A program made the position numbers and the translations under genes. From Haloechinothrix aidingensis (GTDB lineage Bacteria; Actinomycetota; Actinomycetes; Mycobacteriales; Pseudonocardiaceae), in NCBI RefSeq assembly GCF_013450155.1, contig NZ_JACCKD010000002.1, positions 52,531 through 116,530 on the forward strand: a stretch of 64,000 nucleotides of DNA. Reading direction: 5' to 3'. The notes under the pieces were generated by a model, which ran no database searches, was not told the DNA's origin, and worked only from the letters and a program-made list of their open reading frames with translations. Positions 1-64,000 of this stretch are shown here, one piece after another; the first letter of the stretch is position 1, and each line of letters opens with the position of its first letter.

Positions 1-2
1 GG

Positions 3-158
3 CACCACCGACTCAAAGACCACCCCCACTGGACCCTCCACCACAACCCCACCAGCGACACCAGCACCATCACCACCCCCACCGGACGCCGCTACACCAC
101 ACAACAACACCCACCAACCGCACCACCCGAACCCAGCGGCACCGACCCACCGTTCTGA
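3..158 (+). CDS. C-terminal end of a DUF222/HNH endonuclease-type protein (partial)
   Basis: Only the last 51 codons lie in the window, open from the left edge to a TGA. The translation begins with a His-His-Arg-Leu-Lys segment, has a WTLHHNP stretch and a TGRRYTT motif, and ends in a Pro/Thr-rich tail. This is the usual ending of actinobacterial DUF222 (13E12-type) HNH endonuclease proteins, where H-x-x-K lies in the final HNH half and G-R-x-Y-x-T follows it. These genes are multicopy and mobile-element-like in actinomycetes. Base use is unusual: long CAC/ACC runs on the plus strand, unlike the neighbouring genes. Family assignment rests on this short tail only. Confidence 0.6.
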   Translation, partial: HHRLKDHPHWTLHHNPTSDTSTITTPTGRRYTTQQHPPTAPPEPSGTDPPF

Positions 159-171
159 CGGCTGGGCGGGG

Positions 172-1332
172 TCAGCGCCCCTCGTCGCCGTCGAGCCAGG
201 CGAGAATCTCCGCGGTGTGCTCCCCGAGGTGGGGTGGGCGCGCCCGGTATCCGGGCGGCGTCGCCGACAGCGAGATCGGGTTGGCCACGAACTCGGTAGC
301 GTCATCCCCGGCCTCACCCGCGGGACCGATCGTCGCGCGCGAGCGCAGGCCGAGATCGTCCGCGAGCGCGAAGGCGCCCGCCACGTCGTTCACCGGCCCG
401 CACGGCACTCCCAGCGGGGTCAGCAGGTCGAACCACTCCTTCGCGGTGCGTTGCCGCAGGCGCCTGGTCAGCAGCTCCCCGAGATCCTCGACGTGCGCGA
501 CCCGGTCGGCGTTCGTGGTGAACCGGTGATCGCGGGCGAGGTCCGGCATGTCGATACCGTCGCACAGCGTCGCGAACTGCCGGTCGTTCCCGACGGCCAG
601 CACCATCGGGACATCCGCCGTGGCGAACACCTCGTACGGTGCGATGGACGGGTGCCGGTTACCCATGATCCCGGGTACGGCCCCCGCGAGGGTGTATCCC
701 GCGCTCTGGTTGACCAGCCCGGACAGCAACGAGGTCAGCAGGTTCACCTCGACCAGCTGCCCCTGGCCGGTGGCGTCACGATGACGGAGCGCGGCGAGGA
801 TCCCGGTCATCGCGTGCAGGCCGGTGAGCACGTCCACGACTGCGACGCCCGTTTTCACGGGCTGACCCGGCTCCTGCCCGGTCACGCTCATCAGCCCGCC
901 GACGGCCTGCACGAGGAGGTCGTAGCCGGGCAGGTCGGCCCCCTCGGCCGAACCGAATCCGGTGATCGAGCAGTACACCACACCCGGGTTGCTCTCGCTG
1001 ACCTGCTCGTAGTCCAGGTCGTACTTGGCCATGGTGCCGGGCCTGAAGTTCTCCACCACCACATCCGCCCTGCGCACGAGCTCGTGAGCGCGCCGGTTGT
1101 CCATCGGGTCCGCGAGGTCGAGTCCGAGGGAGCGCTTGTTGCGGTTGACCGAGAGGAAGTAGGTGGCTTCCTGCCCGGCGAACGGAGGCCCCCAGCCGCG
1201 TGTCTCGTCCCCTCTGTCCGGATGCTCGACCTTGATCACATCGGCGCCCATATCGGCGAGCAGCATCGTCGCGTACGGGGCAGCGAGCACGCGGGAGAAA
1301 TCGGCGATCACGAGATCGGACAACGCATTCAT
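172..1332 (-). CDS. Family III CoA transferase (CaiB/BaiF type)
   Basis: About 386 residues, the normal length for formyl-CoA:oxalate/crotonobetainyl-CoA transferase-like enzymes, which move CoA between carboxylic acids in the cytoplasm. The N-terminus has the family's L-V-I-A-D-F-S-R-V-L-A-A-P sequence, followed by GADVIKVE and the R-N-K-R-S nucleotide-contact region. The catalytic aspartate is expected in VVDVLTGLHA near residue 167. An in-frame TTG lies four codons upstream, but the ATG at 1332 is preferred because it precedes the conserved start. No convincing Shine-Dalgarno is visible. It is co-oriented with the MTHFR-like gene upstream but separated from it by the structured 100-bp repeats, so co-transcription is uncertain. 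The donor and acceptor acids cannot be told from sequence. Confidence 0.9.
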   Translation of the reverse strand: MNALSDLVIADFSRVLAAPYATMLLADMGADVIKVEHPDRGDETRGWGPPFAGQEATYFLSVNRNKRSLGLDLADPMDNRRAHELVRRADVVVENFRPGTMAKYDLDYEQVSESNPGVVYCSITGFGSAEGADLPGYDLLVQAVGGLMSVTGQEPGQPVKTGVAVVDVLTGLHAMTGILAALRHRDATGQGQLVEVNLLTSLLSGLVNQSAGYTLAGAVPGIMGNRHPSIAPYEVFATADVPMVLAVGNDRQFATLCDGIDMPDLARDHRFTTNADRVAHVEDLGELLTRRLRQRTAKEWFDLLTPLGVPCGPVNDVAGAFALADDLGLRSRATIGPAGEAGDDATEFVANPISLSATPPGYRARPPHLGEHTAEILAWLDGDEGR

Positions 1333-1367
1333 CGCGCAAGCCAATCAGACGACCCGGCGGCGTGTAC

Positions 1368-1627
1368 CAGCGGTTGGTCCGGCCGCGTCCGGCAGACGGG
1401 GCCTCCCCGAGGAGGTCGCGACTGCCGGAACACCCCTCCAGCGGCCGGACCAGAGCTGGAAACACAACAGCGGTTGGTCCGGCCGCGTCCGGCAGACGGG
1501 GCCTCCCCGAGGAGGTCGCGACTGCCGGAACACCCCTCCAGCGGCCGGACCAGAGCTGGAAACACACCAGCGGTTGGTCCGGCCGCCGTCCGGCAGACGG
1601 GGCCGCGCACGGCGGTCGGACCAGAGA
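1368..1627. repeat. Three tandem ~100-bp units with nested hairpins
   Basis: Units begin at 1368, 1468 and 1568 (CAGCGGTTGGTCC each time), an exact 100-bp period. Units 1 and 2 are essentially identical; unit 3 is shortened to about 60 bp. Within unit 1, GGTCCGGCCGC (1376-1386) pairs with GCGGCCGGACC (1441-1451), TCCGGCAG (1388-1395) pairs with CTGCCGGA (1422-1429), and CCTCC/GGAGG closes a CCGA loop at 1402-1415. Unit 3 lacks the middle but still pairs 1576-1587 with 1611-1622 at 11 of 12 positions. The block lies between two minus-strand genes. It may terminate or stabilise transcripts, or be a REP-like repeat family; this is inference. Confidence 0.85.
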
Positions 1628-1653
1628 CCCTGGATGCAGTAACGGCTCGCGGC

Positions 1654-2547
1654 TCAGGAGCCGTTCGGGCTCGGCTCCCAGTAGTCGAGCATCTCCGCGA
1701 AGGTCTCGAAGGCCGGCTTGGAGTAGCCGTACGGCGCCTCGAGATGCACGCTGAGCGGGAAGCCGAGGTCGTAGACCCCGTCGATGATGCGCTTGTACAG
1801 GTCCACAAGGAACTGCTTGCGCTCGTCGAAGGAGCGCTCGGCGATCTGCGCGACGAGCTTCTGTTCCTGCTCGACGGCGCTGTTGCCCGGGTCCTGGATA
1901 AGCCAGTCGATCAGCTTCATGCGGCTCTCCACGGACGGCACGAAGCCGAAGGACAGCAGGATCTCGGGCCGATGCGGTGTCTCCTTGGCGAAGTCGCTGA
2001 GGAAGTCGACGATGGCGTCCGAGTACAGCAGCTGCGTCATCGCGTAGGTGGCGCCGCGCTCGCACTTGAAGTTGAAACGACCCTGCTCGCCTTCCCGGGT
2101 CGGGATCAGGATCACGCCGCGGTTGTCGACGATGTCCTGGAACTCGCTCAACGCGTCCGTCGGGGCCACCCCCGGACCCTGGCCATCGGCGAGCGTGCGG
2201 GGCACACCGACGAAGGTGATGCCGTCCATACCGGCGTCAACCAGGTTCTGCAACCGGTCGGTGAGCTGGGGCTTGTCGTGGAAGGCGGTCACCTGAGTAC
2301 ACAGGCCCTGCACATCGCCGATCTCCGGCCGCACCGTGTTCCAGAAGTCGAGCGTGTCCATCTTCGGCCTGATCTCGACCGGGCGGTCGTCGTCCTCGGC
2401 GATGATGCCCGGGATCATCAGGTGCTTGATGCGCTCGGTCATCCCGGTGGCGCGGGCGTTCTCCGCCACCTTGCGACCTTCCTCGACAGCCTTGTCCACA
2501 CCGCCGTCGAGGTCAGGCGGCACGAGTTCGAGTGCGATGGTGTTCAT
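1654..2547 (-). CDS. Rv2172c-type (unconventional) methylenetetrahydrofolate reductase-like protein
   Basis: A TIM-barrel-type protein of about 297 residues. From memory of the family it resembles the mycobacterial Rv2172c group: it starts NTIALELVPPD and contains GLCTQVTAF, FVGVPRTLADG, GVAPTDALSEF, PTREGEQGRF and LLSFGFVPSVESR, ending EMLDYW. That group has been reported as an unconventional MTHFR (5,10-methylene-THF to 5-methyl-THF, supplying methionine synthesis) without the classical MetF flavin signature. The ATG at 2547 is preferred because it matches where the family begins; the frame stays open to a GTG at 2601. An AGGAGGG sits about 15 bases upstream of the ATG, further than usual, so the start is not certain. 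The assignment is by similarity; a different folate- or flavin-linked role is possible. Confidence 0.7.
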   Translation of the reverse strand: MNTIALELVPPDLDGGVDKAVEEGRKVAENARATGMTERIKHLMIPGIIAEDDDRPVEIRPKMDTLDFWNTVRPEIGDVQGLCTQVTAFHDKPQLTDRLQNLVDAGMDGITFVGVPRTLADGQGPGVAPTDALSEFQDIVDNRGVILIPTREGEQGRFNFKCERGATYAMTQLLYSDAIVDFLSDFAKETPHRPEILLSFGFVPSVESRMKLIDWLIQDPGNSAVEQEQKLVAQIAERSFDERKQFLVDLYKRIIDGVYDLGFPLSVHLEAPYGYSKPAFETFAEMLDYWEPSPNGS

Positions 2548-3060
2548 GTCGTACTTGGGTTTCCCTCCTGTCGACAATTGTGTCCTGTCGACGTCGATCA
2601 CGGCAGTTCACCAAACGCTCCAGGGAGCCTATCGCAAGCTCACCCACGACCGCGCTGTCGAGATGAGTGGACGGGACCCACGTGGAGAAAATAGTAACTC
2701 TCGCGGTCAGGGGAAACTACTCTGAACGAGCCAATTCCGGCCCGGTTGGCCGCGCACATCACTCACCGCGCACCCCGGCTCCGCCGCCGCGACCTCCCTC
2801 TCCGACCCCACTCAACTGGGGTTTTTCCGGGCACGACGTCGCGTCGAGTAATATGTCACGGTGATCCTGGTCACCCTGCCCGCCCCTGCCGGCAGATTAC
2901 TCGGCCGCCGTGCCGAACGGAGTGAAATCGTCAGGCCGCGGCGGTGACCGTTCTCACCGCGAAATGATCTCTCGACTCGCGAAGCACAATCGTACGGTGA
3001 TAAATACGCAACCGTTGCCCATTACGCACTATCCCGAATCGAAAATTGTATTCGCGCCGC
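2548..3060. other. Gene-free region between MTHFR-like and AraC genes
   Basis: About 510 bases without a convincing gene; the short open frames crossing it have no family features. The right part (about 2985-3055) is clearly richer in A/T than its surroundings and lies just past the araC stop codon. The sequence ATAGTAACTCTC at 2691-2702 recurs at 4133-4144 over the start codon of the AraC gene. The minus-strand promoter of the MTHFR-like gene should lie near 2600-2720, but I see no clear -35/-10 pair. Confidence 0.5.
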
Positions 3061-4134
3061 TCACAGCCCCTTCCGGGGCGCGGGACCGCCCCGGAAGCTA
3101 CGGGGTCCGACTCCCTTCCATCGCCGGAAGGCCTGCGAGAAGCTGGTCACCTCGACATAGCCCAACCTCCTGGCGACCTCGGCCACCGGAAGTCCCGCCG
3201 TCAGCAGCAGGTCCTCGGCCAGCTCCGCGCGAGCGTCGTTCAGCACATCCCGATAGGACGTGCCTTCCTCGGCGAGTCGCCGGTGTAGCGTCCGCTCGCT
3301 GATGTGCAGCGCAGCGGCCACCTCGGCACGACCCGGCGGGCTGCTCATCCGGGTGAGCACGTGCTCGCGGACGCGTCCGGCCAGACCCGCCCGTTGCTGC
3401 CTCCGCTCGAGCAGCTCACGGCACTGCTGCCGCATCAGCGCGGCGGTGTGCTCGTCGGCCTGCGGTAGCGGTGCGTCCAGCAGATCGGGGTCGATCTCGA
3501 CGACGTTCTCCGCGACGCCGAACTCGGGGCGTACGCCGCACAGCTCCGTGTAGCGGTCCACCGCGCCCGCCGGTGGCGGGAACGCGAACCGTACGCCGTG
3601 CAGCGCTACCGGCTCGGCCAGCAGGTCGGACTGCAGCGTCCGGATGGCGGCCACGTCCCGCTCCACCGCGAACCGTCGCAGGTCGCCGGGGACATCCGGC
3701 GCCGCGAGCACCAGCAGCAGTCCCCGCTCCCCTTCGCGCACCTCGATCCGGCAGTACGAGTAGGTCAGGTCGAGGAAACGCAGGCCCACATCGATGGCGC
3801 TGCGCAACGTCGGGCTGCTGATCAGCGCGAACCCCCAGATGCCGTGGGTGGTGAGGTGATAGCGCGCGCCCGCACGCAACCCCAGCCCCTCCGGGTGCCC
3901 GAGCGCGTCCAGCAGGTTACGGGTAATGGCCAGCTCCTGCGCCGCGGTGAGCTCGGTCGACGGATCCTCCAGCTGCTCGGCGGTGACGCCGCTGCCGCGC
4001 AGGCAGGTCCGCGTGGCAACGCCGTACTCCGCGCCGAGCTTGGTGAGCAGCAGCGCGCTCGCGGCCGGTCGCCGCACATCCCACCGCACCATCGGCCACT
4101 CTCCGCTCGCGGGAACCGTCTCCTGGCCGGACAT
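3061..4134 (-). CDS. AraC family transcriptional regulator
   Basis: About 357 residues with an N-terminal arabinose-binding-type domain (roughly residues 20-200, seen in many AraC regulators of lipid, steroid and virulence genes) and a C-terminal pair of helix-turn-helix motifs (roughly 265-345). Recognition elements visible are HISERTLHRRLAEEGTSY and, in the second HTH, VAEVARRLGYVEVTSFSQAF followed by RRWKGVGPRSFR. The ATG at 4134 follows a weak AGAG; a GTG eight codons upstream is the alternative. It is divergent from the GMC oxidoreductase gene about 90 bp away and is the obvious candidate regulator of it. A 12-base sequence shared with 2691-2702 overlaps its own start codon and might be an autoregulatory site. 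Confidence 0.88.
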   Translation of the reverse strand: MSGQETVPASGEWPMVRWDVRRPAASALLLTKLGAEYGVATRTCLRGSGVTAEQLEDPSTELTAAQELAITRNLLDALGHPEGLGLRAGARYHLTTHGIWGFALISSPTLRSAIDVGLRFLDLTYSYCRIEVREGERGLLLVLAAPDVPGDLRRFAVERDVAAIRTLQSDLLAEPVALHGVRFAFPPPAGAVDRYTELCGVRPEFGVAENVVEIDPDLLDAPLPQADEHTAALMRQQCRELLERRQQRAGLAGRVREHVLTRMSSPPGRAEVAAALHISERTLHRRLAEEGTSYRDVLNDARAELAEDLLLTAGLPVAEVARRLGYVEVTSFSQAFRRWKGVGPRSFRGGPAPRKGL

Positions 4135-4220
4135 AGTAACTCTCTGGCGCGTTCGCACCTGTGACCAGCCGCTACCCGGCGCCTACCGTGACCCACATCG
4201 ACGACGCGATCGGCGGGAGC

Positions 4221-5957
4221 ATGAGCGACAACGGCTACGACTACGACGTCCTGATCATCGGTTCCGGCTTCGGCGGCTCGGTCAGCGCGCTTCGACTGAC
4301 CGAGAAGGGCTACCGGGTCGGCGTGCTGGAAGCCGGCAGGCGCTTCGACGAGACCACCTACCCGAAGACCTCGTGGAACCTGCGGCGCTTTCTGTGGGCA
4401 CCGCGGCTCGGCTGCTACGGGCTGCAACGGATCCATCTGCTACAGGATGCGGTGATCATGGCAGCCGCCGGCGTCGGCGGAGGTTCGCTGGTATACGCGA
4501 ACACGCTGTACAAGCCGCTGCCGCCGTTCTACGACGATCCGCAATGGCGGCACATCACCGACTGGCGCGACGAGCTCGCCCCCTTCTTCGACCAGGCCGA
4601 GCGCATGCTGGGCGTCGTGGAGAACCCGCTGCACACCGACGCGGACCGGGTCCTCGGCGAGGTCGCCGAGGACATGGGGGCAGGTGAGACGTTCCACCAC
4701 ACCCCGGTAGGCGTGTACTTCGGCGGGCCGGGAACGCGACCGGGGACCGAGGTCGCCGACCCGTTCTTCGGCGGTGCCGGACCGCCGCGGTCGAGCTGTG
4801 TCTCCTGCGGTTCATGCATGACCGGATGCCGGCACAACGCGAAGAACACGCTGGACAAGAACTACCTGTACCTGGCAGAGCAGAACGGGGCGCAGGTTCA
4901 CCCGCTGACCACCGTCACCGAGGTGCGCCCGCGCCGCGACGAAGGATACGTGGTGGAGACGGTGGTCACCGGGCGTTCCGGTAAGCGATCGCGGGACCGC
5001 CGCAACTTCACGGCCGAACAGGTCGTCTTCGCGGCCGGAACCTACAACACCCAGAAGCTGCTGCACCGCATGCGCGACAGCGGATCCCTGCCAGGCATCT
5101 CGGCGAAGCTGGGCACACTGACCCGGACCAACTCCGAGGCCATCATGGGGGCCCGTGCCCGGGGCTCCGATGTCGACTACAGCACCGGTATCGCGATCAC
5201 GTCGTCCTTCCATCCCGACGAGCACACCCATGTCGAACCGGTGCGTTACGGCAAGGGCAGCAACGCCATGGGCCTGCTGCAGACGGCGCTCACCGACGGC
5301 GGTAAGCGCCACCCCCGCTGGGTCACCTGGCTCAAGGAGATGCTCGGCAACCCCCGGCAGCTCCGCTGGCTGTCCGTCCGGCGCTGGTCGGAGAAGACGA
5401 TCATCGTGCTGGTGATGCAGTCGCTGGACAACTCGATCACCGTCTCCGGAAGGCGGACCCGGTTCGGTCGCTACCGGCTCACCTCGAAGCAGGGGCACGG
5501 ACAGCCCAACCCGACCTGGATCCCCGTCGGCAACGAGGCCACCCGGCGGATCGCCGAGAAGATCGGGGGCACCCCTGGCGGACAGCTCGGCGACATCGCC
5601 AACGTCCCGATGACCGCCCACTTCATCGGCGGATGCGCCATCGGTGACTCCCCGGAAACCGGTGTGATCGACCCGTGGCACCGGGTGTACGGGCATCCGG
5701 GGCTGCACGTGGTGGACGGCTCGACCATCTCGGCGAACCTCGGGGTCAACCCGTCGCTGACCATCACAGCCCAGGCCGAGCGCGCGATGGCGTTCTGGCC
5801 GAACCGGTCCGGGCCGGACCCGCGGCCGCGCCTCGGATCGGCCTACCGGCGCCTCCACCCGGTGCCGCCTGCCCGGCCTGCCGTACCGACGCACGCCCCG
5901 GCCGCGCTCCGGTTGCCCATCGTGGACGTCCGGGCAGGCGGGACACCGGAAGGGTAG
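4221..5957 (+). CDS. GMC family FAD-dependent oxidoreductase (ChoD/Rv3409c-like)
   Basis: A 578-residue flavoprotein. The dinucleotide-binding motif GSGFGG is at residues 14-19 and runs into LEAGRRF. A Cys-rich segment CVSCGSCMTGCRHNAKNT in the middle is typical of the actinobacterial ChoD (putative cholesterol oxidase) group. The C-terminus has HFIGGCAIG and GVNPSLTITAQAERAM, the GMC C-terminal FAD/active-site region. Family members oxidise alcohols, sterols among them, with FAD. The sterol substrate is inference; ChoD proteins have been debated as true cholesterol oxidases. The ATG at 4221 is favoured because it directly precedes the flavin motif; an in-frame GTG at 4161 would run into the divergent promoter. 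Control by the divergent AraC gene is likely. Confidence 0.85.
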   Translation: MSDNGYDYDVLIIGSGFGGSVSALRLTEKGYRVGVLEAGRRFDETTYPKTSWNLRRFLWAPRLGCYGLQRIHLLQDAVIMAAAGVGGGSLVYANTLYKPLPPFYDDPQWRHITDWRDELAPFFDQAERMLGVVENPLHTDADRVLGEVAEDMGAGETFHHTPVGVYFGGPGTRPGTEVADPFFGGAGPPRSSCVSCGSCMTGCRHNAKNTLDKNYLYLAEQNGAQVHPLTTVTEVRPRRDEGYVVETVVTGRSGKRSRDRRNFTAEQVVFAAGTYNTQKLLHRMRDSGSLPGISAKLGTLTRTNSEAIMGARARGSDVDYSTGIAITSSFHPDEHTHVEPVRYGKGSNAMGLLQTALTDGGKRHPRWVTWLKEMLGNPRQLRWLSVRRWSEKTIIVLVMQSLDNSITVSGRRTRFGRYRLTSKQGHGQPNPTWIPVGNEATRRIAEKIGGTPGGQLGDIANVPMTAHFIGGCAIGDSPETGVIDPWHRVYGHPGLHVVDGSTISANLGVNPSLTITAQAERAMAFWPNRSGPDPRPRLGSAYRRLHPVPPARPAVPTHAPAALRLPIVDVRAGGTPEG

Positions 5958-5963
5958 GCACAG

Positions 5964-5992
5964 CCGGGCGGTGTGGCCGCCGCGGCGCCCGG
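5964..5992. terminator. Hairpin between convergent GMC and SDR genes
   Basis: CCGGGCG (5964-5970) pairs with CGCCCGG (5986-5992) over a 15-base loop in the 59-bp gap between converging genes. No T-run follows on either side, which is normal in this GC-rich group. Suits a bidirectional terminator. Confidence 0.45.
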
Positions 5993-6016
5993 TACCCGGC
6001 ATGCCGCACAGGCACG

Positions 6017-6697
6017 CTAGACCGGAACGTGCGCTCCGTTGACGACCGTGGAGTCTCCCGCGCACAGGAACGCGATCACCGAGGCGATATCCTCCGGCGC
6101 GGTCCAGTTACTGCGGTCGGCGTCCGGCTGCCCCGCGCGGTTCGCCGGAGTGTCGATCATGCCCGGCAGCACGGCGTTGCTCCGGATGCCCTTTCCCTTG
6201 TACTCCACGGCGAGCGTGTCGACGAAGGCCAGCAGGGCCGCCTTCGACGTCACGTAACCCACGCCCCCCGGAAAGGGCTTGAGGGCGGCCTTGCTCGACA
6301 CACACACGACCGCGCCGCCCCCACTGTCGATCAGGTACGGGAGCGCGGCCTGCGAGGCAAGGTACGTCGGGCGCAGGTTCAGGCGCAGCTGTTGTTCGAA
6401 GTCGGCGACCGGAGCCTCGTGCACCCTGCCTCCCATGGCGAAGCCGCCTACCAGGTTGACCACCGCGCGCAACGGGGCGTCCGCATCAGCCGCGGCGCGC
6501 TCGGCCACCGTCGCAGCGTCGCCTTCCTCGAACAGGTCGGCCTCGATCAGCTCGAGGTTCGTGTGTTCGTCCAGGCGCTCCGCGGACCCGGGTGAGTTCC
6601 ACGGCACCACGACCCTCCAGCCCTGGCGCAGCAACTCCCCCGTCACCGCGGCGCCCAGACCGCCCGTTCCGCCGGTGACCAGTGCCGTCCCGCCCAT
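6017..6697 (-). CDS. Short-chain dehydrogenase/reductase
   Basis: A 226-residue classical-size SDR. The N-terminal TGGTGGLG (TGxxxGxG) binds the nicotinamide cofactor. An NLVGG segment takes the place of the usual NNAG, and the catalytic pair appears as YVTSK (YxxxK) after VVCVSSKAAL, which supplies the serine. The C-terminal LPGMIDTPANR is the family's substrate-loop region. The cofactor-specificity position after the second strand reads VVPWNSP, which does not decide between NAD and NADP. An AGGAGGTGAG-type ribosome site precedes the ATG. It stands alone, converging on the GMC gene, and its substrate is unknown. Confidence 0.85.
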   Translation of the reverse strand: MGGTALVTGGTGGLGAAVTGELLRQGWRVVVPWNSPGSAERLDEHTNLELIEADLFEEGDAATVAERAAADADAPLRAVVNLVGGFAMGGRVHEAPVADFEQQLRLNLRPTYLASQAALPYLIDSGGGAVVCVSSKAALKPFPGGVGYVTSKAALLAFVDTLAVEYKGKGIRSNAVLPGMIDTPANRAGQPDADRSNWTAPEDIASVIAFLCAGDSTVVNGAHVPV

Positions 6698-6839
6698 GAC
6701 TCACCTCCTCGCGTACCGGTGTCCTGATCGTTCGGAGCACCGATCGTCCCACCCGGACCGGGTGCACGGCCGCCCGCCGTGCCGCGAGTGCCACACGGGC
6801 GGCCTGCGGCACAGGCGCGCCGGCGGTAACCTGACGTCC

Positions 6840-7505
6840 GTGTTACTCGCCGAAGAACTGCTACTTCTCGCCTACGACGGTGAGAGTGGACGGCAACGAG
6901 GGTTCATGAACCTGGAGTACCTGCTCGCGGGAGCCGTGCTGGTCGATCTGGCGCGGCACGGCTGTGTCGACATCACCGAGAAGGGCACGAAGAAGCGATC
7001 GACGCGGTTGCGGGTGCACGCCGATGCGGCGCCGACCGGTGACGCCGTGCTGGACACGGCACATCGTAAGGCCGTGAAGTACGACGGCCGTGTGCCACGC
7101 GACGCGGTCGCCGGGCTGCACAGGAAGCTGGCGCGCACGGTGCGGGCCGCCCTCACCGAACGGGGCGTGCTACGCGAGGAGAAGCGCGCCGTCGCCGGGA
7201 TCATCCCGGTGCGGCGCTGGCCCGCCGAGGAACCCCACCACGAGCACGCCATCCGGCAACGCCTCCACGAGGTGCTCGTCACCGGAGCCGACCCCGACGA
7301 GCGCACCGCGGCCCTGATCGCGCTGCTGTCCGCGGGCGGCATGATATCCCGGGTGGTGGACAAGCAGCACCGCAAGGCCGCCAAGCGACGGGCCGGCGAG
7401 ATCGCCGAGGGGGACTGGGCTTCCGAAGCCGTCCGTGCCGCGCTCGCCGCGATCACGACGGCGGTCGCCGCCGGCGCAGCGGGAGGCGCGGCCGCGGGCG
7501 GCTGA
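6840..7505 (+). CDS. GPP34 (GOLPH3-like) family phosphoprotein
   Basis: 221 residues from the GTG at 6840; the open frame extends far upstream but only in the shadow of the SDR gene. The protein opens LLAEELLLLAYDGESG, the signature beginning of GPP34-domain proteins, followed by LEYLLAGAVLVDLA and, later, LLSAGGMISRVV. Eukaryotic GOLPH3 binds phosphatidylinositol-4-phosphate at the Golgi; the bacterial homologues are common in actinomycetes and mostly uncharacterised, so no function is assigned. The C-terminus ends in an Ala/Gly-rich helix. It is a single-gene unit converging on the LacI gene. Confidence 0.85.
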   Translation: MLLAEELLLLAYDGESGRQRGFMNLEYLLAGAVLVDLARHGCVDITEKGTKKRSTRLRVHADAAPTGDAVLDTAHRKAVKYDGRVPRDAVAGLHRKLARTVRAALTERGVLREEKRAVAGIIPVRRWPAEEPHHEHAIRQRLHEVLVTGADPDERTAALIALLSAGGMISRVVDKQHRKAAKRRAGEIAEGDWASEAVRAALAAITTAVAAGAAGGAAAGG

Positions 7506-7546
7506 AGCGTTCGTCGTGATCGCCGCGAGCGCGGATCGCAGGGCCT

Positions 7547-7592
7547 GGGAGCGCGGACCACCGCGATACGCCCTGTGGCGGTGCGCGCTCCC
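7547..7592. terminator. Hairpin between convergent GPP34 and LacI genes
   Basis: An 18-base arm at 7547-7564 (starting GGGAGCGCG) pairs with 7575-7592 (ending GCGCTCCC) at 15 of 18 positions, with a 10-base loop. It sits centrally between two converging stop codons, as expected for a bidirectional terminator. Confidence 0.55.
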
Positions 7593-7602
7593 GCGCCGTC
7601 GG

Positions 7603-8613
7603 CTACCGCGCAGGAGCCTTCCCTGTCGAGCCACGGATCACCAGGTGTGACGGCAGGACGATCTGCTCCGCGCGCCGGGCTTCGCGCGACTTCTCCCGCA
7701 TCCCCAGCAACGAGTCCACAGCCAGCCGCCCGACCTCTTCGAACGGCCCGCCGAGCGTGGTCAGCGCTGGCGAGGAGAAGTCGGATCCGAATATGTCGTC
7801 GAACCCGACGACGCTGAGGTCGTCCGGCACGCGCATGCCGCGTTCCGCGACCCGGCGCAACATCCCGATCGCCATCAGGTCGTTGTGCGCGACCGCCGCC
7901 GTCGCCCCGGAGCCCAGCGCGACGTCGGCCGCGTTCGCACCTGCCCGCATGGTCGGCTGGAACGGGCCGAGCCGTCTCGCCGACATCCCCACCTGCCGCG
8001 CGGCCTGCGCGAGGCCGCGCCAGCGCTGGTCGGTCAGCCATGCCCTGCGCGGGCCCGCGAGATAGACGAGCGACTCGTGCCCGAGCGCGGAGAGATGTTC
8101 GACGATCTCCCGGGTACCGTCCACATGGTCCACGATGACGCTCGGCAGGCCTGCCAGCTGCCTGCTGATGAGGGCGACGCTGTGCTTGCCGGCGAGCTCT
8201 TCGATGTCCTCGTCGGTCATCCGGCTCGCCGCGACCACGAAGCCGTCCACCGAGCCGCCGAGCCGTTCGATGTTCCTGGCTTCCACCTCCGGTGACTCCT
8301 CGGTGTCTCCGAGGATGAGCGTGCACCCGGCCGCCCGCGCCTGGTGCTCCGCGCCCCGGATGATCCCGAAGAAGTGCGGGTTGGTGATGTCCGATACGAA
8401 CAGCGCGACCGTGTGCGTCCGACCGGACGGCAACGCACTCGCCAGCGAGTTGACCTGGTACCCGAGCCGGTCCGCTACCGCGAGCACGTGTTCGCGTGTC
8501 CGTGAGCTCACCCGGCCCGGGTTGGACAGCGCCCGCGAGACCGTCGACGGGGCCAGCTCCGCTTCCCGCGCGACGTCGTAGATCGTCGGTCGCTTCCGCT
8601 CATCCCGTGCCAT
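7603..8613 (-). CDS. LacI family transcriptional regulator
   Basis: 336 residues. An N-terminal helix-turn-helix and hinge (TIYDVAREAELAPSTVSRAL, then VNSLASAL) is followed by a periplasmic-binding-like sensor domain (VALFVSDITNPHFFG through SVVGFDDI). The ATG at 8613 has a good GGAGG eight bases upstream, so upstream in-frame starts are unnecessary. It is divergent from the dehydrogenase/TRAP operon; the intergenic region holds a LacI-type palindrome (8685-8698) and is the likely target. The effector is probably the transported compound or an intermediate of it, but this is inference. Confidence 0.92.
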   Translation of the reverse strand: MARDERKRPTIYDVAREAELAPSTVSRALSNPGRVSSRTREHVLAVADRLGYQVNSLASALPSGRTHTVALFVSDITNPHFFGIIRGAEHQARAAGCTLILGDTEESPEVEARNIERLGGSVDGFVVAASRMTDEDIEELAGKHSVALISRQLAGLPSVIVDHVDGTREIVEHLSALGHESLVYLAGPRRAWLTDQRWRGLAQAARQVGMSARRLGPFQPTMRAGANAADVALGSGATAAVAHNDLMAIGMLRRVAERGMRVPDDLSVVGFDDIFGSDFSSPALTTLGGPFEEVGRLAVDSLLGMREKSREARRAEQIVLPSHLVIRGSTGKAPAR

Positions 8614-8675
8614 AACCGGCCTCCGACCCGCACATGATCCGCAGGATAGTTCCCCGGTTCTTTCTACTCGCCGTG

Positions 8676-8708
8676 GCAACTTTTGGCAACCGCTTGCCGT
8701 AGTTGCGA
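8676..8708. promoter_or_regulatory. LacI-type operator in the divergent promoter region
   Basis: GGCAA (8685-8689) and TTGCC (8694-8698) form a perfect inverted repeat around CCGC, with a central CG dinucleotide as usual in LacI-family operators. An outer pair GCAAC (8676-8680) and GTTGC (8704-8708) shares nearly the same dyad axis. Lying between the LacI gene and the operon it faces, it could repress both directions. No consensus promoter hexamers could be assigned. Confidence 0.7.
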
Positions 8709-8795
8709 CAACAGCTTACCGTCTGAATGAACCACGCAGTTGTGTCAGCGATCACCCCGCTGACCACGGACGAAGCGTTGCGAGGTAGCAGGCGA

Positions 8796-9794
8796 ATGCG
8801 CGCCATCGTGTTGACCGAGCCCCAGGCAGTGGCTCTCGTGGACGACTGGCCGGATCCCGAACCGGGCCCGGACGAGGTGGTCGTCGCGATCCGGGCCGTC
8901 GGGTTGTGCGGTTCGGACCTCAGCGTCTACGACGGCGACCGGGCCGTACCGTCGCTGCCCTGGGTGATGGGACACGAGGGCGGCGGAGAGATCGTCGCGA
9001 CCGGATCCGCGGTCGTCGACCGGCACGTCGGGCAGCGCGTGGTCATCGAGCCGAACTACTGCTGCTTCGACTGTCCAGCCTGCCGCAACGGCCGGACCTC
9101 GGCGTGCGGCAACCGGCGCGTCGTCGGGATGAACCACCCGGGCCTGCTCGCCGAACGGGTCGCCGTACCGGCGCGCTTCGCCTGGCCCGTCCCGGCCGCC
9201 GTTGCCGATGGGGCGCTGGGCTGCACCGAGCCGCTGGCCGTCGCCCGCACGGCCGTGCGCCGCTCCGGAGTAACCCCCGGTGACCGGTGCCTGGTCGTCG
9301 GGGCGGGTTCGCAAGGGCTGTTCACCTGCCAGACCCTGCTCGCAGCGGGAGCACAGGTGTCGGTCACCGAACCGCACGAGGGCAGGCTGGAGCTGGCCGA
9401 ACGTCTCGGAGCCAAGCGCGCCGAGGCCGCGGACGTGGAGCCGTTCCCGATGGTGTTCGACACCGCGGGGGTGCCTGCCGCCTGGGAGACCTCGCTGCGA
9501 GCGGTCGCGGGCGGCGGGACGGTGGTGATGATCGGCATGAGCCGGACCCCCGTGTCGGTGTCCACCCGCGAGCTGGTGCAGCGGCAGGTGACCATCGTGG
9601 GCTCGCTCATCTACGACCACCCCACCGATTTCTCCGCCACGGTCGCGGCCGTCGCCGACGGGTCGGTGGCCCCGGAGCAGGTTCTCCAGGCCGGTGCACA
9701 CCCCGAGCACGCAGGCACGGCGTTCGCCCAGGCCCGCGAGGCACCCGGCAAGTCCTGGATCGACCTGTCGTCCTGGCAAGAGGAGGCCGCATGA
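8796..9794 (+). CDS. Zinc-dependent alcohol dehydrogenase (MDR superfamily)
   Basis: 332 residues from the ATG at 8796, which matches the family start (RAIVLTEP); in-frame codons back to 8727 would reach the operator region. Catalytic zinc ligands appear as GLCGSDLS and GHEGGG. A structural-zinc loop with four cysteines is present in CCFDCPACRNGRTSACGN. The Rossmann motif is VVGAGSQGLF. It resembles sorbitol/threonine dehydrogenase-type enzymes that oxidise a polyol or hydroxy acid with NAD(P). First gene of the TRAP/QsuB operon; its stop codon overlaps the dctQ start (ATGA). In this context it may oxidise the imported hydroxy acid, for example at the quinate or shikimate level, but that is inference. 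Confidence 0.9.
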   Translation: MRAIVLTEPQAVALVDDWPDPEPGPDEVVVAIRAVGLCGSDLSVYDGDRAVPSLPWVMGHEGGGEIVATGSAVVDRHVGQRVVIEPNYCCFDCPACRNGRTSACGNRRVVGMNHPGLLAERVAVPARFAWPVPAAVADGALGCTEPLAVARTAVRRSGVTPGDRCLVVGAGSQGLFTCQTLLAAGAQVSVTEPHEGRLELAERLGAKRAEAADVEPFPMVFDTAGVPAAWETSLRAVAGGGTVVMIGMSRTPVSVSTRELVQRQVTIVGSLIYDHPTDFSATVAAVADGSVAPEQVLQAGAHPEHAGTAFAQAREAPGKSWIDLSSWQEEAA

Positions 9795-10336
9795 AGCACG
9801 AACCGGACGGTCCCGCAGGGCGCCCCGGCCGGCACTTCGCGGTCTTGCGCTGGGTCGCGCTCGGCGAGCAGATCCTCGGCAGCGCACTGGTCGTGCTCGT
9901 CTTCGCGCTCATGCTGGTCCAGGCGCTTCAGCGCTACCTTCCCATGGACAGCTGGATCTGGGCAGGCGAGCTGGCCCGGTTCAGCCTGGTGTGGCTGACC
10001 TTCGCGGTGGCCGGCTACCTGATGGGCCACGACAGCCACATCACCTTGAAGTTGATCGACCATTCCGTGCCCGCAGGCGCGCTGCGGTTCGTGACGATCG
10101 TCGCGAACCTGGTCATCGCCGCGGTGTGCGCCGGGTTCGCCTACGAGGCATTCGAACTGCTGCGGCTACCCCCGCTGCAGACGTCACCGGGCCTGGGCAT
10201 GCCGGTCAAGTGGCTCTACCTGATCCCGCTGATCGGGCTCGTGCTCACGGCAGTCCGCGCGCTGGTCGCGATCGTCGCCCCCGGCGCCGGTAACGGCGAA
10301 CAGGCAGGCGGCTGGGAAGGAGGGCAAGCGAGATGA
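9791..10336 (+). CDS. dctQ: TRAP transporter small membrane subunit (DctQ type)
   Basis: 181 residues with four predicted membrane helices (LGEQILGSALVVLVFALMLV; FSLVWLTFAVAGYLMG; FVTIVANLVIAAVCAGFAYE; WLYLIPLIGLVLTAVRALV). The W-x-x-E-L-A-R-F-x-L-V-W segment and G-x-x-x-H-I pattern around the second helix are typical of DctQ. Its start overlaps the dehydrogenase stop and its stop overlaps the dctM start, so translation is coupled. TRAP systems use a sodium or proton gradient together with an extracytoplasmic binding protein to import organic acids. Confidence 0.9.
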   Translation: MKHEPDGPAGRPGRHFAVLRWVALGEQILGSALVVLVFALMLVQALQRYLPMDSWIWAGELARFSLVWLTFAVAGYLMGHDSHITLKLIDHSVPAGALRFVTIVANLVIAAVCAGFAYEAFELLRLPPLQTSPGLGMPVKWLYLIPLIGLVLTAVRALVAIVAPGAGNGEQAGGWEGGQAR

Positions 10337-11607
10337 GCATGATACTGCTCGCGCTGGGCATCGCCTCGCTGCTGGTGCTGCGAGTTCCGGCCGCTTTCGC
10401 CATCCTCGGTCCCTGCCTCGCCTACATGATCGCCGGGGGCCAGTCGACCGGGTTGAGCCTGCGCATGGTGACCGAGGCGGTGGACAGCTTCCCGTTGCTG
10501 GCGGTACCGCTGTTCATCCTCGTCGGTGTCATCGCCAACCACACGGGCATCGCCGAGCGGCTGTTCGAGTTCGCCCTGGCCACCGTCGGCAGGGTCCGGG
10601 CCAGTCTCGGCTACGTCAACATCGGCGTCAGCCTCGGCTTCTCCTGGATGAGCGGGTCGGCACTGGCCGACGCGGCGGGCCTCGGCAAGGTCGAGGTTCC
10701 CGCGATGGTGCGCAACAACTACCCGCGGAAGTTCGCGGTTGGCCTGACAGCCGCGTCCAGCGTGATCGGCCCGGTCATGCCTCCCAGCATCCCGGCGATC
10801 ATCTATGCCTCCGTCGCCGCGGTGTCCACCGGCGCGCTGTTCGCCGCATCGATCGTGCCCGCGGCGCTGATGGCTACCGGCCTGGCGATGGCCGTGTTCA
10901 TCTGGTCGCGCCACCAGACCGGGCTGCACGGGGAGCCCTTCGCCTGGCGGCGGTTCCGCAGGGCTGCCCTGCACGTACTCGGCCCGCTCGGCGCGCCCGT
11001 CATCATTCTCGGCGGGATCCTCGGCGGGCTGTTCACCCCCACCGAGGCGGCCGCCGTCGCCGCCGCCTACGTCCTGGTGCTCGGGCTGGCCTACCGCAAG
11101 CTGAGCCTGCGCGACCTCGGCTCGATCGTGCGCGACACCGCCACCACCACGGCGTCCATCACGCTGATCATCGCCGCGTCCGGGCTGCTCGGCTGGATCC
11201 TTGCCCGCGAGCAAGTCCCGCAGGCGATCGCCGAGGCGATGCTGGGCATCACCGACAACCAGATCGTCTTCCTGCTCATCGTGAACGTCCTGCTGATCCT
11301 GATCGGATCGGTCCTGGAAGGTACCTCGGCTCTGGTGATCACGGTACCGATCCTGTTGCCGATCGCCGTCCAGTTCGGCGTCGATCCACTGCATTTCGGC
11401 GTCATCGTGATCCTGAACCTGATGATCGGACTGCTGACCCCGCCGATCGGAATGGTTCTCTACGTGATGAGCCCGGTGACCGACACCCCGGTACACGAGG
11501 TCTTCCGCGGCACGGCGCCGTTCCTGATCCCCCTGGTGGCCGTGCTGCTGCTCGTCACGTTCGTCCCATCCGTCGTATTGGGCCTACCTCACGCACTCGG
11601 CTTGTGA
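10333..11607 (+). CDS. dctM: TRAP transporter large permease subunit (DctM type)
   Basis: 424 residues, almost entirely membrane helices, matching the 12-TM DctM/SiaM family. Recognisable segments are ILVGVIANHTGIAERLFEF, LADAAGLGKVEVPAMV, IGPVMPPSIPAII, GLFTPTEAAAVAAAYVL and NLMIGLLTPPIGMVLYV, the last two being the family's best conserved loops. It forms the ion-coupled substrate pathway with DctQ and receives ligand from the DctP protein encoded next. The start is fixed by the ATGA overlap with dctQ. Confidence 0.95.
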   Translation: MSMILLALGIASLLVLRVPAAFAILGPCLAYMIAGGQSTGLSLRMVTEAVDSFPLLAVPLFILVGVIANHTGIAERLFEFALATVGRVRASLGYVNIGVSLGFSWMSGSALADAAGLGKVEVPAMVRNNYPRKFAVGLTAASSVIGPVMPPSIPAIIYASVAAVSTGALFAASIVPAALMATGLAMAVFIWSRHQTGLHGEPFAWRRFRRAALHVLGPLGAPVIILGGILGGLFTPTEAAAVAAAYVLVLGLAYRKLSLRDLGSIVRDTATTTASITLIIAASGLLGWILAREQVPQAIAEAMLGITDNQIVFLLIVNVLLILIGSVLEGTSALVITVPILLPIAVQFGVDPLHFGVIVILNLMIGLLTPPIGMVLYVMSPVTDTPVHEVFRGTAPFLIPLVAVLLLVTFVPSVVLGLPHALGL

Positions 11608-11663
11608 CGGTCCAACGAGAGGGCGGCCGACCCGGTACCGCCCGTCACCGTAAGGAGACAACG

Positions 11664-12692
11664 ATGCTACACAGCACCAAAGGCAAGCAGCTCCGGCTCC
11701 TGGCCGTCCTGCCCGCCACAGCCCTGCTGGCCGCCGCCTGCAACTCGGCGGGTGGTGACGGCACCGGCGGCACGGACGGGTCCGTGACCCTGTCGTTCGC
11801 CAACAGCTATACCAGCAACCATCCCCACACGCGCTGCGGGATCGAGCGGGTCGCCGAGAAGGTCGCCGAGAAGGACGTCGGCGTGGAGATCGAGACCTTC
11901 CCGGACAGCCAACTCGGCGCCGACGACGAGCGGTTCAGCTCGGTGATGTCCGGCGATGTCGACATGGACGTGCAGGGATCGTCCGCGCTCGCCTCCACAT
12001 ACGCTCCGATCGGCGTGTTCGACATGGCCTACGCCATAGACGGGCCGGATCACCTGTTCGACGTCGTCGACGGCGGGGCGGCCGACGAGGTCTTCGAGAG
12101 CTTCCAGCGGGAGACCGGCGCCCGGGTGCTGGACACATGGTACTTCGGGATGCGGCACTTCAGCGCCAACGCGCCGATCCGCACGCCCGACGACCTCGAG
12201 GGGCTGCGGCTGCGGTTCCCCGACTCGCCCATCTACCTGTCCAACGCCGAGGCGATGGGCGCCGATGCCACGCCGGTGGCCTTCGAGGAGGTCTACGTCA
12301 GCCTGCAGCAAGGCGTCATCGACGGGCAGGAGAACCCGATCCCGACGATCGCCGAGAAGAGCTTCGACGAGGTGCAGAGCCACGTCAGCATGAGTGGCCA
12401 CCAGACCGGCTCGCAGATGATCGTGATCTCGGAGGACCGCTGGCAGGAGCTCTCGGGCGAGCAGCAGGACGCCCTCGCCACGGCCGTGCACGAGACACGG
12501 CAGGAGAACCGGCAGTGCATCGAGGAGGACGAGGACGAGATCGTCCAGGAATGGGAGCAGGGCGGTGACGTCGAGATCGTCGACGATGTCGACCGTGAAG
12601 CGTTCCGGGAGAAGACCGAGGAGTACTTCCTGGACAACCTCGACGGCGAGCAGCTCGAGTTCTACAAGAAGACACGCGAGGCCACGTCCTGA
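11664..12692 (+). CDS. dctP: TRAP transporter substrate-binding lipoprotein (DctP type)
   Basis: 342 residues. The ATG at 11664 follows AAGGAG, and a lipoprotein signal peptide ends in the lipobox LAAAC near residue 26. The mature protein has the DctP core: LEGLRLRFPDSPIYLS, where the arginine normally salt-bridges the ligand carboxylate, then EVYVSLQQGVIDGQENPI. This argues for a carboxylic acid ligand, in keeping with quinate, shikimate or a related hydroxy acid given the genes around it. The mature region is acidic, with a run of Glu/Asp near the C-terminus. A strong hairpin follows the gene and may reduce read-through into the next one. Confidence 0.93.
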   Translation: MLHSTKGKQLRLLAVLPATALLAAACNSAGGDGTGGTDGSVTLSFANSYTSNHPHTRCGIERVAEKVAEKDVGVEIETFPDSQLGADDERFSSVMSGDVDMDVQGSSALASTYAPIGVFDMAYAIDGPDHLFDVVDGGAADEVFESFQRETGARVLDTWYFGMRHFSANAPIRTPDDLEGLRLRFPDSPIYLSNAEAMGADATPVAFEEVYVSLQQGVIDGQENPIPTIAEKSFDEVQSHVSMSGHQTGSQMIVISEDRWQELSGEQQDALATAVHETRQENRQCIEEDEDEIVQEWEQGGDVEIVDDVDREAFREKTEEYFLDNLDGEQLEFYKKTREATS

Positions 12693-12706
12693 TCCTCCGC
12701 CGGCCC

Positions 12707-12747
12707 GGCCGTGGGGAGCTCGAACGGCTTCCGGGCTCCCCACGGCC
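12707..12747 (+). terminator. Strong hairpin between dctP and the MocA-family gene
   Basis: GGCCGTGGGGAGC (12707-12719) pairs perfectly with GCTCCCCACGGCC (12735-12747), a 13-bp stem with a 15-base loop and no T-run. In the middle of an apparent operon this suggests partial termination or 3'-end protection, giving more binding-protein transcript than downstream enzyme transcript. That role is inference. Confidence 0.6.
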
Positions 12748-12825
12748 ATCCGGTTCGCCTCAGCACGGACGCCGTGCAGTACTACCCGAGACGTTCGTCC
12801 ACATGCCAGCGAGGCGGTATCGGAA

Positions 12826-13935
12826 ATGACCACAATGGATAGCGTTGCCATAGCCGTTGTCGGCGCCGGGCTGATCGGCCGCACGCACATCGAGCTCGTG
12901 CGGGAGCACCCGGCGTGCAGGCTCGCGGCGATCATCGATCCCGACCCGGCCGCAGGCTACCTCGCCGAGCAGGCAGGTGTACCGCGGTACGCATCACTGG
13001 TCGAGGCGTTCTCCGTATCCCGTCCGGACGGTGCCGTCGTCGCCACACCGAACACCACGCACGTCGACTGCGCCATGGAGTGTGTCACAGCCGGCGTGCC
13101 GGTGCTGGTGGAAAAACCCATCGCCGACAACGTCGCCGACGCCGAGAGGCTGGTCACGGTCGCGTCCGCAGCGGGCGTCCCGCTACTGGTGGGCCACCAC
13201 CGGCGGCACAGCCCCGTCCTGGCCACCGCGCGGGAGATCGTGGCGCACGGAACGCTCGGTGACCCCGTAACCCTCATGGGCAGCGCGATGTTCTACAAAC
13301 CGGACGGCTACTTCGAAGCCGCGCCGTGGCGTCGCGAACCCGGTGGTGGCCCCATCCTGATCAACATGATTCACGAGGTCGACGCTCTGCGCGCGCTGTA
13401 CGGGGAGATCGCCGAGGTACAGGCCACCGCCTCGACGAGCACCCGAGGCTTCGCGGTCGAGGACACCGTCGCGATCAGTCTCCGCTTCGCCAGCGGCGCG
13501 CTCGGGACGTTCCTGCTGTCCGACACCGCCGCGTCGGTACGAAGCTGGGAGCAGACCTCCGGGGAGAACCCCGGCTACGCGCACGCAGGCGACGAGGACT
13601 GCTACATCCTCACCGGAACCCGTGGATCGCTCGCCATCCCCACCATGCGGCTGACGACCTACCAGCGGCGACCCGGCTGGACCGAGCCGTTCCACACGAC
13701 GGCGGTCGAGGTACCACGCCGCGACCCGCTGCGAGCCCAGCTCGACCATTTCCACGCCGTACTCCGCGCCGGTACACCGCCCCTTGTCACCGGCAGGGAC
13801 GGCGTGCGCACCCTGCGAGCGACCCAGGCGATCGCGGAGGCAGCCCGCACCGGCGCCCCTGTGCCGATCCCCGGGACCGCGGAGCAGGCGGACCACTCGC
13901 AGCAAGGAGCGCAGGAGGAACCGGCATGGCCATGA
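12826..13935 (+). CDS. Gfo/Idh/MocA family NAD(P)-dependent oxidoreductase
   Basis: 369 residues from the ATG at 12826, which directly precedes the Rossmann motif AVVGAGLIGRTH; the frame is open much further upstream but only across dctP in another frame. EKP near residue 101 supplies the catalytic lysine, and GGGPILINMIHEVD supplies the Asp-x3-His type active-site region (here written as IHEVD). Such enzymes oxidise or reduce cyclic polyols, sugars and related acids. It overlaps the QsuB-type gene by ten bases. Because the next enzyme uses 3-dehydroshikimate, this protein or the zinc dehydrogenase is a candidate quinate/shikimate-level dehydrogenase; no AroE/QsuD-type enzyme is present here. 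Confidence 0.88.
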   Translation: MTTMDSVAIAVVGAGLIGRTHIELVREHPACRLAAIIDPDPAAGYLAEQAGVPRYASLVEAFSVSRPDGAVVATPNTTHVDCAMECVTAGVPVLVEKPIADNVADAERLVTVASAAGVPLLVGHHRRHSPVLATAREIVAHGTLGDPVTLMGSAMFYKPDGYFEAAPWRREPGGGPILINMIHEVDALRALYGEIAEVQATASTSTRGFAVEDTVAISLRFASGALGTFLLSDTAASVRSWEQTSGENPGYAHAGDEDCYILTGTRGSLAIPTMRLTTYQRRPGWTEPFHTTAVEVPRRDPLRAQLDHFHAVLRAGTPPLVTGRDGVRTLRATQAIAEAARTGAPVPIPGTAEQADHSQQGAQEEPAWP

Positions 13936-15881
13936 CACGCGCCCACCCGCACCGTGGTGCCATACGCACGAGCATCGCCACCGTATGTTTGTCCGGCACG
14001 CTGGAGGACAAGCTGGCCGCCGCGGCCGCGGCGGGATTCGACGGGGTGGAGATCTTCGAGAACGACCTCATCGCCTCCCCCGCCTCACCGGAGGAAGTAG
14101 GCAGGCTGTGCGCGGACCTCGGCCTGTCGATCGAGCTGTACCAGCCGTTCCGGGACTTCGAGGCCGTCGACGAGGACCGGTTGCACGGCGGTCTCCGGCG
14201 GGCCGAGCGCAAGTTCGACGTCATGGAGCGGCTCGGTACCTCGACCATGCTGGTGTGCTCGACCGTATCGCCGCACGCTGTCGATGACGACGAGCTGGCC
14301 GCCACACAGCTACGCACCCTGGCCGAGCGCGCCGCGCGGCGCGGGATCCGGATCGCCTACGAGGCGCTGGCGTGGGGGCGCTTCGTCGACACATGGGCAC
14401 GTTCCTGGGATGTCGTCCGGCGCGGCGACCATCCCGCGCTCGGGTTGTGCCTGGACAGCTTCCACGTGCTGTCCCGCGAGCCCTCCCCGGCAGGCATCGC
14501 CGGGATCCCCGGCGAGAAGCTGTTCTTCCTGCAGCTGGCCGACGCGCCGCAGCTGTCCATGGACGTGCTGCAGTGGAGCAGGCACCACCGGCTGTTCCCC
14601 GGCCAGGGGGCTTTCGACCTGGCCACCTTCCTGCGGGACGTGCTGGACACCGGCTACTCCGGTCCGCTGTCGCTCGAGGTGTTCAACGACGTCTTCCGCC
14701 AGTCCGACCCCAACCGCACGGCCGTGGACGCGATGCGCTCGCTGCGCACCCTCGACGAGGCGGTCGAACACCGTCATCGCGCTGCAACGACCGAGCGGGC
14801 CGCGGCACGACCGGCGGAAGCGACCGCGACCGGGCCCGCTGCCGGGCAGGCTGCCGGGCAGGCTGCCGGGGCGCTGCCCGTCGCGCCGGAGCTGACCGGC
14901 CACGCCTTCACCGAGCTGGGCGTGGACGCACACTCTGCGGCACGGGTGGAGCGGACGCTGGCCACGATGGGCTTCGCGCACAGGGGCCAGCACCGGTCCA
15001 AGCCGGTGCAGCTCTGGCAGCAGGGCACCGCGCGGGTGCTGCTCAATACCGTCGGCGCGGGCGACGAGCCGGGCGGAATCGCCGAGGTACGCGCGTTGGC
15101 CGTGGACAGCGTCGACCCGGCGAGCTCCGCCCGCAGGGCGGAGGCGTTGCTCGCCCCGGTGCTGCCGCGCACGCGAGGGACCGCGGAGGCCGACCTGTCG
15201 TCGGTGGCCGCGCCGGACGGCACGGCCGTGTTCTTCTGCCGCTCCGGCGCGGAGGACCACACCGGCTGGCTGTCCGACTTCATCCTCACCGGCACCGAGC
15301 CCGCAGGCGGAACGGGCCTGACCCGCACCGACCATGTCGCGCTGACCCAGCCGTTCGACTGGTTCGACGAGGCAAGCCTGTTCTACCGGTCGGTGCTCGG
15401 TCTCGAGCCGCACCACGACACCGAGTACGCGGCGCCGTTCGGGCTGATGCGCAGCAGAGCCATGACCGACGACGAGCGCAGCGTCCGGATCGCGCTGAAC
15501 AGCACGCTGCTGCGCCGGGGCGAGTGGGCACCGGGCGTTCCCGACCCGCAGCACATCGCGTTCGCCACCGACGACATCTTCGGCACCGCCCTGGCGATGC
15601 GCGAGCGCGGTGGCGAGATCCTTCCGGTCCCGGACAACTACTACGACGACCTCGACGCCCGGCTGGCGCTCGACCCCGACCTGATCGCGCGGATGCGCGC
15701 CTGCGACGTGCTCTACGACCAGGACGAGCACGGTGCGTTCTTCCATCTCTACACCGAGATGCTCGGCTCGCGGGTGTTCTTCGAGGTCGTCCAGCGCGTC
15801 GGCGGTTACGCGGGCTACGGCTCGGTCAACGCCCCTGTCCGGATGGCCGCCCACCGCCGGTCGCGCCTCGCCCGGCGATAG
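13926..15881 (+). CDS. qsuB: QsuB-type 3-dehydroshikimate dehydratase (xylose-isomerase-like plus HPPD-like domains)
   Basis: 651 residues, close to the ~620 of Corynebacterium QsuB. The N-terminal TIM barrel (about 15-280) carries metal-ligand candidates in IAYEALAWG (E), GLCLDSFHVL (D and H), FFLQLADAP (Q) and LSLEVFND (E). An Ala/Gly/Gln-rich linker with GQAA repeats follows (about 285-320). The C-terminal part is like 4-hydroxyphenylpyruvate dioxygenase, with metal-site histidines in RTDHVALTQ and DPQHIAFATD and a glutamate in VFFEVVQR. The N-domain converts 3-dehydroshikimate to protocatechuate; the role of the C-domain in these fusions is unclear. AGGAGG lies seven bases before the ATG, fixing the start inside the end of the preceding gene. 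It is the last gene of the operon and defines its likely pathway. Confidence 0.9.
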   Translation: MAMTRAHPHRGAIRTSIATVCLSGTLEDKLAAAAAAGFDGVEIFENDLIASPASPEEVGRLCADLGLSIELYQPFRDFEAVDEDRLHGGLRRAERKFDVMERLGTSTMLVCSTVSPHAVDDDELAATQLRTLAERAARRGIRIAYEALAWGRFVDTWARSWDVVRRGDHPALGLCLDSFHVLSREPSPAGIAGIPGEKLFFLQLADAPQLSMDVLQWSRHHRLFPGQGAFDLATFLRDVLDTGYSGPLSLEVFNDVFRQSDPNRTAVDAMRSLRTLDEAVEHRHRAATTERAAARPAEATATGPAAGQAAGQAAGALPVAPELTGHAFTELGVDAHSAARVERTLATMGFAHRGQHRSKPVQLWQQGTARVLLNTVGAGDEPGGIAEVRALAVDSVDPASSARRAEALLAPVLPRTRGTAEADLSSVAAPDGTAVFFCRSGAEDHTGWLSDFILTGTEPAGGTGLTRTDHVALTQPFDWFDEASLFYRSVLGLEPHHDTEYAAPFGLMRSRAMTDDERSVRIALNSTLLRRGEWAPGVPDPQHIAFATDDIFGTALAMRERGGEILPVPDNYYDDLDARLALDPDLIARMRACDVLYDQDEHGAFFHLYTEMLGSRVFFEVVQRVGGYAGYGSVNAPVRMAAHRRSRLARR

Positions 15882-15895
15882 GGCCGGGCGCGACC
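15859..15895. terminator. Bulged hairpin between convergent qsuB and VOC genes
   Basis: GGTCGC (15859-15864) pairs with GCGACC (15890-15895) and GCCCGGC (15870-15876) with GCCGGGC (15883-15889), with a five-base bulge on the left arm. It begins inside the last qsuB codons and lies between converging genes. Confidence 0.5.
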
Positions 15896-15908
15896 GTTCC
15901 CGCGCGGC

Positions 15909-16313
15909 CTACTGCCCCATCACGCTCGGGTCCATGTACATGACTTCCCAGTTGTGCCCGTCGACGTCCTGGAAGCTGCGCCCGTACATGCCTTCCATGT
16001 CCATCGGCTCGTTCGACGGACTCCCGCCCGCGCTCAGCGCGCGGTCGACCAGGCTGTCCACCTCGTCCCTGCTGCCCGCGGACAGCGCGATGATCGCCTC
16101 GGCGTGCGTGCCGGTGTCGCAGGGCTTCTTGCTGGTGAAGTTGCCGAAGAACTCCTCGACCAGCAGCATCACCGCGACACCGTCGTTGACGATCATGCAG
16201 GTGGCGTTGTCGTCGGTGAACTTCGGATCGAACTCGAAACCCAGCTCGGTGAAGAACGCGACCGACTTCGTCAGGTCCTTGACCGGCAGGTTCACGAAGG
16301 CTTTCGTAGGCAT
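15909..16313 (-). CDS. VOC (glyoxalase/bleomycin resistance-like) family protein
   Basis: 134 residues. It starts MPTKAFVNLPVKDLTKS with the beta-alpha-beta fold pattern of the vicinal-oxygen-chelate family (SVAFFTELGF, CMIVNDGVAVMLL) and ends FQDVDGHNWEVMYMD, the usual C-terminal strand with a histidine and a glutamate. A well-placed GGAGGG precedes the ATG. It belongs to the small single-unit VOC proteins (YdcJ/PhnB-like annotation in many genomes) whose substrates are mostly unknown. It is convergent with qsuB and divergent from the Lrp-type gene. Confidence 0.85.
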   Translation of the reverse strand: MPTKAFVNLPVKDLTKSVAFFTELGFEFDPKFTDDNATCMIVNDGVAVMLLVEEFFGNFTSKKPCDTGTHAEAIIALSAGSRDEVDSLVDRALSAGGSPSNEPMDMEGMYGRSFQDVDGHNWEVMYMDPSVMGQ

Positions 16314-16469
16314 GGTAACCCTCCATCATCGGTGTGCTGGATCGTCGCGGCCGGCTGTCGCGGCCCGTCACAGATACAGACACGGGCAAGGAGGAAAACT
16401 CATCGCTCCGGCGCGGCCGGGCTACGATCGACAGGCACCCGACGTCCAGGGCCAGTCAAGGAGGCTACT

Positions 16470-16748
16470 GTGATCACCGCGATCGTGCTCGTGCACGCCG
16501 CGCCCGACAAGCTGCCCGCGACAGCACAAGCGATCGCCGAGATCGACGGTGTGTCGGAGGCGTACTCGTGCGCGGGCGAGATCGACATCGTCGCCATCGT
16601 CCGGGTGCCCGACCACCAGGATCTCGCGACGGTCATTCCCGAGCGGATCAACAAGGTTCCTGGCGTTCTCAAGACCGACACGCACATAGCATTCCGGTCG
16701 TATTCCCGGGCCGACACGGAGTCGACGTTCTCTCTCGGCGAAAACTAG
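16470..16748 (+). CDS. Stand-alone Lrp/AsnC ligand-binding (RAM) domain protein
   Basis: 92 residues starting at a GTG seven bases after AAGGAGG. The sequence ITAIVLVHAAPDKLPATAQAI with GEIDIVAIVRV and TDTHIAFRSYS matches the alpha-beta RAM domain of Lrp/AsnC regulators, without any helix-turn-helix. Such single-domain proteins are common in actinobacteria and archaea; they form octameric rings or mixed assemblies and may tune a full-length Lrp regulator in response to an amino acid. Ligand and target are unknown. Confidence 0.85.
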   Translation: MITAIVLVHAAPDKLPATAQAIAEIDGVSEAYSCAGEIDIVAIVRVPDHQDLATVIPERINKVPGVLKTDTHIAFRSYSRADTESTFSLGEN

Positions 16749-16786
16749 TCCGATACAACGCTCGGCCATTCCATTTTGTTCCCACT

Positions 16787-16801
16787 CAGCTCCATGAGCT
16801 G
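16787..16801 (+). terminator. Small hairpin after the Lrp-type gene
   Basis: CAGCTC (16787-16792) pairs with GAGCTG (16796-16801) over a CAT loop, about 40 bases after the stop codon. The stem is short and no T-run follows, so this is a weak terminator candidate. Confidence 0.3.
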
Positions 16802-16908
16802 GACTGAAGTGACGCACATAACGCCGCGAGCCGCACCGGAAACAATCGGGCGTCCACCGACGTTCTGTCGGGTGCACATCACTCGATAACCTCCCGAAGG
16901 GGGTAGGA

Positions 16909-19419
<2,511 letters not shown>

Positions 19420-19429
19420 CGCCTGCCGG

Positions 19430-19468
19430 CCCCGGCCCGGCGCGGGCATCGCCCGCGCCGGGCCGGGG
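19430..19468 (+). terminator. Perfect 18-bp hairpin terminator after the ClpC-like gene
   Basis: An 18-base arm (19430-19447) pairs perfectly with 19451-19468 around an ATC loop, starting 11 bases after the stop codon. The stem is pure G/C and lacks a T-run, as seen for many actinomycete terminators. Confidence 0.8.
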
Positions 19469-19694
19469 TGTGCTGCCCGCCTGAGTACCGCAGGGCTGTC
19501 CGCACGTTTCCGGACGAGGGCCGGCGCGTGACCGACTCGCGGGCGGGAACCAGCGGGTGAGGCGTGACGTTCGGGGACGTCGACGTGGTGGACAGCCCGA
19601 CTATGAACAAGGACGCAGGCGTGACGGCTTTCCCTGTGCCCCCTCGTCAGAGATCATCATGGGCGACCGTCCATCAGCTCACTGCGAGGTGACC

Positions 19695-20705
19695 ATGCCG
19701 CCAGCAACCGTCGAGATCCGGCACACGCCCGAACAGGCGGCCGAGGCGCTGCGCGCCGACGCCCTCACCGGACTCACCTCGATGCCGAAGTGGCTGCCCC
19801 CGAAGTGGTTCTACGACGCCAGGGGAAGTGAGCTGTTCGAGGACATCACGCGGCTCCCGGAGTACTACCCGGCCCGTGCCGAACGCGAGATCCTCGCCGA
19901 ACGCGCACCCGAGCTCGCCACCATCACCCGGCCGTCGGCACTGGTCGAGCTCGGGTCCGGATCGTCCGTCAAGACGCGGCTGCTGCTGGACGCGTTCAGC
20001 GCGAACGGGGCACCGGACGGTACCGCCGAGGGGACCCCTTCTGGGATCCTGCGCGAGTTCTTCCCGCTCGATGTCTCCGAGCAGGCCCTTCGCGAGGCCG
20101 CGCACGCCATCGCCGAGACCTATCCGGCGCTTCGGGTACACGGTGTCGTCGACGACTTCACCAGCTCCCTCGCGGTTCCGGACGGATCGCGTCCCCGCCT
20201 GGTCGCGTTCCTCGGCGGCACCATCGGGAACCTGCTGCCCGACGAGCGCGCCAAGTTCCTGACCTCGCTGCGCGACGCGCTCGACGGTGGCGAATGGCTG
20301 CTGCTCGGCACGGATCTGGTCAAGGACCCCGACACCCTGGTTCGTGCCTACGCCGACTCCCAGGGGGTGACCGGGGAGTTCAACCGCAACGTCCTGCACG
20401 TCCTCAACGCCGAGCTGGACGCCGACTTCGTCCCCGAGGCGTTCACACACCGCGCGGTGTGGGACGAGCGCCAGGAATGGATCGAGATGCGGCTGCGTGC
20501 CGAGCGGGACATGCGCGTCACGCTCCCCGGGATCGACCTCGAGATCAACTTCACAGAGGGCGAGGAGATGCGTACCGAGGTCTCCACGAAGTTCCGCCGC
20601 GAGCACGTGGCATCCGAGCTGGTCACGGCCGGATTCGAGCTGCACAGCTGGTGGACGGACGCGGCGGGACGGTTCGCGCTCAGCCTCGCCCGCGCGACTC
20701 CCTGA
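19695..20705 (+). CDS. egtD: L-histidine N-alpha-methyltransferase EgtD
   Basis: 336 residues (mycobacterial EgtD is 321). It trimethylates histidine with SAM to hercynine, the scaffold of ergothioneine and selenoneine. Visible features: the family start LPPKWFYDARGSELFEDITRLPEYYPARAE, of which WFYDARGS and PEYYPARAE are highly conserved; SAM motif ELGSGSSVKTRLLLDA; FLGGTIGNL, containing the histidine-binding Asn; and EEMRTEVSTKF, matching the EgtD Glu-x-Ser substrate contacts. The ATG at 19695 has GAGGTG just upstream; upstream in-frame starts are less likely. It precedes senA by 200 bp in the same direction, so hercynine supply is linked to selenium insertion. No egtA or egtC is visible in the window. 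Confidence 0.95.
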   Translation: MPPATVEIRHTPEQAAEALRADALTGLTSMPKWLPPKWFYDARGSELFEDITRLPEYYPARAEREILAERAPELATITRPSALVELGSGSSVKTRLLLDAFSANGAPDGTAEGTPSGILREFFPLDVSEQALREAAHAIAETYPALRVHGVVDDFTSSLAVPDGSRPRLVAFLGGTIGNLLPDERAKFLTSLRDALDGGEWLLLGTDLVKDPDTLVRAYADSQGVTGEFNRNVLHVLNAELDADFVPEAFTHRAVWDERQEWIEMRLRAERDMRVTLPGIDLEINFTEGEEMRTEVSTKFRREHVASELVTAGFELHSWWTDAAGRFALSLARATP

Positions 20706-20726
20706 GTCACAGCCGACGCCCACGAC

Positions 20727-20742
20727 TGTCAGCGCACTGACA
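20727..20742. promoter_or_regulatory. TGTCAG-CGCA-CTGACA palindrome upstream of senA
   Basis: TGTCAG (20727-20732) and CTGACA (20737-20742) form a perfect 6+4+6 inverted repeat in the egtD-senA gap; a further CTGACA half-site follows near 20785. The spacing fits a dimeric repressor site. The regulator is not identifiable here. It is a candidate selenium-responsive or operon-specific operator. Confidence 0.45.
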
Positions 20743-20831
20743 CAGAATCGCCGGGGTGCGGCAGAGATCAACTCTGATGGACGCTGACAGCCGACGCGTA
20801 CTGTGTTTTCATCGCTGGCGACGCTCATCGT

Positions 20832-20872
20832 CCCCCGGACCGGGGGAACGTAACGGCACCGCCCGGGGGTCA
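20832..20872 (+). promoter_or_regulatory. GC-rich leader with mutually exclusive pairings before senA
   Basis: CCCCCGG (20832-20838) can pair with the adjacent CCGGGGG (20840-20846) or with a second run of five G residues (CCCGGGGG, near 20862-20869) about 15 bases further on. The two pairings exclude each other, as in attenuators or structured leaders, and the element ends some 35 bases before the senA start codon. No known riboswitch family was recognised; function is inference. Confidence 0.3.
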
Positions 20873-20906
20873 CCAGAAGGCCCAGGCGGACGAGTAGGGA
20901 GGCGAT

Positions 20907-22202
20907 GTGAATCACCGCGAGGTGACCGCGGAAGAACTGGCCGGCTGGATATCCGACGCGGCGCACCGCGCCGAGGAGCTCGTCGCTGACCTCACGGACG
21001 ACCAGCTGATCGGTCCACTGCTGCCCACCGTCAACCCGCTGCTCTGGGAGCTGGGGCACATCGCCTGGTTCCAGGAGCTCTTCGTGCTCAGGCGGGCCTG
21101 CGGCAGGGACCCGATCCTGCCGTATGCCGACGCCCTGTACGACTCGGGCGCCATCCCGCACGACACACGCTGGTACCTGGCGCTGCCGTCCCGTGAGGAC
21201 ACACTGTCGTACCTGCGCACCGTGGCCGAGCGGGTCGCCCAGGAGGTGACTGCGGGCGACGCCACCGATGTCGTCCGGCACTTCGCCCGCTACACCGTGC
21301 ACCACCACGACACGCACACCGAGGCGTTCACCTACACCAGGCAGCTCCTCGGCCACCCTGCCCCGCACATGGCCGGGCTCACCGACACCGGTGCGTCGTT
21401 CGACGCCTCCGGCGAGGACTTCGGCGGGGACGTCAAGTTCGCGGGCGGCCGCTTCCTGCTCGGCGCGCAGCGCCGTGACCCGTTCGTCTACGACAACGAG
21501 AAGTGGGCGCATCCGGTCGACGTGGCGCCGTTCGCGATGACGGCCACCGCGGTGACCCAGCGGGAGTTCGCGCAGTTCGTCGAGGACGGCGGCTACCGTA
21601 CACCAGGGCTGTGGTCCGATGGTGGCGCCTGGCTCGCGGCAAGCGGAGCCACGCATCCGGTGTACTGGCGGCCCGGTCCGGACGGCGGCTGGCAACGGCG
21701 CCACTTCGACGCGTGGGTGAATCTGGAACCGGACCTACCGGTCAGCCATATCACCTGGTGGGAGGCCGACGCCTTCTGCCGTTGGGCGGGCAGGCGGCTG
21801 CCGACCGAAGCCGAGTGGGAGTTCGCCGCCACAGCGGGCAGGCAGGACAAGAGTGCCTACCCGTGGGGCTCGCGGCTGCCCGGGCCGGCAGAGGCAGCGA
21901 CCGATTGGCGATCCGGGGGGCCGGTCCCCGTCAGCGCGTGCGGCCAGGGCGACTCCCCTGACGGGTGCAGGCAGATGATCGGCAACGTGTGGGAGTGGAC
22001 GGCCAGCGACTTCGACGCGTACCCGAACTTCGAGCGCGACGCCTACGGGGACAACTCGGAGCAGTTCTTCGGGCAGCGCAAGGTGCTGCGCGGCGGAGGG
22101 TGGCCCACAAGGGGCCGGTACGCCCGGTCCACATTGCGCAACTACTTCACACCGGACCGCGCGGACGTTCTCGCCGGGTTCCGGACCTGTGCGGTTCACT
22201 GA
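20907..22202 (+). CDS. senA: Selenoneine synthase SenA (EgtB-like, DinB/FGE fusion)
   Basis: 431 residues. An N-terminal DinB-like four-helix domain gives iron ligands matching EgtB: H51 in ELGHIAWFQE and the HxxxH pair H133/H137 in VHHHDTHTE. The C-terminal formylglycine-enzyme-like domain runs from about 180 and contains FAMTATAVTQREFAQF, RRLPTEAEWEFAA, GNVWEWTASDF and VLRGGGW. EgtB joins a sulfur donor to hercynine; SenA is its paralogue that uses a selenosugar to make the C-Se bond of selenoneine. The SenA call rests on the adjacent, overlapping senB and the nearby selD; sequence alone would also fit EgtB. A GGGAGG five bases before the GTG sets the start. EgtD, next to it, supplies hercynine. 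Confidence 0.88.
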   Translation: MNHREVTAEELAGWISDAAHRAEELVADLTDDQLIGPLLPTVNPLLWELGHIAWFQELFVLRRACGRDPILPYADALYDSGAIPHDTRWYLALPSREDTLSYLRTVAERVAQEVTAGDATDVVRHFARYTVHHHDTHTEAFTYTRQLLGHPAPHMAGLTDTGASFDASGEDFGGDVKFAGGRFLLGAQRRDPFVYDNEKWAHPVDVAPFAMTATAVTQREFAQFVEDGGYRTPGLWSDGGAWLAASGATHPVYWRPGPDGGWQRRHFDAWVNLEPDLPVSHITWWEADAFCRWAGRRLPTEAEWEFAATAGRQDKSAYPWGSRLPGPAEAATDWRSGGPVPVSACGQGDSPDGCRQMIGNVWEWTASDFDAYPNFERDAYGDNSEQFFGQRKVLRGGGWPTRGRYARSTLRNYFTPDRADVLAGFRTCAVH

Positions 22203-22203
22203 C

Positions 22204-23157
22204 ATGATCCTGCTGGTCAGCCCCGCGGCCCCGAACACCGTCCACGGGAACGGGGTCACCGCCCAGCGCTGGGCCGGCATCCTGCGCGAGCTCGGCCACG
22301 AGGTACGGACCGCGCAGGAGTATCCGGGAGGTCGCTACGCGGCGCTGATCGCGCTGCACGCGCGTAAGAGCGCGGACGCGATCCGCGCGTTCCGCGCCGA
22401 GAACCCGCGGGCACCCATCGTGCTCGCGCTGACCGGCACGGACCTCTACCCGGACCTGCGCAGCACCGGTGTCGAGCCGGAGGTGCTCGACCTGGCGTCC
22501 CGGATCGTCGTGCTGCAGGAGCACGGACGTGACCAGCTCGACAGCGCGCGGCGCGAGCGGTGCCGCGTGATCCTGCAGTCGGTGCCACCCATCGAGCGAC
22601 GCCGGCCCGCGGACGGCATCGTCGAGGTCGCCCAGCTCGCGCACATCCGCGCCGTGAAGGACCCGCTTCGCGCGGCCGCGGCCGTACGGCTGCTGCCACC
22701 GGACTCGCGCGTCCACGTGACCCATGTCGGCTCGGTGCTCGACAGCGACCTCGCGGCCGCGGCGCGCGAGGAGTCGGCGACGAACCCGCGGTACAGCTGG
22801 CTCGGTGAGCGCACCCGGGCACAGGCGCTCGACGTGCTGGCACGCAGCAGGTTACTCGTGCTCGCCTCGCAACACGAGGGTGGCGCGAACGTCATCTCCG
22901 AGGCGATCGCCGCGGGCGTCCCGGTGATCTCCTCTGCCATCCCGGGGTCGATCGGCCTGCTCGGCCATGACTACCCAGGCTACTTCCCCGCAGGCGACAC
23001 CGAGTCCCTCGCTGATCTGCTCGCCGCAGCCGAGTCGGACCGCGACGGCTTCTACACCCAGTTGGCACGCCGGTGCCGGAACCTGCGACACCTCGTCGAC
23101 CCGCGACGCGAGCACGCGGCCTGGGCCGACCTGCTTGCCGAGCTGTCGCTGACGTAA
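22204..23157 (+). CDS. senB: Selenosugar synthase SenB (TIGR04348-type glycosyltransferase)
   Basis: 317 residues with a GT-B fold resembling GT4 glycosyltransferases. Characteristic segments are LLVSPAAPNTVHGNGVTAQR, LIALHARKSA, VLALTGTDLYPDL, RIVVLQEHG and EGGANVISEAIAAGVPVISS (donor-binding region). This is the TIGR04348 group, shown in Variovorax to be SenB, which joins selenophosphate to a UDP-sugar to make a selenosugar used by SenA. The ATG at 22204 follows the senA stop by one base (TGACATG); an in-frame GTG at 22189 is the alternative. Tight coupling to senA strongly supports the pathway assignment for both genes. Confidence 0.9.
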   Translation: MILLVSPAAPNTVHGNGVTAQRWAGILRELGHEVRTAQEYPGGRYAALIALHARKSADAIRAFRAENPRAPIVLALTGTDLYPDLRSTGVEPEVLDLASRIVVLQEHGRDQLDSARRERCRVILQSVPPIERRRPADGIVEVAQLAHIRAVKDPLRAAAAVRLLPPDSRVHVTHVGSVLDSDLAAAAREESATNPRYSWLGERTRAQALDVLARSRLLVLASQHEGGANVISEAIAAGVPVISSAIPGSIGLLGHDYPGYFPAGDTESLADLLAAAESDRDGFYTQLARRCRNLRHLVDPRREHAAWADLLAELSLT

Positions 23158-23177
23158 CCAGAGTGAAAGGAGCCACC

Positions 23178-24095
23178 ATGCGCGACGCGCCCCTCCGGAT
23201 CCTGGCCCTCGCGGCCGTGACCCTCGGTGCCGCGGCTTGCGGGAGCGCTCCGGGCGACCCGAGTGGCCAGGGCGGCGGCAGCGGTGACACGCTCAGCATC
23301 GGCGCGATCCCCGACCAGGACCCCGAGCAGCTGCAACGCACCTACGGCACGCTGGCCGACTACCTCAGCGAGGAGCTCGACGTCGAGGTCGAATACGTAC
23401 CCGTCACCGACTACACCGCGGCTGTCACCGCGTTCCAGCGCGGCGACCTGCAGCTGGCGTTCTTCGGCGGGGTCACGGGCGTGCAGGCACGCGACCAGGT
23501 CGAGGGGGCCGAACCGATCGCGCAGCGCACCATCGACGCGGAGTTCGAGAGCGTGTTCGTCGCCAACACCGACACCGGCCTGGAGCCGTTCGACGATCCG
23601 GCCGGGCTGGCCGAGCTGGCCGGGCACTCGTTCACCTTCGGCAGCGAGTCGTCCACCTCCGGACGCGTCATGCCCCAGCACTTCCTGTCCGAGGCAGGAG
23701 TCTCGGTGGACGAGTTCGCGGGCGAGGTCGGCTTCTCCGGCTCGCACGACACCACGGCCAAGCTCGTCGAGGAAGGCACCTACGAGGTCGGCGCACTCAA
23801 CGCGGCGCTGTGGGACGACCGCGTCGAGGAGGGTGCCGTGGACACCGACCGGGTTCGCGAGGTGTACCGCACGCCCACGTACCACGACTATCACTGGCTG
23901 GCCCGGCCGGAGCTGGACGGGACGTTCGGCGCAGGCTTCACCGACAACCTGACCGAGGCGCTGCTCGACCTCGACGGCAGCGACGAACGCGAGCGGGAGA
24001 TCCTCCAGCTGTTCCAGGCGGAGGGCTTCATCGCAACGGAGGCCGAGAACTACGAGCAGATCGAGAAGGTCGCTCGCGACGTCGGGTTGTTGTGA
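23178..24095 (+). CDS. PhnD/PtxB-type phosphate-phosphonate-like ABC substrate-binding lipoprotein
   Basis: 305 residues with a good GAAAGGAG site before the ATG. A signal peptide ends in lipobox GAAAC (about residue 20). The mature part follows the phosphonate-binding family (TIGR01098-like): LSIGAIPDQDPEQLQRTYG, YVPVTDYTAAVTAFQRGDLQLAFFGG, SFTFGSESSTSGRVMP and VGALNAALWD. Family members bind tetrahedral or pyramidal oxyanions such as phosphonates, phosphite and phosphate. It starts 20 bases after senB and is followed by ATPase and permease genes with overlapping starts, so it belongs to the sen transcription unit. Binding of selenite or another selenium oxyanion is my inference from context. 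Confidence 0.9.
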   Translation: MRDAPLRILALAAVTLGAAACGSAPGDPSGQGGGSGDTLSIGAIPDQDPEQLQRTYGTLADYLSEELDVEVEYVPVTDYTAAVTAFQRGDLQLAFFGGVTGVQARDQVEGAEPIAQRTIDAEFESVFVANTDTGLEPFDDPAGLAELAGHSFTFGSESSTSGRVMPQHFLSEAGVSVDEFAGEVGFSGSHDTTAKLVEEGTYEVGALNAALWDDRVEEGAVDTDRVREVYRTPTYHDYHWLARPELDGTFGAGFTDNLTEALLDLDGSDEREREILQLFQAEGFIATEAENYEQIEKVARDVGLL

Positions 24096-24958
24096 TCGCC
24101 ATGGCGCGGGACGCGGAGCACGACAGGCAGCGCGATCGTAGGGCCGAGCAGGCCACGGCACGCGAGGGATCCCGGCCGCGGGTCGGCGATCGGGACGACG
24201 ACGTCGTTTTCGAGCTCCGGGATGTCAGCGTCCGGCTCGGCCAGGTCGAAGCCTTGTCCGGTGTGGACCTCGTGGTGCGTTCCGGGGAACGGGTGGCGAT
24301 CATCGGGCCGAGCGGCGCGGGCAAGACCACGCTGATCAGCCTGCTGAACGGCACCACGACGGCCACGCGCGGTGAGGTGCGGGCGCTCGGCTGCCCCTAC
24401 GCGCGCGCCTCGGCCAGGAACATCCGCGCTACCCAGCGACGCATCGGTACGATCCACCAGCGGTTCGATGTCGTGGCCCAGCTGCGCACGGTGCACAACG
24501 TGAACGCGGGCAGGCTCGGTACGTGGCCGTTCTGGAAGGCGGCGCTGTCTCTCGTCTTGCCGAGGGATGTGCCGCGCGTGCGTGAGGCGCTCGCGCAGGT
24601 CGGTATCCGGGACAAACTGCACGAGCGCACCGGTGACCTCTCCGGCGGGGAGCAGCAGCGTGTCGCCATCGCCAGGGTCCTCGTGCAACAGCCCGACGCC
24701 ATCCTCGCCGACGAGCCGGTCGCCAGCCTCGACCCGACCCGGGGGTTGGAGATCATGAAGCTGCTCCTGGACATCAGCGCCGAGTCGGAGACCGCGCTGC
24801 TGGCCAGCCTGCACGACGTGGACATGGCGCTGGACAAGTTCGAGCGCGTGGTCGGCCTGCGGGACGGCAGGATCGTGTTCGACAAGCGCAGGGAGAACCT
24901 GCACGACGACGAGGTCCGTGCGCTCTACACCATCGACCAGGCACCGGGGTCGCCATGA
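24092..24958 (+). CDS. PhnC-type ABC transporter ATP-binding protein
   Basis: 288 residues from a GTG overlapping the stop codon of the binding-protein gene; an ATG three codons later is the alternative. A charged N-terminal extension of about 35 residues precedes the ATPase core. Walker A is GPSGAGKTT, the signature is LSGGEQQRVAIARVL, and Walker B is AILADEPVASLDP, followed by the His switch in LLASLHDVDMAL. It resembles PhnC, the ATPase of phosphonate/phosphite importers. It overlaps the permease gene by an ATGA. Energises import of the ligand bound by the preceding lipoprotein. Confidence 0.92.
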   Translation: MIAMARDAEHDRQRDRRAEQATAREGSRPRVGDRDDDVVFELRDVSVRLGQVEALSGVDLVVRSGERVAIIGPSGAGKTTLISLLNGTTTATRGEVRALGCPYARASARNIRATQRRIGTIHQRFDVVAQLRTVHNVNAGRLGTWPFWKAALSLVLPRDVPRVREALAQVGIRDKLHERTGDLSGGEQQRVAIARVLVQQPDAILADEPVASLDPTRGLEIMKLLLDISAESETALLASLHDVDMALDKFERVVGLRDGRIVFDKRRENLHDDEVRALYTIDQAPGSP

Positions 24959-26664
24959 CAGTGTCGCTGCGCGCGCTCGACGGGGTCGAGGAGACGTCGA
25001 CTCCCGCTCCGGCCGGGCGGAGCGGCGGCACCCGGCGCTCGCGCCAGCGGTGGTTGTGGGCACTGGCGGCCGTGGCCGTGACCGGCGCCTCGCTTGTGGC
25101 CGCCGGGATCGGCGAGCGGGACGTGCTCCGTGCCGAGGGGATCCCCGCGTTCCTCGAGTTCTTCCGCGCGGCGGGTGCCCCCCGGCTCGACGGTGAGTTC
25201 CTGGCACTGACCGGGACGGCCGCGCTGACCACCCTGGCGTACGCGGTACTCGGCACCGCACTCAGCCTGGTGATCGGCATCGTCGGTGGCGTGCTGACCT
25301 CGCAGACATGGTGGTCACTCGGCCGCCGTGCACGCGGCAGGCGCGGCACGGCCTCCTGGATGCTGGCACGGACGGTGCTCGTGGTGCCCCGCGGTATCCA
25401 CGAGGTGGTCTGGGGCCTGATCTTCCTGATCGTGTTCGGGCTCGACCCGATCGTGGCGGTACTGGCCATCGGTATCCCGTTCGGAGCTGTCACGGCCAAG
25501 GTGTTCTCCGAGCTGCTGGACGAGACCGCGCGGCAGCCGTACTCGGCCCTGCTGGCAGGCGGCGCGAGCCGGAGCGCGGCGATGATCTACGGCCTGCTGC
25601 CACCCGCGCTGTCCGACCTGCTCTCCTACGGCTTCTACCGTTTCGAGTGCGCCATCCGCAGCGCAGCCGTGCTCGGCCTGGTGGGCGCCGGTGGCCTGGG
25701 TTTCCAGCTCTCGTTGAGCTTCCAGAGCCTGCACTACGACGAGATATGGACGCTGCTCTACGCACTGATCGCACTCAGCGTCGCAGCGGACTTCTGGAGC
25801 TCGCGGGTACGGGCCAGGCGGAGCGCCCGCGCCGACGGCACGCAGCGGACCAGGCGCGGAGCCGACCCGGTTCTCATGGGCTCAGGGCTACTCGGCATCG
25901 CCCTGATCGTCCTGTCCGTGTGGTGGATCGGGCTGGATGTCGCCGTGCTGTGGAGCGGCGAGACCTGGGAACACACCCGGCGGCTGCTCGGCGACGCATG
26001 GCCGCCCTCCCTGGCGGGCGACGGCCTGTCCGGGCTGGTGTGGCTCAGCGCGGTCACGCTCGCCATCTCGATCCTGGCCATGGTGATCGGCTTCTGCGGG
26101 GCAGCGCTGTTCGCCTTCCCCGCGGCGAACCTTCCTCGCGGCAGCTACCACACGCGGCGTCATGTCCTCTCGCGCGCAGCACGCCTGGTGCTGTTCGCGG
26201 TGAGCAGGTTGATCCTCGTGGTGCTGCGGGCCATCCCGCCACCGGTGTGGGCACTGCTGTTCCTGTTCGTCCTCTATCCAGGGATCCTGCCGGGCGCGCT
26301 GGCACTCGGCGTCTACACCGTCGGCGTGCTCGGCCGCCTGATGGCCGAGTCGGCGGAGAACCTCGACGTCCGGCCGCTGCGCGCGCTGCGCGCCCACGGA
26401 GCGTCTGCGGCGCAGGTCTTCTGCTACGGCGTGGTACCAGCCGCGACGCCTCGCTTCGCCGCCTACGGTCTCTACCGGTGGGAGGTCACCATCCGGGAGA
26501 CCGTGGTCGTCGGCGTCGTCGGGGCCGGCGGGCTCGGTTACGCGCTGGCGCAACAGCTGAGCGGTTTCGACTACGGCGCCGCGCTGACCACGCTCGTCAC
26601 GCTGATCCTGCTGACCCTGGCCGTGGACTTCATCAGCGCAGCCGTCCGCCGTACCGTGCGCTGA
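24955..26664 (+). CDS. PhnE-type ABC permease, two permease domains fused in one chain
   Basis: 569 residues, about twice the length of a single PhnE. Two homologous halves each contain membrane helices and an EAA-like cytoplasmic loop ending in a glycine-rich motif: first half FSELLDETARQPYSALLAGGAS then GLVGAGGLGFQL; second half LMAESAENLDVRPLRALRAHGAS then GVVGAGGLGYAL. The joined halves would make a complete membrane channel without a second subunit. Start coupled by ATGA to the ATPase gene. In phosphonate systems the two permeases are usually separate or one is used as a homodimer. Here the fusion with the sen genes suggests a dedicated transporter. Confidence 0.92.
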   Translation: MTVSLRALDGVEETSTPAPAGRSGGTRRSRQRWLWALAAVAVTGASLVAAGIGERDVLRAEGIPAFLEFFRAAGAPRLDGEFLALTGTAALTTLAYAVLGTALSLVIGIVGGVLTSQTWWSLGRRARGRRGTASWMLARTVLVVPRGIHEVVWGLIFLIVFGLDPIVAVLAIGIPFGAVTAKVFSELLDETARQPYSALLAGGASRSAAMIYGLLPPALSDLLSYGFYRFECAIRSAAVLGLVGAGGLGFQLSLSFQSLHYDEIWTLLYALIALSVAADFWSSRVRARRSARADGTQRTRRGADPVLMGSGLLGIALIVLSVWWIGLDVAVLWSGETWEHTRRLLGDAWPPSLAGDGLSGLVWLSAVTLAISILAMVIGFCGAALFAFPAANLPRGSYHTRRHVLSRAARLVLFAVSRLILVVLRAIPPPVWALLFLFVLYPGILPGALALGVYTVGVLGRLMAESAENLDVRPLRALRAHGASAAQVFCYGVVPAATPRFAAYGLYRWEVTIRETVVVGVVGAGGLGYALAQQLSGFDYGAALTTLVTLILLTLAVDFISAAVRRTVR

Positions 26665-26667
26665 CGC

Positions 26668-26712
26668 TGACGGACGCTTTCAGTCCGGCTCGTGGACCGA
26701 AAGCGTCCGTCA
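26668..26712. terminator. Bidirectional 14-bp hairpin between the permease gene and selD
   Basis: TGACGGACGCTTTC (26668-26681) pairs perfectly with GAAAGCGTCCGTCA (26699-26712); the loop has an additional GTCC/GGAC pair. It lies directly between converging stop codons. A further GAAAGCGTCATTCA at about 26730 repeats one arm, so the element may belong to a dispersed repeat family as well as acting as a terminator. Confidence 0.75.
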
Positions 26713-26739
26713 ACCACCCGTATGGAGTGAAAGCGTCAT

Positions 26740-27807
26740 TCAGCGCACAACGGTGACGTGGCCGGGAGTGCCTGCCGCCGCCCGGCCGATCACGGCAGCG
26801 GGGAGGTTCTTGCCACGCAGCTCGGCGACGACGGCCGCGCTGTCCGTCCCGGAGGGAACCGCGATCAGCATGCCGCCGGAGGTCTGGGCGTCGTGCAACA
26901 ACACCGCCATCTCCTTGTCGACGTCGTCGGCGACGCTGACCACGGAGCTGAGGTGGTCGGTGTTGGCCTTGGTGCCGCCCGGAACGAAGCCCGCGCGGAT
27001 CGCGTCGACCGCGCCCGGCAGGACGGGGACGGCAGCGGAGTCGATCTCGGCGGCGACGCCGCTGGCACGCGCCATCCGGTGCAGGTGGCCGAGCAGGCCG
27101 AAGCCGGTCACGTCGGTGGCCGCGCGCGCCCCCGCGCTCGAGGCGATCGCGCCGGCGTCGGCGTTGAGCGTGGTCATCGAGTCGACGGCGCCGTCGATCC
27201 ACTCCTGGCTGGCGCCTCCCGCCTTGATCGACGTGGCGATAACCCCGGTGCCCAGCGCCTTGGTGAGCACAAGCTCATCACCGGCCCGCAGCTGGTCGAT
27301 CTGGAAGAGCTGGTCCGGATGGGCCATGCCGACGACGGCCATCCCGTACTTGGGAACGGCATCGTCGATGGTATGCCCGCCGCCGATGAAGCAGCCCGCC
27401 TCACGCGCCACGTCGGCACCCCCGCGCAGCACGTCGGACAGCATCTCCATGGGCACATCGTTGCCCGGCCACGCGGTGAGGTTGACCGCGATGATCGGCC
27501 GCCCGCCCATCGCGTACACATCGGACAGGGCGTTGGCCGCCGCGATCCGGCCCCAGTCGTAGGCATCGTCCACGATCGGGGTGAAGAAGTCGGTGGTCAG
27601 GATCAGGGCGCGGTCGTCGTCGAGGCGATAGACCGCGGCGTCGTCGCCCTCTGAGGCCCCGACCAGCATCTCGCCGGTGGCCGACTCGAGGTTCGCACCG
27701 AGCGAGGAGAACATGCTCTCCAGCTTGGCCAACGGAAGCTTGCACGCGCAGCCGGCCCCCTGGGACAGCGAGGTCAGCTTCATGGCCGGCTCAGTGGAGG
27801 AGTTCAT
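26740..27807 (-). CDS. selD: Selenide, water dikinase SelD (selenophosphate synthetase)
   Basis: 355 residues. Converts selenide and ATP to selenophosphate, AMP and phosphate. The catalytic motif GAGCACK gives Cys20 and Lys23, equal to Cys17/Lys20 of E. coli SelD, so the Cys is a normal codon and not selenocysteine. Other family segments are DDAAVYRLDDD, TTDFFTPIVDDAYDWGRIAAANALSD, YAMGGRP, GGHTIDD and the C-terminal TSGGMLIAV. The ATG at 27807 has GGGAGA eight bases upstream; upstream in-frame starts lack support. It converges on the transporter gene and completes the selenoneine pathway by feeding SenB. No selA, selB or tRNA-Sec is seen in the window, so its only visible partner is the sen pathway. 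Confidence 0.96.
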   Translation of the reverse strand: MNSSTEPAMKLTSLSQGAGCACKLPLAKLESMFSSLGANLESATGEMLVGASEGDDAAVYRLDDDRALILTTDFFTPIVDDAYDWGRIAAANALSDVYAMGGRPIIAVNLTAWPGNDVPMEMLSDVLRGGADVAREAGCFIGGGHTIDDAVPKYGMAVVGMAHPDQLFQIDQLRAGDELVLTKALGTGVIATSIKAGGASQEWIDGAVDSMTTLNADAGAIASSAGARAATDVTGFGLLGHLHRMARASGVAAEIDSAAVPVLPGAVDAIRAGFVPGGTKANTDHLSSVVSVADDVDKEMAVLLHDAQTSGGMLIAVPSGTDSAAVVAELRGKNLPAAVIGRAAAGTPGHVTVVR

Positions 27808-28096
27808 GCTGGCATTCTCCCGACGTACTCGGCGAACTGGATGGCTGCACAGCGACGCTAGCAGTGCGATCACCGATCATGTAAGGGTGCGGGCGGGCGA
27901 TCAACATCATCATCACCACCGGCAGCAGGGTCCACTGGCGCTCCGGTACGTCTCGTGCTGCTCACCGCGACATCGGGGTCGCAGCGGCCCGGACGGCGTG
28001 GCGGCAACGAGCAGCGGGCTCGTGAGCGGCTGCGGGTGGGAGGCGGCTAGGGCGTGTCTCCAAAGCTGGTGCTGGTGGTTGGGTGATGCTGGCGGG

Positions 28097-28492
28097 ATGA
28101 GTCGTCAGAAGGTTTTGTCCGATGTGCAGTGGGGTGCGGTCGAGGCGTTACTGCCGCGGCAGCGGCCGGTGACGGGGCGTCCTCGTCGTGATCATCGACA
28201 AGTAGTCGAAGGCATCATCTACCGGTACCGGTGCGGCATCGCCTGGAGAGATCTGCCCGACGAGTTCGGCCCGTGGCAGACGGTGTGGAAGCGTCACCGT
28301 GCCTGGGCTGCCGACGGCACCTGGGACAGGGTCCTGGATGCCCTGCTGGTGCGTGCCGATGCGCAGGGGCAGCTGGACTGGTCGGTGGCGGTCGATTCCA
28401 CGATCTGCCGCGCTCATCAGCACGGCGCCACCCTGCCGCGGGGCACAGGGGGCCCGGTCGAATCACACGCATCCGCGTGCCGAGCCGGCTGA
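28097..28492 (+). CDS. IS5-family transposase, first reading frame
   Basis: 131 residues: SRQKVLSDVQWGAVEALLPR, GIIYRYRCGIAWRDLP and WSVAVDSTICRAHQHG. The last contains the first catalytic Asp of the DDE domain (DST). The frame ends just after SACRAG, where related single-chain transposases continue EPADHALGRSRGG. That continuation lies in the second frame, one base ahead. Either a programmed frameshift joins the two parts or a single indel has inactivated the gene. Confidence 0.85.
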   Translation: MSRQKVLSDVQWGAVEALLPRQRPVTGRPRRDHRQVVEGIIYRYRCGIAWRDLPDEFGPWQTVWKRHRAWAADGTWDRVLDALLVRADAQGQLDWSVAVDSTICRAHQHGATLPRGTGGPVESHASACRAG

Positions 28493-28493
28493 T

Positions 28494-28985
28494 CACGCCC
28501 TGGGTCGCTCGCGGGGCGGCCTGTCCACCAAGATCCATCAACTGGTCGACGGGCACGGGCTGCCGCTGGTGATCCTGTGCGGGCCGGGCCAGGGCGGCGA
28601 CTCACCGATGCTGGCCCCGTTGCTCGCGGCACTACGCATCGCCCGTGACGGCCCCGGCAGGGCACGCACCCGGCCGGAGAGGCTGCTCGGCGACAAGGCC
28701 TATTCCTCCCGCGCCACCCGGGCCGAACTACGGCGCCGGGGCATCCCGGCAGTGATCCCCGAGCCGCGTGACCAGCAGCAGCACCGCCGCAACCGCGGAT
28801 CACGCGGAGGACGACCCGTGACCCTGCAGGTCGCTGCCTACCGCGGCCGCAACGTCATCGAGCGCGGCTACAGCGACCTCAAGCAGTGGCGCGGCCTGGC
28901 GACGCGCTACGACAAACTCGCCCTCACCTACCGGGCCGGAGCCGTCCTACGCGCCATCACCCAGTGGCTCAAACACATCCTTTAG
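28494..28985 (+). CDS. IS5-family transposase, second reading frame (C-terminal DDE part)
   Basis: The meaningful part begins about 28490 with ADHALGRSRGGLSTKIHQLV and runs to the TAG inside the right inverted repeat. It includes LLGDKAYSSRATRAELRRRG with the second Asp and VIERGYSDLKQWRGLATRYDK with the catalytic Glu, so the DDE triad is complete across both frames. The frame is open upstream to about 28299, but that part is antisense to sense of frame one. Joining needs a +1 (or -2) shift near the end of the first frame. No classical slippery heptamer is evident. Confidence 0.75.
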   Translation, partial: HALGRSRGGLSTKIHQLVDGHGLPLVILCGPGQGGDSPMLAPLLAALRIARDGPGRARTRPERLLGDKAYSSRATRAELRRRGIPAVIPEPRDQQQHRRNRGSRGGRPVTLQVAAYRGRNVIERGYSDLKQWRGLATRYDKLALTYRAGAVLRAITQWLKHIL

Positions 28986-28994
28986 AGACACGCC

Positions 28995-30806
28995 CTAGCT
29001 CCCCGCAACCGGTGAGCCGGCCACCTCCGTCCGCTCGATCTCCTCCAACGACTCGACGGGGAACGGCGGGACCCCCGTACCGCTGATGCGCACGTGCCCC
29101 CAGGGATCCACCTCGACAAGCCGGGCGTGCACGGCCTCACGCCCCGGCAGGCTGAGCGTGACCCGCCTGTTGGCCCGTTTCCATGCGATCACCGCATCGT
29201 CGGCCGCGACCCGGCCGTACCAGTGGAACGCCCCGTCGATCGGTTCGAGATGCCCGGACAGCGTGACCGTCACGGGCAGCTCCTCGGTACCGGCGGTCAG
29301 CGTGGCGGGTCCGTGATAAGCATGCTCCGGTTCGCGGTCGGCGGCCGCGGTCCACTCGAAGTGCTCCGGGTTGACCTGCCGCATCCGGCGCCAGTACGAC
29401 ACGCTCGAGCCCGGCCAGGCCGCACGGTTGGCCCCCGTGTCGTCCAGGTACCAGCTGTCGCAGCCACCGGAGTTCCACACGCTGCCCGCCAGCTTGCCGT
29501 GCACCCACTGATTGAACCGGCGCTGCACCGCCGGGCGCACCTCGATCCGGGTGACGTCCCGCTGCTCCATCTGCCGCAGGCATTGGACGATGTAGCCCGC
29601 CTGCGCCTCGATCATGAACACGATGGACTGGTTGCCACCGCCGGAGTTCGGCCCCAGCATCAGGAAGAAGTTCGGGAACCCGGCTACCGCGATCCCCTGG
29701 AATGCCTCCATGCCGTCCCGCCAGGCTTGCTGGATCGTCAGGCCACCCTTGCCGACGATGCGCTCGGCGGCGAACCGGTCGGTCACGGCGAAACCCGTGG
29801 CGTAGACGATGGCGTCGAACTCCCGCTCGGAGCCGTCGCGCGTACGGATCCCGTCCGGGGTTATCTCGGCGATCCCTCCGGTGACCAGCTCGACATTCTC
29901 GCGTTGCAGCGCGGGATAGTAGTCGCTGGAGATCAGGATCCGCTTACAGCCGATCGTGTAATCCGGGGTCAGGTCGCGCCGGAGCTCCGGATCGGCGACC
30001 TGGCGTCGCAGCTGGCCCCTGGCGATCGCCTCGATCCGCCTCATCAGGCGCGGGTGCAGGAACCCCAGGATGAGCGCCTCGTGGATCCAGTAGATCGCGT
30101 AGCGGTACAGCCTGCGCAGCCCGGGAACCACGCGGAAGGCGACCCGCTCGGTACGGGTCAGGCGTCTGTCCCATTTGGGTAGCACCCAGTGCGGTGTGCG
30201 CTGGAACACCGACATCCGCTGCGCGTCCCTCGCCAGCCGGGGGATGAACTGCACGGCGCTGGCGCCGGTACCGATCACCGCCACTCGCTTGCCCGCCGTG
30301 TCGTAGGAGTGGTCCCACTCCGCCGAGTGAAAGCTCGTCCCACGGAAGCGTTCCCGGCCGGGCAGCTCGGGAATCTTCGGCTCGTGCAGCGGTCCGGGAG
30401 CGGCCACCACGATACGCGGGTGGTAGGTCCGTCCCCCCGCCGTCCGTACCCACCACCGGTCCGCCTCCTCGTCGAACTCGTAGGAGGTCACCTCCGTGCC
30501 GAACTCGATGTACCTGCCGAGGTCGTAGCGCCGCACCACGCGGCGAAGGTAGTCGAGTATCTCCGGCTGCCGCGCGTACATGCGCGACCAGTGCGGGTTC
30601 GGCGCGAAGGAGTACGAGTACATCAGTGACGGGACGTCACAGCCGCACCCCGGGTAGGTGTTCTCCCGCCAGGTGCCGCCGAGCTCGTCGGCCTTCTCCA
30701 GGATGCGGAAGTCCTCGATGCCTGCCTCGGCGAGCTTGATGGCGGTGCACAACCCGGCGAATCCGGCTCCGACGATGATCACCTGCGGGTGCGTGCCGGC
30801 GGTCAT
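28995..30806 (-). CDS. Flavin-containing (Baeyer-Villiger-type) monooxygenase with C-terminal DUF4873-like domain
   Basis: 603 residues. FAD motif GAGFAG at 13-18; a second GTGAS motif near 190 binds NADPH. Between them FRGTSFHSAEW fits the Baeyer-Villiger fingerprint FxGxxxHxxxW. The last ~110 residues, after the oxygenase fold, look like the DUF4873 domain often fused to such enzymes (from about DREPEHAYHGPATL to GVPPFPVESL). Such enzymes insert oxygen next to ketones or oxidise aldehydes and heteroatoms. The ATG overlaps the stop of the upstream diiron oxygenase gene (ATGA), so both are co-translated. The IS element inserted at its stop codon and restored a TAG. Confidence 0.88.
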   Translation of the reverse strand: MTAGTHPQVIIVGAGFAGLCTAIKLAEAGIEDFRILEKADELGGTWRENTYPGCGCDVPSLMYSYSFAPNPHWSRMYARQPEILDYLRRVVRRYDLGRYIEFGTEVTSYEFDEEADRWWVRTAGGRTYHPRIVVAAPGPLHEPKIPELPGRERFRGTSFHSAEWDHSYDTAGKRVAVIGTGASAVQFIPRLARDAQRMSVFQRTPHWVLPKWDRRLTRTERVAFRVVPGLRRLYRYAIYWIHEALILGFLHPRLMRRIEAIARGQLRRQVADPELRRDLTPDYTIGCKRILISSDYYPALQRENVELVTGGIAEITPDGIRTRDGSEREFDAIVYATGFAVTDRFAAERIVGKGGLTIQQAWRDGMEAFQGIAVAGFPNFFLMLGPNSGGGNQSIVFMIEAQAGYIVQCLRQMEQRDVTRIEVRPAVQRRFNQWVHGKLAGSVWNSGGCDSWYLDDTGANRAAWPGSSVSYWRRMRQVNPEHFEWTAAADREPEHAYHGPATLTAGTEELPVTVTLSGHLEPIDGAFHWYGRVAADDAVIAWKRANRRVTLSLPGREAVHARLVEVDPWGHVRISGTGVPPFPVESLEEIERTEVAGSPVAGS

Positions 30807-31702
30807 GCGATGAACCCCCAGCGCTTCCACATGTACCGGGCAGCGGGCCGCATCATGCCGACGCTCTCCAGGAAGTTCCCGAGATCGGCGAACCCGTACC
30901 GGCGGGCCTCGGCGAAGTGCGGGTTGTTCAGTGCCTGGTTCTTTGCCTCCTTACCGTCCAGACCGGCGCGCGCGTACATGTGCCGGTTGGTGAACAAGGC
31001 CGCGAACAGCGGGGCACCGATGCCCATCAGGTTGCCGGTGTACTCCCGTTCCCACCGGCTCATCAGCGGGGCTGTCCTGGCCAGCGCCTCACGGGCGAAC
31101 CGGATGTGCCTGGCTTCCTCGGTCACGTGGATCCGCATCATCCGCGACACCAGCGGCTCCAGCTCGGGCGCGTCCACCATCCGCCGCTGCAGGGCGTCGA
31201 AGATCTCCTCCCCGATCAGCGCGGCCACCCACACGAACGAGCGCCGGATGGCGGCGGGTAACGCCGTGACCCCCAGCAGGCCGAGCCCGCGCAACCGGTA
31301 GGGCCGCACCCCTATCCGGTCGATGAGCCGCCCGAACATGACCATGTGCCGGCATTCGTCGCCCATCTCGGTCAGGGCGTAGTGGGCGTGGCGGCCCGTG
31401 GGGTCCTCGGCGAGCAGCTCGCGCAACAGCATCCGGTTGAGCACGTTCTCGAACCAGATCCCCGCGCTCAGTACGTTCGCCAGCTCCTGACGGGAGAGCT
31501 CCCTGCGCTGCGCGTGGCTCATGCGTTCCCAGAGTGGCGTGCCGTACAGCGAGATGACCTGCTCGGGCAGGAACAGCTTGTTCTCGTCCAGCGGCGCGTC
31601 CCAGTCGATATCCACGGCGGGCTCGTAGGACCGTTTGACCGACCCGCTGAGCAACCTCTCGGCGACCTTCTCCCGCGTCGCCACGTTCCCGTTCTCGGTC
31701 AT
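30803..31702 (-). CDS. AurF-type diiron oxygenase
   Basis: 299 residues. Helical ferritin-like protein with metal-ligand motifs EMGDECRHMVMFG (E...ExxH) and VTEEARHIRFARE (EExxH), together with GEEIFDALQRR, as in the AurF p-aminobenzoate N-oxygenase family (PF11583). Members oxidise amines or C-H bonds using two irons and O2. In this arrangement with a BVMO and a TetR gene, it probably acts in detoxification or lipid/terpenoid oxidation; the substrate is not known. A GGGAGC ribosome site precedes the ATG. It is the first gene of the operon transcribed away from the TetR operator region. Confidence 0.85.
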   Translation of the reverse strand: MTENGNVATREKVAERLLSGSVKRSYEPAVDIDWDAPLDENKLFLPEQVISLYGTPLWERMSHAQRRELSRQELANVLSAGIWFENVLNRMLLRELLAEDPTGRHAHYALTEMGDECRHMVMFGRLIDRIGVRPYRLRGLGLLGVTALPAAIRRSFVWVAALIGEEIFDALQRRMVDAPELEPLVSRMMRIHVTEEARHIRFAREALARTAPLMSRWEREYTGNLMGIGAPLFAALFTNRHMYARAGLDGKEAKNQALNNPHFAEARRYGFADLGNFLESVGMMRPAARYMWKRWGFIA

Positions 31703-31747
31703 CGCAGCTCCCTTGCTCGCACGACCACTGCTGGCCTGTTACCAACC

Positions 31748-31780
31748 GTCACACATAGATTAGTGTGACAGGTTGTCACA
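31748..31780. promoter_or_regulatory. Two overlapping palindromes (TetR-type operator) between divergent genes
   Basis: GTCACAC (31748-31754) and GTGTGAC (31763-31769) are a perfect inverted repeat with an 8-base A/T-rich spacer. TGTGAC (31764-31769) and GTCACA (31775-31780) form a second with a 5-base spacer sharing one arm. This suggests two repressor dimers side by side. Both the diiron oxygenase operon and the TetR gene start nearby, so autoregulation and shared repression are likely. Confidence 0.7.
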
Positions 31781-31823
31781 GTCAATGACCATCCAGCCGA
31801 GCGAGCGATGTAGAGTGGCAGCC

Positions 31824-32528
31824 GTGCTGGATACGGCGAACGAGACCAAGGACGTACGCGTCGACGGGCGCACGACGCGCTGGCAGGAGCACAAGGAACA
31901 GCGCCGCACGGAGGTCGTCGACGCGGCGCTGCGCGCCATCGAGGAGGAGGGCACCGGCGTCAGCGTGCGGCGCATCGCGCAGCGGCTGGAGCTGCCCCGC
32001 CAGGTCGTCTACCGGCATTTCGACGGCCGCGAGGATCTCGACGAGCACGTTCGTCGCCGCATCGTGGACATGCTCCTCGACGAGCTGACGCCGGTTCTGT
32101 CCCCGAACGGAACGCTGATCGAGACCGTCCGGCACGCGGTGGGTACGTATGTGAGCTGGATCGAGCGGCACCCCCACCTGCACCACTTCCTCGTCGCGGG
32201 ATCCAGCGACCAGCAGGTTCTCGCCTCGCACGCGATCAGCGGTGCGCGTACGGCTGTAGCCGCGCGCATGGAGGACGCCGTCGGCCGTGCACTGGCACGC
32301 TACGAGGGTGACCCCCGCCTCGCACGGCCGACGGCGTTCGGCATGCTCGGGTTCGTGGACGCGACGGTCAACAGCTGGCGCACCGACCCGAACGAGAAGT
32401 CGTTGAGCGCGGGCCAGCTCACGACCTACCTGACGACGTCGCTCTGCTCGATGCTGTCCGGGACAGCCCGCGCACTCGGGGTCGAGCTGGACCCGGACAC
32501 CTCGCTCGCCTCGCTACTCGGCGGCTGA
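31824..32528 (+). CDS. TetR family transcriptional regulator
   Basis: 234 residues from the GTG at 31824. The N-terminal HTH contains VSVRRIAQRLELPRQVVYRHF, and the C-terminal helical region is ligand-binding without known signature. In-frame starts upstream at 31773-31785 are rejected because they would place the coding sequence over the paired palindromes that look like its operator. It is divergent from the diiron oxygenase/BVMO operon and most likely represses it. Confidence 0.87.
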   Translation: MLDTANETKDVRVDGRTTRWQEHKEQRRTEVVDAALRAIEEEGTGVSVRRIAQRLELPRQVVYRHFDGREDLDEHVRRRIVDMLLDELTPVLSPNGTLIETVRHAVGTYVSWIERHPHLHHFLVAGSSDQQVLASHAISGARTAVAARMEDAVGRALARYEGDPRLARPTAFGMLGFVDATVNSWRTDPNEKSLSAGQLTTYLTTSLCSMLSGTARALGVELDPDTSLASLLGG

Positions 32529-32863
32529 GACCGTTTCCGCGCGGGCACCGGGCATCCCGCACCCGCCCGGCCGGATATAAAATTCATGTCAAACGTATTC
32601 GGCGAGCATAGATTTCCGGACAAATATGGCCGTGTGATTCGCACAAATCGGAAATCTGCTGGTTTTCTTGCGCCGAATTGCTTCACCCGGTTTCGAACCC
32701 CGCGCGTACGCCTGGCACTATCGCGAGCAGTACCGTGATCGAGCGATGACGACGGCGTTGCACAGCCCTGCACGGTGGGGGCGCGAACGCCTCCGTTGGA
32801 GTGGGTGACGGATCGAGAAACAGCCTGACGCACGAATAGGGACCCCGCACGCAGGAGAATGAT
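32529..32863. other. A/T-richer intergenic region before the lipoprotein gene
   Basis: About 335 bases without a credible gene. The section 32575-32680 is unusually A/T-rich for this window. AGATTTCCG (32610-32618) and CGGAAATCT (32649-32657) are perfect inverted repeats 30 bases apart, with TGTG/CACA (32633-32645) between them. It could hold the terminator of the TetR gene, the lipoprotein promoter, or both. Confidence 0.5.
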
Positions 32864-33784
32864 ATGCGCAAATCACTCGTGACAGCCGGAACCCTCGCTT
32901 TTGCCCTGGCGGTGAGCGGTTGCGGCGGCGACGGCGGTGAGGATTCGGACGACAAGTCCGCCGAGGAGGATCCGAACAGCGCCGCGGACATCGCTCTCGC
33001 CGCGGGCGAGCAGGCCAAGGAGCAGGAGACCGCCAGCTTCGATTTCAAGATGGATATCGGCGGTCAGACCGCTACCGGGCAGGGTACGTACCGGCACGGC
33101 GACGACGGCTCCGCTGTCGACGTCGCACTGGATGCCGGAGGGCAGAAGACCGAGCTGCGCCAGGTCGACGATGCCGTCTACATGAAGCTTCCCGAGCAGA
33201 TGCAGGCCGCCGTGGGAACCGACGCACCGTGGCTCGACCTCACCGAGAGCCCCCAGGTGGCCCAGATGTTCGGCGGGATGGACCAGCTGCCCCGCCAGGC
33301 CGACCCCGCGGGTGTGCTCGGCCAGCTCGAGGAGGCCGGCACGATCCTGGGCACCGAGGAGACCGAGGTGGCGGGCGAGCCGGCTACCCGGTACAAGACG
33401 GAGGTCCAGCTCGGCAAGCTCAAGGAGAACCTCCCGATGGGCATCACGCAGCAGGCTCTGCAGTCCCTGCAGCAGTCCGGCATCGAGTCGTACCGGGTCA
33501 ACCTCGATGTGAACGAGGATGACCTCCCCATGCAGGTCACGATGAACCTGACGGAGCTGTACAAGGCTGCCGCGGAGTCGATGGGGCAGCAGGGGCAGCA
33601 GCAGCAAGCACCGGAAGGCAAGTCCGTCATCACGGTGAACTACTCCGACTGGGGCGAGTCGGTCGAGATCGAGGCTCCCCCGAAGGAGGAGATCGGCGAG
33701 ATGCCCGAGATGCCCCAGCAGCAGCCGGGGCAGCAGCCGGGGCAGGAGGGCCAGCAACCCCAGCCAGAGGGCGAGTCCAACTGA
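32864..33784 (+). CDS. Secreted lipoprotein, LppX/LolA-like fold, unknown function
   Basis: 306 residues. A good GCAGGAGAA site precedes the ATG. Signal peptide ends with the lipobox VSGC at about residue 20, then an acidic linker (EDSDDKSAEED). The body has alternating-strand segments such as TASFDFKMDIGGQTATGQGTY and ATRYKTEVQLGKL, like actinobacterial lipoproteins with a half-barrel (LppX/LprG/LolA-like) fold, some of which carry lipids. The last 40 residues are rich in Gln, Pro and Glu with PGQQPGQEGQQ repeats. Exported and membrane-anchored; the ligand is unknown. Confidence 0.8.
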   Translation: MRKSLVTAGTLAFALAVSGCGGDGGEDSDDKSAEEDPNSAADIALAAGEQAKEQETASFDFKMDIGGQTATGQGTYRHGDDGSAVDVALDAGGQKTELRQVDDAVYMKLPEQMQAAVGTDAPWLDLTESPQVAQMFGGMDQLPRQADPAGVLGQLEEAGTILGTEETEVAGEPATRYKTEVQLGKLKENLPMGITQQALQSLQQSGIESYRVNLDVNEDDLPMQVTMNLTELYKAAAESMGQQGQQQQAPEGKSVITVNYSDWGESVEIEAPPKEEIGEMPEMPQQQPGQQPGQEGQQPQPEGESN

Positions 33785-33888
33785 CCCGCAGTGGATCACC
33801 GCTCACGCCGGCTGTGCCCGAAGGCGGACGCAGGACGCCGGACGCCCCGCCCCGCGCTTCGCGCACAGCCGGCGCTAAGCTCTACGGC

Positions 33889-34233
33889 ATGGACGCTTCT
33901 CCGAAGCCGGATGCGCCCGATGCCTTCCCCGCAGTCGATATGCGGGTCGGCCGCGTCACCGAGGTGCGGCCCTTCCCCGAGGCGCGCTCCCCCGCATGGA
34001 AGATCGCCGTGGACTTCGGCATCCTCGGCCACCGGTGGACCAGCGCCCAGGTCACCCACTATTCCGCCGAGGAGCTGATCGGGCGGACGGTCGTCGGCGC
34101 GATCAACCTCGGGCGCAAGAGGATCGCGGGGTTCACCAGCGAGTTCCTGCTACTCGGCGCGGTGGGGACCGGCGGCGAGGTCCGGCTGCTGCGACCCGAC
34201 GACGGCGCCGACCCCGGTGACCCGATCGCCTGA
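33889..34233 (+). CDS. csaA: CsaA-like tRNA-binding/chaperone protein
   Basis: 114 residues consisting of one OB-fold tRNA-binding domain (PF01588). Conserved elements: AVDMRVGRVTEVRPFPEAR, WKIAVDFG, SAQVTHYSAEELIGRTVVGAINLG and KRIAGFTSEFLLLGA. This is the CsaA arrangement, a dimeric protein linked to secretion chaperoning and tRNA binding in Bacillus. The ATG at 33889 directly precedes the domain; the frame extends upstream without family similarity. Confidence 0.88.
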   Translation: MDASPKPDAPDAFPAVDMRVGRVTEVRPFPEARSPAWKIAVDFGILGHRWTSAQVTHYSAEELIGRTVVGAINLGRKRIAGFTSEFLLLGAVGTGGEVRLLRPDDGADPGDPIA

Positions 34234-34375
34234 TCCCGGCGCTCACCGGGCGCCTGGGCGAGCGCGCCGGTAACTAGTGAGCTATGCTAACGGCAGTGCA
34301 CGCGGCAAGGTTCACCCCGGCAGCCGCGCACGGGTCGCCCGGCGCGGCGCCGATCCGTAGTCGGGTCGAGTTCGC

Positions 34376-35674
34376 GTGAACCGCACGTTCCACTCCCTGC
34401 GCCATCGCGACTACCGCCTGTACTGGTCCGGGATGTTCGTATCGAACATCGGCACATGGATGCAGCGGGTCGCCCAGGACTGGCTCGTCCTCGTCGTCCT
34501 CGGCGGCGGAGCCCAGGCAGTCGGGATCACCACCGGCCTGCAGTTCCTCCCGTTCCTGCTGGTCGCACCCTTCGGCGGCCTGCTTGCCGACCGGCTGCCC
34601 AAGCGGAGGCTGCTGCTGGCCACGAACGGCTTCCTCGGCGGGCTCGCCCTCGTACTGGGGACGCTCGTACTCGCGGGCGCTGCCGAGATCTGGCACGTCT
34701 ACGTCCTCGCGTTCCTGGTCGGTGTCGGCAACGCGCTGGACAACCCCGCCCGGCAGGCGTTCGTCTCCGAGCTGGTCGGTCAGGCCGACGTCACCAACGC
34801 GGTCGCGCTCAACAGTGCCTCGTTCAACGGGGCCCGCCTGATCGGGCCCGCAGCCGCCGGGGGCCTGATCGCGCTGATCGGGACGGGATGGCTGTTCGTC
34901 ATCAACGGGCTCTCGTTCGCCGCACCGATCACGATGTTGCTGCTGTTGCGCGTGCCGTCCACCCGCGCCAGCTCGGCCGACGGCGACGCCACGGGCCCGC
35001 TCGGGCGGCTGCGCGCCGGAGTCGCGTACGTCCGCTCGCGTCCCGACCTGGTCATGGTGCTGACCATCGTGTTCGGTCTCGGAACGTTCGGGATGAACTT
35101 CCAGATGACCATGGCGCTGATGGCCACGGAGATCTACGACCGCGGGCCGGAGGAGTACGGGCTGCTCGGCTCGATCCTGGCCATCGGCACGCTGTCCGGC
35201 GCACTGGTCGCGGCGCGCAGGCGGCTACCCCGGTTGCGCCTGATCGTCGGGGGGACGGTGCTCTTCGGCGTGCTCGCCGTGGCCGCGGGCTCGATGCCGA
35301 CGTACGCGACGTTCGCGCTCACGCTCGCACCGATCGGCGTACTCGTGATGACGGTGCTCACCGCGGCCAACGGGTACATCCAGACCACGGTCGACCACCA
35401 CATCCGCGGGCGCGTGCTCTCGCTGTACATCACCATCCTGATGGGCGGCACACCGGCAGGCGCGCCGGTGATCGGCTGGCTCGCCGGAGCGCTCGGCGCC
35501 CGGTGGTCCCTGCTCGCCGGTGGCACGCTGACCGCACTGTGCACGGCACTCGCTGTGGCCGTCTTCGCGCGGCACGCCACCTTCCGGGTACGTCCCCGGC
35601 TGCGGCCACTCCCCCACGTCGCCGTCACACACACGCGGCGCGAGGCCGGCTCCCGGACGCGGGATCCCGCCTGA
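34376..35674 (+). CDS. MFS transporter, EntS/DUF894-like exporter family
   Basis: 432 residues with about 11-12 membrane helices. It opens FHSLRHRDYRLYWSGMFVSNIGTWMQRVAQDWLVL, in which RDYRLYW and GTWMQ are typical of the MFS_3 (enterobactin-exporter-like) group. The 2-3 loop GGLLADRLPKRRLLL matches the MFS signature. These exporters move siderophores, macrolides or other small molecules using the proton gradient. The substrate cannot be assigned. Start is a GTG without a strong ribosome site. The gap before it contains TAGTGAGCTATGCTAACG, a possible promoter/operator region with no adjacent regulator gene. Confidence 0.88.
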   Translation: MNRTFHSLRHRDYRLYWSGMFVSNIGTWMQRVAQDWLVLVVLGGGAQAVGITTGLQFLPFLLVAPFGGLLADRLPKRRLLLATNGFLGGLALVLGTLVLAGAAEIWHVYVLAFLVGVGNALDNPARQAFVSELVGQADVTNAVALNSASFNGARLIGPAAAGGLIALIGTGWLFVINGLSFAAPITMLLLLRVPSTRASSADGDATGPLGRLRAGVAYVRSRPDLVMVLTIVFGLGTFGMNFQMTMALMATEIYDRGPEEYGLLGSILAIGTLSGALVAARRRLPRLRLIVGGTVLFGVLAVAAGSMPTYATFALTLAPIGVLVMTVLTAANGYIQTTVDHHIRGRVLSLYITILMGGTPAGAPVIGWLAGALGARWSLLAGGTLTALCTALAVAVFARHATFRVRPRLRPLPHVAVTHTRREAGSRTRDPA

Positions 35675-35678
35675 GGGA

Positions 35679-37298
35679 TCAGGGTGAACCCTGGACCCGG
35701 TCGGCGAAGGGACTGCGTGCGGCTGCCCGGCGTTCCGGGACCGCGCGGTGCGCCGGGGTGGTCAGCGCGAGCCGGTCGAGGCTGTCCACCCTCCCGTCCG
35801 CGTACAACGCACGCACCAACCCGTAGCACATCAGCAGCATGATCACGCTGAACGGCAGCGCCGTGGTGATCGCCGCGGTCTGCAGCGCATCCAGCCCTCC
35901 GGAACCGGCCAGCAGCAGCACCGCGGCCACACCGCCCTGCAGCACGGCCCAGAAGACCCGCTGTGCCTTCGGCGCATCCGGGTCGCCACCCGAGGTGAGC
36001 ATGGCGATCACCAGCGACGCCGAGTCCGACGACGTCACGAAGTATGCCGCCACCAGCAGGATCGCGAGGGCGCTCAGCACCGTTGTCAGGGGGAGCTGGC
36101 CGAGCATGCCGAACAACGCCACGGCAGGATCGTCGACCGCCTGGCCGGAGAGCTCCCCACCGGTCTCGGAGTTCACCGAGAACGCGGTGTTGCCGAAGAC
36201 GGCCATCCACACGACAGTGAACAGCGTCGGCATCAGCAGAACCCCGAACACGAACTCGCGGATCGTCCGGCCTCTGGACACCCGGGCGATGAACATGCCG
36301 ACGAACGGGGACCAGCTGATCCACCACCCCCAGTAGAAGATGGTCCAGTCGACCTGCCACCCCGTCTGCTCCTGCGAGTCGGTCCACAACGTGGTCTCGG
36401 GCAACGTCTGTACGTAGTGGCCGAGCTGCTGCACGAGGCTACCCAGCACGTCCGTGGTCGGCCCCGTCACCAGCACGAAGAGCATCAGCGCGACTCCGAT
36501 GCCGAGGTTGGTCACCGACAGCCGCAGGATCCCCTTGTCGAGTCCCGCCAGCAGCGAGCACACGGCGGCGAAGGTGATCGCGGCGATCAGCACCAGCTGC
36601 ACACCGGTGGACTGCGGCACCAGATTCAAACTGGACAATCCGGCATTGACCTGCAGGATACCGAAACCCAACGAGGTAGCGACCCCGAACATCGTGCCGA
36701 ACACCGCGAAGATGTCGACGACGTCTCCGAGACGACCGTGGATCCGCTCCCCCAGGATCGGGTACAGCGCGCTCCGGATCGCCAGCGGCAGGTTGTGCCG
36801 GTAGGAGAAGTAGGCGAGGCAGACCCCGACCACGATGTAGATCGCCCACGCGTGCAGGCCCCAGTGGAAGAAGGTGAACCGCATCGACTCGGTCTCCGCG
36901 CGCGCCGTACCCGGCTCGGCCATCGGCGGGTCGGCCAGGTGCGACAGCGGCTCGGCCACCGCCCAGAAGACGAGCCCGATCCCCATACCGGCGGTGAACA
37001 GCATCGCGAACCAGGTCATGTACCGGTACTCCGGCTCGCTGTCCTGCTCGCCGAGCCGGATCCTGCCGAACCTGCTCGCGCCCAGCCAGATCACGAAGAC
37101 GAGGAACCCGCCGACCGTGAGTATGTAGTACCAGTCGAACCACGCGGCGATCCCGGCCTGCGCACTGTCGAACATCCGCCGCATCGCCGAGGTCGCGGTG
37201 AGTCCCACGACCAGGAAAGCGAGGATGACCAGCACCGATATACCGAACACGAGCGGACTGGCCGGCAGACGGCGCCGGATCCGCAACCCCACCTGCAT
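35679..37298 (-). CDS. BCCT family transporter (glycine betaine/choline/carnitine type)
   Basis: 539 residues with 12 predicted membrane helices. The family's core Trp-rich motif appears as GWWISWSPFVGMFIARVSRG in helix 8, and MGIGLVFWAVAEPL carries the Met-Gly-Ile-Gly segment seen in BCCT helix 3 (GMGIG...), compatible with proton- or sodium-coupled substrates. Imports quaternary ammonium osmolytes. The ATG at 37298 (after GTG) starts just before the basic N-terminal tail; the frame is open much further upstream but only over the murQ end. It overlaps nothing downstream and converges on the MFS gene with a four-base gap. Confidence 0.92.
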   Translation of the reverse strand: MQVGLRIRRRLPASPLVFGISVLVILAFLVVGLTATSAMRRMFDSAQAGIAAWFDWYYILTVGGFLVFVIWLGASRFGRIRLGEQDSEPEYRYMTWFAMLFTAGMGIGLVFWAVAEPLSHLADPPMAEPGTARAETESMRFTFFHWGLHAWAIYIVVGVCLAYFSYRHNLPLAIRSALYPILGERIHGRLGDVVDIFAVFGTMFGVATSLGFGILQVNAGLSSLNLVPQSTGVQLVLIAAITFAAVCSLLAGLDKGILRLSVTNLGIGVALMLFVLVTGPTTDVLGSLVQQLGHYVQTLPETTLWTDSQEQTGWQVDWTIFYWGWWISWSPFVGMFIARVSRGRTIREFVFGVLLMPTLFTVVWMAVFGNTAFSVNSETGGELSGQAVDDPAVALFGMLGQLPLTTVLSALAILLVAAYFVTSSDSASLVIAMLTSGGDPDAPKAQRVFWAVLQGGVAAVLLLAGSGGLDALQTAAITTALPFSVIMLLMCYGLVRALYADGRVDSLDRLALTTPAHRAVPERRAAARSPFADRVQGSP

Positions 37299-37347
37299 CA
37301 CAACGAGAGTCTGCCAGACGCGCGGGACGAGCGTCCGGCAGTGTCGG

Positions 37348-38301
37348 CTACTGCCCGCGATCGCGCGGAGCCTCCTGCCCGGCCCAACCCGCCGCGCTGT
37401 GCAGTGCCCGGCGAACGTGGCCTGCGCAGGCATCCAGACGCCGTGCGGCGCTTTCCGGGTCCGTACCCGCCAGCAGTGCGACGATGGCGGTCTTGGCGTG
37501 CCCTGCCGACCGCAGCAGGGTGTCCTCGGCGGTCGCGGAGTCGACTCCGGTCGCCTCGATGACGATCCGGCGAGCGCGGTCACGTAGCTTCTCGTTCGTC
37601 GCCCGCAGGTCCACCATGAGATTGCCGTAGGTCTTACCCAGCTTGATCATCGTCGCCGTGGACAGCGTGTTGAGGACGAGTTTCTGTGCGGTACCCGCCT
37701 TCATGCGGGTCGAGCCCGCGAGCACCTCTGCCCCTGTGCGCACCTCGATGGCGATGTCCGCCAGCGTGCCGACGCGACTGTCCGGGTTGTTGGCCATCCC
37801 GATCGTCGTTGCTCCGGCAGCCCGAGCCGCCTCCACGGCTCCCAGCACGTAGGGCGTACGGCCCGATGCGGTGACACCGACGACGGCGTCCGCGGCGGAC
37901 ACCCCTGCCGCGCGCAGGTCGACGGCGCCTGCCGCGGCATCGTCCTCCGCTCCCTCGGCCGTCGCCGTGCTCGCGCCCGTCCCGCCCGCGAGCACGGCGA
38001 GAACCTGCCCGGGATCACTACCGAACGTCGGTACGCACTCCGCGGCATCCATGACTGCCAACCGGCCCGGTGTGCCAGCACCGACGTAGCACAGCCGTCC
38101 CCCGGCGCGCAGTCGCTCCGTGACGGCCTCGACCGCTGCGGTGATCGCACCGTGTTCGGCGGCCACGGCGGCGGCGACGGTGCCGTCGTCGGCGAAGATC
38201 TGCGCGACCAGCGCGGCGGTGTCGCGGGTGTCGAGGTCGGCAAGGTCCCGCCGGGGCCGCTCGGTTTCCAGCCGGCCGAGATCGTCGGCGAACTCGTTCA
38301 T
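37348..38301 (-). CDS. murQ: N-acetylmuramic acid 6-phosphate etherase MurQ
   Basis: 317 residues with a SIS domain. Cleaves the lactyl ether of MurNAc-6-phosphate to GlcNAc-6-phosphate, a cell-wall recycling step. Signature segments: YVGAGTPGRLAVMDAAECVPTFG (the usual GAGTSGRL reads GAGTPGRL here), VGVTASGRTPYVLGA, AGSTRMKAGTAQKLVLN and the catalytic-loop Glu in the first. The C-terminal helical part has LDACAGHVRRAL. The ATG at 38301 follows the family start (ETERPRRDLADLDT). It lies downstream of the GntR gene on the same strand and probably shares its promoter. The Ser-to-Pro change in the SIS motif is worth noting but lies at a phosphate-binding loop position also variable in other homologues. 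Confidence 0.93.
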   Translation of the reverse strand: MNEFADDLGRLETERPRRDLADLDTRDTAALVAQIFADDGTVAAAVAAEHGAITAAVEAVTERLRAGGRLCYVGAGTPGRLAVMDAAECVPTFGSDPGQVLAVLAGGTGASTATAEGAEDDAAAGAVDLRAAGVSAADAVVGVTASGRTPYVLGAVEAARAAGATTIGMANNPDSRVGTLADIAIEVRTGAEVLAGSTRMKAGTAQKLVLNTLSTATMIKLGKTYGNLMVDLRATNEKLRDRARRIVIEATGVDSATAEDTLLRSAGHAKTAIVALLAGTDPESAARRLDACAGHVRRALHSAAGWAGQEAPRDRGQ

Positions 38302-38365
38302 ACGAGTCCGACAGCGAACACACGGTGCGCGACAGCGCGGGACCGCCCGCGGGCCGAGCGATCCG

Positions 38366-39106
38366 TCATCGGCCACCTGCCGTTCCATCCGCGACCGCCG
38401 CCGGTGCCTGCCGGTCGGCATGGATCTCGGCGACGATGCGGTAGCGATCGCCACGGTAGATCGACCGCACGAACTCGACCACCGTCCCGTGCTCGTCCCG
38501 GGACGTCCGCTCGAACAGGAACGCGGGCGTGTGCACCGGCACACCGAGCAACTCCGACTCGCCCGGGTCGGTCACCGTGGGTTCCAGAGCTTGCGTTCCG
38601 GTAGCGACACGCACCCCGAAACGCTGTTCCAGGAACGCGTAGAACGAGTGATCGGCCAGATCCGTGCCGCGCAGACCCGGAACGAGCGCGGTCGGCACGT
38701 GCAGGTCCTCGATGGCCATGGGAGCCCCGTCCGCCAGGCGTAACCGCCGCACGCGCAGCACATCGGCCTCCGGGGAGACCTCGAGCCGCCGCCCGAGGAC
38801 CGCGCCTGCCGAGCAGGTCGCCGTGTCGAGCGTGCGAGATCCGGGTACGTGGCCGCGAGCCAGCATGTCCTCGGTGAACGAGCTCGCGGTCAACGGTTGT
38901 GTCACCTTCGGGGCGGCGACGAACGAGCCGGCACCGTGCCTGCGCACCACGCGGCCCGCCGTCACCAGCTCGTCCACGGCCTTGCGCAGGGTCATCCGCG
39001 ACACCCCGACGCGCGCGGCCAGCTCCCGCTCGGCCGGAAGGGGGTCTCCCGGCCGCATCCCGTCGACGAGGTTCGTCAGGACGTCCCGTACCTGCGCCAC
39101 TCGCAT
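38366..39106 (-). CDS. GntR/HutC-family transcriptional regulator (UTRA domain)
   Basis: 246 residues. N-terminal winged helix (AERELAARVGVSRMTLRKAVDELVTAG) followed by a UTRA ligand-binding domain (about 80-235) with DVLRVRRLRLADGAPMAIEDLHVP and FLFERTSRDEHG. DasR/NagR-type regulators of this class sense amino-sugar phosphates. GGAGGT seven bases before the ATG fixes the start. It stands at the centre of the amino-sugar divergon, murQ downstream and the SIS protein and nagA divergent, with a perfect palindrome between, so it very probably controls all of them. Confidence 0.9.
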   Translation of the reverse strand: MRVAQVRDVLTNLVDGMRPGDPLPAERELAARVGVSRMTLRKAVDELVTAGRVVRRHGAGSFVAAPKVTQPLTASSFTEDMLARGHVPGSRTLDTATCSAGAVLGRRLEVSPEADVLRVRRLRLADGAPMAIEDLHVPTALVPGLRGTDLADHSFYAFLEQRFGVRVATGTQALEPTVTDPGESELLGVPVHTPAFLFERTSRDEHGTVVEFVRSIYRGDRYRIVAEIHADRQAPAAVADGTAGGR

Positions 39107-39128
39107 ATGTACCTCCGGTCTTAAATAA

Positions 39129-39143
39129 TGTACCATTGGTACA
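39129..39143. promoter_or_regulatory. Perfect palindrome, likely GntR operator
   Basis: TGTACCA (39129-39135), one T, TGGTACA (39137-39143): 7+1+7 in an A/T-rich stretch between the GntR gene and the SIS gene. It contains the TGG...CCA arms known from HutC-subfamily sites but is not the classic DasR dre sequence. Position suggests it covers both promoters. Confidence 0.7.
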
Positions 39144-39231
39144 ATAGAGGTCGTTCGGCGTCAACCGACCGCGCGGTTCGCCGTATCGGGCAGCACACCG
39201 TGACACGCACACCACAACCACGAGGTCGCCG

Positions 39232-40296
39232 ATGAGCACTCCCCCTGCCCAGCCCGGAGAGCGTCCGCCCGGTGAGCTCATGCTCGCCGAGATCCGCGAG
39301 CAACCCGGGACACTCGAGGGGATCCTGTCCGGCGGCGCGGCCGATGCGCGCTCCGTCGCCAGCACGATCGTCACCCGCCGACCCCGGTTCGTGCTGCTCG
39401 CCGCGCGCGGCACCAGTGACCACGCCGCGCTGTACGCGAAGTACCTCGTCGAGATCATGCTCGGGCTTCCGGCCGGGATGGCCTCGCCGTCCACGCTCAC
39501 CACCTACGGGGCCCGACCGGATATGACCGGGGTCCTGTGGATCGCGGTCAGCCAGTCGGGTGGCTCACCCGACCTTGTCGACTCCACGGCGGCAGCCGGG
39601 CGCGCGGGCGCGACCACGCTCGCGGTAACCAACAACCCCGAGTCCGACCTCGCCGCCGTCGCTGAGCTCCACCTGGACATGCGCGCCGGCACCGAACGGG
39701 CCGTAGCGGCGACCAAGACCTACACGGCGAGCCTGTTGACGCTGTGGCTCCTGCTCACGCACGTACGGGGCGCGCCGACGGATGCCGCGCACGCGTTGCC
39801 GGAACAGGCAGCGGCGCTGCTGGAGCAGCCGGACGTCCAGTCCGTGGCGGACCGCTTCCGGTTCGCGGGCACCCTCGTCACGACAGCGCGGGGTTATGCC
39901 TATGCCACCGCGCGGGAAGCGGCGCTGAAACTGATGGAGACGGCGTACCTGTCCGCGCACGCCTTCTCCGGGGCCGACCTGCTGCACGGCCCGCTGGCCA
40001 TGATCGACCAGGACCGCCCGGTCATCGCGGTGATCCCGGAAGGCGCGGGCGGGCAGGCGATGTGGCCGGTCGTCGACAAGGTCCACGAGCGCGGCGCCGA
40101 GCTGTGCGTACTCGGTGACCCGTCCGTCGCGAGACGCGGCGACTGCGTGCTCGCCCTGCCTGCTGGCACCGGGGAGCAGCTCCTGCCGATCCTGCAGATC
40201 GTTCCGCTGCAACGGCTCGCGCACAGCATGGCGCTCGCCCGCGGGTACGACCCGGACGCGCCACGCGGCCTGCGCAAGGAGACCTCGACGTGGTGA
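39232..40296 (+). CDS. SIS-domain aminosugar isomerase/deaminase (NagB-II/AgaS-like)
   Basis: 354 residues containing two SIS domains, like the isomerase half of glucosamine-fructose-6-phosphate aminotransferase but without the glutaminase domain. Markers are LLAARGTSDHAALYAKY, VSQSGGSPDLVDST, RAVAATKTYTA and SGADLLHGPLAMID, and the C-terminal LRKETSTW (equivalent of the GlmS LAKSVTVE tail). Such proteins act as glucosamine-6-phosphate deaminases (NagB-II), which fits the genes beside it. It is directly followed by nagA with overlapping codons. Together they convert GlcNAc-6-P to fructose-6-P. Confidence 0.88.
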   Translation: MSTPPAQPGERPPGELMLAEIREQPGTLEGILSGGAADARSVASTIVTRRPRFVLLAARGTSDHAALYAKYLVEIMLGLPAGMASPSTLTTYGARPDMTGVLWIAVSQSGGSPDLVDSTAAAGRAGATTLAVTNNPESDLAAVAELHLDMRAGTERAVAATKTYTASLLTLWLLLTHVRGAPTDAAHALPEQAAALLEQPDVQSVADRFRFAGTLVTTARGYAYATAREAALKLMETAYLSAHAFSGADLLHGPLAMIDQDRPVIAVIPEGAGGQAMWPVVDKVHERGAELCVLGDPSVARRGDCVLALPAGTGEQLLPILQIVPLQRLAHSMALARGYDPDAPRGLRKETSTW

Positions 40297-41462
40297 GCGA
40301 GCATGCGTCCTTACCGGACGGGCACATACTCCGCGCAGGCACCGTGGTCACGCCGGCGGAGTCGCATCAGGACGGATGGGTACACGTCGTCGGCGACCGC
40401 GTACGGCAGGTGGGCACGGGTGAACCATCCGTACCGGCGCCTGTCGTGCACCTGCCCGCCCTGACGCTCCTTCCCGGACTCGTGGACGCGCACGCGCACG
40501 GCGGTGGCGGGTTCAGCTATACCGACGGCGACCCGGATGCCGCAGCGAACGCCGCGCGCGCCCACCTGCGCCACGGCACGACGAGCACGGTGGCCAGCCT
40601 GGTATCGGCCCCCCTGGAGAGCCTCGAGCGTGCCGTGCGCGCGCTCGCCGAGCTCGTCGACGACGGCCTGCTGTCCGGTGTGCACCTCGAAGGCCCGTGG
40701 CTGAGCGAGAAGCACCGGGGGGCGCACGCTCCGGAGCACCTCCGCCCTCCCCGGCCCGAGGAAGTGGAACGCCTGCTGACCGCGGGCAGGGGAACGATCT
40801 CCATGGTGACCCTCGCCCCAGAGCTCGACGGTGGCATCGACGCCGTACGGCGCGTCGCCGGGCACGGCGCGGTGGCCGCCATCGGGCACACCGACGCCAC
40901 GTACGCCACCACCCGCCGCGCCATCGACGCGGGCGCCACGGTCGGCACACACCTGTTCAACGGCATGCGCTCGACGCACCACAGGGAACCGGGCCCTGCG
41001 GTTGCCCTGACCGAGGACGGCCGCTGCCGGGTGGAGCTCATCGCCGATGGCCACCACCTGCACGACGCGATGCTGCGGCACGCGGCACTGGTCGCGGGGA
41101 CCGATCGCTTCCTCCTGGTCAGTGACGCCATCGCTGCCGCGGCAGCGCCGGACGGTCAGTACCGCGTGGGCGAGCTCGACGTCGTCGTCCGGCACGGCCA
41201 GGCGCGGCTGGCCACCACCGGCTCGCTGGCAGGCAGCACGCTGACGCTCGACGCGGCGGTGCGGCGGTTCGTCGAGGCGACCGGCTGCCCGCTGGAGCAG
41301 GCCGTTCGCGCGGCGTCGTTGACGCCCGCCCGCACGCTCGGCCTCACCGGCACGGGCTCCATCGAGCCCGGCCACCGCGCGGACCTTGTCGCCGTGAACG
41401 ACGCGTTGCGCATCGAGGGTGTGATGCGTGCGGGGCGATGGGTGATCCGGCCGGATTCGTGA
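40290..41462 (+). CDS. nagA: N-acetylglucosamine-6-phosphate deacetylase NagA
   Basis: 390 residues, amidohydrolase fold. Zinc/metal-site residues in LVDAHAHGGGG (HxH), VHLEGPWLSEKHRGAH (Glu), AIGHTDAT (His), GTHLFNGMRSTHHREPG (His plus product loop) and LVSDAI (catalytic Asp). Removes acetate from GlcNAc-6-phosphate to give glucosamine-6-phosphate. Two adjacent GTG codons (40290 and 40293) overlap the end of the SIS gene; either may serve. Downstream step of MurQ, upstream step of the SIS protein. Confidence 0.93.
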   Translation: MVSEHASLPDGHILRAGTVVTPAESHQDGWVHVVGDRVRQVGTGEPSVPAPVVHLPALTLLPGLVDAHAHGGGGFSYTDGDPDAAANAARAHLRHGTTSTVASLVSAPLESLERAVRALAELVDDGLLSGVHLEGPWLSEKHRGAHAPEHLRPPRPEEVERLLTAGRGTISMVTLAPELDGGIDAVRRVAGHGAVAAIGHTDATYATTRRAIDAGATVGTHLFNGMRSTHHREPGPAVALTEDGRCRVELIADGHHLHDAMLRHAALVAGTDRFLLVSDAIAAAAAPDGQYRVGELDVVVRHGQARLATTGSLAGSTLTLDAAVRRFVEATGCPLEQAVRAASLTPARTLGLTGTGSIEPGHRADLVAVNDALRIEGVMRAGRWVIRPDS

Positions 41463-41484
41463 CGGGCGGCCGGCTACGCCGTCG

Positions 41485-42216
41485 TCAGCCCACGGTACGC
41501 AGCGTCACGGTGAAGCCGGACGCGGCCGCGTCGGCGAACATGCCCTCGAGCGAGACGCCGCCTTCCCCGACGTAGGGCAGCTCGGCGACACCGGCACCCA
41601 GCGTGTTCACCAGACCCAGCGCCTTGTTGCCGTCGGTGAGGTTGGCGACCGGCCCGCCGGAGTCTCCCGGACTGACAGCGCCGTTGACGTAGTGCTGCGT
41701 CCCGTCGTTGTATCCGAGGATGCCGACGCGCTGTTCCTGCGTGATCGGGGTCAGGTGGAAGCCGACACCGTGCCCGGAGAACTGGATCAGATCGCCGACC
41801 GCCGCCGTCTCGGTGGTGGACACTCCGGTGGGGATCTGCGGGTGCCCCTTCAGGGCCGGATCGACCAGATCGGTGTGCGCGGTGTCGATCTCGATGAACG
41901 CGTAGTCCAGCTCGTCGGCGACGAAGGCGACCTCACCGAACTCGACGGTCGCCTCTCCCAAGCTCGACGTGGCCAGGGAGATGCGTTGACCGACCCCCTC
42001 GACACAGTGTGCCGCCGTTCCGCCGTAGACACTGCCTGCCTGGTCTCCCGTACCGTCGTATATCCAGTTCAGCGTGCAGTAGCCGTCCCCTGTGGTGATC
42101 GAGGCGCCCGGCTGGATGACTTCCTGCTGCGCTACGGCCTGGCCCGGCGCGAGCACCAGCGCGACCAGGGCGGAACCAGCGGCGAGCGCTGCCGCACGCA
42201 GTAACCGTCTCGTCAT
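41485..42216 (-). CDS. Secreted chymotrypsin-like serine protease
   Basis: 243 residues. A Tat/Sec-type signal peptide (RRLLRAAALAAGSALVALVL ... AVAQ) precedes the catalytic domain. Catalytic His in GTAAHCVEGV, Asp most likely in ELDYAFIEID, and Ser in GAVSPGDSGGP. Cys residues in GDGYCTLNW and AAHC would form the usual disulfide. It is close to the short S1-type proteases of actinomycetes, without an evident pro-region. The ATG at 42216 is chosen because the signal peptide begins there. It converges on nagA. Confidence 0.88.
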   Translation of the reverse strand: MTRRLLRAAALAAGSALVALVLAPGQAVAQQEVIQPGASITTGDGYCTLNWIYDGTGDQAGSVYGGTAAHCVEGVGQRISLATSSLGEATVEFGEVAFVADELDYAFIEIDTAHTDLVDPALKGHPQIPTGVSTTETAAVGDLIQFSGHGVGFHLTPITQEQRVGILGYNDGTQHYVNGAVSPGDSGGPVANLTDGNKALGLVNTLGAGVAELPYVGEGGVSLEGMFADAAASGFTVTLRTVG

Positions 42217-42600
42217 GGCGACACATTCCTTGTCTGTCCGGTATACGAACCCTGCCAACTATCACACTAACGGGTGAACCACGCTGGTGAAACACGTTCC
42301 CGTATTACCGGTTGGTCACGACGCCACCGCGCCCGCGGACGGCGACGCTGGCACGGCCGTTGGCGTAAGGCACGCGGAGCGGTACCGCCTCACCAGCCAT
42401 TTCCGCCGCGCAGCCCCGCGAGCAGCCGACCGGCACACGCCTCGCCGGAGCCGGCAGGCTCGGCGAACGCGTCACGCACCGGAGCCGTCGATTGTGCACT
42501 CGCAGTATGCTTAAGTCCGGTGGCCGCCGATCGGACGTCGCGGAACCACCCACTTCGACCAACCACCCTGACGCGTGAGATACCCCGGGCACAGGCTGAG
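42217..42600. other. Gene-free region between protease and cofC
   Basis: About 380 bases between divergent genes. No family-like ORF seen in either strand. It must contain the protease promoter and that of cofC. I find no strong palindrome. Confidence 0.5.
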
Positions 42601-43266
42601 ATGCGCACAGTGGACCTCGTCCTACCGGTAAAGGGGCTGCCCTTTGCCAAGAGCAGGCTGCTCGCCTCGTTCGGCTCGGGCGACCGCGCGGAACACCGGC
42701 GCACCGTGCTCGCCCTGATCACCGATACCGTGTCGGCCGCACTCGCTGCCGAGGCCGTACGAGAGGTGCTGATGGTCACCCCCGACCCCGACGTGACGGC
42801 CGCGGTACGCGAGCTCGGCGCGTCGACGCTGCCGGACACCTCCACCGGCGGGCTCAACGCCGCACTCGAACTCGGCGAGCGCCACCTGCGCGAACGGTAT
42901 CCCGGCACGCGGGTCGGGGCACTGCTGGCTGACCTGCCCGCACTACGTCCCGCCGAGGTCACCGCGGCCATACATGCCGCGCGCGGCGCTCGCGCGTTCT
43001 GCCCCGACAGGGAAGGTACCGGAACGACGCTGCTGCTCGGCGCCGAAGGTGGGGACCTCGAGCCGCGTTTCGGGCCGAGCTCCGCGGCGGCCCACCTGGC
43101 TAGCGGGGCCGTCCCGCTGTGGGGCCCGTGGCCGAGCCTGCGGTGTGACGTGGACACCCGCAACGACCTCCGTGCCGCCACCGAGCTGGGGCTCGGCGCG
43201 GCCACCGTCGGCCTCGCCCCCGACCTCGCGGTCCCGCCGGAGCGTCCCCGCGCGGTCAGGGCGTAA
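42601..43266 (+). CDS. cofC: Guanylyltransferase CofC/FbiD (coenzyme F420 biosynthesis)
   Basis: 221 residues from the ATG at 42601. Nucleotidyltransferase fold: VLPVKGLPFAKSRL (P-loop-like substrate site), VLMVTPDPDV, GLNAALELG, ALLADLPALRPAEV and a late CPDREGTGTTLLL. CofC/FbiD activates phosphoenolpyruvate or 2-phospholactate with GTP for F420 synthesis. The open frame upstream shows no homology. Two F420-type LLM oxidoreductases occur within 10 kb, so F420 use is expected. The gene overlaps the convergent MBL gene by 11 bases. Confidence 0.9.
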   Translation: MRTVDLVLPVKGLPFAKSRLLASFGSGDRAEHRRTVLALITDTVSAALAAEAVREVLMVTPDPDVTAAVRELGASTLPDTSTGGLNAALELGERHLRERYPGTRVGALLADLPALRPAEVTAAIHAARGARAFCPDREGTGTTLLLGAEGGDLEPRFGPSSAAAHLASGAVPLWGPWPSLRCDVDTRNDLRAATELGLGAATVGLAPDLAVPPERPRAVRA

Positions 43267-44278
43267 CGGGCGAGTAGTAGTCGACGCCGTCCACGGAACG
43301 CACGTTCAGCCGGCCGCGCTCGGCCAGCAGGCGCAGGTGTGCTGCCGTCTCGGCCACAGCGAGGAACCGGTTGAACGCGTCGAGCTCGGTGAAGGACCGC
43401 GCACGCCGGGTCCACCCGAGCCTGCCCGCTGCCTCGTAAACCGTGCGCGCGCCATCCTCCGAGACCGCTCGTGCCGTGTCGGCCAGCCTGCGGTCATGGT
43501 GCTCGAGCAACTCCGCGACCCTCGTGTGCGCGCTCTCGGTGACCGGGCCGTGTGCCGGTAGCAGGCGCATGTCGGCATAGTCGCGCAACCCCCTCAGGGA
43601 GCGCAGGAAGTCGCCGAGGGGGGAGCTGGCCATCGCGGGCTCGAAACCGATCGACGGGGTGATGTGCGGTAGCACGTGGTCACCGCTGAACAGCAAGCCG
43701 GAACCGGTGTCGCAGAACACCACGTGCCCGCGGGTATGACCGGGGGTGGGTACCGCGCGCAGGACGCGCTTGTTCAGCTCGATGTCGACCACGTCGTCGA
43801 TCCACTCGTCCGGCCAGTCATAGCTGCGGCGCACCGCATCCGGATCGTAGCTCGCGGCGAGCTCGGCGAGATGTTCCTCCGCGCCCCATCGGCGCAGCTC
43901 ACCCATCCGACCGGCGGTCTCCTCGTCGAACATCGCCCGCAGCGTCTGCCGCTCCCCCTCCCCGAGCGCGATCGGCATACCGAACTCCCTGCGCAGCGCG
44001 ACGCCGAGGGTGTAATGGTCACGATGCACATGGGTGGCGAGGATGCGTCGCACGTCGGCGAGCTCGTAGCCGAGCGAGTCCAGCGCCGACCGGAGCGTCT
44101 CGCGCGCCTCCGGCACGTCCCATCCCGCGTCGACGAGGACCACCCCGTCACCGTCCTCGATCGCGTACACGTTGACCGCGCGCAGGCCGTCGTTCGGCAT
44201 CGGCAACGGTATCCGGTACACGCCGGGAGCCACCTCGTACGCTCCCGGTTCGGTCCACGCCGTCGAGCTCGTAGTCAT
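43256..44278 (-). CDS. MBL-fold metallo-hydrolase
   Basis: 340 residues. Metal motif THVHRDHY (HxHxDH) near 100, then PTPGHTRGH and LFSGDHVLPH, giving the full set of ligands for two metals. The C-terminal region with LLPAHGP is also typical, and the rest is a helical extension (FNRFLAVAETAAHLRLL) that contains no known domain. GGGAGG four bases before the ATG at 44278 sets the start. Resembles hydrolases with lactone or thioester substrates. Substrate unknown. Confidence 0.87.
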   Translation of the reverse strand: MTTSSTAWTEPGAYEVAPGVYRIPLPMPNDGLRAVNVYAIEDGDGVVLVDAGWDVPEARETLRSALDSLGYELADVRRILATHVHRDHYTLGVALRREFGMPIALGEGERQTLRAMFDEETAGRMGELRRWGAEEHLAELAASYDPDAVRRSYDWPDEWIDDVVDIELNKRVLRAVPTPGHTRGHVVFCDTGSGLLFSGDHVLPHITPSIGFEPAMASSPLGDFLRSLRGLRDYADMRLLPAHGPVTESAHTRVAELLEHHDRRLADTARAVSEDGARTVYEAAGRLGWTRRARSFTELDAFNRFLAVAETAAHLRLLAERGRLNVRSVDGVDYYSPVTP

Positions 44279-44332
44279 CCTGCCTCCCATGACGCGACAT
44301 CCACGCACGCCGGCCCTGTTCCAAGCAAGCGC

Positions 44333-44539
44333 TTAGTCGACAGCGTACCGAGTGCCGCCAGGGGTGACGCGGCACCGCCGGGCACGCCCCTGGCGGCCGG
44401 ACCGCAACCCTGCCGCCATGCCGAGCAGGAGGAATCCGAGCACCCGCAGCACGCGGCCGAGAAGGACCATCGGTTTCGGCCCGAACCGCTCGGTGAGCAG
44501 GAATCGGCGCGAACGCACGCGGAGCAGCGTCGCGATCAC
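44333..44539 (-). CDS. Small coupled membrane protein after the NAS-like gene
   Basis: 68 residues. The GTG start (44539) overlaps the stop codon of the nicotianamine-synthase-like gene as GTGTGA, and the frame ends in TAA. It holds one membrane helix (VLLGRVLRVLGFLLLGMAAG) between arginine-rich flanks. No family recognised. Coupling and topology make it a candidate accessory protein of the Zur-controlled unit, but it could be a chance frame. Confidence 0.35.
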   Translation of the reverse strand: MIATLLRVRSRRFLLTERFGPKPMVLLGRVLRVLGFLLLGMAAGLRSGRQGRARRCRVTPGGTRYAVD

Positions 44540-45378
44540 ACGGTCCCGGCACCCGCCGGGCGCGCGACCAGTACCGAGTTGACGATATCTGTGTAGGGGT
44601 GCACCTCGAGCTCGACACGCAACCCCGTCAGATCCTCGGCCCGCACCTGCGGGTACAGCAGCCTGCGCAGCCGCACAGCCGACCGCACGAGCACCAGTGT
44701 GCGAGCGGGCAGCAGCGCCCCGAGACGCTCGCCGATGGCGCGTTTGGCGCGCGCGTCCTGTCCGGCCAGCGCGGCAAGCACGACGACGTCGCACGTGTGC
44801 ACCCCGGCCTGTACGAGCGTGTCCATACAGTCCGGATCCTCGAGGTCGGCGCGCACCGCCGTGACCGCTCCCGGCGCGTCGAGCGCGCCGGCCACGGCCT
44901 CCCCCGAAGCGAGGCTGTCACCGTCCCTGTCGACGTGCACGACGCGTGCATCGTGCTCGCCCGCGAGTAGCAGGCCCGTCAGCGGAAGCGGCCCGGAACC
45001 GAGCACGGCGACACGCGCAGGCCGCGGCTCGCCCATCGCGGCCACCATGCCGAGCTCCATCCGCACCAGGTCGCGATAGTTGTTCAGGTACGGGAAGCGG
45101 GCGAGCTCTGCCTCCGGATCCGTGGCCGCGGTGATCCGCCGCGCCCAGTACGCCTCGAGCGCGGACTCGCCGTGCGCGCACAGGTTCTGCAGCGCGCTCG
45201 CGTGCTGATCCAGCCCGGCCATGGCGGCCTCGGCGACCCGGGGCGGCGTCGAGCAGCACAGCTCGACCAGCTCGGTGAACAGCGCGTCCACCGTGTCGGA
45301 CGGGTTCAAGTCGGGCACAGCCTCCAGCTGCTCGCGCAGCTGCCCCACTCGATGCGCCACCGCGCTCGGACCACGCAC
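44536..45378 (-). CDS. Nicotianamine synthase-like aminobutanoyltransferase
   Basis: 280 residues resembling nicotianamine synthase (PF03059): an N-terminal helical part with LFTELVELCC and RFPYLNNYRDLVRMEL, then a SAM-binding Rossmann-like core with VAVLGSGPLPLTGLLLA, VVHVDRDGDSLASGEAV and DVVVLAALAG. Plants use NAS to make nicotianamine; bacterial relatives such as CntL make opine-type metallophores from SAM. A GGGAGGAG is placed upstream of the GTG at 45378. A Zur-like box lies 35-55 bases upstream of the start, so the product probably helps zinc acquisition. No opine dehydrogenase or exporter gene is adjacent. Confidence 0.8.
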   Translation of the reverse strand: MRGPSAVAHRVGQLREQLEAVPDLNPSDTVDALFTELVELCCSTPPRVAEAAMAGLDQHASALQNLCAHGESALEAYWARRITAATDPEAELARFPYLNNYRDLVRMELGMVAAMGEPRPARVAVLGSGPLPLTGLLLAGEHDARVVHVDRDGDSLASGEAVAGALDAPGAVTAVRADLEDPDCMDTLVQAGVHTCDVVVLAALAGQDARAKRAIGERLGALLPARTLVLVRSAVRLRRLLYPQVRAEDLTGLRVELEVHPYTDIVNSVLVARPAGAGTV

Positions 45379-45412
45379 TCGATCATCTCCTCCCGATCTC
45401 GCACCGAGATGC

Positions 45413-45433
45413 TAATGGCAACGATTTTCATTA
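45413..45433 (-). promoter_or_regulatory. Zur box-like operator upstream of the NAS-like gene
   Basis: Read on the minus strand, TAATGAAAATCGTTGCCATTA shows TAATG/CATTA ends and AAA/TT cores arranged as an imperfect 21-bp dyad, close to the actinobacterial Zur consensus (TGAAAATNATTTTCA type). Located 35 bases before the start codon, where it would overlap the promoter. Zur represses with zinc bound. Confidence 0.75.
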
Positions 45434-45580
45434 CTACGGTGGGTGCCGGGTTCTGTCTCCCGAGTGTTCCCCGCTGCCGCGCACTCCCTCGACCATCTGG
45501 ACCGGGGACCCGATCGGCTAGAGTGACCTGTACACCAGCGATACCCCTTGGACAGCTCTGAGTCCGGCGAGTAGGTAGTG

Positions 45581-46612
45581 ATGAGCGACGCGCGCGACAG
45601 GCCCGACCCCGACCCGAACGAGGAACGGCAACCGGGCGAGGAGATCCGGTACTCCTCCGACTACCCGGGCGTGGCACCGTTGCCGCCGGAGAGCGCCGCA
45701 CCCCGGGGTGGTGGCGGCTGGCCCGACCTGGGCAACTTCCAGCCCGGCGTGATCCCGCTGCGGCCACTCGGGCTCGGCGACATCCTCGGCGGCGCGCTGG
45801 CCACCCTTCGATCGCACGCGGCCATGCTGTTCGGCGCTGCGTTCGTGGCGATCGGCCTCAGCCAGCTGCTGGCGCTGGCGCTGGTATGGCCGCGTATTCA
45901 GGAGGTGGCCGCGACGGCCGGTGCCGACGAGCTCTCCGACGAGCAGATGGTGGGACTGATGCTCGACAGGCTGGCCGTGGACGGGGTCTCGATGGGGTTC
46001 CTGATGCTGGCGCAGTTGTTCGTGACCGGGCTCGCCACGATCGTTGTCGGAAAGGCCGTGCTCGGACGGACCATCGGTTTCGCGGAGGCATGGGAGGATC
46101 TCAGGCCCCGGCTGATTCCCCTCCTCGGCGTCACGGTCCTGGTGGGAGTCATCGTGTTCGCCGGGGTCATGCTGTTCCTCATCCCGGGTATCTGGGCTGC
46201 GGTGGTACTCGCCCTTGCCGCTCCCGCTCTGGTGCTGGAACGCACCTCCGTGCCGCACGCGATGCGCCGCTCCTGGGACCTGGTGCTCAACTCGTGGTGG
46301 CGAATCTTCGGGATCCTGGCGCTGGCCTTCGCGATCGGCACGGCCATCTACATCGTCGTGATACTGCCGTTCGAGATCATGACGGGCGGTGGCGTCGAAC
46401 CGGGGTCGACGGTCACGAACGAGCAGATCATCCTGGGCACCGTCGGCGAGGTCGTCGCCACTACGGTTCTCTACCCCTTCGTCGTTACCGTGACGGCCCT
46501 TGTCTACATCGATCGCAGGATCCGCACCGAAGGTCTCGCCCTCGAGTTGGCGCGCGCTGCGGGCATGGCCCCGCCGGACGCGGGCCCGCCCGGTTCCCCG
46601 CACGCGTGGTGA
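45581..46612 (+). CDS. Polytopic membrane protein with glycerophosphodiesterase-type membrane domain
   Basis: 343 residues. The first ~65 are hydrophilic and Pro/Gly-rich, then about six membrane helices, for example AMLFGAAFVAIGLSQLLALAL, LLGVTVLVGVIVFAGVMLFL and WRIFGILALAFAIGTAIYIVV. RPLGLGDILGGALATLR and PGIWAAVVLALAAPALVLER resemble the membrane domain found with glycerophosphoryl diester phosphodiesterases and in many stand-alone actinobacterial proteins. Function unknown. ATG at 45581 (or the GTG just before). Confidence 0.8.
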   Translation: MSDARDRPDPDPNEERQPGEEIRYSSDYPGVAPLPPESAAPRGGGGWPDLGNFQPGVIPLRPLGLGDILGGALATLRSHAAMLFGAAFVAIGLSQLLALALVWPRIQEVAATAGADELSDEQMVGLMLDRLAVDGVSMGFLMLAQLFVTGLATIVVGKAVLGRTIGFAEAWEDLRPRLIPLLGVTVLVGVIVFAGVMLFLIPGIWAAVVLALAAPALVLERTSVPHAMRRSWDLVLNSWWRIFGILALAFAIGTAIYIVVILPFEIMTGGGVEPGSTVTNEQIILGTVGEVVATTVLYPFVVTVTALVYIDRRIRTEGLALELARAAGMAPPDAGPPGSPHAW

Positions 46613-46886
46613 TCCTTCCGTACGCGGCTCGGGGCAGGTCCTGCGGCGCGAGGGGTCGCCGGCCGCGAAGTCGCTGCTCCAGTTCGGACAGTTGCGCGGC
46701 GATGCTCGGCGTGTCCCCCTGCCGCAGGGTGTACCACCCGTTCGCACCCGGCGTGCGTAGCAGCCTGCCCGGACCGGTGTCGATCCAGCACGGGACGGGG
46801 GTCCCGTGCACCCGGCGAGTGCCCAGCTGGTCGCGGACTCCGGCGAAGAGCTGGGCCGCGTTGCCGCGTTCCTCCTCCGGCATCAT
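46485..46886 (-). CDS. Possible small hypothetical protein, antisense overlap with preceding gene
   Basis: 133 residues if the ATG at 46886 is used; a GTG at 46940 is the alternative. Between about 46630 and 46886 the minus-strand translation looks protein-like (FAGVRDQLGTRRVHGTPVPCWIDTG, PGANGWYTLRQGD), whereas the last ~128 bases overlap the membrane-protein gene on the other strand and read as a basic shadow. No strong ribosome site. I do not recognise the family. It may be a decayed gene or an unfamiliar small protein. Confidence 0.35.
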   Translation of the reverse strand: MMPEEERGNAAQLFAGVRDQLGTRRVHGTPVPCWIDTGPGRLLRTPGANGWYTLRQGDTPSIAAQLSELEQRLRGRRPLAPQDLPRAAYGRITTRAGNRAGPRPAGPCPQRAPTRGRDLRCGSCDRCRQGPSR

Positions 46887-46988
46887 GAGCTGCCCAAGGG
46901 CAGCAGGCACCCGAGCGCTCGGATTCGCGACAGGGAGCACCGCCTGCGACCGGTTCGGCGGGATCGGGGCCGGGGAGGGACCCCCTGG

Positions 46989-47810
46989 CTACTTCCGGGG
47001 GCCGAACCGGGCCGCGGCGCCGACGATGCGCTGGTAGACGGACCCGAACAGCCGGGCCATGCCGTCGAGCGCGTAGGCGTCCGCGCCGACGAGGATCTTC
47101 GCCTCGTTCTTGCGCACGCCCCGCAGGATGCGCTCGGCAGCGCTGTCCGGTGTGGTGCGCGCCACACGATCGAACAGCGCGCTCAGCTCGTCGGTGTTGA
47201 GCCCTTCGGCCGCTCGCGAGTTCCTGGCGATGTTGGTCTTGATCCCGCCGGGGTGCACGCAGCTGACGCCTACAGGCTGCTTGTCGAGCCGCACTTCCTG
47301 GCGCAGCGCCTCGGTGAACCCGCGCACGGCGAACTTGGTCGCGTTGTACGCGCTCTGGCTGGGAACCGCGATGATCCCGAACACGCTGGAGACGTTCACC
47401 AGGTGCCCGTCGCCGGACTCGATGAGGTGCGGCAGGAATGCCTTCGTCCCGTGCACGACCCCCCAGAAGTTGATGCCGACGATCCAGTCGACGTCCTCCC
47501 AGGTCATATCCGCCACGTTCGCGGTGAGGGCGACGCCCGCGTTGTTGAACACCAGGTTCACCCGGCCGAAGTCGGCGACCACCGTCTCGGCGTGGGACTG
47601 CACCGCCGCGCGGTCGGCCACATCGAGCACGTAGTGGCGTGCCTGCGCACCCTCCTTCTCGCACAGCCCCGCCGTCTCGGCCACGCCCGCCGAGTCGACG
47701 TCCGACAGAGCCAGCCGAGCACCCTGCCTGGCCAGCGCGACGGCGAGCGCCCTGCCGATGCCTGATCCCGCCCCGGTTATGACGGCCACCTTGCCCGAGA
47801 AGTCCTTCAC
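46989..47810 (-). CDS. Short-chain dehydrogenase/reductase
   Basis: 273 residues. TGAGSGIG cofactor motif, LSDVDS (Asp suggests NAD preference), NNAGVAL, SSVFGI and YNATK with the catalytic Tyr and Lys, PGGIKTNIA substrate loop. The GTG at 47810 precedes KDFSGKVAVITG, the usual family start. A perfect palindrome lies 50 bases upstream. SDRs of this size with such operators are often under TetR control in lipid metabolism; the substrate is unknown. Monocistronic here. Confidence 0.88.
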   Translation of the reverse strand: MKDFSGKVAVITGAGSGIGRALAVALARQGARLALSDVDSAGVAETAGLCEKEGAQARHYVLDVADRAAVQSHAETVVADFGRVNLVFNNAGVALTANVADMTWEDVDWIVGINFWGVVHGTKAFLPHLIESGDGHLVNVSSVFGIIAVPSQSAYNATKFAVRGFTEALRQEVRLDKQPVGVSCVHPGGIKTNIARNSRAAEGLNTDELSALFDRVARTTPDSAAERILRGVRKNEAKILVGADAYALDGMARLFGSVYQRIVGAAARFGPRK

Positions 47811-47861
47811 CGCCGCGCCTCGATTCCTGTCTCCGTTGGCTGTCACGAACGGCCTCAGCAT

Positions 47862-47880
47862 AACTTACTATCAGTAAGTT
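47862..47880. promoter_or_regulatory. Perfect 8+3+8 palindrome between divergent SDR and PRTase genes
   Basis: AACTTACT (47862-47869), ATC, AGTAAGTT (47873-47880). Size and symmetry fit a TetR-type operator. It is closer to the GTG-started phosphoribosyltransferase gene (39 bases) and about 50 from the SDR. No regulator gene is adjacent, so it must be encoded elsewhere. Confidence 0.6.
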
Positions 47881-47918
47881 TTCTAGTCTTCTGCCGCGTT
47901 TGAGCGCATGATGGACGT

Positions 47919-48572
47919 GTGAAGGCACGACACCGGTTCACCGACCGCCTGGAGGCCGGACACCTCCTCGGCAAGGAACTGGCACGCCGACAGTGGATCG
48001 ACCCGGTCGTGCTGGGACTCGCGCGCGGCGGCATGCCCGTGGCCGCAGGGGTGGCCGATGCCCTGGGCGCTCCACTGGACGTGATGGTCGCGCGCAAGAT
48101 CGGAGCCCCTGCCCAACCCGAACTGGCGATCGGGGCGGTCACCGCGGACGGGGCGCACCTGTACGACACGGCCTCGCTGCGCGCGTTCGATCTCGAGCCC
48201 GCGCAGCTGGAGGATCGCCGCGCGTCCGAGGCGGCCGAGGCCCTCAGACGCCAGAACACCTACCGCGACGGAGGTCCTCTCCAGGTGCGCGGGTGCGACG
48301 TCGTCCTCGTCGACGACGGTCTCGCCACCGGGCTCACCGCCATCGCGGCCGTGCGCGCGTTGCGCCACTACGACCCGTTGTCGATCACCGTCGCCGTTCC
48401 GGTCGCCTCCACGTCCGCCCGCGCGCGCGTGGAGACCGAGGCCGATGCGGTGCACACCCTCGACGAACCACCGACGTTCTACGCCGTCGGCCAGTGGTAC
48501 CGCGACTTCCACCAGGTCGAGGACGACGAGGTGCACGCCATACTGCGCCGGCGTTCCGGCAGCGACGTGTGA
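47919..48572 (+). CDS. Phosphoribosyltransferase domain protein
   Basis: 217 residues of the type I PRTase fold. The PRPP-binding loop is VVLVDDGLATGLTA, and the N-terminal hood reads VLGLARGGMPVAAGVADALGAPLDV. These stand-alone proteins occur widely in actinobacteria beside stress or lipid genes; true substrates are usually not known. The GTG at 47919 is near the palindrome at 47862-47880. Confidence 0.85.
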   Translation: MKARHRFTDRLEAGHLLGKELARRQWIDPVVLGLARGGMPVAAGVADALGAPLDVMVARKIGAPAQPELAIGAVTADGAHLYDTASLRAFDLEPAQLEDRRASEAAEALRRQNTYRDGGPLQVRGCDVVLVDDGLATGLTAIAAVRALRHYDPLSITVAVPVASTSARARVETEADAVHTLDEPPTFYAVGQWYRDFHQVEDDEVHAILRRRSGSDV

Positions 48573-48579
48573 ACCGCGC

Positions 48580-49572
48580 TCACCGTCGGTGACTCCCGCC
48601 TGCAGCACCACCGTCCTTGGGTGTGGCGGGAATCGTGCCGAGCCTGCCCGCCTGGAAGTCCTCGACCGCCGTGATCAGCTCGTCACGGGTGTTCATCACG
48701 AACGGCCCGTACGCGGCGACCGGCTCCCGGATGGGTTGACCGCCAAGCACCAGCACATCCAGCTGCGGGCTGCGGCTCTCCTGGGTGGTCCCGGCACGCA
48801 CCGTCAGCGCGTCGCCGGCCCCGAACACCGCGAGGTCGCCCGTCGATACGGGACGGCGCTCCGTTCCCACGGCACCGGAACCGGCCAGGACATACACCAG
48901 CGCGTTGAAGTCCGGGCGCCACGGCAAGCGCACCTGCGCTCCGGGAGAGACCGTGGCGTGCACCATCGTGATCGGCGTGTGCGTGACACCCGGACCCGTG
49001 TGACCACCCACCTCACCGGCGATCAGCCGCAGCACGGCACCGCCGTCCTCGGTGGTCAGCAGCTTCACCTCACCGCCACCGATGTCCTGGTAGCGGGGGT
49101 CGGTCATCTTCATCCGCGCGGGCAGGTTCACCCACAGCTGCACGCCGTGGAACAGCCCGCCGGACATCACGACGGCCTCGGGTGGAGCCTCGATGTGCAG
49201 CAGGCCGCTCCCCGCGGTCATCCACTGCGTGTCGCCACCGGAGATGAGCCCGCCACCCCCTGTGGAGTCCTGGTGCTCGATCTGCCCGTCCAGCATGTAG
49301 GTGACCGTCTCGAATCCCCGGTGCGGGTGCCATGCGGTGCCCTTGGGCTCGCCCGGCGCGTACTCGACCTCCCCCATCTGATCCATGTGAATGAACGGGT
49401 CCAGATCGCGGTGGCTGACACCCGCGAACGCCCTGCGTACCGGGAATCCTTCCCCCTCGTACCCCTGGGGAGCCGCTGTCACCGCGGACACGGTGCGCTC
49501 CACACTCGTCGCGACATCCGGGCTGACCACCCTGGGCAGCACCAGAACGTCGTCTACCGTCACAGCTGGCAT
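48580..49572 (-). CDS. Pirin family protein
   Basis: 330 residues, bicupin. Metal-binding residues appear in HPHRGFETVTYMLDGQIEHQDS and LLHIEAPPE. C-terminal cupin contains GAQVRLPWR and LVYVLAGSG. Pirins are iron-binding; bacterial relatives include quercetinase-like and redox-sensing proteins, so the function is open. A GAGG close to the ATG at 49572 sets the start; the palindrome ATGCATATGCAT lies 40 bases upstream. Ends eight bases from the phosphoribosyltransferase gene, converging. Confidence 0.88.
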   Translation of the reverse strand: MPAVTVDDVLVLPRVVSPDVATSVERTVSAVTAAPQGYEGEGFPVRRAFAGVSHRDLDPFIHMDQMGEVEYAPGEPKGTAWHPHRGFETVTYMLDGQIEHQDSTGGGGLISGGDTQWMTAGSGLLHIEAPPEAVVMSGGLFHGVQLWVNLPARMKMTDPRYQDIGGGEVKLLTTEDGGAVLRLIAGEVGGHTGPGVTHTPITMVHATVSPGAQVRLPWRPDFNALVYVLAGSGAVGTERRPVSTGDLAVFGAGDALTVRAGTTQESRSPQLDVLVLGGQPIREPVAAYGPFVMNTRDELITAVEDFQAGRLGTIPATPKDGGAAGGSHRR

Positions 49573-49610
49573 GGTTTCCTCCTCGCACGACGATACCAAC
49601 GGTAAAACCA

Positions 49611-49622
49611 ATGCATATGCAT
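49611..49622. promoter_or_regulatory. ATGCATATGCAT palindrome upstream of pirin gene
   Basis: A perfect 12-bp palindrome in an A/T-richer stretch, flanked by TACCAACGGTA at about 49594-49604. Suits a small operator for a MarR- or TetR-type regulator. No regulator gene adjoins. Confidence 0.35.
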
Positions 49623-49674
49623 CGATATTCCGAAGGGAAACCCCGCGGGCCTCGCCCCGCTCGCGCGCACCTCC

Positions 49675-50901
49675 CTACGTCGACGGCCGCACGCGCCCGG
49701 TCACCTCACCGAGCCCCATGCGGCTCCCGTCCGGCCCCGGAGCGGTAGCCGAGATGCTCACCTCGTCCCCGTCGTTGAGATAGCCGCGCTGCGACCCGTC
49801 GCGCAACAGGATCGGGTCGCTGCCGTCCCAGCTCAGTTCGAGCAACGACCCGCGCTGGTCGGGTTCCGGACCACTCACCGTGCCCGAAGCGAAGAGGTCC
49901 CCGGTACGCAGCGACGCGCCCGCCACCGTCAGGTGCGCCAGCTGCTGTGCGCCCGTCCAGTACATCGTCGAGAACGGTGGCTGCGCGATGGGATGGCCGT
50001 TGAGACGCACGGTCAGCCTCAGGTCCAGTCCCCACGCGCCCGTACAGCGCAGGTAGGCAAACGTCTCCTCGCGCGGCCCCTCCGGCGCCACCCAGGCATG
50101 GTCGAGCGCGTCGAGAGGCACGACCCACGGCGACAGCGACGTGGCGAAGGACTTGCCGAGGAAGGGACCAAGGGGCTTGTACTCCCAGCCCTGGAAGTCC
50201 CGCGCCGACCAGTCGTTGACCAGGCAGACCCCGATGACGTGCTCGGCGAAGTCGTCGACACCGACGGGCTTGCCCAGCTCGGACGGCACGCCGACGACGA
50301 ACCCCACCTCGGCCTCGAAGTCCAGCTTGCGGGTGGAGCCGAACGCGGGGGAACCGCCTTCACCGGGCCCGCGCTGTCCGCGCGGCCGGGAAACGGGTGT
50401 GCCGGAAGGCACGATCGTGCCGGCACGGCCGTGGTAGCCGACGGGCAGATGCTTCCAGTTGGCAGGCAGCGAGTCCCCGCCGGCTCGGAACATGCGCCCC
50501 ACGCTGCGCGCGTGGTGTTCGCTGGAGTAGAAGTCGACGAAGTCCGCGGGCTCGAACGGCAGGTGCAGCCGCACGTCCGCGCGCGGGATCAGGTTCGCCA
50601 TCACCACGGGGCGGTAGCTCGGGTCGCGCAGCCACTCGGTGAGCCGTTCGCGCACCGAACGCCACACGGGTCGGCCCGCGGCCAGCAGCGGGTTCAGCGA
50701 GCCGGACTCGACGAGTGGTGTGAAGTCCTCACCGAGCCGCCCGGCCACCGCCGCGAGATCCAGCACGCTGTCGCCCACCGCGACACCCGTCTTCCGTGCC
50801 GCCGTATCGCCCCGCTTGGTTTGCGAGAACACCCCGTACGGCAGGACGTACGTGCCGAACTCGGCGCCGTCCGGCACGTCGAGCCAGCTCTCGCCATGCA
50901 C
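49675..50901 (-). CDS. fahA: Fumarylacetoacetase
   Basis: 408 residues (mammalian and bacterial FAH about 420). Last enzyme of tyrosine/homogentisate breakdown: fumarylacetoacetate to fumarate and acetoacetate. N-terminal domain GTYVLPYGVFSQ; catalytic/metal residues in DFVDFYSSEHHA (Asp), VGYHGRAGTIV (His general base), FEAEVGFVVG (Glu pair) and VNDWSARDFQGWEY (Asp). The GTG at 50901 stands seven bases after GGAGG; the GTG two codons earlier is too close to it. The rest of the homogentisate pathway is not visible nearby. Confidence 0.93.
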   Translation of the reverse strand: MHGESWLDVPDGAEFGTYVLPYGVFSQTKRGDTAARKTGVAVGDSVLDLAAVAGRLGEDFTPLVESGSLNPLLAAGRPVWRSVRERLTEWLRDPSYRPVVMANLIPRADVRLHLPFEPADFVDFYSSEHHARSVGRMFRAGGDSLPANWKHLPVGYHGRAGTIVPSGTPVSRPRGQRGPGEGGSPAFGSTRKLDFEAEVGFVVGVPSELGKPVGVDDFAEHVIGVCLVNDWSARDFQGWEYKPLGPFLGKSFATSLSPWVVPLDALDHAWVAPEGPREETFAYLRCTGAWGLDLRLTVRLNGHPIAQPPFSTMYWTGAQQLAHLTVAGASLRTGDLFASGTVSGPEPDQRGSLLELSWDGSDPILLRDGSQRGYLNDGDEVSISATAPGPDGSRMGLGEVTGRVRPST

Positions 50902-51021
50902 AGGCACGCCTCCACCACAGGTCCGTCCGGCGGCGCGGTCGGCAGCCGCCCCCGTCCCAGATTGCCACGAGCGCGGCGCGTCTGGCCCGTACTCGCGACG
51001 GCCGGTCCGGCGCTCGCCTGC

Positions 51022-52023
51022 TCAGGCCGTCAGGCTGGGGAGCACCTCACGGCCGAACACCTCGAGCCATTCCCGCTGGTTGCGACCCACGTTGTGCAGG
51101 TAGATGCGGGTGAACCCGGCGTCGATGAACTTCTGCAACGATGCCCGGTGCTCGTCGGGGTCCGACGAGATCACCATGCGTCCCGCGAAGTCGTCCCTGC
51201 GCACCAGCTTGGCCATCTGCTCGAAGTCGAACGGCGAGCGCACGTCCGCCTTGGGGAACTTCATCCCGCCGTTGGGCCACTGCTCGATCGCCTGCGACCA
51301 GGCTTGCTCGTCGGTGTCCGCCCAGGACAGGTGGACCTGCAGCAGCTTCGGGATGTCGTCCGGATCCCGGCCTGCCTTCCGCGCCCCCTGCGCGAGGTTG
51401 TCCAGGATTCCCCCGAGCTTGTCCATCGATGCGCCTGGCGTGATCAACCCGTCACCGAGCTCGCCGGTCTTACGCGAGGTGTACGGGCCTGCCGCGGCGA
51501 TGTAGACGGGCGGGGGCGCCTCGGGCATCGTCCATAGTCGCGTGGTGTGCATCTTGAAGAACTCCCCGGCATGCTTGACGTCCTTGCCGGTGAACAGCTT
51601 CCTGATCACCTCGAGTGCCTCGAACATCCTCCGCACCCGCTCCGGGGCCTCCGGCCAGTACCCGGCGAGCATGTGCTCGTTGAGCGCCTCACCCGAACCG
51701 ATGCCGAGCCAGCTCCTGCCCGGGTACATCGCCTCGTTCGTCGCAGCCGCCTGCGCGACCAGCGCCGGGTGGAACCGAAACGACGGGCAGGTCACCCCGG
51801 GGCCGAAGTCCCCGTCGGTACGCTCGGCGATCGCGCTGAGCACGCTCCACACGAACGACGCCTCCCCCTGCGCGGGAACCCACGGCTGGAAGTGGTCGGC
51901 CGCCATCTGCCCCCGGAAGCCGTGCCGCTCGGCCAGCGCGGCCAGCTCCACCGACTCCCTCGGAGGGAACTGTTCCAGAGCTGCGGCGATCCCGACCTGT
52001 ACACCATCCACGAACTGATCCAC
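51022..52023 (-). CDS. LLM-class F420-dependent oxidoreductase (TIGR03557/FGD-like)
   Basis: 333 residues, TIM-barrel. Characteristic segments are AADHFQPWVPAQGEASFVWSVLSAIAERT, GPGVTCPSFRFHPALVAQAAAT and YPGRSWLGIGSGEALNEH, which match the F420-dependent glucose-6-phosphate dehydrogenase-like family of actinobacteria. Uses F420 as hydride carrier; the substrate is not necessarily glucose-6-phosphate. GTG start with GAGGA just upstream. Co-oriented with but 1.1 kb from the fahA start region. CofC encoded 8 kb away would support its cofactor. Confidence 0.88.
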   Translation of the reverse strand: MDQFVDGVQVGIAAALEQFPPRESVELAALAERHGFRGQMAADHFQPWVPAQGEASFVWSVLSAIAERTDGDFGPGVTCPSFRFHPALVAQAAATNEAMYPGRSWLGIGSGEALNEHMLAGYWPEAPERVRRMFEALEVIRKLFTGKDVKHAGEFFKMHTTRLWTMPEAPPPVYIAAAGPYTSRKTGELGDGLITPGASMDKLGGILDNLAQGARKAGRDPDDIPKLLQVHLSWADTDEQAWSQAIEQWPNGGMKFPKADVRSPFDFEQMAKLVRRDDFAGRMVISSDPDEHRASLQKFIDAGFTRIYLHNVGRNQREWLEVFGREVLPSLTA

Positions 52024-52150
52024 TCCTCATCTCGGCGATCCGTCCGTTCCGCAACCTAACGTGAACACCATTCACCCGCCGGTGCCCGCACCGCACTCGG
52101 GCCGCCCGTGTCGCCACCGCAGGGACCGCGACCGCGCTCACCCGGCTCGG

Positions 52151-52978
52151 TCACCGGAACCGTGCCGCGATCTCGGCGAGCCCGTCGAGCTCGGTGAGGG
52201 TCTCGCCCTCCTGGCGGGTACGCAGGAGGAAAGCGACCCGGTCCACGCCGGCCTCGGCCCATCGCGCGAGCAGCTCCTCGTCCGTCCCGGCCCCGAAGAT
52301 CGTGACGGGCAGCTCACGGCCCTGCGCGGAGAAGGACGCTCGTACCCGGGCGATCTCCTCCGGCGCGATGTCCGGACGGGGCAACCAGCCGTTGCCGTGC
52401 TCGTCGAGCCGCCGCAACGCCGCAGCGCTCTCGCCTCCTATGTAGATCGGCGGGTGCGGGCGCTGAACCGGCTTCGGCCGCGCATGGACTCGCTCGAAGT
52501 CGACGAACTTGCCGTGGAACTCGGCTTCTTCCTCCGTCCACAGTCGTGTCACCGCGGCGAGCTGCTCGTTCAGCAGCGCCCCGCGCGTGCTCGGGTCCGT
52601 CCCGTGGTTACGCATCTCCTCGCGGTTCCACCCGGCACCGACCCCGAACACCGCCCGACCCTCCGAGACCAGGTCCAGGCTGGCGACCTCCTTGGCGGTA
52701 TGCAGCGGGTCCCGTTGGGCCAGCAGTGCGATCCCGGTACCGACCAGCAGGTTCCTGGTGGTCGACGCGGCAGCGCTCAGCGCGACGAACGGGTCCAACG
52801 TGCGGTAGTACATCCACGGCATCTCACCCCCACCCGGGTAAGGGGACTCCCTGCTCGCCGGTATGTAGGAATGCTCGGCCAGGAACAACGAGTCGAAGCC
52901 GCGGTCCTCGAGCGCGCGGCCCAGCGAGCCCGGGCGGATACCGTTGTCCGTCACGAATGTAGCGACACCGAACTTCAT
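52151..52978 (-). CDS. LLM-class F420-dependent oxidoreductase (TIGR03619-like)
   Basis: 275 residues, luciferase-like TIM barrel. Key parts: GVATFVTDNGIRPGSLGRALEDRGFDSLFLAEHS, YRTLDPFVALSAAA, GRAVFGVGAGWNREE and PHPPIYIGGESAAALRR. This group uses F420 or flavin on unknown substrates. The ATG has no strong ribosome site. It lies directly upstream of the other LLM gene on the same strand with a 127-bp gap, so the two may share a promoter. Confidence 0.87.
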   Translation of the reverse strand: MKFGVATFVTDNGIRPGSLGRALEDRGFDSLFLAEHSYIPASRESPYPGGGEMPWMYYRTLDPFVALSAAASTTRNLLVGTGIALLAQRDPLHTAKEVASLDLVSEGRAVFGVGAGWNREEMRNHGTDPSTRGALLNEQLAAVTRLWTEEEAEFHGKFVDFERVHARPKPVQRPHPPIYIGGESAAALRRLDEHGNGWLPRPDIAPEEIARVRASFSAQGRELPVTIFGAGTDEELLARWAEAGVDRVAFLLRTRQEGETLTELDGLAEIAARFR

Positions 52979-53176
52979 GTCGCTGTAGAACCGTTCCGCA
53001 TTCCCGATTGTTCCGTGCGTGCTCGCTGTCCCGGCACGGATCGCCGTCCGGTGGAACCGGCACCGGTGGCCCTGCGGGATCCGCGAGGCCGGGACCGCCG
53101 GTTAGACTTCTCGCCACACGAACCACTCAGCGTCTCCGGACCGGCCGGGGACCACGCTGCGAGGGCAGGAGCGTAG

Positions 53177-53758
53177 ATGTCCCAGCCACCAGGATCCCAG
53201 GACCCGGACGAACCCCGGGACCCGGACGTGTCGCAGCAGCGATCGTCCGGGAACGACACCGGGAACGGGCGGTCCGGGGCAGCCGGTGACGACCTCCCTG
53301 CAGGCGAGCAGCCGGTTCCCCGTCCGCGGGGAGGGCGCCTGGCCTGGGTTCTGGGTGGGGCAACCGCGCTCGTCGTCCTCGCAGGCGTCGCGGTGCTGCT
53401 CGTCGTACTGCTCGGTGACGGACCCGGGGACCCGGAAACCACCGCACAGCAAGCGGTCACCGCGATGAACGAGCAGGACACCGACGGGATGATCGCCGTA
53501 CTGTGCGAGGAGGCGCGGGACAAGGCCCGCGAGTTCGTCGGCGAGGTCGACGACGGCCAGGAGCCGGAGTTCCAGGTCACGGTCAGCCTCGACGCGGTGA
53601 CCGAGAACGAGGACACGGCGACGGCCGACGTGACAGCCAGCTTCGACGAGATCCCCGCGGAGTGGGAGGGAATCATGCCCGAGGAGCAGGCCCTGCGACT
53701 GGAGATGATCGTCGAGGACGACGAGTGGAAGGTCTGCGACCTGACGGTCGGCTCGTAG
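53177..53758 (+). CDS. Membrane-anchored protein with DUF4878-like extracytoplasmic domain
   Basis: 193 residues. First ~55 residues are acidic and Pro-rich, presumably cytoplasmic; one helix LAWVLGGATALVVLAGVAVL follows (about 55-80); the rest is an extracytoplasmic domain with DPETTAQQAVTAMNEQDTDG, like lumazine-binding/NTF2-type DUF4878 domains. No function can be assigned. A weak GGAG precedes the ATG. Confidence 0.78.
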   Translation: MSQPPGSQDPDEPRDPDVSQQRSSGNDTGNGRSGAAGDDLPAGEQPVPRPRGGRLAWVLGGATALVVLAGVAVLLVVLLGDGPGDPETTAQQAVTAMNEQDTDGMIAVLCEEARDKAREFVGEVDDGQEPEFQVTVSLDAVTENEDTATADVTASFDEIPAEWEGIMPEEQALRLEMIVEDDEWKVCDLTVGS

Positions 53759-53836
53759 ACCGCCCCGTGCCGGGGACACCGGCGCAGGCCTCCTCCGCAC
53801 CGAACGTCGCGTGACCCGGTCGGGTGGCCGCGCCAC

Positions 53837-53862
53837 GTTTCGGGCAGCCGCGCGACGGGTAT
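53837..53862 (+). promoter_or_regulatory. SigB/SigF/SigH-type stress promoter (GTTT-N16-GGGTAT)
   Basis: GTTT (53837-53840), 16-base spacer, GGGTAT (53857-53862). This matches the actinobacterial alternative sigma promoter consensus GTTT-N15-17-GGGTA closely. It precedes the PfpI gene by about 180 bases; the genes that follow are the usual members of such regulons. Start of transcription expected about 53869. Confidence 0.7.
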
Positions 53863-54044
53863 CAATACACAGGTAACGGAGTACCCGAGAGTCCATGGGG
53901 GCCCGCGCGGACCGGCAGCCCGCGACGCCGGGACAGGCGAACGCGGGCTCACCGCGGCCGGGACCCATCGAGCGTGGGTGACCGGGCCGTCCGCGGCCGT
54001 GTGGTCCCGGTGGCTCGCGATGCGGTTGGTAGGAGCGTGTTCCG

Positions 54045-54617
54045 ATGAGCACGAGCTTGTCCGGCACGAAGGTGGCCTTCCTCGTCGCGCACGAAGGCGT
54101 GGAGCAGGTCGAGCTGACCAGCCCGTGGGACGCTGTCCGGCGAGCGGGCGGCACACCGGAGCTGATCTCCACCCGGCGTGGCACCGTGCAGGCGTTTCAT
54201 CACCTCGACAAGGCCGGCACGTTCGATGCCGACCGGCTCGTCGACCAGGCTCGGCCGGAAGACTACGGCGGACTCGTGTTGCCGGGAGGTGTAGCCAACC
54301 CGGACGCACTCCGGCTGAACCCGCACGCGGTCCGGCTCGCGCACGACTTCGTGGCCCACCACAAGCCGGTCGCGGCCATCTGCCACGCCCCGTGGCTGCT
54401 CATCGAGGCCGGCGTGGTCGCCGATCGCAGGCTGACCTCTTACCCGAGCCTGGCGACGGACCTACGCAACGCGGGCGCCCGGTGGTCCGACGACGAGATC
54501 GTCGTGGACTCCGGGTTGGTCACCAGCCGCAAGCCCGATGACCTGCCCGCGTTCTGCGCCAAGCTGGTCGAGGAAGTGGCGGAGGGCGCCCACGGGAAGC
54601 AGGCACGGAGTGCATGA
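54045..54617 (+). CDS. DJ-1/PfpI family protein
   Basis: 190 residues. Flavodoxin-like fold with the nucleophile-elbow Cys in AICHAPW (about residue 107), supporting Glu in EGVEQVELTSP and a following VLPGGVANPD. PfpI/Hsp31-like proteins have been reported as proteases, glyoxalases or deglycases. GGAG stands nine bases before the ATG. First gene of the stress-type cluster behind the GTTT-N16-GGGTAT promoter. Confidence 0.9.
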   Translation: MSTSLSGTKVAFLVAHEGVEQVELTSPWDAVRRAGGTPELISTRRGTVQAFHHLDKAGTFDADRLVDQARPEDYGGLVLPGGVANPDALRLNPHAVRLAHDFVAHHKPVAAICHAPWLLIEAGVVADRRLTSYPSLATDLRNAGARWSDDEIVVDSGLVTSRKPDDLPAFCAKLVEEVAEGAHGKQARSA

Positions 54618-54656
54618 GCCCGCACGACCGCCTCGCCAGGATCGGAGGTCACAGTC

Positions 54657-55793
54657 ATGAAGCTCGCGTTCCTCCAGGATGTCTACCGCCACGACGGCCC
54701 GTTCGCCACGGTCTACCTGGACACCTCGGCCGGCTCGGAGGACGCCGCGAAGGCGATGGAACTGCGATGGCGCTCGGCACGGGAGCGGCTGAGCAGGCAA
54801 GGCGCGGACGAGCGGACCCTCGACGCGCTCGAGTCGAACATCGCGCTGCACGGGACTCGCCCCGGCTGCCGCGGCCGGGTGCTGGTCGCCAGCGGGGGCG
54901 CCGTGGTGTTCCACGACGAGCTCGACGAACCACCCGAGCAGTTCGCCGACGACGCCGGGGTCGCCTTCGAGCAAGTTCCCCAGCTCATGCCTTACCTGCG
55001 CATGCGGCGGACCCGCATACCGCATGCTCTGGCCATGGTGGACCGGATCGGCGCCGACATCACGGTCGTCGACTCGCTCGGTCACGCCGGTCACGTCACG
55101 GTCGAGGGGGACGACGACCCGCACCACAAGAGCCACGCCGCGGGAGAGGGCGACGAGAAGCACCACCATCAGCGCGTCGAGGAGCGATGGAAGGCCAACG
55201 CGGGCAGGATCGCCGAGGAGCTCACCCGCCAGGTGCGCGAACACGCTGCCGAGGTGATCGTGCTCGGTGGCGACGTCGAACAACGCAAGCTGGTGCAGGA
55301 CCGCCTCCGCAAGGGGGTGCGGGAGCTGGTGATCGAAACCGGCGCGAGCCACCGGGGCAGGCACGCCGTGGACGAGTCGCTCCACCGGGAGGTCGGCGAG
55401 GCGGTCGCGACGGCCCTGCGGTCCCGGGTCGAGGAGGCCGTCGGCGAGTTCGAGCGGGCACGCGGCAACCGCGCGCACGCAACAGAGGGCTGGAAAGGCA
55501 CGGTCGACGCACTGTTGCACGACCAGGTCAGCACCCTGCTGTGGTCTCGCGACACCGGTGACTCGGGAGCGGACGGCGTCCTGGCCATCGGGCCGGAACC
55601 CAACCAGGTGGCGACGGACGAGACGACGCTGACAGCACTCGGTGCCGCATGGGTCGCGCACGTGCCCGCGCAGGAGGCCATCCTGCGTGCCGCGGCCTGC
55701 ACTCGCGCCGATCTGGTGCTGGTCGAGGAGGGCACGGTCGAGCTCGACGACGGGCTCGGCGCGCTGCTGCGCTTCACGACGACGCCGGAATGA
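54657..55793 (+). CDS. Rv2629-like (baeRF family 2) protein
   Basis: 378 residues; a bacterial eRF1-like protein. MKLAFLQDVYRHDGPFATVYLDTS is the usual beginning. The middle contains VLVASGGAVVFHDEL, and the C-terminal half has VIVLGGDVEQRKLV, RKGVRELVIETGA and AAWVAHVPAQEAILRAA. Mycobacterial Rv2629 is dormancy-linked, and the family is thought to contact ribosomes, perhaps in hibernation. The region 145-180 is rich in His and Asp/Glu (DDDPHHKSHAAGEGDEKHHH). GGAGGT precedes the ATG. Forms an apparent operon with the following small genes. Confidence 0.85.
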   Translation: MKLAFLQDVYRHDGPFATVYLDTSAGSEDAAKAMELRWRSARERLSRQGADERTLDALESNIALHGTRPGCRGRVLVASGGAVVFHDELDEPPEQFADDAGVAFEQVPQLMPYLRMRRTRIPHALAMVDRIGADITVVDSLGHAGHVTVEGDDDPHHKSHAAGEGDEKHHHQRVEERWKANAGRIAEELTRQVREHAAEVIVLGGDVEQRKLVQDRLRKGVRELVIETGASHRGRHAVDESLHREVGEAVATALRSRVEEAVGEFERARGNRAHATEGWKGTVDALLHDQVSTLLWSRDTGDSGADGVLAIGPEPNQVATDETTLTALGAAWVAHVPAQEAILRAAACTRADLVLVEEGTVELDDGLGALLRFTTTPE

Positions 55794-55809
55794 GGGAGGA
55801 CGTACCGCC

Positions 55810-56013
55810 ATGACGGACGCCGACATCAGGCGGGTACGCAAGGCCCTTCAGGGACTGGAGTACCCGGCCACCAAGGAGGACATCCTCGACTACGTCGTCG
55901 AGCGCGAGCCCGATGCGCGAACGGAACGCGCGGTGCGCGCACTTCCGGACGGCACTTACCACAGCGCCAAGCACGTCGAGGACGCCGTGCCACAACGTCC
56001 CGAGCAGACCTGA
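55810..56013 (+). CDS. DUF2795 protein
   Basis: 67 residues. RRVRKALQGLEYPATKEDILDY followed by AVRALPDGTYHSAKHVEDAV is the DUF2795 pattern (PF11387), found in small actinobacterial proteins often in stress operons. Starts 16 bases after the preceding gene. No function known. Confidence 0.85.
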   Translation: MTDADIRRVRKALQGLEYPATKEDILDYVVEREPDARTERAVRALPDGTYHSAKHVEDAVPQRPEQT

Positions 56014-56122
56014 CGACGACATCACCACACCGGGGGCGCACCCGACCCTTCCGCGACCTCACCACCCGGTTGTCGCGGGCACCCGAACGCGAGGCGCAAG
56101 ACGGAACAGTGGAGGACTACCC

Positions 56123-56521
56123 GTGAACGCGACGACCGAGCACAGCACGCAGATGCACGAGTTCATCCGGAATGTACAAGATCGCGCGAAGCTCGAGAGC
56201 TACGGCGAGAGTCACCAACTCAGCCGCGCGGTCATGACCGTACTCGGGCAGTCCGTATCGGGAGGTCAGGCGAAGAAGCTCGCCGCCTGGCTTCCCCCCG
56301 AGCTGCACGCCGAGCTCGCCGGGGAACACGGCCATGCGACAGCGTTCGACAAGAGCGCGTTCCTGGACAAGGTAGCCGGGTTCATCCCGAGCGTCGATCC
56401 GTACGAGGTCGAGAAACAGGTGAGCGCCGTACTTCGTACGCTGCGCGACTCGGCACCCGAGGGCGAGCTCACCGACACGGTCGACCAGCTACCGCACGAG
56501 CTGGCTGCGCTGTTCCGCTGA
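56123..56521 (+). CDS. DUF2267 protein
   Basis: 132 residues. Pattern FIRNVQDRAKLESYGESHQLSRAVMTVLGQSVSGGQAKKLAAWLP with LHAEL and VDPYEVEKQVSAVLRTL is DUF2267 (PF10025), helical, often in stress regulons. GGAGGA eight bases before the GTG at 56123. Function unknown. Confidence 0.87.
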   Translation: MNATTEHSTQMHEFIRNVQDRAKLESYGESHQLSRAVMTVLGQSVSGGQAKKLAAWLPPELHAELAGEHGHATAFDKSAFLDKVAGFIPSVDPYEVEKQVSAVLRTLRDSAPEGELTDTVDQLPHELAALFR

Positions 56522-56539
56522 CGATGAAAGGAAACTTCC

Positions 56540-56881
56540 GTGACACGACGTGAGGACCGACTGCCCATTCCCGACTTCGACGAGCTACCGCTGACCAGCG
56601 TGCAGCACCGGATCCGGGCGCTGGAGCGCGACGAGCTGAACACGCTGCTCGCGCACGAGCACGCGCACGCCAATCGCGTCCCGGTGCTCGAGCTGCTGCG
56701 GGCTCGGCTCGAGCAGCTCGCACAGGGGGGCGAGACGTCCGGAGGTAACCCGTCGGCTCACTCCGAGCGTCCCACCGATACCCGTGCGGGCTCGGCCGTC
56801 TCGCCGGACGCGGCCGCGGAGAAGTCCGGACCGCTCCGGCACGGCAGGGTGAGCAGGACGCCGGGTCGGGACCGCCCCTGA
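56540..56881 (+). CDS. Small stress-cluster protein (DUF8129-like)
   Basis: 113 residues. RLPIPDFDELPLTSVQHRIRAL, ERDELNTLLAHEHAHANRVPVLELLRARLEQLA: a helical domain of about 60 residues that follows DUF2267/DUF2795 genes in many actinomycetes; the name DUF8129 is from memory. The tail (70-113) is disordered and rich in Ser, Pro and Arg. GTG start after AAAGGAAA. Confidence 0.75.
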   Translation: MTRREDRLPIPDFDELPLTSVQHRIRALERDELNTLLAHEHAHANRVPVLELLRARLEQLAQGGETSGGNPSAHSERPTDTRAGSAVSPDAAAEKSGPLRHGRVSRTPGRDRP

Positions 56882-56909
56882 CCGCGAGTCCGCGGAGCCC
56901 GTTTCCGGC

Positions 56910-56937
56910 GCCGACCGGCACGCGTCCCGGGGTCGGC
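56910..56937. terminator. Hairpin between convergent stress cluster and icmF
   Basis: GCCGACC (56910-56916) pairs with GGTCGGC (56931-56937) over a 14-base loop. It lies between converging stop codons at 56881 and 56970. Confidence 0.5.
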
Positions 56938-56969
56938 TGTGCGCCAGGCATCCGGTTCCGCGGACCGGC

Positions 56970-59900
56970 TCAGACGTTGCGCCGGTACTGGCCGCCGACC
57001 TCGAAGAAGGCTTCGGTGATCTGCTCGAGGGAGCACACCCGGGCCGCATCCATCAGCACGTCGAAGACGTTGTCCCCCCGGGTAGCGGCCTCGCGGAGTG
57101 CCCTGAGCGCTTGCTCGGCCGCGGCCGAGTTGCGCCGTTGGAACTCGGCGACGCGGTGGAGCTGGGACTGCTTCTCCTCCTCGGTCGCGCGCGCGAGCTC
57201 GACCGTCGCGGATTCCTCGTCCTCGGCATGCGGATTGAGGAACGTGTTCACCCCGACGATCGGCAACTCGCCGTCGTGTTTGAGCCGTTCGTAATGGATC
57301 GACTCGTCCTGGATCTTGCCCCGCTGGTAGCCGTTCTCCATCGCACCGAGGACACCGCCACGCTCCGAGATGCGCTCGAACTCCGCGAGTACCGCCTCCT
57401 CGACCAGGTCCGTCAGCTCGTCGATGACGAACGCACCCTGCAGGGGGTTCTCGTTCTTGGACAACCCCCATTCCTTGTTGATGATCATCTGGATGGCCAT
57501 CGCGCGCCGCACCGAGCTCTCGGTCGGGGTGGTGATCGCTTCGTCGAAGGCGTTGGTGTGTAGCGAGTTCGCGTTGTCGTAGAGCGCGCACAGCGCCTGG
57601 AGTGTGGTGCGGATGTCGTTGAAGCTCATCTCCTGGGCGTGCAGCGACCTGCCCGACGTCTGCACGTGGTACTTCAACTTCTGCGAGCGCTCGTTGGCGC
57701 CGTAGCGCTCACGCATCGCCACGGCCCAGATCCGCCTGGCGACCCTGCCGATAACCGTGTACTCGGCGTCCATGCCATTGGAGAAGAAGTACGACAGGTT
57801 CGGGGCGAAGTCGTCGATATGCATACCACGCGCCAGGTAGGACTCCACATAGGTGAAACCGTTGGCCAGCGTGAACGCCAGCTGCGTGATCGGGTTGGCT
57901 CCCGCCTCGGCGATGTGGTACCCGGATATCGACACGGAGTAGAAGTTCCGCACGTCGTGCTCGATGAACCACTCCTGGATGTCGGCCATCATCCGCAGGG
58001 AGAACTCGGTGGAGAAGATGCAGGTGTTCTGGCCCTGGTCCTCCTTGAGGATGTCGGCTTGCACCGTGCCACGCACGCTGCGCAGCGCCAAGGAGCGCAG
58101 CTCGGCGGCCTCGTCCTCGTCGGGTTCGCGCCCGTGCTCCGCGCGGAACGCGTCGATCCGCTGGTCTATCGCGGTGTTGAGGTAGAACGCCAGGATGGTC
58201 GGCGCCGGACCGTTGATGGTCATCGACACCGAGGTCGACGGGCTGGTCAGGTCGAACCCGTCGTAGAGCGCCTTCATGTCGTCGAGCGTCGCGATCGACA
58301 CGCCCGAGGTCCCGATCTTGCCGTACACATCCGGTGGGGTTCCCGGGTCGTGACCGTACAGCGTCACCGAGTCGAACGCGGTCGACAACCGCTTGGCCTC
58401 CGAGTCGGCGGAGAGGTACTTGAACCGGCGGTTCGTGCGGAACGGGTCGCCTTCCCCCGCGAACATCCTCGCCGGGTCCTCCCCTTCCCGTTTGAACGGG
58501 AACACTCCCGCCGTGAACGGGAAGTAGCCGGGCAGGTTCTCCCCGCGCAGGAAGGACAGCAGGTCCCCGGAGTCGCGGTAGCGGGGCAACGCCACACGCG
58601 GGATCCTGCTGCCGGACAGCGTCTCCCGCCACAGCTCGTTGCGCAGCTCGGAGTCCCTGATCTGCACAACGAGCTCGTCCTCGCGGTAGGCCGCTGCCCG
58701 CTCGGACCACTCGGCGAGCAACCGCTCCGACTCCTCGGCCACTCCTTGCCGTGCATCGTCGATGAGCCGGTCGATGGCACCGGTGTCGGCGCCGTCGGCC
58801 GCGAGCGCGTCCCGCGCAGCGGTGAGCTGGTCGACGTACCGCACGGCATCGGCCTGCGCGCGAGTGCGCTCGTGGTACCCGCGGACCGTCGCCGCGATGT
58901 CGGCGAGGTAGCTGGCGCGCGACGCCGGGATGACCGTGCTCAGCTCCGTGGAGACCTTTCCGGTGGCCTCGGGAAGGGTGCCGGCCGACACGCTCAGCCC
59001 CCACCCGGCCAACGCGTCTCGCAGGTGCTGGTACAGCGCGGTCACGCCGTCGTCGTTGAAACGCGCCGCGCTGGTACCGAACACCGGCATGTCGTCCGGG
59101 GACGCCCCGAACGCCTCACGGTTGCGTACGAGCTGGCGCGAGACGTCACGGCGCGCGTCCTCGGCGCCGCGCCGTTCGAACTTGTTGATGGCCACGGCGT
59201 CGGCGAAGTCCAGCATGTCGATCTTTTCCAGCTGCGATGCGGCGCCGAACTCCGGGGTCATCACGTACAGCGCCACATCGACATGGTCGACGATGCCCGC
59301 ATCGCCCTGACCGATACCCGGGGTCTCCACGATCACCAGGTCGTAGCCTGCCGCCTTGCACGCGCGGATCGACTCGTCCAGCCCCGTCGGGATCTCACCG
59401 CTGGTCGTCCGCGTGGCCATGGAGCGGAAGAACACCGGGCTGTCGGCGCCACTCGCGCCCGGTGCCGACCACGAACCCAGCGAGTTCACGCGGATCCGGT
59501 CACCGAGCAACGCACCCCCGCCCCGCCTGCGCGAGGGATCCACCGCCAGCACCGCGATGCGTAGCTTGTCCTCCTGATCGAGCCGGAACCTGCGGAGGAG
59601 CTCATCGGTGAGCGAGGACTTGCCTGAGCCTCCCGTGCCGGTGATACCCAGCACCGGGACCGTGCGCGCGCGGGCACCGTCGTCGATGGCCGCGCGCCAG
59701 TCATCCGGCAGCGCACCACCTTCCAGGCGGCTGATCACCCGCGCCAGCGTCGGTACGTCCCCGGACAGCAACCGCTCGGCCGACCCCACCGGCGTCCCGG
59801 TCAGGTCGTGGTCGCACTCCGCGATCATGGTGTTGATCATGCCTGGCAGCCCGAGCCGCTGGCCGTCGTCCGGCGAGAAGATCCGCGCGACGCCCCGGGA

Positions 59901-60239
59901 ATGCAGCAGCTCGATCTCCTCGTCGACGATCACACCGCCGCCCCCGCCGTATACCTTGATGTGCTCGGCTCCGCGCTCCCGGAGCGACTCCACGAGGTAG
60001 GTGAAGTACTCGACGTGGCCACCCTGGTAGGCCGAGACGGCGATGCCGTGCACGTCCTCCGAGATCGCAGTGGTCACGACCTCGTCCACCGACCGGTTGT
60101 GACCGAGGTGGACGACCTCGGCACCCTGCGACTGCAATATGCGCCGCATGATGTTGATCGACGCGTCGTGGCCGTCGAACAGGCTGGACGCGGTGACGAA
60201 TCGAACGGGGTTCACCGGACGGCGCAGGTCTGCGGTCAT
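56970..60239 (-). CDS. icmF: Fused isobutyryl-CoA mutase IcmF
   Basis: 1089 residues. Order: B12-binding domain with the axial His in LFDGHDASINI (H24), a G-protein chaperone (MeaI-like) with P-loop GTGGSGKSS near 200 and AVDPSRRRGGGALLGDRIR, a linker, then the acyl-CoA mutase barrel (from about 520) with LPGYFPFTAGVFPFKR, GEGDPFRTNRRFK and SISGYHIAEAGAN. Interconverts isobutyryl-CoA and butyryl-CoA with adenosylcobalamin; some relatives use pivaloyl- or isovaleryl-CoA. The FPFTAGVFPF region matches usual IcmF. Its start codon lies at the edge of a 42-bp palindrome. No acyl-CoA genes adjoin. Confidence 0.95.
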   Translation of the reverse strand: MTADLRRPVNPVRFVTASSLFDGHDASINIMRRILQSQGAEVVHLGHNRSVDEVVTTAISEDVHGIAVSAYQGGHVEYFTYLVESLRERGAEHIKVYGGGGGVIVDEEIELLHSRGVARIFSPDDGQRLGLPGMINTMIAECDHDLTGTPVGSAERLLSGDVPTLARVISRLEGGALPDDWRAAIDDGARARTVPVLGITGTGGSGKSSLTDELLRRFRLDQEDKLRIAVLAVDPSRRRGGGALLGDRIRVNSLGSWSAPGASGADSPVFFRSMATRTTSGEIPTGLDESIRACKAAGYDLVIVETPGIGQGDAGIVDHVDVALYVMTPEFGAASQLEKIDMLDFADAVAINKFERRGAEDARRDVSRQLVRNREAFGASPDDMPVFGTSAARFNDDGVTALYQHLRDALAGWGLSVSAGTLPEATGKVSTELSTVIPASRASYLADIAATVRGYHERTRAQADAVRYVDQLTAARDALAADGADTGAIDRLIDDARQGVAEESERLLAEWSERAAAYREDELVVQIRDSELRNELWRETLSGSRIPRVALPRYRDSGDLLSFLRGENLPGYFPFTAGVFPFKREGEDPARMFAGEGDPFRTNRRFKYLSADSEAKRLSTAFDSVTLYGHDPGTPPDVYGKIGTSGVSIATLDDMKALYDGFDLTSPSTSVSMTINGPAPTILAFYLNTAIDQRIDAFRAEHGREPDEDEAAELRSLALRSVRGTVQADILKEDQGQNTCIFSTEFSLRMMADIQEWFIEHDVRNFYSVSISGYHIAEAGANPITQLAFTLANGFTYVESYLARGMHIDDFAPNLSYFFSNGMDAEYTVIGRVARRIWAVAMRERYGANERSQKLKYHVQTSGRSLHAQEMSFNDIRTTLQALCALYDNANSLHTNAFDEAITTPTESSVRRAMAIQMIINKEWGLSKNENPLQGAFVIDELTDLVEEAVLAEFERISERGGVLGAMENGYQRGKIQDESIHYERLKHDGELPIVGVNTFLNPHAEDEESATVELARATEEEKQSQLHRVAEFQRRNSAAAEQALRALREAATRGDNVFDVLMDAARVCSLEQITEAFFEVGGQYRRNV

Positions 60240-60279
60240 GCTTCCAAAATACTAGGACTTCCTACTATTTTGGAAGCAT
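60238..60279. promoter_or_regulatory. 42-bp near-perfect palindrome at the icmF start codon
   Basis: The outer 14-base arms (60238-60251 starting ATGCTTCC and 60266-60279 ending GGAAGCAT) are perfectly complementary; the centre TAGGA-CT-TCCTA is also palindromic. In total 19 of 21 possible pairs match. The left edge includes the icmF start codon read on the minus strand. Binding here would block initiation, and in RNA the hairpin would hide the ribosome site. Candidate repressor operator and/or translational control element. Confidence 0.75.
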
Positions 60280-60313
60280 CCGATACACGTGACCCACGCC
60301 TCACCCGAGGTGC

Positions 60314-60928
60314 TCACCGGTGCCCGCTCTCGTTCATGGCGACCCACTGCTTCATGGCGTACTCGACGAGCGTGATGAGCGACTGCTTCGTCGACTCCCG
60401 GTCACGCGCGTCACACCGGATGATCGGAACCGAGGGCTCGACCGAGAGTGCCTCGCGCACGTCGTCGACCTCGTGCCGGAGTACCCCGTCGAAGGCGTTG
60501 AGTCCGACGACGTAAGGCAGCCCGCGATCCTCGAAGAAGTCGACAGGGGCGAACGAGTCGGCCAGCCGTCGCGTATCGGCGAGCACCACCGCACCGATGG
60601 CACCGCGGACCAGGTCGTCCCACATGAACCAGAACCGTTGCTGGCCGGGTGTGCCGAACAGGTACAGGATGAGGTCCTCATCGAGGGAGACCCTGCCGAA
60701 GTCCATCGCAACGGTCGTCGCCTGCTTGTCCGGGGTGGCGGCGAGGTCGTCGATGCCCGTACTGGCATCGGTCATCATCGCCTCCGTCGTCAACGGCACG
60801 ATCTCCGATACCGAACCCACGAAGGTCGTCTTGCCCGCGCCGAACCCACCGGCGACCACGATCTTGGCCGAGGTCATGGTCGAGGAGTCGGACTGCTGTT
60901 GCGCCAGCTGCCGTGCCGGGTTACTCAC
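60314..60928 (-). CDS. cvnD: Conservon GTPase CvnD-like (Ras-like ATP/GTP-binding)
   Basis: 204 residues. P-loop GGFGAGKTTFVG, G3-like LFGTPGQQRFWF, and LNAFDG in place of NKxD, as in the Ras-like small GTPases of actinobacterial conservons. A short N-terminal extension with Gln/Ser repeats. CvnA-D systems are G-protein-coupled-receptor-like membrane complexes in Streptomyces that control development and metabolism. GTG start. Last gene of the four-gene unit. Confidence 0.92.
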   Translation of the reverse strand: MSNPARQLAQQQSDSSTMTSAKIVVAGGFGAGKTTFVGSVSEIVPLTTEAMMTDASTGIDDLAATPDKQATTVAMDFGRVSLDEDLILYLFGTPGQQRFWFMWDDLVRGAIGAVVLADTRRLADSFAPVDFFEDRGLPYVVGLNAFDGVLRHEVDDVREALSVEPSVPIIRCDARDRESTKQSLITLVEYAMKQWVAMNESGHR

Positions 60929-61107
60929 CGTTGCATACCCCCAATACGGCGGACGACGATCCCCGTGAGGTACTCACCATACAACGGGCGGTCGGCTCTC
61001 GGTCCTGACCGTGCGGGGAACGATCCGACCTCGGGAGAAAGCACCCGCGCACCGTATCGCGGTGCGCTCGGCTGTCCAACCACCTCGGCAAGGCGCTCAA
61101 CACCTTC

Positions 61108-61530
61108 CTAAAGCCGACGGAGTCCACTCAACACCCTTTCCATCAACAGCAGGTGTGCCTCGGCACCATCTGTGCCGGACATCGTCCTGTGCACGGTCAC
61201 GTGCCCTGCGTCAGCCGCGTCGCTGACCAACACCCGCGCCACGCCGAGCGGCATCCCGAGCTTCACCGCGATCTCGGCCACCGATCGAGGCGCGGGGCAA
61301 GCTTCCACGATCGCGCGGTGTTCGATCCGGTCACACGTGCCGTCGAACGGCACCCCCTCCTTGACCGAGACCATCGTCTCCAGCTCGAGCGGGTACTTCG
61401 CCCTCGTACGCCCACCCGTGAGCATGTACGGACGCACCATAGCCGCATCGTCGGCCGAAGCGGAATCCCTTTCGGGTAACGCGGGTATGACCTGGGTCGG
61501 CATACGTTGCGAAAGCGACTGCGCAGACAT
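61108..61530 (-). CDS. cvnC: Conservon DUF742 protein (CvnC-like)
   Basis: 140 residues. VRPYMLTGGRTRAKYPLELETMVS, HRAIVEACPAPRSVAEIAVKLGMPLGVARVLVSDAADAGHVTVHR is the DUF742 (winged-helix-like) pattern. The ATG at 61530 follows AAGGAGGG; the frame is open to 61641, overlapping cvnB, but that segment is low-complexity. Lies between roadblock and GTPase genes. Confidence 0.88.
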   Translation of the reverse strand: MSAQSLSQRMPTQVIPALPERDSASADDAAMVRPYMLTGGRTRAKYPLELETMVSVKEGVPFDGTCDRIEHRAIVEACPAPRSVAEIAVKLGMPLGVARVLVSDAADAGHVTVHRTMSGTDGAEAHLLLMERVLSGLRRL

Positions 61531-61642
61531 CCCCTCACCCTCCTTACGCTGAGCATGCCGCGGACGGTGCCGTGAGCGTCCGCCGCGGCGTGGGTCCGGT
61601 TTCCCCGAACCCGCCCCCTGCTGTGGTGTGGCTGTCATCACG

Positions 61643-62086
61643 TCATCCCGTAGATGCTCCGAGCAGGGATCCTCCGGACCCCTGCAGCTGTGCCCGAAGT
61701 TCGGGAGTCAAGATCTGACCGACCCGATCGACCAGCAAGGTCATCTCGTAAGCCACCTGGCCGATGTCGCAGGTCGGTGCCGCGAGCACGGCCAGGCACG
61801 AGCCATCGCTGATGGACATCAGCACCATGATGCCGAGCTCCATCTCCACGACGGTCTCGTTGACCGCGCCCGCCTCGAAGCACCGGGCGGCACCCTGGGT
61901 CAGGCTCACCAGCCCGGACGCTACGGCCGCGAGCTGATCCGCCCGGTCCAGCGGAAGGCGCGCCGACGAGGTCAGCAAGAGGCCGTCCGCCGAGACCACC
62001 ACCGCGTGCGCGACCCCGGGCACTCGCTCCGCGAAATCGTTCACCAGCCAACCGAACTGGTTCTGCTGGGGTTGTGGCGACGTCAT
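61643..62086 (-). CDS. cvnB: Conservon roadblock/LC7 protein (CvnB-like)
   Basis: 147 residues. FGWLVNDFAERVPGVAHAVVVSADGLLLTSSARL is the roadblock/LC7 start; VVEMELGIMVLMSISDGSCLAVLA and VAYEMTLLVDRVG follow. Acts with the GTPase (like MglB with MglA) as a regulator. Directly upstream of the DUF742 gene. Confidence 0.93.
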   Translation of the reverse strand: MTSPQPQQNQFGWLVNDFAERVPGVAHAVVVSADGLLLTSSARLPLDRADQLAAVASGLVSLTQGAARCFEAGAVNETVVEMELGIMVLMSISDGSCLAVLAAPTCDIGQVAYEMTLLVDRVGQILTPELRAQLQGSGGSLLGASTG

Positions 62087-62162
62087 TCACCCTCCATCTC
62101 TTCAGGCACTGTGCTGTCGGGACACCCGCAGGCTCGCGGCCGTTCGGGCCACATCGCCGCCA

Positions 62163-64000
62163 TCAGGTCTCCCCTCCAGCACCGATCTCCCGCATCTCGT
62201 CACTGCTGTCCTCGGCCGGCTGCGTCACGCTGCTGCGGCCCCGGCGGATGCCCTGCTGAAAGCTGCTCAGCCGGCCACGCATCGCGTTCGGGTCCCGTTC
62301 CGGCTGCTGTGCTCCCGCCGTCGCCGCCTGCTGCCCGGAGACACTGCCCGCGACGAGCTGCTCGCCCCGGCGACGACGCGGCAACCCGGTGTCGGTGTAG
62401 CCGGACGCCTCCGGCGATTCGGCTCGCTGCGCGTGCCTTCCTGCGCTCTCCGGCACGCTGCCCTCGTCCGGGCCGCCGGATCCGGCCTCCGGCTGCTTGC
62501 TCTCGGTGCGCCCCTTGCTGAGGCCGCGCTGGAAGTTGCTCAGCCTGCCCCGGACGTCCTGCGGGTCTCGCGCGGGCAGGTCCGCGCGGCCGAGCGCCGA
62601 CCTGCTGGGCGTGGCCTCCGCGGGTTCGCTCGTCGCACTGCCGGGCAGCAGCTGCTCGCCACGTTGCCTGCGGGGGAGCCCGGCCTCGGTATAGGCCTCC
62701 GGAGCGGAGTTGGCCACCTTCCGGACCGTCTGCCAGTTCTTGTCGGCCGCGAAGTCCCAGGTGCTCAACGTGGCCGCGGACCGCTCGGCCGAGCTGTCCG
62801 CGCCCGAACCGAGCGAGGTACGGAACCATACCGACAGCATCTCGTCGAAGATCGGCGTCGTTTCCGGCCTGCTCCCCGACTGTGCTTGTTCCTGTTGCTC
62901 GACCGGCTCCGCGGCGGCGGAGGACCACCAGTCGGACAGCGGTGCGGTCCCCGGCGCGAACAGGGCCTCGCCCGTGGGAAGCTCACCCGTCGAGGAGGCG
63001 TCCGGTGCCTCGCGTTTCGGTAGCCCGCTGGACTGCGGCGAGCCCGGGGGCGCCCCGGACTCCCCGTTACCGCCGTCCGGAGCCTGGTTCGCCGAACCAT
63101 CCGCACCGCCTGCCGGGGTGAACAGGTCGGTGCTCGAGGACTCCGAGGACTCCGAGGCCGGGCTCGCGCCGTTACCGCCCTGCTGGGCCGCCTGCTGGAG
63201 GCCCTGCTGGGCGGCAGGTGGGTGCGAGCCGTTGACGGGTTCCTGCTGCCCCGCGCCCTTGACCTGCTGAGCCTCGTCGGATGCCGTACGCACCCCGCTG
63301 GCGCCCGGCTGCCGCCGCGGCAGCTGGCCGGTTTCGGTGATCGCAGGCATCTCGGTGGTCAGCGGGCCACCGTCGGCACCGATCACCAGCTGCGCAGGCA
63401 CGGTTACGCAGGCCCGCACGCCCTCGGTCTCCTTACCCCCGTAGAGCGTGACGCTGAAGCCGTGCTTGCTCGCGAGGCGCCCCACCACGAACAGGCCCAT
63501 CCGGCGTGAGGACACCAGGTCCACAGGGGACGAGGCCCGCATACGGGCGTTCGCCTCGGCGACCTCCTCCTCGCTCATGCCGATCCCGCTGTCGAGGACG
63601 TCCATCGTCATCGAACTGTCCGACGCCACGCTCGTCGCGATCGTGACCTGGCTTTCCGGTGGGGAGAACGCGGTCGCGTTCTCCAGCAGCTCGGCGAGCA
63701 GCCGCATCAGATCACTCGCCGCGTGCCCCACGATCTTCGTCGTCGGCGGCGAGGGGACCACCACTCGCTGGTACTGCTCGATCTCCGAGACGGCTGCGCG
63801 CAGCACGTCGGCGGTACTGACGGGCCTGCCCGACCGGCGCGCGCTCTCCGAACCGGACAGGACCATGAGGTTCTCGTTGTTCCTGCGCATCCGCGTGGCG
63901 AGATGATCCAGGTGGAACAGGGTGGCGAGCTGGTCGGCGTCCTCCTCGTCGCGCTCCAGCTGCTCGATGAGTTGAAGCTGCCGCTGCACGAGGCTCTGGC
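62163..64000 (-). CDS. cvnA: Conservon sensor histidine kinase-like protein CvnA (5' end outside window)
   Basis: Only the C-terminal 612 residues are in the window. QSLVQRQLQLIEQLERDEED and FHLDHLATRMRRNNENLMVLSG are the dimerisation/phosphoacceptor-like region; the HATPase domain shows LLAELLENATAFSPPES (N-box), DSGIGMSEEE (G1) and SSRRMGLFVVGRLASKHG. About 350 further residues to the C-terminus are low-complexity, rich in Gln, Ser, Gly and Pro, with repeated modules such as GLPRRRRGEQL and RGRLSNFQRGLSKGR. Those repeats are typical of CvnA tails. The N-terminal membrane and nitrate-sensing part lies beyond 64000. Confidence 0.9.
   Translation of the reverse strand, partial: QSLVQRQLQLIEQLERDEEDADQLATLFHLDHLATRMRRNNENLMVLSGSESARRSGRPVSTADVLRAAVSEIEQYQRVVVPSPPTTKIVGHAASDLMRLLAELLENATAFSPPESQVTIATSVASDSSMTMDVLDSGIGMSEEEVAEANARMRASSPVDLVSSRRMGLFVVGRLASKHGFSVTLYGGKETEGVRACVTVPAQLVIGADGGPLTTEMPAITETGQLPRRQPGASGVRTASDEAQQVKGAGQQEPVNGSHPPAAQQGLQQAAQQGGNGASPASESSESSSTDLFTPAGGADGSANQAPDGGNGESGAPPGSPQSSGLPKREAPDASSTGELPTGEALFAPGTAPLSDWWSSAAAEPVEQQEQAQSGSRPETTPIFDEMLSVWFRTSLGSGADSSAERSAATLSTWDFAADKNWQTVRKVANSAPEAYTEAGLPRRQRGEQLLPGSATSEPAEATPSRSALGRADLPARDPQDVRGRLSNFQRGLSKGRTESKQPEAGSGGPDEGSVPESAGRHAQRAESPEASGYTDTGLPRRRRGEQLVAGSVSGQQAATAGAQQPERDPNAMRGRLSSFQQGIRRGRSSVTQPAEDSSDEMREIGAGGET

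Follow-up and report, generated by a model that had tools for sequence, protein, structure and literature searches.

A predicted locus for selenoneine biosynthesis and its proposed selenium supply, including a PhnD1-type importer, in the actinomycete Haloechinothrix aidingensis

Selenoneine is a known antioxidant that contains selenium. Its gene cluster in Variovorax paradoxus consists of senA, senB and senC/selD (Kayrouz 2022, as relayed in PMC9814287 and PMC10702425). Two other kinds of iron enzyme have to be compared with SenA: OvsA (PDB 8u41, 8u42 and 8ux5) and EgtB, which has been solved as a type I enzyme (4x8b) and as a Cabther-type enzyme (6o6l). The product of OvsA is ovoselenol, a selenohistidine, and Cabther-type EgtB uses cysteine directly. 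On the side of uptake, the closest described system is PhnD1CE of marine picocyanobacteria. The solved binding proteins of this kind bind phosphite tightly and have been termed phosphate or phosphite transporters (PMC5700983, PMC10284923); for Prochlorococcus PhnD the Kd is 0.051 uM for phosphite and 182 uM for phosphate, a difference of ~3,500-fold (PMC5700983). Picocyanobacterial strains cannot grow on phosphite, and the role of PhnD1 was left open (PMC10284923). The string 'selen' is absent from the main texts of PMC5700983 and PMC10284923, and picocyanobacteria have been reported to carry selD and ybbB (PMC1273633).

We analysed a stretch of 64,000 nucleotides of the Haloechinothrix aidingensis genome (contig NZ_JACCKD010000002.1), which we call the window. 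A sequence-only reading had placed egtD, an EgtB-like gene, a glycosyltransferase gene, a three-gene importer and selD at positions 19695-27807, and all of them were found there as seven genes, six on the plus strand and selD on the minus strand (Table 1). Like the V. paradoxus cluster, the locus has SenA, SenB and a selenophosphate synthetase, and the predicted chemistry is the same; it differs by the addition of egtD and the importer and by a convergent selD. We put the probability that this is a locus for selenoneine synthesis with its own selenium supply, including an importer, and with selenoneine as the predicted product, at roughly 0.84. Six of the seven genes exceed curated family cut-offs, the exception being the PhnC-like ATPase, and five (SenA, TIGR04348, EgtD, SelD and TIGR04553) pass equivalog or hypothetical-equivalog models for the proposed function. 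What we computed here is the identity, clade, copy number, conservation and context of the genes; the enzyme chemistry comes from the literature.

Table 1. Features of the predicted selenoneine locus (window coordinates)
Feature	Position	Strand	Evidence
egtD, L-histidine N-alpha-trimethyltransferase, giving hercynine	19695..20705	+	TIGR03438 355 bits > 291
spacer of 201 bp between egtD and senA; probable promoter region of senA	20706..20906	+	function inferred from sequence
senA, predicted selenoneine synthase (non-haem iron; DinB + FGE-sulfatase domains)	20907..22202	+	NF041186 478 > 420
senB, predicted selenosugar synthase (GT-B glycosyltransferase)	22189..23157	+	TIGR04348 362 > 300
substrate-binding lipoprotein of PhnD1/TIGR04553-type importer; proposed selenite binder	23178..24095	+	TIGR04553 373 > 250
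PhnC-like ABC transporter ATPase	24095..24958	+	TIGR02315 224 bits, under phosphonate-specific cut-off 266
ABC permease; a single protein with two fused PhnE units	24955..26664	+	TIGR01097 334 > 217, two stretches
hairpin in convergent gap between operon and selD; probable bidirectional terminator	26669..26711	.	fold
selD, selenophosphate synthetase with Cys	26740..27807	-	TIGR00476 372 > 125

The five genes from senA through the permease overlap or lie about 20 bp apart, with overlaps of 14 nt between senA and senB and 4 nt between the ATPase and permease genes; the ATPase may instead start at the ATG at 24107. Because a gap of about 200 bp precedes senA, egtD may be a separate transcription unit. 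This intergenic region is highly conserved in the second genome of the genus, including an inverted repeat, TGTCAGCGCACTGACA, that lies upstream of senA together with a further CTGACAG (20727-20795) and is a possible operator for some regulator. No match to the sigma-70 consensus was found in the region, and consensus scans of the locus for promoters and terminators gave nothing clearly above shuffled sequences. Its single-strand fold is unexceptional (z -1.1), and we therefore make no claim of a structured RNA. A strong hairpin separates selD from the convergent plus-strand genes: the region 26655-26745 folds at -48 kcal/mol (z -6.5) and contains the repeat GACGCTTTCAGTCC, of which the congener keeps a shorter form. 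In the congener the entire block is present in the same surroundings, with 93-97% identity. In this comparison dN/dS was 0.10-0.16 for all seven genes, similar to the flanking clpB, which indicates that the locus genes are maintained. Just past selD, at 28090-28985, two overlapping ORFs resemble an IS5-type transposase; they were not seen at the corresponding place in the congener.

The EgtB-like protein passes the SenA equivalog model. Its three histidine ligands, which the sequence-only reading had noticed, are H51, H133 and H137 (HxxxHxE) in an alignment with EgtB and SenA, and it carries a hercynine-type RN[FY] segment (R411-N412-Y413). Among solved enzymes its best relative is OvsA (45% identity, E 3e-99), followed at E 2e-63 by Variovorax SenA, which lacks part of the domain and sits on a long branch in the tree; these two features account for the low score of the latter. 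The window SenA is on another branch than the Variovorax enzyme and has a complete domain, shares 42% identity with it over the alignable part, and differs at two pocket residues. Because OvsA ranked above Variovorax SenA, we tested the phylogenetic placement of the window protein, using 80 loci from a scan of species genomes, EgtB from relatives and the solved enzymes. The tree contained an EgtB clade (97) and an OvsA clade (100), and the window protein fell within an Actinomycetota SenA clade (SH-aLRT 100).

The motifs agree with this placement. In the alignment, type I EgtB has HEQQH and RNWD, OvsA has HQNMH, DMYPFMST and RQAY, and most SenA proteins have HEDMH, Y-E/D-Y-S and RN[FY][FY]. 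The window protein has HHDTH, DAYGDNSE (YGDNS) and RNYF, as well as the SenA-type HDxRW. Two substrate-pocket changes characterize the Actinomycetota SenA clade: Met to Thr, Val or Ala at window position 136, and Tyr to Asn at position 383. They occur jointly in the window and in L023, L025, L026, L029, L082, L135 and L137, and not together in other SenA proteins. From their position, T136 and N383 could shift substrate preference. However, within this clade egtD lies near senA in the genus of the window, in L029 and in L137, which favours hercynine as the substrate despite the pocket changes.

Could the iron enzyme instead be a diverged EgtB that makes ergothioneine, with the selenium genes as chance neighbours? 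The fold and the iron ligands are shared, egtD is adjacent, and the EgtB model TIGR03440 gives the protein 299 bits. This score is below the cut-off of 360, however, whereas the SenA cut-off is exceeded, and the protein lies outside the EgtB clade with different motifs; the EgtB assignment was rejected on these grounds. In addition, senB accompanies 61 of 71 related SenA loci, and the genome has its own EgtB at C1:609.5 kb (G000:C1:609518-610729, corresponding to L004:9471-10742), which is close to the Cabther-type enzyme 6o6l (E 1e-152). Six-frame family searches of the genome, on which all our genome-wide statements rest, did not find egtA or egtC. The sequence-only reading had expected the opposite picture, an EgtB-clade protein with egtA and egtC elsewhere, if it was wrong. 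We consider a diverged EgtB extremely improbable.

The second possibility is an OvsA-like enzyme whose product is ovoselenol or a different selenohistidine instead of selenoneine. OvsA is the best PDB match, with the same domains and in the same enzyme superfamily, and the changed residues T136 and N383 would be compatible with a different product. Against this, OvsA forms its own clade away from the window protein, the HQNMH and DMYPFMST motifs are absent, and RQAY, which every OvsA-clade enzyme has, is replaced by RN-Y-F in the window protein. Moreover, egtD is adjacent to senA in the window but occurs in none of the 13 OvsA-type loci. Thus, the OvsA assignment was also rejected, and we regard this alternative as very unlikely. 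Judged by its sequence, the EgtB-like protein is SenA, neither EgtB nor OvsA. Two observations concern OvsA itself. The entry 8ux5 appears to be an engineered OvsA, because at three positions (M to Y, Q to N, A to F) it departs from all of the natural OvsA-type sequences in our set. In a gammaproteobacterial contig (L072:75-3990), SenA-type and OvsA-type genes lie side by side in convergent orientation, which suggests that this organism may make both selenohistidine products.

The other biosynthetic genes were also as the sequence-only reading had named them. SenB matches the PDB SenB at E 2e-53, and in the alignment it retains the catalytic residues K158, N20, T23 and E231 described for the characterised SenB (PMC10891094). 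EgtD matches 4uy5 at E 1.6e-92. SelD matches 3u0o at E 2.5e-73 and keeps the GCxCK active-site segment with its Cys and Lys (GAGCACK in the window, GAGCGCK in 3u0o), intact as previously read. Together with the family scores, the tree and the motifs, these identities make selenoneine the most likely product, as had been suggested, and the strain very probably makes it with the known enzyme set. We have high confidence that this locus adds to an already known type of pathway; to this pathway it adds an actinomycete, along with a distinct SenA clade of the Actinomycetota in which the pocket is modified.

The set had been called self-contained, and here our results differ. The window egtD is the only copy in the genome, and the window selD is the only hit above the cut-off, with no second selD found. 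A genome-wide search, which the sequence-only reading had left to be done, located a separate egtB as well as selA and selB, the last two together with tRNA-Sec at C1:550 kb. The cysteine-type EgtB fits the failure to find egtA and egtC, and ergothioneine would then be made by a minimal route that relies on egtD of the sen locus. As egtD and selD are single-copy and the genome encodes both a selenocysteine system and an EgtB of the cysteine type, one hercynine pool would supply ergothioneine and selenoneine, and one selenophosphate pool would supply selenocysteine and selenoneine. The genome thus illustrates how a single egtD and a single selD could each serve two products. In L004, which includes the separate EgtB gene, a helix-turn-helix domain is fused with a C-terminal half that resembles FGE/EgtB, and the matched region contains a stop codon (L004:4018-4917); a UvrD-like helicase gene next to one for an OLD-type ATPase (L004:5119-8446) recalls, by eye, a Gabija-like defence pair.

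Based on these genes, we propose the following pathway, in which we infer the product in this strain, the cargo of the importer and the reduction step. The PhnDCE-type importer would take up selenium as an oxyanion, of which selenite (HSeO3-) is the most likely. No selenite-reduction gene was recognised within the locus, a further respect in which it is not self-contained; cellular thiols or reductases encoded elsewhere would reduce the oxyanion to selenide. SelD would convert selenide and ATP to selenophosphate, from which SenB would form a selenosugar with a UDP-sugar, while EgtD would trimethylate histidine to hercynine. SenA, with iron and O2, would then join the selenium of the selenosugar to C2 of the hercynine imidazole; elimination of the selenoxide followed by reduction would give selenoneine.

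We believe that the importer matters more than the biosynthetic part, because the same subfamily has been studied as a phosphite binder and its role is open in picocyanobacteria. A literature search found no demonstrated importer for a selenoneine pathway. The binding protein passes the TIGR04553 cut-off by 123 bits; NCBIfam names this family "putative selenate SBP", a hypothetical-equivalog label. Among solved proteins it is closest to Synechococcus PhnD1 (7s6g, 55% identity, E 1.7e-94) and Prochlorococcus PhnD (5lq5). It has all 11 pocket residues of PhnD1 (D11, Y44, T65, S123-S126, H156, N174, D203 and Y204; list from PMC10284923) unchanged, and 20 relatives also keep most of them. The two systems belong to the same subfamily, but the window importer lies in a selenium operon, whereas the picocyanobacterial one lies by tesA and its cargo is disputed. 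We also scanned viral contigs for the binding protein, with no match.

This similarity raises the possibility that the importer carries phosphite, phosphonate or phosphate and is here by chance. The submicromolar phosphite affinity of Prochlorococcus PhnD, the conservation of every pocket residue, and the matches of the importer proteins to PhnE and general PhnD-type models all speak for a phosphorus cargo. Yet the cut-offs of the phosphonate-transporter equivalogs are missed, by PhnD (122 vs 261 bits) as well as by PhnC, and relatives of the importer stand repeatedly beside several uses of selenium in several phyla. Of 71 SenA loci, 11 (from Actinomycetota, Gemmatimonadota and Pseudomonadota) have the importer next to sen genes, as do L135 and L137. 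The Sphaerotilus importer genes stand in a single string together with mnmH (selenouridine synthase) and selD, with no sen genes there. In Paracoccus the importer's neighbour is a formate dehydrogenase operon that includes selA; in the relative L138 the formate dehydrogenase alpha subunit has an in-frame UGA and a SECIS_3 match. A partial copy at a contig end in Halomonas (L101) adjoins an OvsA-type locus, and several importer loci have no adjoining selenium gene. Among Actinomycetota, selD is present in 10 of 10 genomes with TIGR04553 compared with a background of 242/396 (p 0.007, uncorrected for ancestry), and senB in 4 of 10 compared with 20/396 (p 0.0008, likewise uncorrected). In the importer neighbourhoods that we inspected, partly by eye, we recognised no gene for phosphite or phosphonate catabolism. 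We therefore consider a phosphorus transporter present by chance unlikely. Because relatives of the importer adjoin sen genes, mnmH-selD and a selenocysteine formate dehydrogenase, selenium is the likely cargo.

Which oxyanion is imported is a separate question. Selenate has in its favour the name of the NCBI family. In contrast, the conserved pocket prefers pyramidal phosphite to tetrahedral phosphate by ~3,500-fold, which argues for selenite, and an Asp that faces a protonated oxygen would suit HSeO3- better than selenate, which is tetrahedral and unprotonated at neutral pH. The second pKa, that of HSeO3-, is ~8.3. By this analogy the cargo is most likely selenite (HSeO3-), and we regard selenate as rather unlikely. 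A literature search found no measurement of selenite or selenate binding for PhnD1-type proteins. More tentatively, and with somewhat less than even odds, we suggest that TIGR04553/PhnD1-type importers as a group, including Prochlorococcus and Synechococcus PhnD1CE, may be selenite importers, and that their phosphite binding may reflect mimicry of HSeO3- by HPO3H-. If true, this would explain why the importer is retained in cells that are unable to use phosphite. The selenite hypothesis thus makes the PhnD1 paradox testable.

The combination of genes had also been thought unusual. The same five parts occur together in L024, L035 (Gemmatimonadaceae), a gammaproteobacterium (L051), a member of the Ectothiorhodospiraceae (L081) and a distant actinobacterium (L137), so the set is uncommon but not unique. 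In 71 SenA-type loci with flanks, senB is present in 61, selD in 21, egtD in 12 and the importer in 11; these counts are lower bounds, as the sample was ranked by similarity and the contigs are of uneven length. Closer to the window, senB is found in 6 of 60 near relatives and in 20 of 396 genomes of the phylum. One genome (G004) has a senA-senB-importer-selD block without egtD in different surroundings. In another relative (G016:C51, L027) the selenosugar synthase gene senB is an orphan, since no senA lies within ~10 kb of it. Finally, the 25-kb plasmid pMPOP01 of Methylorubrum populi (NC_010727, L143) carries senA and senB flanked by IS elements; with neither selD nor egtD annotated in the region shown, this is a mobile, partial sen set.
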